Below are positions 1-48,493 of a stretch of 48,493 nt of DNA, piece by piece. The translations under genes were made by a program, and so were the position numbers. The notes under the pieces were generated by a model. The model was given only the letters and a program-made list of their open reading frames with translations. It did no database searches and was not told the DNA's origin. The DNA is from Prochlorococcus sp. AG-402-B05 (GTDB lineage Bacteria; Cyanobacteriota; Cyanobacteriia; PCC-6307; Cyanobiaceae), in contig QCHK01000012.1 in the NCBI GenBank assembly GCA_003279635.1, positions 1 through 48,493 of the forward strand, read 5' to 3'. Each line of letters starts with the position of its first letter. Position 1 is the first letter of the stretch.

Positions 1-97
1 GTTCCTGAGTTGGCATTGTGTTTGCACATGCTCCAGAGTGAATTGAATCTACATTCTTTCCCTTTCTTCGGCTTCTCTCTCTTCTTCCTTTTTTTTA

Positions 98-592
98 TCA
101 GGATAGTTTTTCATTTTCAGTTTCAGTTTTATTTTTATTTTTATTTATAATTAGTAATGATTGATTATTATTTAACTTAAATCCTAATTGTTTATAAAAC
201 TCGGAACTATTAGTAGTCATTAAGTAGATTTTTTCAACAGATTGAATTTTTTTATTTGTTAAAATTGCTTCTGTTATTAGCTTGCCATACCCAAGACCTT
301 GACGATCTGAAGCAACAACTACATCCCATAGTACAGCCCTGAAAACAAGATCACTTGTTGCTCGGCCAAAACCTATTAATTGATTGCGATACCAAAGGCT
401 CACTACAACTGTGCTATTAGAGAGCATTTTGCAAATTTGTTGTTTATTTCTATCCTTAGCCCAAAAAGTGTTTTCATTAAGAAAAGATTGAAGTTTTTCT
501 AAGCCATTTGTTGGTGTCAGCCTAGGACCTATACCTAAAAGACGAAGTCCAGGGGCAGTTGGAGCATGTTTAACTAGTGATATTACATTCAT
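98..592 (-). CDS. GNAT family N-acetyltransferase
   Basis: A 164-residue protein with the GNAT acetyl-CoA-binding motif A visible as RQGLGYGK (about residues 97-104), preceded by the beta-4 strand (LWDVVVASD) and followed by the typical C-terminal YKQLGF turn (about residues 133-138). Family members transfer an acetyl group from acetyl-CoA to an amine; the substrate cannot be told from sequence. The last 15 residues are a low-complexity Asn/Lys/Glu tail that may not belong to the fold. It is transcribed away from the methyltransferase remnant. Bases 1-97 beyond its stop hold nothing I can call. Confidence 0.8.
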   Translation of the reverse strand: MNVISLVKHAPTAPGLRLLGIGPRLTPTNGLEKLQSFLNENTFWAKDRNKQQICKMLSNSTVVVSLWYRNQLIGFGRATSDLVFRAVLWDVVVASDRQGLGYGKLITEAILTNKKIQSVEKIYLMTTNSSEFYKQLGFKLNNNQSLLIINKNKNKTETENEKLS

Positions 593-819
593 TAAAAATT
601 ATTTAAGATCTCTAGTTCTTTAATACTACTTCTATAAGGATTCATTTTTATATTCCCAATTTTAGAATAATGATTTCAAAGATTTAAATATTCGTTTGGA
701 TGTCAATCGTATTTCTATCCCTAGACTAGTACTATGAGTATATTGTCTGATTGTTTAGATTTATTTTTAATAATCAGAAATCGTATGAATTTTAGGTTCT
801 AAATTAAATTGATTGCTAA

Positions 820-1560
820 TTATGGATTCAGAAATATAATGCAACGGGTTTTAAATCTATAGGTCTAGAGTTAGAGCCTAAGATGGTCAATGATTGTAAG
901 AAATTAAATCTGAATATTAAACACAAAGATGCCTTATTATTATTAGATGAATTTAGTAGAAATAGCTTTTCTAGAGTTAGTACTTTTCATGTTATTGAGA
1001 ATATAAATCATGAAAATATTAAAGAACTCCTGAGCAAATGTAAGCGAATTTTAAAGCCTGATGGGTTACTTATTCTAGAGAAAACTAGTATAGATAATCT
1101 TATCGTTTCTTCTAAATCTTTTTATGTAGATCCAACTCATATCAATCCAATTCATCCTGATTGATGAGCTTTTATGATGAAAAGAGCTAGCTTTACTCAA
1201 TTTAAATACTATTTCATAAATGGCGGCCCATTACAGAATTCTGAGGCTGATTTGTTGACAAGGGTATTCAATTTCGTCGCCCAGGATCTTGTATTGATAG
1301 GCTCTAAGTCTAATATTTTAGACAATTCAATTTTTGATAATGTGAACCTTTTCAAAAGCGATATGAGCTTAGGTATAACTTCACTAGAGGCAGCAATTGA
1401 TTTTGATTATTATTCAAGGAAGCGATACGCTCAATATGATGAAGCTATTTTTAGAGTCTTGCTTGATTATATGATCAATTTTAGAGGTATTTTTACTGCT
1501 AGACCTCCTTATTATTCCATTAACGATATATCCTTTTTTATAAGTAGTTCAGATAAATAA
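820..1560 (+). pseudogene. Decayed SAM-dependent methyltransferase (surface-glycan type)
   Basis: One reading frame, open except for stops at about 1162-1167, carries remnants of a class I methyltransferase. There is a post-I acidic strand (GFKSIGLELEP before 883), then a DAL motif, FHVIENI for the usual FHVIEHL, and ILKPDGLLILE for motif post-III, then YVDPTHINPIHP. After two adjacent TGA stops the same frame continues with LTRVFNFVAQDLVLIG, the usual last strand, and about 70 further residues. The N-terminal glycine-rich SAM loop is missing and no start codon or Shine-Dalgarno site is seen. In cyanobacteria this protein type usually sits in glycosyltransferase and polysaccharide clusters. 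I read it as one broken gene rather than two small genes. The stretch 593-819 upstream is AT-rich with nothing recognised. Confidence 0.7.
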
Positions 1561-1801
1561 CTTCTGTCCTGTCCTGTAATTAATGCTATTTTACCTTCCT
1601 TAACTTGTATCAGGCTTAAATTTTCATTGTACTTTATAGTCTGGATTAAATTAATCTCTAGACAATAACTGCTCAATAGTCTATTTAAAATTTGACCTAT
1701 TTAGCCCTCTCTGTGCGTCAAAGTAATCTGTTAGAAAAATTTCTTATATCCAATTTCAATAGCGTAAAATATAAAAACATAATGTTTCGATCAAATAGTT
1801 A
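1561..1801 (+). promoter_or_regulatory. Leader and promoter region of secA
   Basis: About 240 AT-rich bases separate the methyltransferase remnant from secA. No gene is seen. AT-rich hexamers resembling -10 boxes lie around 1765-1785 (for example TAAAAT), so the secA promoter probably lies here, but I cannot fix the start site. Confidence 0.35.
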
Positions 1802-4624
1802 ATGCTGAAACGAATTCTTGGTGATCCAAATGCTCGTAAGTTGCGGAGGTATGCTCCAATTGTTTCCGATATTAATATTCTTGAAGAAGATTATGCCTCT
1901 CTTTCAGATGATGGACTTAGAAGTCGAGTAGGAGAGTTTCGCTTAAAACTTGAAAAAGCTAGTCAATCTTCTTCCGAGCTTTCATTAATGGATGATTTGC
2001 TTCCTGATGTGTTTGCTGTAGTCAGGGAAGCTTCAAAAAGAGTTTTAGGAATGCGGCATTTTGATGTGCAGTTAATGGGGGGGATGGTTTTGCATGAAGG
2101 GCAGATAGCGGAAATGAAAACTGGCGAGGGCAAGACTCTAGTCTCTACTTTGCCAACATTCTTGAATGCGTTAACGGGAAAAGGTGTACACGTAGTGACT
2201 GTGAATGATTACCTTGCTCGACGTGATGCGGAATGGATGGGACAGATACATCGTTTTTTAGGCCTTTCGGTAGGTTTAATTCAGCAAGATATGCTCCCTC
2301 AAGTTCGTCGAAAAAATTATTTGTGTGATATTACCTATGCGACTAATTCAGAATTAGGTTTTGATTATCTTAGAGATAATATGGCCGCAACTTCAGATGA
2401 AATAGTTCAAAGATCTTTTCAGTTTTGTGTAATTGATGAAGTTGATTCGATTCTTATAGATGAAGCTAGGACTCCACTAATCATTTCAGGTCAGGTTGAA
2501 CGACCTCAAGAAAAATATCAAAAGGCTGCATTGGTTGTAGATAAACTAATTAGATCTAAAGAACTTTCAAAAGATGGAGTAGATCCAGAAGGGGATTATG
2601 AAGTAGATGAAAAACAAAGAAGTTGCATACTTACAGACGAGGGTTTTGCTAAAACAGAGAAACTTTTAAAGGTTAATGATTTGTTTGATCCCAAGGATCC
2701 TTGGGCACATTATGTTACTAATGCTCTTAAAGCTAAAGAACTTTTTACGTTAGATACTAACTATATAATTAGAGATGGTGAGGCGGTCATAGTGGATGAA
2801 TTTACTGGAAGAGTTATGCCAGGTAGAAGATGGAGCGATGGTCAACATCAAGCTATTGAGGCAAAAGAAAAACTTGCAATCCAACCAGAAACTCAAACTC
2901 TTGCTTCGATAACGTATCAAAATTTCTTTCTTCTTTATCCTCGTTTATCTGGAATGACAGGGACAGCAAAAACGGAAGAAGTTGAGTTTGAGAAAACGTA
3001 TAAATTGCAAACTACAGTAATACCTACAAATAGAAAAATTTCTCGGGAAGATTGGACTGATCAAGTCTTCAAGACAGAAACAGCGAAATGGAGAGCTGTT
3101 GCAAAAGAAATTTCTGCAATACATCAAAAAGGAAGACCCGTACTTGTTGGAACAACGAGCGTTGAAAAAAGTGAATTGATTAGTGCTCTTTTAGAAGAAG
3201 AGCAAATACCACACAATTTGTTAAATGCTAAGCCAGAAAATGTTCAGAGAGAAGCTGAAATTGTCGCTCAAGCGGGGAGGTCTGGAGCTGTAACTATTGC
3301 TACGAATATGGCGGGTAGAGGTACGGACATAATACTTGGTGGAAATAGTGATTATATGGCTAAATTAAAAATTAAAGAATTACTGAGTTCTCGATTAATT
3401 AAACCTGAAGAGGGACATAAACCACCTATTCCTTTGCAAAGGACAAATGAATCCGTCGGATTTCAAGAAACTGATAAAAAACAAAAAAAGAATACCAGTC
3501 AAAATTCTCTAAATAAATTATTTCCAGTAGCTTTGTCAGATGAAACAGATAAAGAACTTGCTAACTTAATATCTTCTTTGGTTAAGTCTTGGGGCGATAG
3601 AACTCTCACCTCGATTGAATTAGATGATCGAATTGCAACTGCAGCGGAGAGAAGTCCTACAGAAGATAAGGACATTATTTCTTTAAGACAAGCTATTAAT
3701 TTAATTAAAGCTGAATATCAAGATGTTATTAAAGATGAAGAGAAAAATGTTCGAGATGTTGGAGGATTACATGTTATTGGTACTGAAAGGCATGAATCGA
3801 GAAGAGTTGATAATCAACTTAGAGGAAGATCAGGAAGACAGGGTGATTTTGGAAGTACAAGATTTTTCTTGTCTCTAGAAGACAATCTACTGAGGATATT
3901 TGGAGGAGATAGAGTTGCAAGTCTTATGAATGCATTCAGAGTCGAAGAAGATATGCCAATTGAATCAGGAATGCTTACTCGTTCATTAGAAGGAGCACAA
4001 AAAAAAGTTGAAACTTATTATTATGATATTAGAAAACAAATTTTTGAATATGATGAGGTAATGAATAATCAAAGGAAAGCTGTTTACACTGAGAGAAGAA
4101 GAGTTTTAGAAGGTAAAGAATTAAAATTACAAGTTTTAGGATATGGTGAACGTACAATGGAGGAGATAGTAGAGGCATATGTTAACGAGGATCTTCCTCC
4201 AGAAGAATGGGATTTAGAAAAGTTAGTTTTAAAGGTTAAAGAATTTATATATTTATTAGAAGATTTAAAGCCAAATGACTTACTAATATTAAATATTGAG
4301 GGATTAAAAAATTACTTAAAAGAAGAATTAAGAAATGCATATGATTTAAAGGAAGCCCAAATTGAAGATTCTCATCCAGGGATGATGCGTGAGGCTGAAA
4401 GATTTTTTATTCTTCAACAACTTGATACTTTGTGGAGAGAGCATTTGCAGTCGATGGATTCTTTGCGCGAATCAGTTGGCCTTAGAGGATATGGACAAAA
4501 AGATCCTTTAATTGAATATAAAAATGAGGGTTATGATATGTTTTTAGAAATGATGATTAATATGAGAAGAAATGTTATTTATTCAATGTTTATGTTTCAG
4601 CCAGCTAAGAAAAGTACTGAATGA
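1802..4624 (+). CDS. secA: Preprotein translocase ATPase SecA
   Basis: SecA is the motor that drives unfolded precursors through the SecYEG channel of the plasma and thylakoid membranes. The 940-residue length matches cyanobacterial SecA. Visible are the Walker A motif GEGKTLVS near residue 108, the [15 protein letters not shown] motif (Walker B-type helicase II), the preprotein cross-linking domain, the second helicase core with [10 protein letters not shown] and [11 protein letters not shown], and the helical scaffold and wing with [10 protein letters not shown]. The C-terminal SecB/zinc-binding CxC-CH finger of many bacteria is absent: the protein ends at [12 protein letters not shown] lysine-rich, probably flexible insertion sits around residues 545-575. 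The gene stands alone between two decayed loci. Confidence 0.98.
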
Positions 4625-4645
4625 AGAAATTTAATTATCATATTA

Positions 4646-5110
4646 ATGGAAGTTGATTCTAAAAAATTAGAAGAGTTATATATTGCTTTTTCCCCCTACC
4701 AGATGATCTGCCTGGAATTCAAAATTGGCTTTTGAAGGCTGCTAAAGGAGTTACGTTAAGAAAAATAGCCTGTCATTTATCTATGCAAGATGAATATAAA
4801 AAATCTAAAATTTATGCTAAATCTTTAGATTTAAAAATAAATCAATTGTATCTAAATTTGTTTAGTCAAAAGGTTGATTTTGCAGGATTAAGTTATTGGT
4901 TAAGATCAATTAAAACGGGTTCTCATGATATTTCAGATTGAGCGTGTGATTTAATTGGATCATTATCAAATCAAGACTAAGTATTCCTGAGCAGTAGATA
5001 ATTGATAGAAAAGCTTTAGACAATAAGGTTAATTCAGCTGAAGAATTAGCGTCAACAATTAATGTATTAAGTTTATATCAACCTTCTGCTGTGAATCCTT
5101 GGATTTCTGG
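4646..5110 (+). pseudogene. Decayed DUF4214-type protein
   Basis: A start ATG follows secA by 21 bases, but the frame is lost near 4691 in a T/C homopolymer run. Reading on in the next frame gives PDDLPGIQNWLLKAAKGVTLRK, then about 60 residues ending LYLNLFSQKVDFAGLSYWL and KTGSHDIS, the signature of DUF4214 (a leucine-tyrosine repeat with D-x-AGL-x-YW). A TGA at 4939 interrupts it and the same frame continues with CDLIGSLSNQ before another stop. A shifted frame near 5030-5105 adds NSAEELASTINVL and PSAVNPWISG. DUF4214 domains occur in secreted and surface proteins. At least one frameshift and two stops make it non-functional. Confidence 0.65.
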
Positions 5111-5137
5111 CCATGCATTATCATGCGAGTGATTATT

Positions 5138-5918
5138 ATGAAAATATTTAGAGATAATCTTAGATTCTCGCTTTAAACGAGGCAGCTTTGGTGGTTCACA
5201 GCTACTTCAAGAACTAGAGCTAGATTTGCAAGAACAACTTTAGGTGGCTTTTGGCTTGGATTTTCAAATCTGCTCTCAATAGCCACCTTAGCTATTGTCT
5301 ACGGATCAGTTTTTGCATTCACTGATTTTATCTCTTATTTATTTTAGCTTGGAATTGGTCTTGTTGTGTGGAATTCAATTTGTTCCTCTATTGCAAGTGC
5401 TCCCCTACTTTTTATTAATAATAGATCTAATATTCAGAATCTAAAACTCAAGCCAATATTTTATGTAATTGAAGAATGGGCTTTTCAGATACAAACATTT
5501 TTTCAATCATTTATATTAGTTTTTCTAGTTCTTATATTTTTTAGTAAGTCTCTTTTCTACAATCTTATTATTTCATCATGGATTCCATTTCTTAATCTAT
5601 TTTTTATTTTGGTTTCCTTTGATTATTGGGTTGATCAGTCTTCGCTTATCTGATTTCGCTCAACTAGTACCTATTGTCTTACAATTGATTTTTTTAATTT
5701 CATCAATTTTATATAGAAAATAAAATTTAGGAGATTTAAATTGGATAACTAATATTATTTTTTTATATATTTTAATAGACTCCTTACGCTCAATTTTGGT
5801 AACTGCAAGCATTAACTATAATAGTCAATTACTAATATTGGGTGTTAATATATTAGGTTTATTATTTTCTCTTTTGATTTTACAATTGCAAACAAAGAAA
5901 ATACCCTTTTTGGTTTAA
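5138..5918 (+). pseudogene. Decayed ABC-2 polysaccharide-export permease
   Basis: From the ATG at 5138 the frame reads WWFTATSRTRARFARTTLGG and FWLGFSNLLSIATLAIVYGS, typical of the first segments of Wzm/KpsM-type ABC permeases, but has a TAA near 5174 and a TAG at 5345. It continues with LVVWNSICSSIASAPLLFIN and EEWAFQIQTFFQSFILVFLV, characteristic of this family in cyanobacteria. A frameshift near 5620 moves the rest into another frame (FAQLVPIVLQLIFLISSILY), then a TAA at about 5720 and a final stretch to 5916. Two nonsense changes, a frameshift and a further stop show inactivation. The partner ATPase is not in the window. Confidence 0.75.
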
Positions 5919-5950
5919 AAATCTATTTTTTAATAGATTTACTATTTAAT

Positions 5951-6691
5951 TTACTCTTCACTACTCCCTAAAAAATCTATAATTTCTTTATCTCTGAGGC
6001 TTTGAGATTCGCTAATGAAAATTTGTTTTTTCTTTTTGACAATGTTAGTTTTTTCTATTAAATCTTGTAAGCCAACTATATGATTTTCAAGGTGATCAAT
6101 CCTGTCCATTAAATTTTTAATAACACTACCTTCTGCGTCTGGTAATGCTGAATGTGCAAGAGGATTAATGTTCACTCCACTTTGATTTACGACTCTTCCA
6201 GGAATTCCTACAACTGTGCAATTTTTTTCAACATTTTTAACTACTACAGATCCAGCACCGATTCTGGTGTTTGAACCTATGTTGATAGCACCTAGAACTT
6301 TTGCTCCAGCTCCAACCACCACATTTTCTTGAAGAGTTGGATGACGCTTGCCACTGTCCTTCCCTGTCCCTCCAAGTGTTACCCCTTGATAAAGGAGACA
6401 TCTATCGCCAATTTCACTTGTTTCTCCTATCACTACCCCCATGCCATGATCAATAAAAACACCTCTTCCTATTTTTGCTCCTGGATGGATCTCAATACCA
6501 GTGATAGTTCTAGTGAATTGACTAAGAACCCTGGGCAATAATGGAAGTTTATAATTCCATAATTTGTGACTAATACGATGTAAAACTAATGCTTGAAAAC
6601 CAGGATAGCAAAGTAGAATTTCAAGAAAACCTCTTGCAGCAGGATCTCTTTCTTTGATGATTTTGAAATCCGATTTAATTAATTTAATCAT
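5951..6691 (-). CDS. cysE: Serine O-acetyltransferase
   Basis: CysE acetylates L-serine with acetyl-CoA to give O-acetylserine, the first committed step of cysteine synthesis in the cytosol. The N-terminal helical domain carries RDPAARG and HRISHKLW. It is followed by a left-handed beta-helix of hexapeptide repeats (IEIHPGAKIGRGVFIDHGMG, VVGAGAKVLG, GAGSVVVKNV) containing the catalytic His-Asp pair. The C-terminal tail (about residues 190-246) is longer than in enterobacteria, is predicted helical and lacks the usual short Ile-ended tail. I chose the ATG at 6691 over the TTG one codon upstream. Either overlaps the stop of the GntR gene, suggesting coupled translation. Confidence 0.95.
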   Translation of the reverse strand: MIKLIKSDFKIIKERDPAARGFLEILLCYPGFQALVLHRISHKLWNYKLPLLPRVLSQFTRTITGIEIHPGAKIGRGVFIDHGMGVVIGETSEIGDRCLLYQGVTLGGTGKDSGKRHPTLQENVVVGAGAKVLGAINIGSNTRIGAGSVVVKNVEKNCTVVGIPGRVVNQSGVNINPLAHSALPDAEGSVIKNLMDRIDHLENHIVGLQDLIEKTNIVKKKKQIFISESQSLRDKEIIDFLGSSEE

Positions 6692-7700
6692 CAATTAAGT
6701 CATTAGTGTTGTGCTCGAGAAGACCGATTTCTTTGCGCAAGCCTTCTATCGTTGAATCACTAAGGTACTTATTTGCACAGTGAATTTGGGGCATTCTCAT
6801 TAATTGGGATCTGTTTTGTCTCAGAGTATGTTCGATAACGGGCAAGCTAGGGCTATCACAAATTATGTGACTAGCTGCTCTTAATAAGGCAATAAGACGA
6901 CTTCCTACATCAGGATTTGCGGTCATCAAAAGGAGTTCATTGCCGCGCATACTGTGTGAAATAACTTCTGCTGCCCTAAGTATTCCTGGACTAATACTTA
7001 CTATCCCTACACAACTTCCTGAGCGCAGCTTTTTTAGAATGTTGAGTTCTTGTTGAAAATCACTTAAATCCACAGCTACGGCTCTTACTTTGTGGCGCTT
7101 GGCTAATTCTTCTAAAGGTTGTAAAAAATATCTACTAGTTACGACTGTTCCTTTACTTGAACTTTCCAAGACACTCTCCAGTTCTTCCATGGGTACAACC
7201 TCTACAGGAACATCTAAATGAGGTGCTAATTCTTCTGCAATTAGCAATGACGCTCCTATGTCTTCTCTGGGAGTGCTGACAAGCAAACGGGCTCCACACC
7301 TGAGCCTCCAATCAATTTCACGAGTAAATAATTCTCTCGTTTGCTGCAAGGTGCAACCAGAATTTAATAGCTCATCAATGCTTTTTCGGACCTCATGGTC
7401 CACATCTTTAATACCTTTTTTTCGTATTGAATGAGAAGCACTTCTTAAATCTTTTTGTTTATGCTGATCCCGAACATAAATACCTGACCCTGCAATAGCT
7501 TCAACAACTCCATCTGTTTCTAACTGTCTGTAAACTTTACTTATTGTATTTCGATGTAAACCAGTTTGCATCGCAAGTTGTCTGGTACTAGGAAGCCTAT
7601 GTCCCGGGGGGTAATGCCTTGCTGCAATAGCAAAGCAAATTTGATTGTATAACTGGCTTGATGCAGGGATTTCACTGTCCTGTTGTATGTGGAATCTCAC
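6684..7700 (-). CDS. GntR-family transcriptional regulator
   Basis: The N-terminal winged helix (residues about 10-75) has the GntR signature: IPASSQLYNQICFAI, LPSTRQLAMQTGLHRNTISK and YRQLETDGVVEAIAGSG, which matches the YtrA-like arrangement. The remaining 260 residues are a ligand-binding-like region with alternating strands and helices (LLVSTPREDIGASL, VVTSRYFLQPLEELAKRH) that I cannot assign to a named effector domain. It sits directly upstream of cysE with an 8-11 base overlap, so a link to sulfur or amino-acid status is possible. That is inference from context only. Confidence 0.85.
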   Translation of the reverse strand: MRFHIQQDSEIPASSQLYNQICFAIAARHYPPGHRLPSTRQLAMQTGLHRNTISKVYRQLETDGVVEAIAGSGIYVRDQHKQKDLRSASHSIRKKGIKDVDHEVRKSIDELLNSGCTLQQTRELFTREIDWRLRCGARLLVSTPREDIGASLLIAEELAPHLDVPVEVVPMEELESVLESSSKGTVVTSRYFLQPLEELAKRHKVRAVAVDLSDFQQELNILKKLRSGSCVGIVSISPGILRAAEVISHSMRGNELLLMTANPDVGSRLIALLRAASHIICDSPSLPVIEHTLRQNRSQLMRMPQIHCANKYLSDSTIEGLRKEIGLLEHNTNDLIDD

Positions 7701-7791
7701 GCGTTTATATGCCAGGTGTGAATGTGGCTACATTAATGAAAAGAATAGCTAGTGACAATTATTTGTTTGTCATATGAAAAGTTTGTTTATT

Positions 7792-8400
7792 TTAATCAAT
7801 TGATCTCAAAGCTTTTTTGGGCTCAGTTGTTTCACTCTCTTTCTTTAAAAGAGGAGTTTTACGCGGAGTTAAAAACATGATCATATTTCTTCCCTCTCTT
7901 TTGGCCGATTGTTGTACTTCAGCTTTTTCTTCCAAATCCTTGGCCATTCTTTTTAAAAGTGTTTCTGCTAGCGCAGTATGTTGAATTTCTCGTCCTCTAA
8001 ATATAACCGTGCATTTGACTTTATCTCCAGCTTTTAAGAATCTAGTGGCTTGATTAATGCGGACCTGATAATCATGCTGGTCAATTTTATACCTCATTTT
8101 TACTTCTTTAACTTCTGTTTGATGTGATTTTTTCTTAGCTTCTTTTGCTTTTTTTTCTTGCTCAAACTTAAATTTCCCATAATTCATTATTCGGCATACT
8201 GGCGGCGTAGCCTTTTCACTTACTAAAACAAGATCTAATTCTCTCTCTTTAGCAACCTCTAGAGCTTCCTCTCGACTGATAACACCAAGTTGAGTGCCAT
8301 CTGAATCGACAACCCTCAAGTTCGAATAGCTGATTCTTTCATTAATGTTGGGCAACTCCCTTTCTGGAGCGCGACGATCAAAACGGGGACGTGGTGGCAT
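7792..8400 (-). CDS. infC: Translation initiation factor IF-3
   Basis: IF-3 binds the 30S subunit, keeps subunits apart and checks start-codon pairing. The 202-residue protein has the N-domain ([20 protein letters not shown]), the linker signature [20 protein letters not shown] with the [15 protein letters not shown] helix, and the C-domain ([20 protein letters not shown]). The last residues [19 protein letters not shown] form a short charged extension common in cyanobacteria. It starts with a normal ATG, unlike the rare ATT start used for autoregulation in enterobacteria. It lies just downstream of miaA on the same strand and may share its transcript. Confidence 0.97.
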
Positions 8401-8460
8401 TCAGTAATTAATTAACGTGGAAAGAACTTTCTGGAGCAATTCTAAGCATATATGATCTAA

Positions 8461-9360
8461 TCAACCTAGAAACTCATAGATAGAAGTTAAAGCGTCGGGT
8501 AATGCATTCTCATCATTTAGCCATTTAGAATTATGCTTATTTCTAAACCAAGTTTTTTGTCTTTTGGCTAATTGGCAAGTTCGTTTTATTGTTATTTCTA
8601 AAGCCTCCTCATAATTAATTTTTCCCTTAATCATAGACCTTGCTTCATCATATCCAATAGTTTTAAGTAACTTTAAATCATTTCCGTATTTATTGATCAA
8701 ATCTTTTGTTTCTTCTATTAGCCCTTTTTTATACATTTCTTCAGTTCTACATTGAATTCTACTGATTAAATTTTCAGGATTCAATCCAAGTTCCAAAACT
8801 CTCCAAGGTGTAGGCCTCAGATTTTTTTCCTTCGAAAACATTTTTCCTGTTGCATAAAAAACTTCAAGAGCACGAATTATTCTTATTGAGTCTTCAGGAT
8901 GTATTCTCTGCGCTGAAATAGGGTCACAAAGCTTTAACAATTTGTGTCGTTCAGTTTTATCGATTTTTTGAAGTTGATCTCTTAAGAATTTTTGAGGAGG
9001 TACCGCTGGAGGATTAAGTCCTCCAATTAAGGCTTGAAGATATAAGCCACTTCCTCCTACAAGTAACGTTAAACCCTTGTTTTCTAAATCTTTCTCAATC
9101 GATGTTTTTGCTATGGATTGAAAATCATGCAGATTAATTGGTTTAGATGGCAAGCAAACATCTAAAAGGAAATGGTTTACTTGACTTTGTTGAACTGCTG
9201 TTGGCTTTGCGGTGCCAATATCCATGTCAATGTAGATTTGGCGAGAATCGATATTATGAATATTAGAATTGACTTCTTTTGCAATATCAATCGCAAGTTC
9301 AGTTTTTCCACTTGCAGTTGGGCCCATAAGGACTATGACAAGAGGTTTATTGGGTTGCAT
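8461..9360 (-). CDS. miaA: tRNA dimethylallyltransferase
   Basis: MiaA adds a dimethylallyl group to N6 of adenosine 37 in tRNAs reading codons that begin with U. The P-loop [13 protein letters not shown] is at residues 13-25, followed by the substrate motif [17 protein letters not shown] and [17 protein letters not shown]. The C-terminal half has TIGYDEA and the conserved KRQKTWFRN motif near residue 270. The length of 299 fits the family. It is divergent from gyrB, with about 170 bases between them, and followed after 60 bases by infC. Confidence 0.97.
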
Positions 9361-9489
9361 GATTGCCTTTCAGGGGTTTTATTGGCAGTAATTGCATGAA
9401 ATTAAATTTTTTAATTTGGTTTTAAATTTTTCCTAAGACTTTCCTTGATACCAATGTTAAATTGAAACTTGGTAAAAGGTTTCGGCTAA

Positions 9490-11498
<2,009 letters not shown>

Positions 11499-11499
<1 letters not shown>

Positions 11500-11828
11500 T
11501 GAATTTAATTAGTACTTTTATTGTCTGGACATGGCTTTTATGTATTGGTTTGGTAGCCCCTGCTTCATTGCCTGCTGGTGGTGCTCAAGAATCAATTATT
11601 CAGCATAGAAGAAATAATATGGGATCACCAATAATTGCATTAAAAGATTTTAATCTCCTTAATTCAACTTCTAATAATTCATCTACGTTAACTAGGGTTA
11701 TAGCAGGAACCCCAGTTAACGTTATTAAAGTATGGGAAAGTAATGAGAGTCGAAAATGGCTATTAGTTAGTGTTTTATGTCAGAGATTTGATCAGTTATT
11801 TTATAGAAGAGGATGGGTAGAAATTTAA
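11499..11828 (+). CDS. Secreted SH3-like domain protein
   Basis: A 109-residue protein with an N-terminal hydrophobic segment (ISTFIVWTWLLCIGLVAPAS) ending in small residues, consistent with a signal peptide. It is followed by a bacterial SH3-like module (SSTLTRVIAGTPVNVIKVWE, KWLLVSVLCQRF, RRGWVEI). I take the ATG at 11499, which overlaps the gyrB stop, over the TTG one codon earlier. Bacterial SH3 domains often bind cell wall or surface targets, but no enzyme domain is present here. Translation is probably coupled to gyrB. The function is unknown. Confidence 0.7.
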
Positions 11829-11840
11829 GAATCATCATAT

Positions 11841-12215
11841 ATGACTGAGATTTTATTGGTTTCTATTGGAGCAATTTTAGGGGCTAACATTAGATTTAAA
11901 ATTCATAATAAATTAGTAAACTTAAACTTACGGAAAGGTTTTTTAATTCTAATAATTAATACTTTTGCTTCTTTTTGGCTTGGTTTATTCCTTTCACTAG
12001 TAGAGCAGTTTAGAGCTTTTACTTATTATTACCAATTAATATTATTTTTTTCAATTGGTTTTTTTGGAAGCCTCAGTACTTTTTCTTCATTCGTTTACGA
12101 TCTGTTTGATTTATGTTTGCATTTCAAATATTTTAAAGCTTTAAAGTTATTTTTCATTTCTGTGTCTATAGGAATCATTTCTTTTGCATTTGGATTTTTC
12201 TTAGGTAATCAATAG
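11841..12215 (+). CDS. crcB: CrcB/Fluc-type fluoride channel subunit
   Basis: A small 124-residue membrane protein with four predicted hydrophobic segments. It has the Fluc signature GFFGSLSTFSSFVYDL in the third helix and an N-terminal glycine motif (IGAILGANIRFKIHNK, close to the usual GGxxGAxxRY). Fluc proteins are dual-topology dimers that export fluoride. This copy is followed with no gap by a second crcB gene, the common arrangement in which two homologues form a heterodimer. The family is recognised with good confidence; fluoride export is inferred from the family. Confidence 0.85.
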   Translation: MTEILLVSIGAILGANIRFKIHNKLVNLNLRKGFLILIINTFASFWLGLFLSLVEQFRAFTYYYQLILFFSIGFFGSLSTFSSFVYDLFDLCLHFKYFKALKLFFISVSIGIISFAFGFFLGNQ

Positions 12216-12560
12216 ATGAGTAAAGATATTAAAAATAATGCATTCTTTTTAATATCTTTAGGAGCAATTCCAGGAGCTTTATTTCGATGGCAAATTGATG
12301 AAATTTTTATAGTCAATTTAATTGGTTGCTTTTTACTAGGATTTTTTAATTCATTGGATATTTTAAAGAGATACAAATTAACTCTGTGTGTTGGGTTTTG
12401 TGGCTCTATGACTACCTTTAGCGGCTGGTCGTCTCACTTATATAAGTTACTAAATCAAGGCCTGTATAAATCGTTTTTACTTAACTCAATATCAATTGTA
12501 CTTATGGGAGTTTTGGCTATTGGTTTAGGCAACATTATTGCTAAGAAATTAAATGCTTAA
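12216..12560 (+). CDS. crcB: CrcB/Fluc-type fluoride channel subunit, second copy
   Basis: A 114-residue protein with four hydrophobic segments and the motifs GAIPGALFRWQIDE, NLIGCFLLGFF (the conserved NxxGxFxLG) and GFCGSMTTFSGWS. These match the family more closely than those of the preceding copy. The ATG directly follows the TAG of the upstream gene, so the two are co-translated and probably form a heterodimeric channel. Its end overlaps the end of the convergent glutathione peroxidase gene by a few bases. Confidence 0.87.
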   Translation: MSKDIKNNAFFLISLGAIPGALFRWQIDEIFIVNLIGCFLLGFFNSLDILKRYKLTLCVGFCGSMTTFSGWSSHLYKLLNQGLYKSFLLNSISIVLMGVLAIGLGNIIAKKLNA

Positions 12561-13033
12561 TCGAGTAATTTTTCTATTGCTTGTCTGATTTCAATACTGT
12601 CGGGTTCTATTGAACTTTTAAATCTTGCGACCGCATCTCCTTCAGTATTAATGAGAAATTTTTCAAAGTTCCACTCAACGTCTCCGGATGGACTTACTTG
12701 ATTCAAGGTTGTAAAGGGTTCTGTTGTTTTGCCTCTGGCATGAACTTTTTGGAAAAGTTGGAAATTTACTCCATAGCTTGTTGAACAGAACTCTTTTATT
12801 TCTTCCAATTGCCCAGGCTCTTGGTTCCCAAAGTCATTACAAGGAAAGCCTAAAACTTTGAAGCCTTTGGATTCATATTTATCCTGAAGATATTGAAGAG
12901 CTTTATATTGCTTAGTAAATCCGCACTTGCTGGCGACATTGACAATCAATAAAACATTTCCTTTGTAATGATCAAAAGTTATTTGCTGATTTTCAAAAGA
13001 GAAGACCTCCACTTTGCTGATATTTACGGACAT
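12557..13033 (-). CDS. Glutathione peroxidase-like thiol peroxidase
   Basis: A 158-residue thioredoxin-fold peroxidase that reduces hydrogen or lipid peroxides with thiol electrons. The catalytic motif NVASKCGFTKQYKAL holds cysteine 37 in place of selenocysteine. The other tetrad residues are visible in FPCNDFGNQEPG (Gln) and VEWNFEKFLI (Trp and Asn). The Cys of FPCND is the usual resolving-region cysteine of plant and cyanobacterial enzymes, which mostly use NADPH or thioredoxin rather than glutathione. It is convergent with crcB and divergent from mgtE, with about 60 bases between starts. Confidence 0.93.
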   Translation of the reverse strand: MSVNISKVEVFSFENQQITFDHYKGNVLLIVNVASKCGFTKQYKALQYLQDKYESKGFKVLGFPCNDFGNQEPGQLEEIKEFCSTSYGVNFQLFQKVHARGKTTEPFTTLNQVSPSGDVEWNFEKFLINTEGDAVARFKSSIEPDSIEIRQAIEKLLD

Positions 13034-13096
13034 GGATATGGAAGTAATAAAAAACTGGAGTTAGCCATAAAATAATAAAGGCTTGCTGCTCCAAAT

Positions 13097-14506
13097 ATGA
13101 ACGAAGAAATAGGGGCATCTCGTGAGACTCAATCTTTGGCTAATGGCAGTTTCGTTGCTGAGGCAGTCGCTCAGCAATTAGAGGCATTGCTTTCTGCGGG
13201 AAATTACGACGGTGTCAAATCACTTTTGAGCCCTGTGCAGCCTGTCGATATAGCTCAGGCTATTGGAACTTTACCAATGATTTTGCAAGCCTTGGCTTTT
13301 AGGCTTTTGAATAAAAACGAAGCAATTGAGGTTTACGAATACTTAGATCCTTCAGTACAACAAAATCTTTTAGATCGTTTGAGGTCAAACGAAGTACTCG
13401 ATTTAGTTGAAGAAATGTCACCCGATGATCGTGTCCGACTATTTGATGAGTTGCCTGCAAAAGTTGTAAGGCGTTTACTTGCAGAGCTTAGTCCCGAAGA
13501 AAGACGAGTAACTGCTCAGATGTTGGGGTATGAGTCTGAAACGGCTGGCAGATTAATGACAACAGAATTTATAGATCTCAAAGAATTTCTTAGTGTTTCA
13601 CAAGCTTTAAAACTAGTTAGACAAAGAGCTACTTTTTCAGAAACCATTTATAGCCTTTATGTGACTGATAAGGAGAGGCATTTGACTGGAATTTTATCTT
13701 TAAGGGATTTAGTAGTTGCTGATCCTGAATCACTTATTGGAGAAGTGATGAGAAGAGAGGTTGTTAATGTCAGAACCGATACTTATCAAGAAGAGGTTGC
13801 AAGAGCAATTCAAAGATATGATTTTTTAGCTTTACCGGTCGTAGATCTTGAGAAAAGACTAGTAGGCATTGTCACTGTTGATGATGTGATAGATGTTATT
13901 GAGCAAGAGGCGACTAGGGATATTTATGCAGCTGGAGCGGTTCAAGCTGGTGATGAAGATGATTATTTTCAAAGCAATTTATTCGTTGTGGCCAGACGGC
14001 GTATTGTCTGGCTTGCCGTTTTGGTTTTGGCAAATGGATTAACAACTCAAGTGATTGCTATGAATGACGAGGTTTTAAAGCAAGTGGTTTTATTGACTGC
14101 TTTCATTCCTTTACTGATTGGGGCAGGAGGGAATGTTGGAGCTCAAAGCTCAACGGTTGTTATTCGAGGTTTGAGTACTCAACGAATACAACGACTTGGT
14201 GTCTTCAGGGCTATTGCAAAAGAAGCTTTGGCAGGAGTCTTGCTGGGAGTGTTGATGGCTGTTTTTGTTGTACCTTTTGCTTGGTGGCAAGGACAGGGGC
14301 CTTTAGTTGCAACTGCTGTAGGAATAAGCTTAATTGCGATTACAACTCTTGCTGCTACTGCAGGGGCGTCATTACCTTTGCTTTTTGACCGTATGGGCTT
14401 AGACCCTGCTTTAATGTCTGCGCCATTTATTACTACTGCCACAGATGTTGCAGGTGTACTAATTTACTTGAAAACAGCTTCTTGGCTCCTAGGGAGATTG
14501 GGATAG
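13097..14506 (+). CDS. mgtE: Magnesium transporter MgtE
   Basis: MgtE is a Mg2+-gated Mg2+ channel of the plasma membrane. The 469-residue protein has the N-domain (DIAQAIGTLP, LVEEMSPDDRVRLFDELPAK), a CBS pair (LSLRDLVVADPESLIGEVM, VVDLEKRLVGIVTVDDVIDV), the connecting helix and five transmembrane segments from about residue 305. Pore motifs include PLLIGAGGNVGAQSSTVVIR and MGLDPALMSAPFITTATD, whose Asp is part of the ion pathway. It is monocistronic, with a spacer of about 100 bases before the sigma factor gene. Confidence 0.95.
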   Translation: MNEEIGASRETQSLANGSFVAEAVAQQLEALLSAGNYDGVKSLLSPVQPVDIAQAIGTLPMILQALAFRLLNKNEAIEVYEYLDPSVQQNLLDRLRSNEVLDLVEEMSPDDRVRLFDELPAKVVRRLLAELSPEERRVTAQMLGYESETAGRLMTTEFIDLKEFLSVSQALKLVRQRATFSETIYSLYVTDKERHLTGILSLRDLVVADPESLIGEVMRREVVNVRTDTYQEEVARAIQRYDFLALPVVDLEKRLVGIVTVDDVIDVIEQEATRDIYAAGAVQAGDEDDYFQSNLFVVARRRIVWLAVLVLANGLTTQVIAMNDEVLKQVVLLTAFIPLLIGAGGNVGAQSSTVVIRGLSTQRIQRLGVFRAIAKEALAGVLLGVLMAVFVVPFAWWQGQGPLVATAVGISLIAITTLAATAGASLPLLFDRMGLDPALMSAPFITTATDVAGVLIYLKTASWLLGRLG

Positions 14507-14606
14507 AAACTGAATGAGTGTTTATACTCAAAGTGTGGGAAGCCGAGCTGTTCTTATTTGATCTTTACAATTCTTAGTAGTAAGCTTTACAAAACTCAAC
14601 AAACCT

Positions 14607-15614
14607 ATGACAACGGCAGTAGAGGTTACTAAGTCTAAGAATTCATCTTCCGCTGCTTCTGCAAGATCCGTAACGGATATTGACTTAGTTCGCTCTTATT
14701 TAAGAGATATTGGAAGAGTTCCTTTGTTGTCGCACGAGCAGGAAATTACATTGGGAAGGCAAGTTCAAGATCTTGTTGTACTTGAAAATCTTGAGACCGA
14801 ACTCGTGAGTGATCTAGGGGAAAAGCCAGATCTTAACTTTTTCGCTGATAAGGCTGGAATCTCTCCGATCCAATTAAAAAAGAAGTTGAAGAGCGGTAGA
14901 AGAGCAAAAGAGAGGATGATTGCAGCTAATCTTCGTTTGGTAGTAAGTGTTGCCAAGAAATACACAAAAAGAAATATGGAATTACTAGATTTAATTCAAG
15001 AAGGAACTATAGGTTTGGTTCGAGGAGTTGAAAAATTTGATCCCACTCGTGGATATAAGTTTTCAACCTATGCCTACTGGTGGATACGTCAAGGCATCAC
15101 AAGAGCAATTGCTGAAAAGAGTAGATCCATAAGACTTCCTATTCACATAACTGAAATGCTAAACAAGTTGAAAAAAGGTCAACGAGAATTAAGTCAAGAA
15201 CTTTCTAGAACTCCAACTTTGAAAGAATTATCTGAGTATGTCGAGTTGCCCGAAAATGACGTCAAAGATTTAATGAGCAGAGCTGGCCAGCCAGTTAGCT
15301 TGGAAACTAAAATTGGCGATGGTGAAGATACTATTTTATTAGACTTATTATCAAACGAAATTGATATTCCCTCCGAGCAAATTGAAAGTGATTGCATGAA
15401 GGGTGATTTAGAAACATTACTTGAACAATTACCTGAATTACAAAATCGTGTTTTAAGAATGAGATACGGTATGGATGGTGATGATCCTATGAGTCTTACT
15501 GGTATTGGAAGAGTTTTGGGTATTAGTAGAGATAGAGTAAGAAATTTAGAAAGAGATGGTTTGCGCGGTTTAAGAAAGACTGGAGACTCAGTTGAAGCTT
15601 ATATGGCCTCTTGA
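14607..15614 (+). CDS. Group 2 RpoD-like sigma factor
   Basis: A 335-residue sigma-70 factor with region 1.2 (SVTDIDLVRSYLRDIGRVPL), region 2 (AANLRLVVSVAKKYTKR, LDLIQEGTIGLVRGVEKFDP, KFSTYAYWWIRQGITRAIAE), region 3 (RLPIHITEMLNKLKKGQREL) and region 4 (RVLRMRYGM, GIGRVLGISRDRVRNLERDG). It lacks the long acidic region 1.1 and is shorter than the principal cyanobacterial sigma, so a group 2 factor is likely. It would redirect RNA polymerase under stress or light changes; which member it is cannot be told here. Its 3' end overlaps the convergent hydrolase gene by 16 bases. Confidence 0.92.
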   Translation: MTTAVEVTKSKNSSSAASARSVTDIDLVRSYLRDIGRVPLLSHEQEITLGRQVQDLVVLENLETELVSDLGEKPDLNFFADKAGISPIQLKKKLKSGRRAKERMIAANLRLVVSVAKKYTKRNMELLDLIQEGTIGLVRGVEKFDPTRGYKFSTYAYWWIRQGITRAIAEKSRSIRLPIHITEMLNKLKKGQRELSQELSRTPTLKELSEYVELPENDVKDLMSRAGQPVSLETKIGDGEDTILLDLLSNEIDIPSEQIESDCMKGDLETLLEQLPELQNRVLRMRYGMDGDDPMSLTGIGRVLGISRDRVRNLERDGLRGLRKTGDSVEAYMAS

Positions 15615-16498
15615 ATTATCTTTATAAGAATAGGATTAACTTTTTCTGGCATTTCATCATGGGGACAATGTCCTGCCTCTGCAATAACATCTAAAGATTT
15701 TATACATTCAAAAAATTGAAACCATTTTTGAGCTTCTTTCACAGGTTCCCAGGGATCTTTTTCTCCCCAGATTAAGTGAACTGGAGTATTCATTTCCTTT
15801 AGTAAATCAGGTGCGAGGTAATCATCAAATAAGTTAATAAATCCTCTAAAAGCTTCAGGAGATCCTTTGCGTTGTGTAGGTTTAAAGAGTGTATCTATTA
15901 ACTCTTCATTAACATTACTTTCACTTGGATAAGCTAGTTTTAAAATTTTTTTAATAAAAGTTGGGTTTGCTGCATTTTTAAAAATGTTGGAACTAAAAAT
16001 TCTTTGTCTTACTAAAGTTTTAATCACTGGTCTAAGAAATCTCATCAATAATGATTGCTCCGCTAAGCGTTTATCATCCATTGTTCTTTGAGCACAATCA
16101 ATTAGTATAACCCCTATGCATTTTTGAGATAGTTGTTTTGATGTAAGTAATGCAATAACTCCCCCAATCGAATTTCCTATTAATAAGACAGGTTTTTTAA
16201 CTATTTTGTTACAGAAATCATAAACTTGTTGACTCCAATTATCAAAACAATAATTAAAATTTTCAGGTGTTTTCTCTTCATATAAAATTTGTGAATTTGG
16301 CTGACTACTGTCTCCAAAGCCTACTAAATCTAATGCATAGCATGGTGCAATTGAGCTTATATTTTTTTGATTGAATCTCCAATGATCTTTACATGCTCCA
16401 AAACCATGAATTAATACTATTGCGATTCCAGGATCATTACTTGACTCTTCTACTTGCCATGCAATTTGATAATTATTCCAATTCCAGAATTGTTTCAT
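15599..16498 (-). CDS. Alpha/beta-fold hydrolase
   Basis: A 299-residue alpha/beta hydrolase. The oxyanion region is VLIHGFGACKDHWRFN, followed by DLVGFGDSSQPN. The nucleophile elbow is LIGNSIGGVIAL (Ser in GNSIGG), the acid is in IWGEKDPWEP and the His in AEAGHCPHDEMPE. The GNSIGG elbow and overall pattern are typical of cyanobacterial and plastid hydrolases related to pheophytinase and other chlorophyll-linked enzymes, but the substrate cannot be given. The 177 bases upstream, before mutY, are extremely AT-rich and hold no gene. Confidence 0.85.
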   Translation of the reverse strand: MKQFWNWNNYQIAWQVEESSNDPGIAIVLIHGFGACKDHWRFNQKNISSIAPCYALDLVGFGDSSQPNSQILYEEKTPENFNYCFDNWSQQVYDFCNKIVKKPVLLIGNSIGGVIALLTSKQLSQKCIGVILIDCAQRTMDDKRLAEQSLLMRFLRPVIKTLVRQRIFSSNIFKNAANPTFIKKILKLAYPSESNVNEELIDTLFKPTQRKGSPEAFRGFINLFDDYLAPDLLKEMNTPVHLIWGEKDPWEPVKEAQKWFQFFECIKSLDVIAEAGHCPHDEMPEKVNPILIKIIQEAI

Positions 16499-16675
16499 AA
16501 TTTTAGAGAAGGATATAAATTATTTTTACTTCAAGATATATCTTTAGTAAAGTAAATAATTTTTTTATTAATATTATTCGATGTATTACCTATTCAAAAG
16601 TATTATTTTGAGTAGAATAAATTATTAAAAAAATGATATTATTGAAAAACATTTTTAAAATTTTGATTTATTTTG

Positions 16676-17830
16676 ATGGGCATTTTTGACTCTCCTCAAG
16701 ATATGCAAAATTCGGTTCTGGAATGGTTTGGGGCAAATGGTAGATACTGGATACCCTGGAAATTAAAGAGAGATGGTTCTGTTCCTCGATTAGGTGAAAG
16801 TATATCTCCTTATGGAATTTGGATTGCAGAAGTAATGCTTCAGCAGACTCAGTTGAAGGTCGTTATCCCTTACTGGAAAGAATGGATGAAGGTTTTTCCT
16901 ACTTTGTCGTCTTTAGCAGAGGCTGATTTGGATGATCTTCTTATGATATGGCAAGGTCTTGGCTATTATTCACGTGCCAAACGAATACATCAATCCTCTA
17001 AAATATTAGTTGAAATTGTTGGCAAAAACACTGATCAAGATCCAGATTCTTGGCCTAATCAAATTGATCAGTGGATGTCTCTTCCTGGTATAGGTAGAAG
17101 TACTGCAGGTAGTATCATTTCATCAGCCTTTGACCTGCCAACCCCAATATTGGATGGGAATGTAAAAAGAATTTTGTCTAGATTGCTGGCTATTGAAAGA
17201 AAATCTATTAAAGATGAAAGAAAATTATGGGAATTCAGCTCTTTATTGATTGCAAGGGTAAGTCCAAGGGATTTCAATCAGGCTTTGATGGATTTAGGGG
17301 CAATTATTTGTACTCCCACAAAACCAAGTTGTTCTTCTTGCCCTCTACAAAATTTTTGTGTTGCTTATACAAAGTACGATCCTGAGGATTTTCCTAAAAA
17401 AGTAATGATCAAAATAAAGCCTCTTCAAGAAATTGGTATTGGGCTTGTTTTTAATAAAAAAGGCCAATTACTTATAGATCAGCGATTAGAAAGCTCAAGT
17501 ATGGGCGGAATGTGGGAATTTCCAGGAGGAAAAAAAATTCCCAACGAATCGATTGAAAAAACTATCGAGCGAGAGTTGAAAGAAGAGCTTGGGATTATTG
17601 TCACCGTTGGAGAAAAGCTTTTATCTTTTGAACACGCTTATACCCACAAGAAGCTTAATTTTACTGTTCATATTTGTGCATGGAAATCAGGTCAGCCGAA
17701 ACCTTTAGCTAGTCAAAAATTACTTTGGGTGTCTCCGGACAAACTTTTTGATTTTCCTTTCCCTGCTGCGAACACCAAAATTATTTCTGAATTACATAAA
17801 CATCTTTGTATTGGAAATAAACAACTGTAA
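16676..17830 (+). CDS. mutY: A/G-specific adenine glycosylase with NUDIX domain
   Basis: MutY removes adenine mispaired with 8-oxoguanine. The N-terminal domain shows the catalytic-Glu motif AEVMLQQTQLKVV, the helix-hairpin-helix LPGIGRSTAGSI, the catalytic Asp in LDGNVKRIL, and the 4Fe-4S cysteines CTPTKPSCSSCPLQNFC (C-x6-C-x2-C-x5-C). The C-terminal NUDIX-type domain with GGMWEFPGGK and REL-x-EELG recognises 8-oxoguanine; here the Nudix box looks nearly complete. I use the ATG at 16676 over the TTG one codon earlier. It precedes a sugar kinase gene by 36 bases. Confidence 0.95.
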   Translation: MGIFDSPQDMQNSVLEWFGANGRYWIPWKLKRDGSVPRLGESISPYGIWIAEVMLQQTQLKVVIPYWKEWMKVFPTLSSLAEADLDDLLMIWQGLGYYSRAKRIHQSSKILVEIVGKNTDQDPDSWPNQIDQWMSLPGIGRSTAGSIISSAFDLPTPILDGNVKRILSRLLAIERKSIKDERKLWEFSSLLIARVSPRDFNQALMDLGAIICTPTKPSCSSCPLQNFCVAYTKYDPEDFPKKVMIKIKPLQEIGIGLVFNKKGQLLIDQRLESSSMGGMWEFPGGKKIPNESIEKTIERELKEELGIIVTVGEKLLSFEHAYTHKKLNFTVHICAWKSGQPKPLASQKLLWVSPDKLFDFPFPAANTKIISELHKHLCIGNKQL

Positions 17831-17866
17831 ATCACCAATAATGACTCTATTGATATTTAATTAAAC

Positions 17867-18883
17867 ATGCATTCTGGAAGTGTAATTACGATTGGAGAAG
17901 CTGTAATAGATCGACTTGGTCCTCTTGGTGGAGACCCATCTTGTGATTTGCCAATAACAGATTGTTTTGGTGGTGCTCCAGCTAATGTTGCTTGTGCCTT
18001 AAGCCGACTAGGAGTGAAAGTTTCTTTTATTGGTTCTTTAGGAAATGATGCTTTTGGAGAAAACTTTAATAATCTATTAATTCAGAGAGCAATTAATACC
18101 TCTGGATTACAAAAAGATATTCTTCGTCCAACACGAGTTGTATTGGTTCGCAGAGACCCTGATGGAGAAAGATGTTTTGAAGGATTTGAGGGTGATAAAG
18201 GCTTGGGATTTGCCGATCAAGCCATATCTTTGGAACAAATTATTCGAGACTGGCCATTGGTTGCGGAAAATGCGCAATGGTTAGTGGCAGGAACAATTCC
18301 TTTAGCTTCAGAAATATCATCCAAAGCTTTTTTGTGGTGTATCGAAAATGCTATGCATTCAGGTATAAAGATTGCCCTTGATTTGAATTGGCGTCCAACT
18401 TTTTGGCGAAATCAAGTTGCAACCGTCTCAGAGCCCTCTGTGAAAGAAAAAAATCAAATATTTTCAATTTTAAAAAACTTTTCATTAATAAAACTGGCTA
18501 AAGAGGAAGCTCAATGGTTTTTTCATACCTCTGATCCAACTGAAATCTCTTCATCTCTTCCACAAAGACCATCTGTTGTAGTTACCGATGGATCAAATCC
18601 CATTCAATGGCGACTAAATAATCACCTTGGCAAATCATTTGCGATTATCCCCTCGTCTGTGGTTGATACAACTGGAGCTGGTGATGCATTCACTGCAGGA
18701 TTAATTTATAAACTCATCTCTGTTGAATTAGATCAAATCAGTGAACAAAGTGCTAAAGATATTATTCAATTTGGAATTGCATGTGGCTCGCATGTTTGCA
18801 AGGGAGTAGGAGCGATAGAACCACAACCTTATTTAGATGATATTGATAATTTATTGTCTTTATCTAAAGGAGGAATTAGCTGA
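17867..18883 (+). CDS. PfkB-family sugar kinase (fructokinase-like)
   Basis: A 338-residue ribokinase-fold enzyme that phosphorylates a sugar with ATP. Visible are the first PfkB signature region (GGAPANVACALSRLGVKVSFIG), the substrate strand region (DLNWRPTFW) and the second signature DTTGAGDAFTAGL with the catalytic Asp, plus the late GCGSHVCKGVGA-type region. DLNWRP-x-FW favours fructokinase over ribokinase. The 3' end overlaps the convergent tsaE gene by 55 bases. The exact sugar is an inference. Confidence 0.85.
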   Translation: MHSGSVITIGEAVIDRLGPLGGDPSCDLPITDCFGGAPANVACALSRLGVKVSFIGSLGNDAFGENFNNLLIQRAINTSGLQKDILRPTRVVLVRRDPDGERCFEGFEGDKGLGFADQAISLEQIIRDWPLVAENAQWLVAGTIPLASEISSKAFLWCIENAMHSGIKIALDLNWRPTFWRNQVATVSEPSVKEKNQIFSILKNFSLIKLAKEEAQWFFHTSDPTEISSSLPQRPSVVVTDGSNPIQWRLNNHLGKSFAIIPSSVVDTTGAGDAFTAGLIYKLISVELDQISEQSAKDIIQFGIACGSHVCKGVGAIEPQPYLDDIDNLLSLSKGGIS

Positions 18884-19374
18884 AAAAAACGGGATTGATT
18901 TTCTGAGGAATATTCTAATTTTCCTCTCCAAGCATCAGGCATTGGCAGTGATAACCTTTCTGGCCATTCAACAATCATCAATGCACCAATGGCTTTAGAT
19001 TCCTCTTCCTCTTGTAAAAAAAATTCGTTTGCCGCATTTTGTTCTTCAATTCTGTACAAATCAAGATGTACCAATGGAGGCGATCCCAAAGGATAATGTT
19101 GGGATAAAGGAAAAGTTGGAGAAGTAATGGGCTCTTGAATTTTTAGACTTTTTGCAATTCCTTTAACTAATGTGGTTTTTCCTGCTCCAAGAGGCCCATT
19201 TAAAAGGAGAATGCGTAGATCTGGAAATATTTTTGTTATCGTTGATCCTAATGACATCGTTGATTCAGGTTTATCTAGAGTCCAGCAGAAATTATTGCTT
19301 TGCTGAGCAAATGAATTAAAAACCTTGAATTGTTTTTCAGTATCTTTTTCCACCATCTCCCATAGAGAGTTCAA
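18829..19374 (-). CDS. tsaE: tRNA threonylcarbamoyladenosine ATPase TsaE
   Basis: TsaE is the ATPase that, with TsaB and TsaD, makes t6A at position 37 of ANN-decoding tRNAs. The P-loop [15 protein letters not shown], the switch-like [10 protein letters not shown] segment and [10 protein letters not shown] identify it, as does IVEWPERL in the last third. At 181 residues it is slightly longer than usual because of an N-terminal extension. The first Met would leave only three bases to the divergent ahcY start; Met 7 (19356) is a possible alternative. Confidence 0.92.
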
Positions 19375-19377
19375 CTT

Positions 19378-20811
19378 ATGTTCGCAGCAACCAAGTCAAA
19401 TCTCAACAGTATTGAGAATAATACTGATTACGTAGTTAACGATATAACCGAAGCAGAATTCGGGCGAAAAGAACTTTTGATCGCTGAAACAGAAATGCCT
19501 GGTTTAATGGCACTGAGAAAAAAATATGGATCCCAAAAACCCTTAAAAGGGGCTTTCATAGCAGGTAGTCTCCACATGACTATTCAAACAGGAGTTCTTA
19601 TTGAGACTCTCGTTGAACTTGGTGCAAAAGTGAGATGGGCTTCATGTAATATTTTTTCCACTCAGGATCATGCTGCTGCAGCTATTGCAAATTCAGGAGT
19701 CCCAGTATTTGCCAAGAAGGGTGAGACTTTAGATGAATACTGGGAATATACGCATAAAATTTTTGAGTGGAGAGATGGTGAATCTGCAAATATGATTCTT
19801 GACGATGGTGGTGATGCGACTGGATTGATTATTCTGGGGAGCAAAGCGGAAGAAGATATTTCAGTTCTTAATAACCCTTCAAATGAAGAGGAAATTGCAT
19901 TATTTGCTTCCATTAAGAAAAAACTTTCACAAGATCCAACTTTTTATTCAAAAGCTAAATCTTTTATAAAAGGAATTACTGAGGAAACCACAACAGGTGT
20001 AGCTCGTCTTTACCAAATGGAAAAAGATGGAGAACTTGTTTTCCCAGCAATCAACGTAAATGATTCTGTGACTAAAAGTAAGTTTGATAATCTTTATGGT
20101 TGCCGAGAGTCCTTGGTGGATGGTATCAAAAGAGCTACAGATGTCATGGTGGCTGGCAAGGTAGCCCTTGTTATGGGATATGGAGATGTTGGAAAAGGTT
20201 CTGCGCAGTCTTTAAGGGGTTTAGGCGCGACAGTAATGATTGCTGAGATAGATCCAATATGTGCTCTTCAAGCCGCAATGGAGGGTTATAGAGTTGTGAG
20301 ATTAAATGAAGTTGTGGAAGATGTAGATATTTTTGTTACTGCCACTGGAAATTTCCAAGTGATTCGTCATGAGCATTTGATTAGGATGAAGAATGAATCG
20401 ATTGTTTGTAATATTGGCCATTTTGATAATGAAATAGAGGTTTCCTCTTTAAAGTCTTATGAATGGGAAAATATTAAACCCCAAGTAGATCACATAACTT
20501 TACCAAGCGGTAACAAAATTATTCTTCTAGCAGAAGGGAGATTAGTTAATCTTGGATGTGCCACTGGTCATCCTAGTTTTGTTATGAGTAATTCTTTTAC
20601 TAATCAAGTATTAGCTCAAATTGAACTATTTAAATATGGCGTTAAATATTTGAACAAAGTTTATGTCTTGCCCAAACATTTAGATGAAATGGTGGCTGTT
20701 CTTCATCTAGATAAGATTGGAGCAAAGTTAACTAAGTTAACTCAAGAACAAGCTAAATATATTAATGTTCCAATCGAAGGTCCCTACAAGACAGAGCAAT
20801 ATCGTTATTAA
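19378..20811 (+). CDS. ahcY: Adenosylhomocysteinase
   Basis: AhcY hydrolyses S-adenosylhomocysteine to adenosine and homocysteine, relieving product inhibition of methyltransferases. The 477-residue protein shows [35 protein letters not shown], the NAD-binding loop [30 protein letters not shown], and the C-terminal [18 protein letters not shown] and [13 protein letters not shown] ending shared by the family. Its start is three bases from that of tsaE on the other strand, so its promoter must overlap tsaE coding sequence. The DedA gene follows 24 bases downstream. Confidence 0.98.
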
Positions 20812-20835
20812 TTTTATTTAAATAGTTCAAAAGAA

Positions 20836-21492
20836 ATGGAAATATCTGAATTTATTTCTTCTTTACCAGTATTTATAGGAAATGCAGTTGAGACCAATCA
20901 GTGGATTGGTTATGGAGCAATATTATTGGCAATGTTTTTGGAAAACCTAATTCCGCCAATTCCTTCGGAGTTGATTATGCCTCTTGGAGGCTTTTATGTG
21001 TCTCAAGGTCAATTAGATTTTTTACCAGTTGTTTTAGCAGGTTTAATCGGAACTGTTATTGGGGCGTTGCCTTGGTATGGAATTGGCAGATTGGTGAATG
21101 AAGAAAGACTTGAGAAATGGCTTGAGAAGAATGGACGTTGGATTGGGATTAAGCCTCAGGAACTTGCTCGCAGTCGTAAATGGTTCAACAGGTATGGAGT
21201 GTCTTTAGTTTTCTGGGGAAGATTAGTACCTGGAATTCGTACTTTGATTTCAGTTCCAGCAGGGGTTGAGTTAATGCCTATCACTCCTTTTCTAATTTGG
21301 ACAACCGCAGGAAGCTTGATTTGGACGTTGTTTTTAACAATTACAGGGTTCTATTTAGGGGATAATTATGCAAATATTGAAACTTTGATTAGTCCTTTCT
21401 CAAGTATATTTAAGATAATTATCATCTTAACTATTTCTGCGGCTTTGATAACTTTAATTTATAAAACCCTCCGTAAATTAATTAACAATTAA
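20836..21492 (+). CDS. DedA-family membrane protein
   Basis: A 218-residue inner-membrane protein of the DedA (SNARE-associated/VTT) family. Visible are the first re-entrant region FLENLIPPIPSELIMPLGGF and the conserved WGRLVPGIRTLISVPAG motif, followed by hydrophobic segments to the C-terminus. Members act in membrane lipid homeostasis, and several flip undecaprenyl phosphate or phospholipids. The specific substrate here is unknown. It is probably co-transcribed with ahcY and ends 9 bases from the convergent ssb. Confidence 0.88.
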   Translation: MEISEFISSLPVFIGNAVETNQWIGYGAILLAMFLENLIPPIPSELIMPLGGFYVSQGQLDFLPVVLAGLIGTVIGALPWYGIGRLVNEERLEKWLEKNGRWIGIKPQELARSRKWFNRYGVSLVFWGRLVPGIRTLISVPAGVELMPITPFLIWTTAGSLIWTLFLTITGFYLGDNYANIETLISPFSSIFKIIIILTISAALITLIYKTLRKLINN

Positions 21493-21501
21493 AAAGATAT
21501 T

Positions 21502-21891
21502 TTAAAATGGAATTTCTCCGTAATTATTTTGTTGCTGATTAAAATTGTTGCTTTGAAAATTACTATTTTCTGAATCTCTTTTGGATCCTAATAATTCAAG
21601 ACGATCAACTCTAACAACTGGCTTATTTCTATCCTCTCCAGTATTACGATCCTTCCAACTGTCCATTTTAAAGCTGCCAGTTATACCGATTAAAGACCCT
21701 TTTTTTACATAATCAGCTGCTACTTGGGCTTGTTTGCCCCAAATTTCTAAATTAAACCAATCGGGTTCATCGTTCCGATTTCTTCTATTTACCGCCATTG
21801 TTAGATTTGCTACTACAGTTCCAGATTCAAAATATCTAACTTCAGGATCTCTTCCTGCTCTTCCAACAAGAGTGACTGAATTTATTGCCAT
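21502..21891 (-). CDS. ssb: Single-stranded DNA-binding protein
   Basis: SSB coats single-stranded DNA in replication and repair. The OB-fold is clear: INSVTLVGRAGRDPEVRYFE, NLTMAVNRR, PDWFNLEIWGKQAQVAADYV, KGSLIGITGSFKMDSW. The 129-residue protein has only a short Asn/Gln-rich linker and ends in GEIPF, a reduced form of the DDDIPF tip that recruits partner proteins. A strong AGGAGG lies five bases before the second of two ATG codons, which I take as the start (21891) over the one at 21894. It is divergent from mreB. Confidence 0.95.
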   Translation of the reverse strand: MAINSVTLVGRAGRDPEVRYFESGTVVANLTMAVNRRNRNDEPDWFNLEIWGKQAQVAADYVKKGSLIGITGSFKMDSWKDRNTGEDRNKPVVRVDRLELLGSKRDSENSNFQSNNFNQQQNNYGEIPF

Positions 21892-21967
21892 CATTACCTC
21901 CTCTGTTTACTGGTTGCAAAATAATATATATATCTTAGTTCAACTCTCTTTATGATGGCTCAAATGA

Positions 21968-23029
21968 TTGAAATCCGTGTTTTTTAACCGTTTCAAATTC
22001 TCCCGAGATATTGGGATTGATTTAGGTACAGCAAATACCTTGATTTATGTTTCTGGTAAGGGAATCGTACTGCAAGAACCTTCTGTTGTAGCGATGGACT
22101 TAGAAGAGGGGATCCCACTTGCAGTAGGCAATGATGCGAAGTTAATGCTAGGGCGGACACCAGGTAATATCCGTGCCGTTAGACCTCTTCGGGATGGGGT
22201 AATAGCCGACTTTGATGCGGCTGAACAAATGCTTAAGACATTTATTCAAAAATGCAATGAGGGCCGTGGAATAATTGCACCCCGACTAGTAGTTGGTATT
22301 CCCAGTGGTGTCACTGGTGTAGAGAGACGGGCAGTTCGGGAGGCTGGTCTTGCGGGCGCAAGAGAGGTGCATTTGATTGATGAGCCTGTCGCTGCTGCAA
22401 TTGGAGCTTCTTTGCCGGTGACAGAGCCTATAGGGACAATGATTGTTGATATTGGTGGAGGTACTACTGAAGTTGCTGTTTTAAGTCTTGGCGGGACAGT
22501 TTTAAGTGAATCTGTGAGGGTTGCAGGTGATGAAATCAATGATTCCATTGCGACCTATTTAAAAAAAGTACATAATTTAGTAGTTGGGGAGAGAACAGCT
22601 GAAGAGATAAAAATTAAAATTGGATCAGCATTTCCATCTAATGAATTTGATTTGCAATCAATAGATGTAAGGGGATTGCATTTACTCTCAGGTTTGCCTC
22701 GATCAATCAACTTGCAAGCAGGCGATTTACGTGAAGCCATGTCAGAGCCTCTGAATAAGATTGTTGATGCTGTTAAAAGAACTCTTGAGAGAACTCCACC
22801 CGAACTAGCGGCAGATATTGTTGATAGGGGTATAATGCTTGCGGGAGGAGGGGCTCTGGTTAGAGGAATTAGTGATCTATTAAGTCATGAAACCGGAATT
22901 TTTACTCACGTAGCTGAAGATCCATTGCTATGTGTAGTCAATGGATGTGGTTTAGTTTTAGATGATTTTAAATCAATGCGAAGAGTTTTAGATACGCCTG
23001 ATTTTGCTAGAAATGTAATTAGAGATTGA
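21968..23029 (+). CDS. mreB: Rod-shape determining protein MreB
   Basis: MreB is the actin-like filament former that guides lateral cell-wall synthesis. The phosphate-1 loop DIGIDLGTANTLIYVSGKG, phosphate-2 loop IVDIGGGTTEVAVLSLGG, the EPVAAAIGA strand and adenosine loop LAGGGALVRGI are present. No in-frame ATG precedes the first motif. The TTG at 21968 gives 353 residues, and a GTG at 21977 is an equally plausible start (giving MFFNRFKFSRDIG). It heads a mreB-mreC-mreD operon. Confidence 0.96.
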   Translation: MKSVFFNRFKFSRDIGIDLGTANTLIYVSGKGIVLQEPSVVAMDLEEGIPLAVGNDAKLMLGRTPGNIRAVRPLRDGVIADFDAAEQMLKTFIQKCNEGRGIIAPRLVVGIPSGVTGVERRAVREAGLAGAREVHLIDEPVAAAIGASLPVTEPIGTMIVDIGGGTTEVAVLSLGGTVLSESVRVAGDEINDSIATYLKKVHNLVVGERTAEEIKIKIGSAFPSNEFDLQSIDVRGLHLLSGLPRSINLQAGDLREAMSEPLNKIVDAVKRTLERTPPELAADIVDRGIMLAGGGALVRGISDLLSHETGIFTHVAEDPLLCVVNGCGLVLDDFKSMRRVLDTPDFARNVIRD

Positions 23030-23032
23030 ACA

Positions 23033-23788
23033 ATGATTAAAGCCCGAAGGGAAATGGGGTTTCATTCACTTTTGAAAGGGAGGTTTTGGGTAATATTTTT
23101 ATTTGGAGCTTTATTATTTGGGATTCGTTGGTCAAAAGGAGCAGGATATTTAGATTTATACTCTGTTTTATTAAAACCCATACTCCCTGGCACTGCTCAA
23201 CGCGAATGGATTAAGGAAGGAGATAATGTTGAAAAAAATATTCGATTAAAATTGCTTGAAGATGATAATTCTCGATTAAGAAGAGCTCTTTCTTTAAAAG
23301 ATTTTAATACTTATCAAAGAATTTCAGCTGCTGTAATATCTCGATCTTCAAGGAATTGGTGGCAACAGTTAGAAATTAATAAGGGTGCAAAAGATGGAGT
23401 TTTGAAAGGGCAAACAGTAATTGGTCCTGGAGGTTTGATTGGTTTAATTGACAGCGTAACTCCAATGACTGCAAGAGTTAGATTATTGACTGATCCTGGT
23501 CATCAGGTAGGGGTTTGGATTGATCGCACTCAGCACCATGGGATTTTGACCGGGATGGGTACAAATAGACCAAAACTAATTTTTTTAAATAAAAATAGTT
23601 TGGCTAAAATTGGAGATGCTGTTACTACATCTCCAGCAAGTACTTTATTACCTCCTAACTTAACAATTGGAATCGTTAAGTTTGTGAACGAAAAAGCCTT
23701 GCCATCTCCATATGCAATAGTTCAATTAACTGCATCACCTGAGGCAATTGATTGGGTTCAAGTCTTAAAAAATGATGCTAAAAAATAA
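23033..23788 (+). CDS. mreC: Rod-shape determining protein MreC
   Basis: A 251-residue protein with an N-terminal transmembrane segment (FWVIFLFGALLFGI), a short coiled coil (EKNIRLKLLEDDNSRLRRAL) and the periplasmic beta-domains (AAVISRSSRNWWQQLEINKG, GQTVIGPGGLIGLIDSVTP, VRLLTDPGHQVGVWI). MreC organises the elongasome between MreB and the peptidoglycan synthases. It begins three bases after mreB and overlaps mreD by 17 bases. Confidence 0.93.
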   Translation: MIKARREMGFHSLLKGRFWVIFLFGALLFGIRWSKGAGYLDLYSVLLKPILPGTAQREWIKEGDNVEKNIRLKLLEDDNSRLRRALSLKDFNTYQRISAAVISRSSRNWWQQLEINKGAKDGVLKGQTVIGPGGLIGLIDSVTPMTARVRLLTDPGHQVGVWIDRTQHHGILTGMGTNRPKLIFLNKNSLAKIGDAVTTSPASTLLPPNLTIGIVKFVNEKALPSPYAIVQLTASPEAIDWVQVLKNDAKK

Positions 23789-24275
23789 TAAGAAAATATT
23801 AATTTTTTTTGTTTTAATTTGTTTGCAATTTTGCATAATTACATCTCCTGATTGGCTTAAAATAAATGGAATAACTCCATGTTGGCCTGTTATCTTATTG
23901 TTGCCATTTTCACTTAAGAATAGTCCTTTAAAATCTGCCATAACTTCAGTTTTATTAGGAATCTTTATAGATTCTTTTACAATCGGTGATGTTTCTTACA
24001 TTCCATCTTTGCTACTTTTATCTATAGCTTGGAGTACATATGGATTGCATAATAAGAAAATTGAATTATTTCTAAATATTGGTTTAATCGCTATCCTCGG
24101 AACTGTTTTTGTTGGCTTTTCGATTTGGGCTCAAAAAATTTTTCTTTATAGCGATTTAAGAAATAATTGGTTTCATTCTTGGTCAATTTTTGTTTTAATT
24201 TCTGAAGTAATAATTACTGGATTAGTTGCTCCATTTTTCTCTTCATGGCTTCTTCTTACTTATAAAAAAAACTAA
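23772..24275 (+). CDS. mreD: Rod-shape determining membrane protein MreD
   Basis: A 167-residue, very hydrophobic protein with about five membrane segments (ILIFFVLICLQFCIIT, CWPVILLLPFSL, SAITSVLLGIFIDSF, LNIGLIAILGTVFVGFSIWA, FVLISEVIITGLVAPFF). Similarity is weak, as is normal for MreD. The call rests on the PLKSAITSVLLGIFID pattern, the size and the position overlapping mreC. The start may be the second ATG codon, a few bases after 23772. Confidence 0.8.
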   Translation: MMLKNNKKILIFFVLICLQFCIITSPDWLKINGITPCWPVILLLPFSLKNSPLKSAITSVLLGIFIDSFTIGDVSYIPSLLLLSIAWSTYGLHNKKIELFLNIGLIAILGTVFVGFSIWAQKIFLYSDLRNNWFHSWSIFVLISEVIITGLVAPFFSSWLLLTYKKN

Positions 24276-24453
24276 TGCAAAATTTTTTAAAGCTTTAAAA
24301 ATAGAACAAATACTTATTTATTAGTGGGGACTCTGTCTTTTAAAGTAGTTAAATGGCTTTGAATACCTTACTTGAAGATGATATCGTCATATAACAAAAA
24401 GCCATTTCGACATAAAATTTCGATGGTCCTGTCACTAAGCAAGAGCTAATCTC
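24276..24453 (+). promoter_or_regulatory. Leader of rpaB-like gene with long inverted repeat
   Basis: The 178 bases between mreD and the response regulator contain a perfect 10-base inverted repeat, AAATGGCTTT at 24351-24360 and AAAGCCATTT at 24398-24407. Between the arms is the smaller near-palindrome ATGATATCGTCAT. No T-run follows, so a classical terminator of mreD is unlikely. It may be a structured 5' leader or a protein-binding site. Confidence 0.4.
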
Positions 24454-25194
24454 ATGACCTGCATTTTGGTTGTCGATGATGAACCAGCAGTATTGAAAGT
24501 CTTGGTCACAAGGCTAAATCTTGCTGGTTATAAAGTTTTATCTGCACAGGATGGAGAGCAAGCACTAGAGGTTTTTCACAAAGAAGCACCAGACTTGGTG
24601 GTTCTGGATGTCATGCTCCCGAAGATGGATGGCTTTGCAGTTTGTCGAAGAATAAGAGCAGAGTCTTGCGTTCCAATAATATTCTTAACTGCTCTTGAAG
24701 CGATTTCCGAAAGAGTTGCAGGTTTGGATTTAGGCGCTGATGATTACTTGGCTAAACCATTTAGCCCCAAGGAGTTAGAAGCTAGAATAGCGACGATTTT
24801 GAGAAGAGTTGGACCTGCTCCGACAGTTGATGAACCAAGAGAAGTCCCATCAGGTCAAGGAGTAATGAAGCTTGGTGATCTTGTTGTAGACACCAATAGA
24901 AGGCAAGTCAGTAGAGGAGGAGAGAGGATAGGCTTAACATATACAGAATTCAGCTTGCTGGAATTATTATTTCGTGATCCTGGCCGTGTTGTACCTCGAG
25001 CAGAAATTTTGGAACAGCTTTGGGGTTACCCTCCCAGAAGAGCGGCGGATTTAAGAGTTGTGGATGTCTACGTAGCTCGTTTAAGAGGAAAGCTTGAACC
25101 AGATCCTAGGAATCCTGAGTTAATTTTAACTGTCAGAGGCATTGGCTACGCTTCTCAAAGAATTGGAGAATTTCCTACTGCTATTGCCAGTTAA
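24454..25194 (+). CDS. rpaB: OmpR-family response regulator, RpaB-like
   Basis: A 246-residue two-component regulator. The receiver domain has VVDDEPAV, the phosphorylated Asp 52 in VLDVMLPKMDG, the switch residue in FLTAL and Lys 101 in DYLAKPFSPKELEARI. The winged-helix domain shows DTNRRQVSRGGERIGLTYTE, FSLLELLFRDPGRVVPRAEI, LEQLWGYPPRRAADLRVVDV and PELILTVRGIGYASQRI. The VVDDE...TRLNLAGY start and the WGYPPRR region fit RpaB, the regulator of high-light and photosystem genes that works with the kinase NblS, better than RpaA. The kinase is not in the window. Confidence 0.8.
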   Translation: MTCILVVDDEPAVLKVLVTRLNLAGYKVLSAQDGEQALEVFHKEAPDLVVLDVMLPKMDGFAVCRRIRAESCVPIIFLTALEAISERVAGLDLGADDYLAKPFSPKELEARIATILRRVGPAPTVDEPREVPSGQGVMKLGDLVVDTNRRQVSRGGERIGLTYTEFSLLELLFRDPGRVVPRAEILEQLWGYPPRRAADLRVVDVYVARLRGKLEPDPRNPELILTVRGIGYASQRIGEFPTAIAS

Positions 25195-25265
25195 AGATTC
25201 ATAGCTCAAAATTAATAAGTTTTTTCATTTGATCTCGTTTGTTCCTGCCGTATGTATGAATTACC

Positions 25266-26786
25266 TTGTCTGAATTAAGAGAAACCCGCCTCGAGAAGGC
25301 AAAAACATTAAAAGATCTTGGACAAGGTCCTTATGGTTTGAATTTTCGACCTACTGATTCTGCCGATGTTTTGCAGAGAAAATATGCGGACTTGCCAAAT
25401 GGCGAAGAAAAAAAAGACGAAGTATCTATCGCAGGGCGAGTTACTTCTAGAAGAGTAATGGGAAAACTTGCTTTTTTCACTCTTGCCGATGAAACAGGCA
25501 CAATGCAACTCTTTTTGGAAAAGTCGACCTTAAATCGTAATGATGATAGCGAGAATCCAAAGAATACTTTTGAGAACATTACCTCTCTCGTTGACTCTGG
25601 TGATTGGATAGGTGTCAGTGGAATATTAAGGAGAACTGATAGAGGAGAACTTTCTATAAAGGTTTTTGAATGGTCAATGCTATCAAAATCTTTACAACCC
25701 TTACCAGATAAATGGCATGGACTTGCCGATGTAGAAAAGCGCTATAGACAAAGATATTTAGATTTAATTGTAAATCCGCAGTCAAGAAAAACTTTTCGAA
25801 CTAGGGCTTTATTAGTTAGTTCAATTCGACGTTGGTTAGATGAAAAAGACTTTCTTGAAATCGAGACTCCAGTTTTACAATCAGAAGCTGGAGGAGCGGA
25901 TGCAAGGCCTTTCATAACTCATCACAACACGCTCGATTTGCCTTTGTATTTGAGGATTGCTACAGAATTGCATCTTAAAAGACTTGTGGTGGGTGGATTT
26001 CAAAGGGTCTATGAACTTGGAAGAATTTTTAGAAATGAAGGAATTAGCACTAGGCATAATCCTGAATTTACTTCTGTTGAAATTTATGAGGCCTTTGCAG
26101 ATTATTTCGACATGATGGCTTTAACAGAAAAATTACTTTCTTCAGTTTGCGAAAAGATTTGTGGATCGACCAAAATTAATTATCAAGATAAAGAAATAGA
26201 TTTGCAACCTCCTTGGAGAAGGGCCACGATGCATGATTTAGTTAAGGAATTTACTGGAATTGACTTTGAATTGTTTGGAGAGAATGTTGATGATGCTAGG
26301 GCTGAAATGCGTCGAGAGGGGCTTCAAGTGCCCAGCAAGGCTGATAGCGTTGGATACCTATTGAATGAAGCTTTCGAACAAGCAGTAGAGCCTGAGCTGA
26401 TTCAACCTACATTTGTGATGGATTATCCAATTGAGATTTCTCCATTGGCTAGAAAACACAGAACTAAGAAAGGTTTAGTGGAAAGATTTGAACTTTTTAT
26501 TGTTGGTAGAGAAACTGCCAATGCTTTTAGCGAATTAATTGACCCTATTGATCAAAGAGAACGTTTACTTTTACAGCAAGAGAAAAAAGAAGCAGGTGAT
26601 CTTGAGGCTCAAAGTTTGGATGAGGATTTTATTAATGCTCTTGAAGTCGGAATGCCTCCAACAGGAGGTCTAGGAATAGGAATAGATAGATTTGTAATGC
26701 TGTTAACAAATAGTCCTTCCATAAGAGATGTCATAGCTTTTCCACTTTTACGACCAGAATCAAATTTAAAACAAACTGGAAAGTGA
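25266..26786 (+). CDS. lysS: Lysyl-tRNA synthetase, class II
   Basis: LysRS charges tRNA-Lys. The N-terminal OB-fold anticodon domain ([20 protein letters not shown]) is followed by the class II core: motif 1 ([17 protein letters not shown]), motif 2 ([20 protein letters not shown]) and motif 3 ([20 protein letters not shown]). The length of 506 is typical. The start is a TTG at 25266; the ATG codons at 25252 and 25256 are out of frame, and the TTG gives the usual [11 protein letters not shown] beginning. Confidence 0.97.
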
Positions 26787-26827
26787 CCCATCAGAGTGGA
26801 TAATAGGCTTGTAAGTATTTTGTTCAG

Positions 26828-27079
26828 ATGAGTGGCGAGAGAGTTGGTTTCCGTTTCAAGCATGCAGATGCTGTTGTGAAAAGGAACCCCCAAGGGCGTT
26901 CAAGACGCGGTTGGGTTATGGAACCTGTTGAGCAAACGACAAGCCGGGGTACAAAAATGCCTGCTTATCGAATTAGATGGAGAGATAGTGAGCGTCCTGA
27001 AATCGTTTTACAACATATGCTCATTGCTGATCCGGACCCAACACCTCCACCTGAAAATGTTAGTTTGGATTTCACATGA
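26828..27079 (+). CDS. Small conserved picocyanobacterial protein
   Basis: An 83-residue basic protein of unknown function. It has an SH3-like look (RVGFRFKHADAVVKRNPQGR, GWVMEPVEQTTSRGTKMPAY, RIRWRDSERPEIVLQHMLIA), with alternating strands, several Arg, and a proline-rich acidic tail. The regular codon use and position between lysS and smpB argue for a real gene. I do not recognise a named family. It lies 41 bases after lysS, so co-transcription is possible. Confidence 0.65.
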   Translation: MSGERVGFRFKHADAVVKRNPQGRSRRGWVMEPVEQTTSRGTKMPAYRIRWRDSERPEIVLQHMLIADPDPTPPPENVSLDFT

Positions 27080-27142
27080 GAAAAGATAATTAAATTTTAA
27101 TTTTTTTAAGAATTCTAGAAAAAAGTAACAAATTTTTTTCTT

Positions 27143-27640
27143 TTAAAAACGTTTTAGAGCATTAGCTACATCTCTTTTGGAGTCATTACTCTTTTCTCTA
27201 TCTCTTTTGTCATGAAGCTTCCTTCCTTTGCCAACTCCTATTTTTAACTTGATCCATGAGCCTTTGAGATAAAGACTTAAAGGGATAATTGTTAAACCTT
27301 TTCTCTCTAAATTTATTTTTAATTTCTCGATTTCTTTTCGATTTGCAAGAAGTTTTTTGATTCTCAGAGGTTCGTGATTGAAAAAATTACCGGCATGATT
27401 ATGAGGTGATATATGAACATTATGAAGTTGAACTTCATCTCTTTTAATTAGGCAAAATCCATCTTTTAAATTTACTTTTCCAGCTCTAATTGATTTAACT
27501 TCTGTTCCAAGAAGCTCTAATCCAGTTTCAAGTGTTTCCAGAATTTCATATTCATATCTTGCTTGTCGATTTTCAGCTAAGCGACGATTTCCATCAGATG
27601 AGGAATTGTTTTTGGATTTTTTCTTTCCTTTTTTGCTCAT
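27143..27640 (-). CDS. smpB: tmRNA-binding protein SmpB
   Basis: SmpB binds tmRNA and brings it to stalled ribosomes. Family motifs are [60 protein letters not shown], and the basic C-terminal tail [26 protein letters not shown]. An upstream Met would make it 22 residues longer, but the ATG at 27640 is preceded by GGAGGT at ten bases and gives [11 protein letters not shown], so I use it (165 residues). It is divergent from ruvB with 47 bases between starts. The tmRNA gene itself is not in the window. Confidence 0.96.
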
Positions 27641-27687
27641 TCTTCTATTTACCTCCATTTTTGATGAGATGCCACTAACCTTCGGTA

Positions 27688-28740
27688 ATGGCAATTGTGT
27701 CTTCAATTACTAATCATTCTTCTCTTCCTAATGATAAAGGAGAGGAAAGATTGGTTGCTCCCAGTCTTTTAAAGGAGGAGCTTAAATTATCTCAACAAGA
27801 TTCATTCAGGCCTAGATCTTTTGATGATTTTGTAGGTCAATCAGAATTGAAAAAAGTTCTTGAGATTTCAGTTAAAGCTTCATTAAAAAGAGGCGAAGCA
27901 CTTGATCATTTAATGCTTTATGGGCCGCCAGGATTGGGAAAAACTACCATGGCTCTTGTTATTGCGCAGGAATTGGGGGTTAAAGCTAGAGTTACTAGTG
28001 CTCCTGCTCTTGAACGACCAAGGGATATTGTTGGATTATTGATTAATATGCAGCCACGTGAATTGATTTTTGTTGATGAGATACACAGACTAAATCGCGT
28101 ATCACAGGAACTTTTGTATCCAGCTATGGAAGATAGAAGGTTAGATTTAACTGTAGGCAAGGGTACTTCATCCAGAATGCGATCAATCGAAATCCCCCCC
28201 TTTACCTTAGTAGGTGCTACGACAAAACCTGCAGCATTAAGCTCCCCTATGCGAGATCGTTTTGGTATAACTCAGCGACTAGATTTTTACAATTTTTTTG
28301 ACCTTGAAAATATAATTAAAAGATCTGCGAAACTTATTAATTTAGTAATTTCAGAGGAAGCATCTCAACAATTAGCCAAAAGATGTCGAGGTACTCCTCG
28401 GATTGCAAATAGGCTCATACGAAGAGTTAGAGATTATGCAGAAGTGCATTCTCATTCAAAGAAGATCGATGTTGAAGTTGTCAACGATGCACTTGATCTA
28501 CATCGTGTGGATCAAAGAGGTCTAGATGCAACAGATAGAAGTTATTTAGGCTTGCTAGTTAATCAATATCAAGGTGGCCCAGTAGGACTTGAAACTTTGG
28601 CGGCTGCACTTGGAGAGGATTCAACGACCCTTGAAACTGTAGTTGAGCCTTATTTAATGCAAATTGGTTTTTTACAGAGAACTTCTAGGGGAAGGGTTGT
28701 TACTCCAGCAGCTAAAAAACACTATTTGCTAAATTCTTAA
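27688..28740 (+). CDS. ruvB: Holliday junction branch migration helicase RuvB
   Basis: RuvB is the AAA+ motor that, with RuvA, drives branch migration. Motifs: [10 protein letters not shown], Walker [14 protein letters not shown], Walker [21 protein letters not shown], sensor 1 [20 protein letters not shown], the arginine-rich [20 protein letters not shown] segment (box VIII), and the winged-helix C-domain ([33 protein letters not shown]). The 350 residues include a short N-terminal extension. It is followed after 13 bases by the TPR gene. Confidence 0.98.
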
Positions 28741-28753
28741 ATACTATACATAC

Positions 28754-29542
28754 ATGATTTTTGGAAGAGTTGTAAAAGTTCTACTTATACTTTCTATTAT
28801 TCTCGTTTTCGTGCCATTTCCGACCCAAGCTAAAGTGCTTCCTAAAGTTTTATTCGAGAAAGCTCTTCAAGAAAGTAAAGAAGGAGATTTCATTCGAGCT
28901 GAAAAAGATTGGAGTTCATATCTAAATGAGAACCCAGATGATTCGGCTGCCTTAAGTAATAGAGGTAATATTCGTCTCGCGCTTGGTGATCCTAAAGGAG
29001 CTATAAAAGATCAAACTAAGGCTATTGAAATCTCGCCTGAAGAGTTAGACCCTTATCTGAATAGAGGAATTGCTGAAGAAGCTTTGCAGCGTTGGGAGGA
29101 GGCCAGTAAAGATTACAAATATGTTTTAAATAATAATCCTAAAGATGTTTCAGCTTTATATAACTTAGGTAATGTGATGGGCTCCATGGATAATTGGATT
29201 GAAGCGAAGAAATTGTTTTCTCAAGCTGCCTCGTCAAATAATGCAATAGCTATGGCTAGGTCTAGTGAGGCGCTTGCGATTTATCAATTGGGTGATCTTG
29301 AACTCGCTGAAAAGAAAATCAGAATATTAATACGTAAATATCCTTTATTCGCAGATGCGAGAGCAGCATTAAGTGCTCTTCTATGGAGTAAAGGCCTCTC
29401 AGGTGAAGCTGAAAGTAATTGGGCTGCGGCGGCTGGATTAGATATTCGATATCGTGAGAAGGATTGGTTGTTGAATATTCGCCGTTGGCCTCCAAGACCT
29501 ACAAATGATTTGATTGCTTTTCTTATGTTTGATGATAGATGA
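28754..29542 (+). CDS. TPR-repeat protein with signal peptide
   Basis: A 262-residue protein with an N-terminal signal-like segment (VVKVLLILSIILVFVPFPTQAKV, cleavable after TQA). It is followed by at least four tetratricopeptide repeats of 34 residues (about 35-175: GDFIRAEKDWSSYLNENP, AALSNRGNIRLALGDPKGAI, YLNRGIAEEALQRWEEASKD, ALYNLGNVMGSMDNWIEAKK). TPR proteins are scaffolds, and in cyanobacteria many assist photosystem assembly, but no partner can be named here. The stop overlaps the start of the M20 gene by four bases (ATGA), suggesting coupling. Confidence 0.8.
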   Translation: MIFGRVVKVLLILSIILVFVPFPTQAKVLPKVLFEKALQESKEGDFIRAEKDWSSYLNENPDDSAALSNRGNIRLALGDPKGAIKDQTKAIEISPEELDPYLNRGIAEEALQRWEEASKDYKYVLNNNPKDVSALYNLGNVMGSMDNWIEAKKLFSQAASSNNAIAMARSSEALAIYQLGDLELAEKKIRILIRKYPLFADARAALSALLWSKGLSGEAESNWAAAAGLDIRYREKDWLLNIRRWPPRPTNDLIAFLMFDDR

Positions 29543-30729
29543 AAGATTTAGGAAAAGAAATTGACGTTTTAACCAAGGATATACTTCCTGATTTAATTCA
29601 ATTACGTCGTCATCTCCATGCTCACCCTGAGCTAAGCGGTCAGGAATATCAAACTGCTGCTCTTGTCGCTGGGGAGCTTAGAAAATCAGGTTGGAAAGTT
29701 AAAGAAGCAGTTGGCAAAACGGGAGTGGTGGCTGAGATGGGTAACAAAAGCGGACCTGTTGTTGGCTTACGAGTTGATATGGATGCTTTGCCAATTGAGG
29801 AGAGAACAGGTTTAGAATATTCTTCTTCAATTCAAGGCCTGATGCATGCCTGTGGCCATGATCTACATACTTGTATTGGTTTGGGGGTGGCTAAAGTATT
29901 AGCAAAAAACAAATTTATAAATTCTCGAATCCGAATCATTTTTCAACCTGCTGAAGAGATTGCTCAAGGTGCAAATTGGATGAGAGCTGAAAAGGTTCTT
30001 GAGGGAGTTCAAGCTCTTTTTGGTGTGCATGTTTATCCAGATTTGTCAGTTGGCAAGATTGGAATAAGAACTGGTACTTTTACAGCTGCCGCGGCTGAAT
30101 TGGAAATAGACATTATTGGTAATGGAGGGCATGGAGCTAGACCTCATGAAGGGATAGATTCAATTTGGATTTCTGCAAAAGTTATTAGTGGACTTCAAGA
30201 GGCTATTAGTAGACGTTTAGATTCTCTTAAGCCAGTAGTTATTAGCTTTGGGAAGATTTCAGGAGGTAATGCTTTTAATGTAATTGCTGAGAGGGTTAAG
30301 CTCCTAGGTACAGTAAGGTGTCTTGATAACAACCTTTATGAAAAATTGCCTCAATGGATTGAGAAGATAGTACAAAATATAGCCTCTAATTATGGAGGGA
30401 AGGCTGTTATAAAATTCAAGTCGATCGCGCCTCCAGTTTATAACGATCCAGAGTTGACTAGTTTGTTATCTACCTGTGCGAAGAATTTTATGGATGAAGA
30501 AAATATTGTTTATTTAGAAAATCCGTCATTAGGTGCTGAAGATTTTGCTTTCTTCTTGCAAGATGTTCCAGGCACGATGTTTAGATTAGGAGTTGCTGGC
30601 GATCAAGGTTGTGCTCCATTGCACAGCGGACACTTTTCTTTAGATGAAAGAAGTTTGGAATTAGGAACAAATATTTTGTCTCAAACATTAGTCATGGCAT
30701 CTAAAACCCTTCAAGACATTAATCACTGA
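29539..30729 (+). CDS. M20D-family amidohydrolase
   Basis: A 396-residue metal-dependent amidohydrolase of the IAA-amino acid / N-acyl amino acid hydrolase type. Conserved points are LRRHLHAHPELSGQEYQTAA, the metal motif MHACGHDLHTCIGLGVAK, FQPAEEIAQGANWM (Glu-Glu), the lid-domain GNGGHGARPHEGIDSI and the last ligand His in CAPLHSGHFSLDE. Family members cleave N-acyl or N-conjugated amino acids; the natural substrate is unknown. It is translationally coupled to the TPR gene upstream and followed by a small membrane protein. Confidence 0.9.
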   Translation: MKDLGKEIDVLTKDILPDLIQLRRHLHAHPELSGQEYQTAALVAGELRKSGWKVKEAVGKTGVVAEMGNKSGPVVGLRVDMDALPIEERTGLEYSSSIQGLMHACGHDLHTCIGLGVAKVLAKNKFINSRIRIIFQPAEEIAQGANWMRAEKVLEGVQALFGVHVYPDLSVGKIGIRTGTFTAAAAELEIDIIGNGGHGARPHEGIDSIWISAKVISGLQEAISRRLDSLKPVVISFGKISGGNAFNVIAERVKLLGTVRCLDNNLYEKLPQWIEKIVQNIASNYGGKAVIKFKSIAPPVYNDPELTSLLSTCAKNFMDEENIVYLENPSLGAEDFAFFLQDVPGTMFRLGVAGDQGCAPLHSGHFSLDERSLELGTNILSQTLVMASKTLQDINH

Positions 30730-30733
30730 TTTT

Positions 30734-30955
30734 ATGAACAGATTGGGTAACCCCTTAATCTCAATTTCAGCACCTTTGCTGATTTTATTAGCAATTACAG
30801 GCTTTTTACATAGAGAGGGCAAAGATAAAATCCAAGCCATACCTGCTTTAGTCGTAGGAAGTGGGTTGGTTTTGACTGGAGCGGTTAGAAGATTTCGGCG
30901 ACGAAGAATGTTGTTTCTAGAGATAAAAAAAAATATGAATGATCAAAATTTTTAA
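30734..30955 (+). CDS. Small membrane protein, DUF3188-like
   Basis: A 73-residue protein with two hydrophobic segments (LISISAPLLILLAITGFLH and AIPALVVGSGLVLTGAV), followed by an Arg-rich stretch RRFRRRRM at the inside face. Length and layout match DUF3188, found in cyanobacteria, which has no assigned function. It starts four bases after the amidohydrolase stop and is probably in the same transcript. Confidence 0.7.
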   Translation: MNRLGNPLISISAPLLILLAITGFLHREGKDKIQAIPALVVGSGLVLTGAVRRFRRRRMLFLEIKKNMNDQNF

Positions 30956-31020
30956 TTCAAAAATTTTATCTATAAAAACTTTAGGGTTTAGTTGCGGATT
31001 TCGAGCTAATTTATATTTAT

Positions 31021-31105
31021 CACTAGGGGTGCCATATCGCTTTGCTGTATGGCTGAGATCACACCCTCTGAACTTGATCTGGTTTGAACCAGTGTAAGGA
31101 AAGTG
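31021..31105 (+). promoter_or_regulatory. TPP riboswitch (THI element)
   Basis: All conserved parts are present: GGGGTGCC, the CTGAGATCACACCCTC core, GAACTTGATCTGG, and AACCAGTGTAAGGAAAGTG closing the aptamer. It binds thiamine pyrophosphate and lies 57 bases upstream of thiC, so it should repress thiC when TPP is plentiful. No clear terminator hairpin is seen before thiC; control may act on translation initiation. Confidence 0.95.
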
Positions 31106-31158
31106 AAATCTTGTGATCTTTATGCATATTGCTCCTTTTTTATTCAATAGCTTTTTAG

Positions 31159-32581
<1,423 letters not shown>

Positions 32582-32612
32582 GTATTAACTATGTGTAGTT
32601 AAATAATTAATT

Positions 32613-34625
32613 TTATTTTTTGAGAAGATTTCTTGATTTTTCTAGTACGTTTTCAACTGTAAATCCAAATTTTTCCATACATAATCCACCTGGTGCAGAT
32701 GCTCCAAAGCTATTCATAGTTACGCTGTCACCATCAAGACCAATATATTTGTGCCATCCGAAACTCTCTGCGGCTTCAACTACTAGGCGTTTTCTGATAT
32801 TTGAAGGCAAAACTTCTTCTTTATAACTATCACTTTGTTCTTCAAAAAGTTCAATGCATGGCATAGAAACAACACGCACTTTTCTACCTTCTGAAGTTAG
32901 CTTTTTCGCTGCTTGAGCACATAAATCAAGTTCAGTTCCGGTTCCGATAAGTATTAGTTCTGGGATGCCATCGCACTCTTCAAGTACGTATCCACCTAAA
33001 GCAACTTTGTCTACGGATGAATTTCGTTGATTGGCCATACCCTGCCTACTTAGGCATAAGGAACTTGGTCTCTTACGATTTTTAATTGCAACTTTATAAG
33101 CACCACTGGTTTCATTGCCATCCCCAGGACGGAAGACCATCATATTTGGCATTGCTCTTAATGATGGAATGGTTTCTATGGGTTGATGTGTTGGTCCATC
33201 TTCACCAACACCTATGGAATCATGGGTTAAAACATAAATAACCCCAAGTTCACTAAGAGCGGAGAGACGCATCGATCCTCTCATGTAATCTGCGAAGACT
33301 AAGAAGGTTCCACCATAAGGAATTAAACCACTATCGTGATAAGCAATACCATTCAATATGGCTGCCATAGCATGCTCTCTTACACCAAAATGTAAATAAC
33401 GTTTTTCAGGACTGTCAGATTGAAAAGATCCGGTTTCACCTTGTATATCTGTGTAATTTGAATGAGTTAAATCAGCAGAACCTCCTATTAATTCAGGAAT
33501 GTTTGGACCAAGAGCACCTAGACATATTTGAGAATGTTTTCGAGTAGCGACCCCTTTGTCATCAGATGTATAGGTAGGTAAATCTTTATCCCAGCCTTCA
33601 GGGAGTTCGCCTCTCAACATGCGCTCAAATTGAGATGCCTCATTAGGATATTTTTCTTTGTATGTGGCTAGGGTTTGATTCCACTCTTCTTCTAGTTGTT
33701 CTCCTTTTTGAATGGCTTGACGATATTGATCGTAAGCATCTTGGGGAACTTCGAAAGGTTTATAGGACCAACCTAATTGTTTTCTTGTGAGCTCTGCTTC
33801 TTCTTCGCCCAATGGGGCACCGTGAATACCTGCAGTATCACTTTTATTAGGTGAACCGTAGCCGATAGTTGTTGTTACTTTGATGATGGATGGCTTATCA
33901 GTGACTGATTTGGCCTTTTCGATTGCTTGAGATATGCCTTCAACATCTGTATTCCCCTCATGAATTTCTTGAACATGCCATCCATATGCTTCATATCTTT
34001 TTAAGACATCCTCCGTAAATGAGACATCTGTTCTTCCATCAATAGTTATATGATTATCGTCATAGAGAGCTATTAATTTTCCAAGTTTTAAATGCCCAGC
34101 AAGAGAACAGGCTTCTGAAGAAATACCTTCTTGATTACATCCATCACCCATGATCACATAGGTGTAATGGTCTACAACTGTTGAATCAGGCTTGTTGAAT
34201 TTTGCAGCCAGATGAGCTTCCGCAATGGCTAATCCAACTGCATTTGAAATTCCTGCTCCCAAAGGTCCTGCAGTTACTTCAACTCCAGGAGTTTCGAAGG
34301 TCTCTGGATGTCCTGGAGTTTTAGCTCCCCATTGTCTAAATTCTTTTATATCTTCAATGGTTACAGAGTCATAGCCAGTCAAATGCAGGAGAGCATACAA
34401 AAGCATGCATCCATGTCCTGCAGAAAGAACAAATCTGTCTCGATTAAACCATTTTGGGTTTTTTGGATTGTGTCGTAAGTGTTTGTCCCACAATGCATAA
34501 CCCATAGGTGCGCAACCCATAGGTAAACCAGGGTGACCACTTTTGGATTTATTAATTGCATCAACAGCGAGCATCCTGATGCTGTTGACGCAAAGTGTGT
34601 CTAGGGAAGTAGTCAAGGCAACCAT
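32613..34625 (-). CDS. tkt: Transketolase
   Basis: Transketolase moves two-carbon units in the Calvin cycle and pentose phosphate pathway using thiamine diphosphate. The 670-residue protein shows [20 protein letters not shown], the ThDP motif [20 protein letters not shown] with [11 protein letters not shown], and the pyrimidine-domain sequence [20 protein letters not shown] and [20 protein letters not shown]. It lies downstream of acpP and fabF on the same strand. It neighbours thiC, whose product pathway makes its cofactor; this may be coincidence. Confidence 0.98.
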
Positions 34626-34682
34626 TTTGAATTAGTGAGTGGGGGATAAGAAATTTAAGTGGAAAGCGAAAGTGAAATTGAT

Positions 34683-35927
34683 TTAGATCATTTGTCGAAA
34701 AGCTAGACAGACATTGTGACCGCCAAACCCGAATGAGTTAGATAATACGACACCTAATTTCTTTTCTCTTGCATTGTTGGGTACATAGTCAAGATCACAA
34801 TTTGGGTCTGGATTGAAATAATTAATTGTTGGCGGAATTATTTCATGTTTTATTGCCAGAGCACAAGCTACAGCCTCTATTCCACCTGAGCCGCCTAGTA
34901 GGTGCCCAGTCATAGATTTGGTTGAGCTTGTGGGGACTTGATACGCATGATTTCCTAAGGCAGTTTTTATCGCAGATGTTTCATTGCTGTCATTAGCTGG
35001 AGTGCTAGTTCCGTGAGCATTAATGTAATCGACTTCTTCTGAATTAATTTGTCCATCAATTAATGCAAGTTTCATAGCTTCTGCACCTCCAACTCCTCCT
35101 GGCGTAGGAGAGGTAATGTGATGAGCATCACAAGTGGTCCCATAACCAATGATCTCTGCATGGATAGTTGCGTCTCTTTTTATTGCATGATCAAGAGTTT
35201 CTAATATTAGTACGCCTGCCCCTTCTCCAATTACAAATCCATCTCGTTGAGAATCAAAAGGTCTACTTGCGGTAGATGGATCATCATTTCTGAAAGATAA
35301 GGCCTTTGCACTAGCAAATCCTGCTACTCCTAAAGGAGTGATACTTGCTTCTGCTCCACCGCAAATCATTGCATCTGCTTTGCCTAATTGGAGAAGTCTA
35401 AATGCATCACCAATAGCATTTGATCCAGCGGCACAAGCAGTTGAAACTGCTGAACTTGGACCTTTAGCGCCAAGTGCAATAGCCGCTAACCCTGTAGCCA
35501 TGTTGGGAATCATCATGGGAACAGTAAACGGACTAACTCGACTAGCTCCTTTGTTGTCTAAAACATGAGCTTGGGTTTCCATAGTCAGCAATCCGCCAAC
35601 TCCAGAACCAATAATCACACCAATTCTTCCAGAATTTGAGTCGTCAATTGTTAGCCCTGAATGATTCAAGGCTTCTTTTGCTGCAATGACTCCAAATTTT
35701 GAAAAACGATCCCATCTTTTGGATTCTTTTGGCTCTAATTTGCCAGTAGGATCAAAACTTTTCACCTCTGCTGCAAATCTGCATGCATGGGATGAGGCAT
35801 CAAAGAGTGTTATTTGATCTACCCCATTTTGACCGGATTGAAGTCCTTGGAGGTAACTTTCGAGGTTGTTGCCAATTGGAGTAATGGCACCAAGACCTGT
35901 AATAACAACTCGATGGAGTTTCTCCAT
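34683..35927 (-). CDS. fabF: 3-oxoacyl-ACP synthase II (KAS II)
   Basis: FabF condenses malonyl-ACP with acyl-ACP to lengthen fatty acids. The catalytic Cys is in VSTACAAGSNAIGDA, the two His in NAHGTSTPANDSNETSA and STKSMTGHLLGGSGGIEAV, and the terminal SNSFGFGGHNVCLAF is typical. An open frame extends upstream over acpP, but I choose the ATG at 35927 (MEKLHRVVITGLGAITPIG, 414 residues), eight bases after an AGG near the acpP stop. The ATG one codon earlier (35930) is the alternative. It is coupled with acpP. Confidence 0.96.
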   Translation of the reverse strand: MEKLHRVVITGLGAITPIGNNLESYLQGLQSGQNGVDQITLFDASSHACRFAAEVKSFDPTGKLEPKESKRWDRFSKFGVIAAKEALNHSGLTIDDSNSGRIGVIIGSGVGGLLTMETQAHVLDNKGASRVSPFTVPMMIPNMATGLAAIALGAKGPSSAVSTACAAGSNAIGDAFRLLQLGKADAMICGGAEASITPLGVAGFASAKALSFRNDDPSTASRPFDSQRDGFVIGEGAGVLILETLDHAIKRDATIHAEIIGYGTTCDAHHITSPTPGGVGGAEAMKLALIDGQINSEEVDYINAHGTSTPANDSNETSAIKTALGNHAYQVPTSSTKSMTGHLLGGSGGIEAVACALAIKHEIIPPTINYFNPDPNCDLDYVPNNAREKKLGVVLSNSFGFGGHNVCLAFRQMI

Positions 35928-35937
35928 CATTTGAACC

Positions 35938-36561
<624 letters not shown>

Positions 36562-36624
36562 AAATTAGTATTTTTCTTAAAAAAGGTATATTTATATTAA
36601 TAACTTACGATGCAATATAAATAG

Positions 36625-38529
36625 ATGTGTGGCATATTTTCTGTTATTGGATCAAGAGAAGTTTCTTCTTTACTTATTGATGGATTAAAAAAATTGGAAT
36701 ATCGCGGCTATGATTCTGCAGGTATAGCAACAATTGATAATTTAAATAACGATCAAATTGGACAACTAAATGTCATAAAAGCAAAAGGAAAGCTTACCAA
36801 TTTATCAAACTTAATTAAAAAAAAGCCTCCAACAGGTCGTGTTGGTATCGCCCACACGAGATGGGCTACTCACGGTAAACCTAACGAAAGAAATGCCCAT
36901 CCTCATCTTGATTTCTCAGGGCAAATTGCAGTTGTGCAAAATGGGATTATCGAAAATTACAGAGAGTTATCTAGCAGCCTGAAACTCAAAGGAATCAAAT
37001 TAACCTCAGAAACTGACACTGAAATAATTCCACATTTAATCGGTCTTGAGATAGAACAGTCTTTGGCAAATGGACTTTCCCCTAATGAACAAACATTATT
37101 AATCGCTGTTCAAAAAGTTTTGACTTTATTAGAAGGGACTTATTCAATAGCAGTGATTTGGACTAAGGCACCAAATGCTCTGGTAGTCGCCAAAGGACAA
37201 GCTCCATTAGTTCTCGGCTTTGGAGAGGGTGAATTTTTTTGTGCAAGTGATACTCCAGCATTCTCAGGATTTACCCGTACATTTTTGCCTTTAAGGGATG
37301 ACGAAACTGCACTTTTAACTCCACTAGGAATTGAAATATATGATGATAATGGGAAGAGGCAGCACAGAGAACCATCTACCTTGCAGGGCACGGAATTTTT
37401 TGCGGATAAAAGAAATTTCCGTCATTACATGCTTAAAGAAATTCATGAGCAGCCAGAGACGGCACAAAAATGGATAGATAGATTTTTGCCTATGGACTTG
37501 CTCTCCGAAAACCCAGTAGCTTTGCCGGTTTCTAAATCTATACTTGAGAAAACAGAACAAATACAAATACTTGCCTGTGGCACAAGCAGACATGCTGGTA
37601 TGGTTGGTGCTTATTTGTTGGAACAGTTTGCAGGAGTTCCTACAAAGGTATATTTCGCAAGTGAATTTCGGTATGCTCCCCCTCCACTTTCCCCCAATAC
37701 TTTGACAATTGGAGTGAGTCAATCAGGTGAAACGGCAGACACGTTAGCTGCCTTAAGGATGGAAAAGGAGAGGAGAGAGTCAACTAAAGATACTAATTTT
37801 TCTTTTCATCAATTGGGGATTACTAATAGGGTTGATAGTACATTTGGTCGTGAGCTCGATAATATTATCGATATTGGATCAGGCATCGAAATAGGTGTTG
37901 CAGCAACCAAAACCTTTCTGGGTCAAATGTTGTCCTTTTATGGTTTGACACTTTTATTTGCATCACATAGACAAAAAAGAAACTCTCAAGAAATTTTAGA
38001 TCTCTCTAATGATTTGAGATTAATTCCTAAACAGCTAACAAATCTTATAAAAAAACATGATTCTCTCTCTAAGGAAATAGCACATTTGTTTGTTGAAACA
38101 AAGGATGTAATTTTCTTAGGTAGAGGAATAAATTATCCAATTGCACTTGAAGGTGCTCTTAAACTTAAGGAAATAAGCTACATCCATGCGCAAGGCTATC
38201 CAGCTGGAGAGCTAAAACATGGACCAATAGCACTTTTGGATCAACATGTTCCAGTGGTATCTATAGCAGTCCCAGGAATCGTTTATGAAAAGGTACTTAG
38301 TAACTCGCAAGAGGCAAAAGCTAGAGATGCCCGTTTGATTGGGGTGTCTACATATCGATCTGAATCGGAAATGTTTGATGAATTATTTACTATTCCAAAA
38401 GTGAGTGAATGGGTAAGTCCTCTATTAACCGTTGTGCCTTTACAGTTATTTAGTTATCACATCGCAGCTCATAAAGGATTAGATGTTGATCAGCCGCGGA
38501 ATTTAGCCAAAAGTGTAACTGTTGAATAA
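36625..38529 (+). CDS. glmS: Glucosamine-fructose-6-phosphate aminotransferase
   Basis: GlmS makes glucosamine-6-phosphate from fructose-6-phosphate and glutamine, the entry to cell-wall amino sugars. The N-terminal glutaminase domain has Cys 2 in MCGIFSVIGSREVS, GYDSAGIA, HTRWATHGKPNERNAHPH and VVQNGIIENYRELSS. The two SIS isomerase domains have LACGTSRHAGMVGAYLLEQF, GVSQSGETADTLAALR and GRGINYPIALEGALKLKEIS, and it ends LAKSVTVE. The length of 634 is slightly above the bacterial average of 610. It follows psaC by 63 bases. Confidence 0.98.
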   Translation: MCGIFSVIGSREVSSLLIDGLKKLEYRGYDSAGIATIDNLNNDQIGQLNVIKAKGKLTNLSNLIKKKPPTGRVGIAHTRWATHGKPNERNAHPHLDFSGQIAVVQNGIIENYRELSSSLKLKGIKLTSETDTEIIPHLIGLEIEQSLANGLSPNEQTLLIAVQKVLTLLEGTYSIAVIWTKAPNALVVAKGQAPLVLGFGEGEFFCASDTPAFSGFTRTFLPLRDDETALLTPLGIEIYDDNGKRQHREPSTLQGTEFFADKRNFRHYMLKEIHEQPETAQKWIDRFLPMDLLSENPVALPVSKSILEKTEQIQILACGTSRHAGMVGAYLLEQFAGVPTKVYFASEFRYAPPPLSPNTLTIGVSQSGETADTLAALRMEKERRESTKDTNFSFHQLGITNRVDSTFGRELDNIIDIGSGIEIGVAATKTFLGQMLSFYGLTLLFASHRQKRNSQEILDLSNDLRLIPKQLTNLIKKHDSLSKEIAHLFVETKDVIFLGRGINYPIALEGALKLKEISYIHAQGYPAGELKHGPIALLDQHVPVVSIAVPGIVYEKVLSNSQEAKARDARLIGVSTYRSESEMFDELFTIPKVSEWVSPLLTVVPLQLFSYHIAAHKGLDVDQPRNLAKSVTVE

Positions 38530-38601
38530 AATTTTTTAACTCTTAATCATTTTTTTGAATTAATTTACAGAAAATTTTAATAATAAAATAAAGCTTTTTT
38601 A

Positions 38602-40080
38602 TTAACTCTGATTTTTCATTCTGCCATAAGAATCATCAAAACGAATGATATCTTCTTCGTCTGAATACGTACCGCTTTGAACTTCAATAAGTTCAAGTGT
38701 CATTCTTTCTGGATTACTTAATCTATACTTGCAACCTAAAGGGATAAATGTACTTTCATTTTCATTTAGAAGTTGTTTTTTCCATTTTTTTCTATTAATA
38801 CTGTTCCATTAACTAAAACCCAATGTTCAGCTCTATGATGATGCGTTTGTAAAGAAAGAGAAGTATTTGGCTTTACCTGTAGGAGTTTCACTAAACACCT
38901 ATTCCCCCTAGATAATTGTAGTGTGATTACTCCAAGGTCGATAAATTTTTCTATGCATTTTCCCTTCTGGAAAGGGCGTTGAACTTAGATTTTTTACTAT
39001 ATTTCCAATATTTTGAGATTGTTTTTTATTGGCAACTAATATAACATCATTTGTATCAACAACTATTAGATGTTCTATTCCTATACCTACAATTAAACGT
39101 TGTTACTTTTAACGTAACAATTTTTACTTTTTTCCGCTATTATTCTCTTGTTTAAATAGTTTCCATCATTATTTTTTTGTTAATATCCCATAAAGATTTC
39201 CAACTTACCATATCATTATATCCAACATTTAAGGGAAGAATGATTCCTAAATTTGTTTTTTCCATAACTGCGACATCTATAAATATTTTTGGACATTTCT
39301 TTAAGGATTCTTGTCCTAACCGTAGAAAATCAAGATCTTCTATATCTGCCTCGAGAACTATTTTGCAATAATTGAGTATCTCTAGAGCGAATTTTTTTAA
39401 TTTAGTAATTATCGTACTAGCTTTAAAAATAAACATATCACTATTCCAAGTAAAGCGAGAAGATTTGATTGATTTCACAGCTATATCTTTATAAGGTTTT
39501 TCTATGAATTTGTTTATCTCTAAACCAATTATTTGATTTTTTTTAATAGGCAATTCTTTTGTTTGAATGTAACCGTAAACAGTTTCTGCGCTTGTTGGAA
39601 CTATATCAAAAGCCACTAATCTTCCTTGATTTGCATATGTTTTTGCAGATTGAATTATTCTTTGAAACTCAACGATATTCTCTATCAGGTGATCAGCTGC
39701 CAAAATCAACAGCAAAGGGTCTTTATCTAAAGAAATTGCTTGAAGAGCAGCAACTGCTATTGCTGGAGAAGTGTGACGTCCTTCGGGTTCTAAAATAATT
39801 GCTTGAGGATCAGTATGTATCTCTCTAAATTGCTCTGCAACTATAAATGTGTGATCCTCATTACATATTAATATGGGATTTTCAAGTCCCTCTAAACCTA
39901 GAAGCCTTTCATAAGTTTTCTGCAAAAGTGTTTATTTGTTCGTGAATCTAATGATAGAAATTGCTTAGGATAACTTTCTCGAGAAAGTGGCCAAAGTCTT
40001 GTTCCTGATCCACCACTAAGAATTACAGGAATTATGGAGTTATCAGTTTTGTTCCTAAAAAACTTTGCAATCTATTTTTG
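38602..40080 (-). pseudogene. Broken mannose-1-phosphate guanylyltransferase (manC type)
   Basis: The reverse strand contains the whole layout of a bifunctional GDP-mannose pyrophosphorylase / cupin protein in pieces. They are [20 protein letters not shown] around 40030-39970, [20 protein letters not shown] to the Met-Glu-Thr-Ile stop at 39152, LIVGIGIEHLIVVDTNDVIL near 39090-39030, KMHRKIYRPWSNHTTII near 38960-38915, and the cupin HHHRAEHWVLVNGTVL through ELIEVQSGTYSDEEDIIRFD to the stop at 38602. Frameshifts near 39930, 39104 and 38910 and a premature stop at 39152 separate them. Functional ManC supplies GDP-mannose for surface glycans. The 39152-39925 open frame is only one fragment. Confidence 0.85.
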
Positions 40081-40107
40081 AAGCTCTGATTAAAAACCAG
40101 AATAATT

Positions 40108-40638
40108 TTAGAGTTCCAATAAGCCAGGGGGTGGGTTGATTAGCAGCCATTTTTCTTTGATTTCTATTTCTGGGACAATTTCTTTAACAAAAGGTACCAA
40201 AACTTTTTTACCTTCCATTAACTCTATCTGTAGAAGGTCATTCCCTCCTTTGATTAAGTCAGTTACATAACCAATTAGAGCTTTTTTGGGACCACTTCTT
40301 GCTTCTAAACCAATTAAATCATGGTAATAGTACTCATCTTTGCTCAACATCGGTCTGCTATCAATTGGTACAACTAATTTCCAACCAATAATTTCTTCTG
40401 CAGAACTTCTAGTAGATACTCCCTCGATAGAAAGTACATAGATTGATTTACCTGGAATAAGCGTTCCTTTTGTTAATTTGATTTCAGTAGGTAATTCGTC
40501 AGTTTTTTGAATCCATCGTTTCCCAGGTTTTGTAAATCTTTCAGGAAAGTCGCTGCAAGGTTTAATTCGAATATCTCCTCTTAAACCTTGCGGAGCAACA
40601 ATTTCACCTATTGACATCCATTTATCTTGTTCGAACAT
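40108..40638 (-). CDS. rimM: 16S rRNA processing protein RimM
   Basis: RimM binds the 30S head and ribosomal protein S19 and helps assembly. The 176-residue protein begins MSIGEIVAPQGLRGDIRIKP, the RimM N-terminal fold, followed by TKGTLIPGKSIYVLSIEGVS, the PRC-barrel region (YYYHDLIGLEARSG, GYVTDLIKGGNDLLQIEL, KVLVPFVKEIVPEIEI) and a C-terminal LLINPPPGLLEL. It is divergent from the small ndhS-like gene with 47 bases between starts. Confidence 0.95.
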   Translation of the reverse strand: MFEQDKWMSIGEIVAPQGLRGDIRIKPCSDFPERFTKPGKRWIQKTDELPTEIKLTKGTLIPGKSIYVLSIEGVSTRSSAEEIIGWKLVVPIDSRPMLSKDEYYYHDLIGLEARSGPKKALIGYVTDLIKGGNDLLQIELMEGKKVLVPFVKEIVPEIEIKEKWLLINPPPGLLEL

Positions 40639-40685
40639 TTTTATGAGTAGACTTTCTTTAAAAGTTTATTTGAATATGGCTAATT

Positions 40686-40871
40686 ATGACTGATTCAAAA
40701 GATCCTATTCTTCCTGGGACAACAGTAACTGTTAATAACCAAGAGTCAATTTACAATGGTTATGAAGGGTTTGTTCAAAGAATAAGTGGTGATAAAGCGG
40801 CAGTGCTTTTTGAAGGGGGTAATTGGGATAAATTATTAACACTACCTCTGAAAGATCTTATAAAAAGCTGA
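40686..40871 (+). CDS. ndhS: NDH-1 subunit S-like protein (DUF3252)
   Basis: A 61-residue protein with the SH3/KOW-like fold of cyanobacterial NdhS/CRR31: ILPGTTVTVNN, YNGYEGFVQRISGDKAAVLF and EGGNWDKLLTLPLKDL. NdhS is a ferredoxin-docking subunit of the photosynthetic NDH-1 complex. The EGGNWDKL block is the strongest point. The family link is recalled from known members, not searched. It ends 26 bases from the convergent rnc gene. Confidence 0.75.
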   Translation: MTDSKDPILPGTTVTVNNQESIYNGYEGFVQRISGDKAAVLFEGGNWDKLLTLPLKDLIKS

Positions 40872-40896
40872 TTATTCATTTTTCCAAAGAAAATAA

Positions 40897-41640
40897 TTAT
40901 TGATCGATTATATTTTCCTCGAAATACTTCAATGCTTTACTCGCGGCATTTTTCTCTGCTTGTTTTATTGACTTTCCACTCCCTTCAGCTATCGATTGGT
41001 TTTTGACATAAACATTACAAAAAAATCGTTTTGGATTGTCATGCTTTTTGTCAATTTCAATTGTTTTATATATAGGAATTGATAAGCCTTTACTTTGAGT
41101 CAATTCTTGAAGTGCTGATTTGTAATTCTTCTTATGAGGATCAGCTAGAACTTCTTTACTTTTTTCATCCCAGAATGGAATAAGCCAATCTTTTATAGGT
41201 TCTACAATAGTAAGACTTTGATACAAAGCTCCTATTAATGCTTCAGTTGCCTCTGCTTGAATAGTTGCGTTTGCTGATTTATCTCTAAGGGCTTTATTCC
41301 CCATTACAAGTACACTATTTATTTTTATTTTTTTACCAACTTCTTCTAGCCATTGATCACTTACGAGTTGTGAACGAAGTTCAGATCTTTCTCCTACTTG
41401 CATATATGGATATTTAGTTTTTATGAAATCTGATGCAATGAGTCTTAGAACTGCGTCTCCAAGAAATTCAAGATTTTCATAATTAATTTCACTATTTGCA
41501 GAACTATGAGTTAGTGATTCATTAATATATAAAATATTTTTTATTCTTTCTTTCGTAAACTCCTTTTGAAATTTTTGATCTAAATTGAGACCTTTAATAA
41601 AATTAATTATTTCTTCTACTCTGTGAGTTGAGATTTTCAT
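40897..41640 (-). CDS. rnc: Ribonuclease III
   Basis: RNase III cuts double-stranded RNA, including rRNA precursors. The catalytic domain has ESLTHSSANSEINYENLEFL and GDAVLRLIASDFI (the nuclease signature, with Glu and Asp ligands), then ATEALIGALY. The C-terminal double-strand RNA-binding domain is YKSALQELTQSKGLSIPIYK and GSGKSIKQAEKNAASKALKY. The length of 247 is normal. It lies downstream of rnpB on the same strand, so it may be read through from it. Confidence 0.96.
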   Translation of the reverse strand: MKISTHRVEEIINFIKGLNLDQKFQKEFTKERIKNILYINESLTHSSANSEINYENLEFLGDAVLRLIASDFIKTKYPYMQVGERSELRSQLVSDQWLEEVGKKIKINSVLVMGNKALRDKSANATIQAEATEALIGALYQSLTIVEPIKDWLIPFWDEKSKEVLADPHKKNYKSALQELTQSKGLSIPIYKTIEIDKKHDNPKRFFCNVYVKNQSIAEGSGKSIKQAEKNAASKALKYFEENIIDQ

Positions 41641-41715
41641 AATGATTTAAAGCATATAATTTGAGTCATAGAAAATAGGATATTGACTGTAATTTTTTGT
41701 GTAAAATAAATAAAG

Positions 41716-42118
41716 TGAAAGCAGGTCATAAGCCGGGTTCTGTTCATTCCTCTTTCTTTAGAAAGCGAATGGGTAATCATCTATCTGGGACTAACGTTAC
41801 CGCTAGCCTCAAGCGGCTCTCTTCAGGGGCAAGGCCTGTGGCCACCCAGTACCCCTCGCCTTGCTCCTAGCCGGGGTTTACCTAGCCAGCACCTCTCGAT
41901 GCTGCTGGTGCGCTCTTACCGCACCTTTGCACCCTTGCCGCGCTTGTTGGGATTTCCCCATTAAGCATTAGGCGGTGTGTTTCTGTGGCACTATCCTCAC
42001 GGTCACCCGCACTGGGAATTACCCAGCAAGCTTGGCCAAATAGGAGCCCGGACTTTCCTCAATAGAATTCTTCAGCTTTTTGCTGAAGTTCAATTGCGAT
42101 CACCTCCCCTGCTTTCAG
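41716..42118 (-). ncRNA. rnpB: RNase P RNA, type A
   Basis: The catalytic RNA of RNase P, which trims tRNA 5' leaders. On the reverse strand the 5' end gives helix P1 (GAAAGCAGG, 42116-42108) pairing with CCTGCTTTC at 41725-41717. The universal GAGGAAAGTCCGGGCTCC (CR I) is at about 42061-42044, and the 3' conserved AACAGAACCCGGCTTATGA is at about 41745-41727. The length of about 403 nt is the bacterial A type. Ends are estimated to a few bases. It is divergent from tRNA-Arg with a gap of about 33 bases. Confidence 0.95.
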
Positions 42119-42151
42119 CTCCATCATGCCTCAAGGCATAATTAATTTCAG

Positions 42152-42225
42152 GGGGCTGTAGCTCAGTTGGATAGAGCGACGGTTTCCTAAACCGTAGGCC
42201 GCGTGTTCAAGTCCCGCCAGCCCCG
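42152..42225 (+). tRNA. tRNA-Arg (CCU)
   Basis: A 74-base cloverleaf: acceptor GGGGCTG pairs with CAGCCCC, D arm GCTCAGTTGGATAGAGC, anticodon stem ACGGT/ACCGT with loop TTCCTAA (anticodon CCT, reading AGG), T loop TTCAAGT, discriminator G and no encoded CCA. The T stem GCGTG/CCCGC has one U-C mismatch (position 52-62). It is the presumed integration site of the element to its right. Confidence 0.95.
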
Positions 42226-42233
42226 TGTTCAAG
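42202..42233 (+). repeat. Ten-base direct repeat at the tRNA 3' end
   Basis: CGTGTTCAAG occurs at 42202-42211, in the T arm of the tRNA, and again at 42224-42233, immediately after the acceptor stem. The second copy begins the DNA that leads into the recombinase. It may mark the left junction of the integrated element, but its role is not proven. Confidence 0.5.
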
Positions 42234-42310
42234 AAAGCACTGATAGGCACTGCATTACTAAGGTTTTGCAAGATTTGCCCATGTTAACTCGTAAGGTTGA
42301 CTTAATGTCA

Positions 42311-42374
42311 TTTCGCGTCTTTTCGCGTATATTCGCGTAAGAAATCGGTCAACATTTGGTCAACGGTGGTCAGC
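42311..42374 (+). promoter_or_regulatory. Two sets of helically phased repeats before the recombinase
   Basis: Three near-identical TTTCGCGT units start at 42311, 42321 and 42331 (period 10; the third is ATTCGCGT). Just beyond, GGTCAAC occurs at 42347 and 42358 and GGTCAGC at 42368 (period 10-11). A reverse copy, GGTTGAC, is at 42295-42301. Spacing of one helical turn between a tRNA attachment site and a recombinase gene fits recombinase arm sites or an operator. The last two units overlap the first codons of the annotated frame if the TTG start is used. Confidence 0.55.
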
Positions 42375-43525
42375 AAATAAAAAAAGACTTTGAGGAAAAA
42401 AATGCCTTTGGTTTGCAGGACCAACGGCTGGAACTTCTTAATGTCAGGTTAAAAGAAAGAGGAATTAAGTTCCGGGTTGAACGCGTTAGACAAGCGTTAT
42501 TTGTTCGAGGTACTTTCCTGTTTAGTGATGCAACTAGAAAACGAACAAGAATAAGACTTGGACTAAAAGCTTTAGTTGTAGAAAACGAATTTTCGGTAGT
42601 TGAAAATAGAGCAATTCAACTGGAATCCAAAATCAAAAAGTTGGGACATGTACCGGATGAGGAGGAATGGTGGATCGCTCCCTTTGAAGTTAAAAAAAGA
42701 AATACTACAAAGACAGTAAAAGAAGCAGTTGTAGAGCTTGAGCAAGATTTCTGGGATGGCAGAACAAAAACATCTGCAGCTGAGAGAACTTGGGACAGAA
42801 TGAACGACCACTACAAGAAACTTCCTCCTGGTGCTGTTTTAACTACTGACCTATTGCTGGGTCATATAGAAGCAACTGAAGAGGGATCTAATGCACGAGT
42901 AAAAAGCTGCCAATATTTAAAACGCCTGGGCAAGTTCCATGATCTAAAAGAACTTTCCAAAATTGATCCATTAGTAGGAAGTTATGAACCAAAAGCCCCC
43001 ACAATTCCAGATGAAGAACATCTTCAAGAATTGGTAGAAATTCTCCGAAATGAGAAGAAATGGGGTTGGTGTTTCGCTGCTCTCTATCTCTACGGTTGTA
43101 GGCCTAGTGAAGTCTTCAGCCTTCAAGTTAAAGAAGATGGAATAGCAAAAGTCCTAACTCTAAAACGAAAGAAAAAGAATCCTAAGTGGAGGACAACTTT
43201 AGCCCTGCCGCAGCACTTGGTTAATCGACTGGATCTGCATGATGTATCGAAGCCTTATGAGGTTAATAAGGTTGAGGAATACGATTCAAAACATGCCGCA
43301 TATCTTGTGAACGCATGGGGTAAATGGTTCCGTAAAAGAAGAGGCCACTTAGATTGTTCTCTTTACGATATACGCCACTCTTGGGCTATTAGATCTCTTA
43401 AAAGGAATATGGAAACAGGGCTAGCAGCAACTTGCATGGGGCATGATATTTCCACGCATGTATCAACTTACTTAGGAGGATTACAGGAGAAAGATATAAT
43501 AGAAGCGGCTAAAAATTTAAGTTAA
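42356..43525 (+). CDS. Tyrosine recombinase (integrase) of a tRNA-Arg element
   Basis: A 389-residue site-specific tyrosine recombinase. The N-terminal half (LNVRLKERGIKFRVERVRQA, RTRIRLGLKALVVENE) looks like an arm-binding and core-binding region. The catalytic domain has the first Arg in LYLYGCRPSEVF, the box-II tetrad as YDIRHSWAIR (Tyr 337 replaces the usual His, Arg 340), His 363 in MGHDISTH and the nucleophile Tyr 372 in STYLGGL. It would cut and join att DNA at the adjacent tRNA. The start is uncertain: the first codon of the open frame is TTG at 42356, other in-frame choices are TTG 42413, and no good Shine-Dalgarno site is seen. Family assignment to the tycheposon recombinases is inferred from context. 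Confidence 0.9.
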   Translation: MVNGGQQIKKDFEEKNAFGLQDQRLELLNVRLKERGIKFRVERVRQALFVRGTFLFSDATRKRTRIRLGLKALVVENEFSVVENRAIQLESKIKKLGHVPDEEEWWIAPFEVKKRNTTKTVKEAVVELEQDFWDGRTKTSAAERTWDRMNDHYKKLPPGAVLTTDLLLGHIEATEEGSNARVKSCQYLKRLGKFHDLKELSKIDPLVGSYEPKAPTIPDEEHLQELVEILRNEKKWGWCFAALYLYGCRPSEVFSLQVKEDGIAKVLTLKRKKKNPKWRTTLALPQHLVNRLDLHDVSKPYEVNKVEEYDSKHAAYLVNAWGKWFRKRRGHLDCSLYDIRHSWAIRSLKRNMETGLAATCMGHDISTHVSTYLGGLQEKDIIEAAKNLS

Positions 43526-43540
43526 AGGCATTATAGATTC

Positions 43541-45367
43541 ATGAAACGCTTACTTCTTTTAGCATTAATATTTGGTTTCCCTTCTAATGCTTTAGCCTCA
43601 GCAGAACGAGAGAGAATTGAAAATTGGTTTGACGATAAATACTGGTATGAGGAGATTGGCAGGCCTGAGACTGATGCTGCATGTGAATTAGAACAATTAG
43701 AAAAAGGCATTTATAATCCTGAGATTTGCAGGGTAAAAAAAAATGCAAAGTCTATTAAATTCGATGCTGATTCATCGCGGGCAATTTGGTGTGAAGGCTT
43801 CATCAACTCAAGTTTTTATGGTTTAGAAAACGTTAGAAATTCATCTGATATAAAAAAAGACTGCAAAAGAATCTTTAATACTTATATTTATGATCCTTCT
43901 TTTACATTTCCCTTCCAACCTTCATATATAAGCTTTGCAATAGGTGAAGATTTACCTTTTTATAAAGGGAAGTATAAAGATGGGGAAAAGCATGGGAAAG
44001 CAACATATTATTATAAAGATGGAAGTATATTTAATGGCAAATATAAGGAAGGTAAAAAAGATGGAAAAGGTGCTTATGTTTGGTCAGATGGAGAGAAATA
44101 TATAGGTGATTGGAAAGATGATAAAATAGATGGAAAAGGTACTTATCTTTGGTCAGATGGATCGCAATATATAGGAGATTGGAAAGATGATAAATTATAT
44201 GGGAAAGGTGCTTTTTATTATGAGAACGGAACTCAATATATAGGAGATTGGAAAGATGATAAAAAAGATGGTAAAGGTACTTATATATTTGCAAGTGGAA
44301 ATAAATATATAGGAGATTGGAAAGATGATAAAAAAGATGGTAAAGGTACTTTTATTTGGTCAGATGGAGATAAATATATAGGAGATTGGAAAGATGATAA
44401 CAGGCATGGTAAAGGTACTTTTTATCGGAAGAATGGAAATAAATATATAGGAGATTGGAAAGATGATAATAGGCATGGTAAAGGTACTTATTTAACAAAA
44501 ACTGGAGAGAAATTTATAGGAGAGTTTAAAAATAATAACAGGCATGGACAGGGAATTATTTATGATAAAAATAAAAATATTGTCGGACAGGGAATATGGG
44601 AAAATGATCAATTTATAACATCTAAAGTAATTGATGTAAAATCATTACTTTCTTCTAAAAAATCAAATAATAGTTCTAGTAATAATAGACATAAAGAATG
44701 TTTAAAAGCAGCAGATTATCAAGGCTGTATGAATTACACTCAAGGATCTAAAGTTATTCCAAAAGATAATAATTCAGAAAATAAATATTCTAAAAGAAAT
44801 TGTGTAGACTATTGGTGCAATGTTCTGCCAGAAGAAGAATTAGATTTCTTTGGTATGAGAATGCCTCAAAATTATAGTTATAAAATATATGAGGAAGGTC
44901 CAGAGATACTCTATACAAGTAATAATTATTTTAAACTTAGGGTTCCTGAAAGAGAAGATGGAAGATATCTAGTAAAGAAGCTTTTCGCCAGGAAATATAT
45001 CCCCCCTAAAGCAGGTAGTCCTGGTTATCAATCTAATTCCTTTAATTGTTATGGAAATGATGGTTCTATGAATTGTTATTCAGGTTTAAATTTACCTGGA
45101 ACTCCTTCTCAACCCGGTGGTGTTGATATTATAAGCTTTGAAACTGTAATTGATTGTCAAGATAGAACTGACAGAGGTTATTGGTTAGAAGAACGACAAT
45201 GGGTTAGGAAATGGGAACCGTTAAGTGAAAATGAAAGATCTTATGAGTTATGTAATAAAGATATTCAATGGAGACGTTCGTTAAAGCCGTCTAAATTAAC
45301 TAAATTTGAAAAAAGAGGTATAGGCAAAAGAGATCGCAACAGAAGAATAACGGGACCTGATGATTGA
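43541..45367 (+). CDS. Secreted MORN-repeat protein
   Basis: A 608-residue protein with a signal peptide (MKRLLLLALIFGFPSNALA), a cysteine-containing N-terminal part of about 120 residues, then about nine MORN repeats of 23 residues (about 140-345). A typical unit is KYIGDWKDDKKDGKGTY. The C-terminal part has further cysteines, including CLKAADYQGCM, a motif I associate with exported marine cyanobacterial proteins, and a basic end. MORN repeats often bind lipids or act as structural surfaces; no enzyme domain is seen. The gene begins 15 bases after the recombinase and ends 23 bases from the convergent terminase-like gene. I regard it as element cargo, function unknown. Confidence 0.75.
   Translation: MKRLLLLALIFGFPSNALASAERERIENWFDDKYWYEEIGRPETDAACELEQLEKGIYNPEICRVKKNAKSIKFDADSSRAIWCEGFINSSFYGLENVRNSSDIKKDCKRIFNTYIYDPSFTFPFQPSYISFAIGEDLPFYKGKYKDGEKHGKATYYYKDGSIFNGKYKEGKKDGKGAYVWSDGEKYIGDWKDDKIDGKGTYLWSDGSQYIGDWKDDKLYGKGAFYYENGTQYIGDWKDDKKDGKGTYIFASGNKYIGDWKDDKKDGKGTFIWSDGDKYIGDWKDDNRHGKGTFYRKNGNKYIGDWKDDNRHGKGTYLTKTGEKFIGEFKNNNRHGQGIIYDKNKNIVGQGIWENDQFITSKVIDVKSLLSSKKSNNSSSNNRHKECLKAADYQGCMNYTQGSKVIPKDNNSENKYSKRNCVDYWCNVLPEEELDFFGMRMPQNYSYKIYEEGPEILYTSNNYFKLRVPEREDGRYLVKKLFARKYIPPKAGSPGYQSNSFNCYGNDGSMNCYSGLNLPGTPSQPGGVDIISFETVIDCQDRTDRGYWLEERQWVRKWEPLSENERSYELCNKDIQWRRSLKPSKLTKFEKRGIGKRDRNRRITGPDD
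44036..44590 (+). repeat. Tandem 69-bp repeats encoding MORN units
   Basis: GGAGATTGGAAAGATGATAA (or a one-base variant) recurs with exact 69-base spacing: at 44105, 44174, 44243, 44312, 44381, 44450 and 44519 (last copy diverged). Copies are nearly identical at DNA level, suggesting recent expansion or gene conversion within the coding region. Confidence 0.9.
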
Positions 45368-45390
45368 GGTATGAAAATTTTGGATAGCGA

Positions 45391-45840
45391 CTAAGCCATA
45401 TCGACAACTCTGCCTCCTTCAATTGCGTGCAGCATTTCTCTGATTTCCTTCAGGCTCTCAGCTTGCTCTCTATCTACTACGCCTTTATCGATAATTCGGA
45501 ATACTGCCTCACAAGCACCAACAGCGGTGTATCCCTTTGTTTTTCGGTCCAGGGCAAGTTCAATCAATCGCTCAGCAACTTTTGTTGCGCTAGCAATAAG
45601 AACACTGTGGGAAGTATCTAGATTTTCTTGGGTTACTTGTTGTAGAAAATCTGTTGCTGCTGGATTGCCTGCAACCCATCTTCTTAACTTCTCGTACTTC
45701 ATGTTCGCAAGCTGTGCAGAGTCCTTCCAAGTCTTGCCCTGAGATCGATAGACCAATGCTTGCTTTACATCTTCAGCAAGTGGAGATTCTGCAATTGGAG
45801 GTCTTCCCCTCCCCTCTCTTTTGCCATAAGAAATGCTCAT
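45391..45840 (-). CDS. Small terminase subunit-like protein (TerS)
   Basis: A 149-residue protein with the layout of phage small terminases: an N-terminal helix-turn-helix (about residues 18-60: ESPLAEDVKQALVYRSQGKT, WKDSAQLANMKYEKLRRWVA), a central helical oligomerisation region (SHSVLIASATKVAERLIELA) and an acidic C-terminal tail (about 120-149). In phages it recognises the pac site and starts packaging together with the large subunit. No large subunit is in the window. It is the last gene of a tight operon: its ATG overlaps the stop of the gene upstream (TAATG), and GGAG lies seven bases before it. The family call rests on fold pattern and context, not on a search. Confidence 0.6.
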   Translation of the reverse strand: MSISYGKREGRGRPPIAESPLAEDVKQALVYRSQGKTWKDSAQLANMKYEKLRRWVAGNPAATDFLQQVTQENLDTSHSVLIASATKVAERLIELALDRKTKGYTAVGACEAVFRIIDKGVVDREQAESLKEIREMLHAIEGGRVVDMA

Positions 45841-46316
45841 TAATTCTCCCAGGAAGCTTGTCCTGATAATCCATAAGCTGCTCGATTTCGTGCAATTGCT
45901 TCCGCAGATAGTGGTTCTGCAAATGCAAGCCCTTTGGGCCTTTCTCTGTTGTAAGCAGCAACTTGATCATTCTTAGCTGCCATTTCAGCAAGATCTTTTT
46001 CGATCATTGTTTGCTTTGCTTCATCAATAGCTTTTTTCATGTTTGCTGCTGTTCCTGTAAAACCTGCATCCTCCAAAATTTGAACATCTGATACCCACTG
46101 GATCCCTTTCCTATATCGCTGGGAAACGTCAGCAGGTAGCTCGCTTGGATCTGGATTACATAGGTTTTGATATAGGTGGGGAGCTTTATCCTGCATTAAC
46201 AGTTGCTCATCCAGTCCCATATCTTTCTTGGACTTTGGTAGCTTTCCGATAGGTAGCCCTGCTTCGGTGCAGAACTTTATGTACTCTTCGGTGTAGTCAA
46301 CTTTCGCAAAATTCAT
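45840..46316 (-). CDS. Unknown protein of the terminase-like operon
   Basis: A 158-residue, soluble, mostly helical protein with no motif I recognise. It starts MNFAKVDYTEEYIKFCTEAG, has a central Lys/Glu-rich helix (AANMKKAIDEAKQTMIEKDLAE) and ends QASWEN. The start is one base after the stop of the zinc-ribbon-like gene, and the end overlaps the next ATG. It is therefore co-translated with the terminase-like protein and could act with it in packaging or its control. That is inference from position. Confidence 0.6.
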   Translation of the reverse strand: MNFAKVDYTEEYIKFCTEAGLPIGKLPKSKKDMGLDEQLLMQDKAPHLYQNLCNPDPSELPADVSQRYRKGIQWVSDVQILEDAGFTGTAANMKKAIDEAKQTMIEKDLAEMAAKNDQVAAYNRERPKGLAFAEPLSAEAIARNRAAYGLSGQASWEN

Positions 46317-46317
46317 G

Positions 46318-46551
46318 TTAATAATAGAGAACTACTGGGTGGTTTTTATTCCGTAAAGTTTCCATCAAATTAGGTGAGCGAGTATCTCTTTGATGTTCAG
46401 GAGATAGACCAGTTTGATTCCATTTAAGATAGGCATGTTCTGCCCATACATAAGCTCGTTTTGGATTATGTGGAAAAAGTTGATTACCACATTTTACGCA
46501 GCGAGTTTGCCTGCTCCACTCCTCTATGTCGAAATCATCTTCTCTCTCCAT
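46318..46551 (-). CDS. Small protein with CxxC zinc-ribbon-like motif
   Basis: A 77-residue protein with CVKCG near residue 18 and a later His-rich region (WAEHAYLKWNQTG, SPEHQRD). It could be a degenerate zinc ribbon with CC/HH ligands, but only one Cys pair is seen. It begins the three-gene reverse operon. No Shine-Dalgarno site precedes the ATG. It is too small to name. Confidence 0.5.
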   Translation of the reverse strand: MEREDDFDIEEWSRQTRCVKCGNQLFPHNPKRAYVWAEHAYLKWNQTGLSPEHQRDTRSPNLMETLRNKNHPVVLYY

Positions 46552-46887
46552 AACATTAGATATTAATAATTAATATTAGCTCAAATTTTACTTTTATAAG
46601 TTTATCTTCTATATTTTTCTTGCCTTAGTTATCACTTTAGGTTATTATTTTATTTAGCAAGGTTCTCGGGACGCGGTTAGTAATAGTCATAGTTCGCAAC
46701 CTCTACCCCTAGTAATACTAATATTTTGATTGTTAATAAGTAGAGCAAATTGTATAAGGTATTGTGAAGTTAATTTTGTAAAGATTAAAAGGAAATAAGT
46801 GTCAATTTCGCGAAACGACTTCTTAAAATGCCAATTATAGGAAGTCGCTCTCTCTATATGGCTTCTTAGTTTATTTAATTCTTATTT
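46552..46887. promoter_or_regulatory. Divergent control region between operon and second recombinase
   Basis: These 336 AT-rich bases separate the reverse operon from the forward recombinase gene and must hold both promoters. A perfect palindrome TTTCGCGAAA is at 46806-46815, sharing the TTTCGCG core with the repeats before the first recombinase. Next to it CGACTTCTT (46816-46824) faces AGGAAGTCG (46839-46847), an inverted repeat with a 14-base loop. These are candidate regulator binding sites. No gene is seen. Confidence 0.45.
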
Positions 46888-47463
46888 ATGAAGGTCAATC
46901 GAAATGGCCAATCAAAATGTTTAACCAAGAAACAGTTGGATCTGTTAGTTGAAGAACTTCCACCTGGAACTCATACAGTTCTAGCTATGGTCCTTCGCAA
47001 AACAGCTGCCAGAGTTTCTGAAGGTAGGTCTTTGGTTTGGTCATGCATATCTGAAAATTCAATTTTATTTCCTAAAGGAATCTGCAAAGGAAAGCTCAAG
47101 TCTCGCGAAGTTCCAATTGGACCTGAGCTATATCTAATCCTTAAAGATTGGAGAATAAAATGGTATGAAATTAATTCAAGAAAAGCAGAACCAAATGATT
47201 TTATTTTTCCTGGAAGATTCTCAGATAAGCCTATAACTTCAAGAGCATTTGACTTGGCCCTGCGTGCCGCTGCTGAAAGGCTAAATCTTCAAGGTGTTAG
47301 TACACATAGTTTTAGAAGAAGCGCGCTTTCAAGCTCATCTAATGCAGGGACGCCTCTTAGGCATCTTCAGGAGCTAAGTGGTCATTCTAATCTCGGAACT
47401 CTGCAGAAATATCTGGAAGTTGATGAACAATCAAAGCGCAAAGCTGCAATGAGCTTCGCATAA
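46888..47463 (+). CDS. Minimal tyrosine recombinase (catalytic domain only)
   Basis: A 191-residue protein with a complete catalytic set but no N-terminal DNA-binding domain. It has Arg 42 in LRKTAARVSEGRSL, KGKLKSREVPIGP (the beta-hairpin Lys), His 140 and Arg 143 in THSFRRSALS, His 166 in LSGHSNLGTLQ and Tyr 175 in QKYLEVD. Unlike the first recombinase it has the standard HxxR box. Small recombinases of this form can serve resolution of circular elements or DNA inversion; the target is unknown. The ATG at 46888 lacks a clear Shine-Dalgarno site. It is followed by the convergent coiled-coil protein. Confidence 0.85.
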   Translation: MKVNRNGQSKCLTKKQLDLLVEELPPGTHTVLAMVLRKTAARVSEGRSLVWSCISENSILFPKGICKGKLKSREVPIGPELYLILKDWRIKWYEINSRKAEPNDFIFPGRFSDKPITSRAFDLALRAAAERLNLQGVSTHSFRRSALSSSSNAGTPLRHLQELSGHSNLGTLQKYLEVDEQSKRKAAMSFA

Positions 47464-47553
47464 TTAGTGGCAAAGATTCTAATTGTATTGGAGCAGCTAT
47501 TAAAGGGCCGACTTTCTCCTATTAATGTGCGATTCGGTCCTATTGAATTGATT

Positions 47554-47757
47554 TTAGTTTTTGATGGTCCAGGCTGGTCTTTCTTCAATGTTGATAATGA
47601 GGTCATATATACCAATTTCTTCAGATAAAGTGAGTTCTTCTCCTTTGTTCTGATCCACAACATGAACACTTAATGAAGGTGGATTTACTTGCCTTCGCAA
47701 TTGTTTGATCCTCATCCGTAGACGTTCAATCTCTTTATCAAGACCCATAGCAAACAA
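47554..47757 (-). CDS. Small basic coiled-coil protein
   Basis: A 64 to 67-residue protein beginning with a basic coiled-coil segment (LDKEIERLRMRIKQLRRQV), then SLSVHVVDQNKGEELTLSEE and a final strand-like part. The first codon is TTG (47757), with AGGA suitably placed before it; an ATG at 47748 is the alternative. It could be an accessory replication or DNA-binding protein, since it sits between a recombinase and a probable replication origin. The function is not established. Confidence 0.5.
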   Translation of the reverse strand: MFAMGLDKEIERLRMRIKQLRRQVNPPSLSVHVVDQNKGEELTLSEEIGIYDLIINIEERPAWTIKN

Positions 47758-47814
47758 GTTTTTTCCTACAGCTATTCTACGTTTTCTAAATGCTAAAAAA
47801 TCGACTTAATTAGT

Positions 47815-48060
47815 CCCGGACAAATGCCCGGACAAGTTTATTTATTTCTTCAAAAGGCCTGGTAATAAAGCTCTCGGACAAGTCGGACAAGTCGGACAGG
47901 CATATTCTCTATCTATATCTAATTACAGCCCTGCGTGTTTCTCCTAACCACTCTTATTTATTAACTCTATTTCCTTTAAAAAAGATTCTGTCCGGGGTGT
48001 CCGGAGTGTCCGGAGTCAATAGATAAAAGAGGTTAGTAGCTGTTAGGCGAAATAGTCCGG
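47815..48060. repeat. CGGACA iteron array, probable replication origin
   Basis: The gene-free stretch 47758-48088 holds nine copies of a CGGACA-type unit. Forward copies: CCCGGACAA at 47815 and 47827, then three exact-period 9-base units TCGGACAAG at 47874, 47883 and 47892 (last ends AGG). Reverse copies: TGTCCGG at 47989, 47998 and 48007 (again period 9), and AGTCCGG at about 48054. Two converging triplets flank about 88 AT-rich bases. This is the design expected of iterons with a DNA-unwinding region, next to a primase-helicase gene. Confidence 0.7.
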
Positions 48061-48088
48061 ATGCGTTTCGGGATGTTCCGACCCCCGT

Positions 48089-48493
48089 CTATTCCTCTTT
48101 TTGTGAGTATTTAACAAGTGCTTCAATTGATGGACGAGCAGCCTGGTGATTTTTTAATTCAATCCAACCTCCCTCTTTATATTTGGGCATTATTTCAGGA
48201 TCATAAGTACCAAGATTATTAGTATCTCCACGGACGTTAAAACCAAATAAACAAGGATTGATTTTTTTCGTTGAGTTAGTTCCGGGAACTGAAATCCGCC
48301 CTGTTACCAAGTGGGGAAGTGCTTGTTTGAGTCTGTTTAAAAGTGTTTGCTGCGTGCATGGCTTGTTGTATCCGTGATCCCGGCAGAACTTTATGTAGTG
48401 CTGGTATAGCTCTCTTTTGTCCGGGAGGAAATCAACTGATTGTGCAGGCATGAGGCAATGATCAATAAAACCTCTTACTGGATCCATATCTAC
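48089..48493 (-). CDS. Primase-helicase (P4/D5 type), C-terminal part
   Basis: Reverse-strand frame open from the window edge to a stop at 48089; the gene's 5' part lies beyond 48493. The visible 134 residues match the C-terminal region of phage and plasmid D5/P4-type primase-helicases: DPVRGFIDHCLM, LYQHYIKFCRDHGYNKPCTQ, LLNRLKQALPHLV and a late PCLFGFNVRG. In phage P4 this end of the alpha protein binds the origin iterons. Here the iteron-like array lies immediately 3' of the gene. The apparent Met at 48487 is probably internal, because the frame continues upstream of it. Confidence 0.75.
   Translation of the reverse strand, partial: VDMDPVRGFIDHCLMPAQSVDFLPDKRELYQHYIKFCRDHGYNKPCTQQTLLNRLKQALPHLVTGRISVPGTNSTKKINPCLFGFNVRGDTNNLGTYDPEIMPKYKEGGWIELKNHQAARPSIEALVKYSQKEE

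Follow-up and report, generated by a model that had tools for sequence, protein, structure and literature searches.

The DNA analysed here, a window of 48493 bp that makes up the whole of contig C12 in a 62-contig genome, ends inside what looks like an intact integrative element of about 10.1 kb, inserted in the anticodon stem-loop of a tRNA-Arg(CCT) gene; its architecture makes it likely to be a satellite of the tycheposon type, acting by a mechanism that we infer. The initial annotation had proposed a tycheposon-like, tRNA-integrated element of which the window would hold the left part, and the series of features that it listed, from the tRNA-Arg gene to the end of a primase-helicase, is present in full (Table 1). 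The remainder of the element was located on contig C31 of the same genome (L005:1-3630), with about 0.2 kb of the total missing between the two contigs. There the N-terminal part of the primase-helicase and three small genes are followed by a second copy of the tRNA-Arg 3' end and then by core genes, and the proposal thus gains a right half, a second attachment copy and, in relatives, an empty site. The opposite prospect raised with that annotation, a right side of core genes lacking a second attachment copy, did not arise.

Table 1. Features of the element (window positions unless C31 or L005 is named)
Feature	Position	Strand	Evidence
tRNA-Arg(CCT), integration target	42152..42225	+	ARAGORN
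attL	42181-42228		attL/attR/attB alignment
Shared core, anticodon stem-loop	42181-42198		attL/attR/attB alignment
INT1, tyrosine recombinase, 389 aa, adjoins tRNA	42356..43525	+	phrog_1 integrase 7.6e-12
Cargo, probably exported: signal peptide, MORN repeats, C-terminal domain	43541..45367	+	PF02493 2.3e-46
TerS-like small terminase subunit, HTH and long helices	45391..45840	-	AlphaFold2 model, Foldseek/VIA, PHROG matches of relatives
P158, conserved helical protein, TerS operon	45840..46316	-	
P77, conserved small protein; CxxC motif in window's copy	46318..46551	-	
INT2, catalytic-domain-only tyrosine recombinase, 191 aa, divergent from TerS operon	46888..47463	+	PF00589 1.1e-24
P67, small conserved protein	47554..47757	-	
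Candidate replication origin: iteron array with 8 CGGACA/TGTCCG sites	47817..48012	.	
Primase-helicase C-terminal 134 residues, PrimPol/D5	48089..48493	-	Pox_D5 3.1e-6
Primase-helicase first 730 residues	C31, L005:2-2191		D5_N 2.1e-7
attR, second tRNA-Arg 3' end copy, 48 bp, 92%	C31:3583-3630		

Alignment of attL, attR and attB places the predicted crossover within the anticodon stem-loop. The 3' half of the tRNA gene beyond the shared core is supplied by the element, and the tRNA call remains valid. At 12 of the 12 loci examined from other genomes a whole tRNA-Arg(CCT) forms the empty site, and empty-site junctions were aligned for three genomes (G002, G036 and G007); the sequence that follows attR is found in 34 of 41 genomes of the genus, the element's own genome counted. 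Integration at a tRNA gene with a flanking direct repeat, as in tycheposons, is therefore seen in attL, attR and the empty sites. As judged from sequence, the element has two ends, its site is empty in relatives, the reading frame of INT1 is open, and the target tRNA is kept whole.

INT1 is the tyrosine recombinase that the initial annotation had placed after the tRNA-Arg gene; its match to the Pfam integrase family (0.0032) lies under the family cut-off. In a recombinase tree its clade also holds recombinases of elements inserted at tRNA-Arg and tRNA-Ser genes. A comparison is offered by a nitrate-gene element of 16.5 kb, which is present in two copies of 99.8% identity in genome G374 and which we take to be probably a published tycheposon. 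It carries a molybdopterin oxidoreductase, presumed to be a nitrate reductase, a 46-bp tRNA-Pro repeat and an HTH gene similar to P110 (4e-4), and it matches D5 weakly (1e-4). Unlike the window's element, it gave no TerS, P158, P77 or short INT2 match in profile searches. When a profile was built from eight large recombinases of elements, it matched the nitrate-element recombinase at 3.7e-52 and INT1 at 1.8e-10; XerD, lambda Int and P4 Int went unreported up to an E of 10. A profile restricted to the clade of INT1 matched a further 14 large recombinases of elements, at 9.7e-13 to 4.7e-5, with the nitrate-element recombinase unreported at the same limit. The two enzymes fall in different subclades (100/98 support), and INT1 would be a distant relative of the nitrate-element recombinase. 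The tree, which is midpoint-rooted for drawing only, has several long branches, that of the nitrate-element recombinase included, and support is 92/91, below star level, for the branch that sets the large recombinases apart from the small and reference ones; core390 was included in the tree and left out of the clade-only profile comparison. A match of 8.8e-76 between an INT1 profile and the nitrate-element recombinase was discarded because that profile had drifted to mixed large integrases, and the clade-only profiles replace it.

The TerS-like gene had been noted at the outset as part of a tight reverse operon, and it is now backed, with caveats, by its predicted fold and by the profile matches of its relatives. 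The genes of the operon (45391-46551) touch one another. Among solved structures, named small terminase subunits (PaP3, Sf6, NV1 and E217) rank near the top for the model with Foldseek and VIA, and 11 of the 50 BFVD matches listed are named terminase small subunit; the best Foldseek match in the PDB is at 3.6e-2, with none at E <=0.001, and the best VIA Z of 6.7 is in the range about which the tool warns, an unrelated chain ranking second at 5.7. The window's protein has no TerS family match of its own in PHROGs or Pfam. Some of its relatives match TerS PHROGs, down to 6.4e-8; in PHROGs, 4 of 21 relatives match the commonest TerS family and 10 of 21 a 'transposase' family, and several relatives match HTH families. 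Such TerS PHROG matches can come from the HTH alone, because P110, an HTH protein encoded on C31, also draws one (3e-5) over its HTH region. Taken together, fold and relatives' profiles support the identity of the 45391-45840 product as TerS at moderate strength, and at that strength the element has the packaging hallmark gene of tycheposons in satellite form. P158 and its relatives gave no useful match in PHROGs, Pfam or structure searches; a portal-like reading of P158 (best VIA Z 4.1, to a helix of the P22 portal) was not taken as meaningful.

Large terminase, portal and capsid families were found neither among the eight window proteins (PHROGs and Pfam) nor in four element proteins of C31 (Pfam) or three small ones (PHROGs), which agrees with the earlier statement that structural phage genes are absent. 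In IMG/VR viral contigs no relative of TerS or INT1 was confirmed, using single proteins and, for TerS, also an alignment; INT2 has 15 matches there, all distant, and neither TerS nor INT2 matches phage records. This lack of virion genes and of close viral relatives, together with the HTH and 'transposase' matches and the TerS match of P110, would suit a plasmid-like integrative element, or a cargo element, replicating and travelling between cells by other routes, such as vesicles or transformation, with a TerS-like protein that is only an HTH regulator of its operon. We think this unlikely, given the rank of named TerS proteins among solved structures, the names of the BFVD matches and the strongest of the relatives' TerS PHROG matches. 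Under the preferred reading, a tycheposon-type satellite, TerS would direct the large terminase and capsid of a helper phage to element DNA, the helper's being needed because the element itself has no large terminase or virion gene that we could find; the element is presumed to be a phage parasite.

INT2 bears out the earlier mention of a second recombinase, and its residues R42, K67, H140, R143, H166 and Y175 are invariant in 11 of 11 sequences. It would probably resolve or make multimers for packaging, which is the weakest step of the proposed mechanism. More specifically, and as a tentative and rather doubtful suggestion, INT2 might be a recombinase dedicated to the packaging stage, where it would form or resolve multimers of the element and so allow a helper capsid to be filled by packaging under the direction of TerS. 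If so, the satellite would have a life cycle with two recombinases, the one acting at the tRNA site and the other on the circle, and picocyanobacterial elements at several tRNA genes would have conserved it. A role for INT2 as an invertase acting at a nearby promoter was set aside, as the adjacent inverted repeats are short or imperfect.

The P4/D5 primase-helicase end reported in the window continues on C31, with about 67 residues unassembled between the two parts, which are collinear on a single homologue of 944 aa (residues 66-749 and 817-939). The D5_N and Pox_D5 matches are both over their curated cut-offs, and with the PrimPol (AEP) domain recognised in the primase part (6zp9, 5.7e-10) they supply the replication hallmark gene of a tycheposon. 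A DNA primase chain, 7ola, a SaPI enzyme, was matched at 0.0027, and the SF3 helicase is similar to P4 alpha (8.5e-9). The iteron array likewise stands up: 8 of the 16 CGGACA/TGTCCG sites in the window lie inside 200 bp, whereas no 200-bp stretch held more than 4 when 16 sites were placed at random 2000 times. The sites form two groups that face each other across about 90 nt, just after the 3' end of the primase gene. CGGACA clusters also occur in loci L095 and L098, whose primase C-terminal domain resembles that of the window (44% over 131 aa), and such clustering is absent from relative loci with other primases. A cluster in L091, a contig that stops short of the primase gene, lies in DNA that shares 93% identity with L095 and is therefore not counted as independent; L124 and L098 are one contig. 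Further candidate repeats were seen in relatives in the interval from P67 to the primase, many of them within the shuffle range. Five CGGACA sites lie in a short stretch of L163, an unrelated viral contig.

From this arrangement we would propose that INT1 integrates and excises the element, that the CGGACA iterons lying directly beyond the primase-helicase gene are recognised by the C-terminal domain of this PrimPol/SF3 enzyme, and that the enzyme may then replicate the excised circle, by analogy with P4 alpha at crr.

Relatives in other picocyanobacteria share a module of TerS-P158-P77, small recombinase and P67, which sits at other tRNA genes and a tmRNA. TerS relatives occur in 57 of 400 genomes of the family, the element's own genome counted; for the 38 TerS genes of at least 100 aa in 40 loci, a small INT2 lies within 5 kb in 20 and P77 is found in 18, and INT2 faces away from TerS in all 20 loci that have it within that distance. 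A second tRNA or tmRNA piece of at least 34 bp is present in 18 of the 25 loci that bear a tRNA or tmRNA, and eight relatives delimited by a pair of tRNA pieces measure 8-10 kb. What is kept among these satellite-like elements of abundant ocean phototrophs is TerS, the small recombinase and the primase, and what is exchanged is the cargo, the large recombinase and the tRNA site. Having both ends, an empty site, a candidate origin, a likely packaging gene and a cargo slot in one bounded element, with a gene order common to relatives, makes integration, origin recognition and packaging testable with defined parts.

That the element was mobile at one time and is now a fixed island, decayed or domesticated, seems improbable: a remnant of only about 2.5 kb (INT1 56%) occupies the same site in G039, and a number of the TerS matches among family genomes are truncated or have stops, but here the 11 predicted genes are open frames, barring the assembly gap in the primase, both ends are intact, and a relative with a 95% identical downstream flank is without the element, its site empty. 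A prophage remnant that has lost its virion genes, as the integrase, primase and TerS-like gene might suggest, is very improbable, since elements of 8-10 kb at several tRNA genes have this compact set of genes in common, which makes a small size seem normal for them rather than a sign of decay.

Tycheposons, which Hackl and colleagues are said to have described in Cell in 2023, are reportedly picocyanobacterial tRNA-integrated elements with a deep-branching tyrosine recombinase, a replication gene, cargo and, in satellite forms, a packaging gene, and reportedly occur in phage particles or vesicles. The present element, too, has a picocyanobacterial host and a direct repeat at its tRNA site, and it likewise combines a tyrosine recombinase with a replication gene, a TerS-like gene and a cargo slot. 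It shares with P4-like satellites the SF3 helicase similarity to alpha and the position of the iterons directly past the primase 3' end, as P4 crr comes after the 3' end of alpha, but differs from them in its PrimPol (AEP) match and its TerS-like gene, and the sid, delta and psu families were not found in the eight window proteins or the three small C31 proteins. Satellites of the PICI/SaPI type have an integrase, a primase-helicase and their own TerS, a set that the element matches, whereas no PICI regulator or capsid-remodelling homologue was identified in it. Passages in three further papers treat tycheposons second-hand (PMC10872708, PMC11389934, PMC10187409). PICMI, as portrayed in parts of its description, is a small marine element with an integrase, a small regulator (alpA) and a primase and without capsid genes, integrated at fis and with no terS homologue according to its authors (PMC10803314). 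On that portrayal, the present element is likewise small and marine, with integrase and primase and no capsid genes, but it lies at tRNA-Arg rather than fis and has a TerS-like gene. A picocyanobacterial integrase element outlined in part of another paper is found close to tRNA-Phe or tRNA-Cys, and a small serine recombinase often accompanies it (PMC10187409); so far as that outline goes, the two have a tyrosine integrase near a tRNA gene in common, and ours differs in its tRNA-Arg site and its small tyrosine recombinase.

The gene between INT1 and TerS would be cargo, as in tycheposons, and corresponds here to the secreted repeat protein of the initial annotation, with nine PF02493 stretches, 69-nt tandem repeats in the DNA and a signal peptide, identified by eye, from which export is probable. 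Four MORN-repeat loci (L199-L202) gave no TerS or INT2 match, and of seven loci with a match to its C-terminal domain (L192-L198) two have an INT1-profile match and none a TerS match. The view of the MORN protein as a cargo gene stands, and that of it as not typical of known cases holds only in part: its C-terminal domain is common to other picocyanobacterial proteins, and in L119 it recurs in a PDZ protein that occupies the same INT1-TerS slot.

At the right end of the window lies a bounded and probably functional tycheposon-type element, and it belongs to an already described kind. All of the features listed in the initial annotation are present in the window sequence, and its reading, a tRNA-integrated element with its own replication and packaging-parasite functions, was correct in essentials. 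The window ends inside the primase gene because it is the entire contig C12 (48493 bp) of a source genome of 1.76 Mb in 62 contigs. The second tRNA-Arg 3'-end copy predicted to lie beyond that point was recovered when positions 42152-48493 were searched as DNA against the source genome (a 48-bp match at 92%), and the N-terminal 730 residues of the predicted remainder of the primase-helicase are present on the same second contig, C31. The two primase parts are collinear on one 944-aa homologue from locus L095 (residues 66-749 for C31 and 817-939 for C12), and the sequence unassembled between the contigs would amount to about 67 residues, or 0.2 kb, giving an estimated element length of about 10.1 kb, measured from attL through attR. 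One of the flanking host genes is, by our reading, glycogen-phosphorylase-like. The full element anatomy and the conserved second recombinase merit further work.

Features of the element on contigs C12 and C31
Feature	Contig	Position	Strand
attL	C12	42181-42228	
INT1, 389-aa tyrosine recombinase adjoining tRNA-Arg(CCT)	C12	42356-43525	
MORN-repeat cargo protein	C12	43541-45367	
Operon of TerS-like protein, P158 and P77	C12	45391-46551	reverse
INT2, 191-aa tyrosine recombinase	C12	46888-47463	
Primase-helicase, first 730 residues, open at left contig end	C31 (L005, 8907 bp)	2-2191	minus
Three small genes, 66, 133 and 110 aa	C31	between primase part and tRNA copy	
tRNA-Arg 3'-half copy (attR)	C31	3583-3630	
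Host genes	C31	beyond tRNA copy	

The sequence following attR occurs in 34 of the 41 genomes of the genus, its own counted, and all 12 examined loci bearing it in 12 other genomes have a whole tRNA-Arg(CCT) as the empty site. When attL, attR and three empty sites are aligned, an 18-nt block (42181-42198) is identical in all five; directly beyond it attL departs from attR and the empty sites, which among themselves agree inside the tRNA save at one position, itself variable among empty sites. The divergence of attL right after this block therefore places the crossover in the anticodon stem-loop. As judged from the alignment, the new tRNA-Arg 3' half is that of the element. In another genome (G039) this site is occupied by a short remnant whose recombinase is 56% identical.

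The primase-helicase matches PrimPol (6zp9, 5.7e-10), D5_N and Pox_D5 and contains a Walker A motif, together with a weak RFX-type DNA-binding match at its C-terminus that falls under the cut-off (1.6e-4). Its helicase part is similar to that of phage P4 alpha (8.5e-9), and just as the crr repeats of P4 lie directly past the alpha gene, the iterons here lie past the primase 3' end: eight of the 16 CGGACA/TGTCCG sites in the window are packed there into a stretch of 200 bp, in two facing groups, against a maximum of four in a 200-bp cluster in 2000 random placements. Such clustering is also seen in L095, L098 and L091. Among the 12 loci compared, a primase C-terminal domain like that of the window was found in L095 and L098 (43.5% and 44.3%, both over 131 aa; L098 and L124 are one contig), the match was confined to the N-terminal part in L090, L105, L111, L112, L116, L118, L120 and L127, and the L107 primase did not match; the contig of the twelfth, L091, near-identical in DNA to L095, stops before the primase gene. 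The cluster is absent from all nine loci without the window-like domain, a comparison with few independent cases, L118 being the same contig as L105 and L120 the same as L111. We infer that the array is a candidate origin, putatively bound by the primase C-terminal domain.

An AlphaFold2 model of the TerS-like protein (149 aa, 13 sequences, mean pLDDT 84.9) shows two long helices in addition to a helix-turn-helix. A PDB structure search with this model (probability up to 0.99, best E 0.036) placed the phage protein phBC6A51 on top and the TerS of PaP3, Sf6 and NV1 at ranks 9, 10 and 13; in the VIA ranking 2ao9 came first (Z 6.7) and an unrelated chain second (Z 5.7), followed by the TerS of NV1, E217, Sf6 and PaP3 (Z 4.8-4.9). 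Terminase small subunits are named in 11 of the 50 viral predicted-structure matches listed. Relatives match TerS PHROGs (phrog_7344 in four of 21, best 6.4e-8), and ten of the 21 match a PHROG family named transposase; the window protein itself has no TerS PHROG match, and P110, the 110-aa protein on C31, matches one across its HTH (3e-5). We consider it likely, with fair confidence, that the window protein is a TerS. Because the element is without large terminase and virion genes, we infer that it parasitises a helper phage.

Six residues at catalytic-residue places, which we take to have the corresponding catalytic roles, are kept in all 11 INT2 sequences. INT2 is too short for an N-terminal domain, and the solved structures closest to it are integrases and XerD. 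In the tree INT1 shares a clade (10 rows, support 100/98) with recombinases from elements located at tRNA-Arg and tRNA-Ser. The sister of this mobile clade (support 100/99) is a 386-aa tyrosine recombinase, present in 278 of 300 genomes of the family and in 192 of the 196 good ones, which may be a core recombinase sharing ancestry with the element integrases. It lies at G000:C2:86946-88103 in the source genome and also in L010, L011 and L016, with one per genome among the matches listed.

Genome G374, probably that of strain MIT0604, has two 16.5-kb element copies, 99.8% identical (C1:1075772-1092325 and 1290010-1306564), which would be the tycheposon published for this strain, each with a molybdopterin oxidoreductase gene presumed to be that of nitrate reductase; one copy is at tRNA-Pro, with a 46-bp repeat and more tRNA-like pieces beyond it. 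A profile from eight large element recombinases matches the recombinase of this nitrate element at 3.7e-52 and INT1 at 1.8e-10, and leaves XerD, lambda Int and P4 Int unmatched at E up to 10; an INT1-clade profile gave matches (9.7e-13 to 4.7e-5) to 14 other large element recombinases and none to that of the nitrate element. Given these profile results, INT1 would be at best a distant member of the nitrate-element group.

The MORN cargo protein has a signal peptide predicted by eye. In the L119 element the corresponding slot between INT1 and TerS encodes a PDZ-domain protein, to which residues 384-599 of the MORN protein are similar (4e-17). Matches to parts of the MORN protein were obtained in 12 of 400 genomes, its own counted, at E <=1e-10. 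No Pfam match to the C-terminal domain was found in the two proteins scanned; adjacent genes carrying this domain lie at L192:9745 and 10851 and at L193:139 and 1185. Locus L198 (G016:C23) has a mirror-image gene order, with INT1 at 1534 and 15795 and the cargo-domain gene at 4900 and 12921, and is thus an inverted duplication, which may have arisen as an artefact of amplification.

Relatives of the TerS-like protein occur in 57 of 400 family genomes, its own counted, and 40 loci around them were fetched and then profiled. In these loci 38 TerS genes encode 100 aa or longer. A small recombinase gene (150-235 aa) lies no farther than 5 kb from 20 of them, with one oppositely oriented in every case, and P77, P158 and the small conserved protein P67 are near 18, 15 and 27 respectively; P67 is close to eight of the 18 TerS genes that have no such recombinase nearby. 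This second locus type, with P67 and no small recombinase, is seen in L076, L077, L078, L080, L081, L082, L084 and L089, with tRNA-Pro called in L076, L077, L078 and L089.

A pattern scan of a genome collection of 84,980 species yielded 43 confirmed small-recombinase loci, all from genera that we take to be cyanobacterial. Ten have a TerS profile match nearby, all titled Prochlorococcus or Synechococcus, and L128, from another Synechococcus, has a further weak one (1e-8). A second piece (at least 34 bp) of the tRNA or tmRNA gene is present in 18 of the 25 loci bearing such a gene, a count in which L102 and L116 are one genome and some pairs do not bracket an element; the paired pieces span 8.2-10.1 kb in L092, L101, L104, L115, L116, L117, L119 and L127. 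The duplicated piece is the tRNA 5' half (Ser or Arg-TCT) in L092, L115, L117, L119 and L127, whose elements lie on the tRNA 5' side and supply its upstream region, the tRNA-Arg(CCT) case being a 3'-half insertion. The source genome has a second element of the family beside its tmRNA gene (L090; G000:C3:1-18000), where the tmRNA pieces at the contig start are only 19-20 bp and the genes are those for primase, P67, small recombinase, P77, P158 and TerS.
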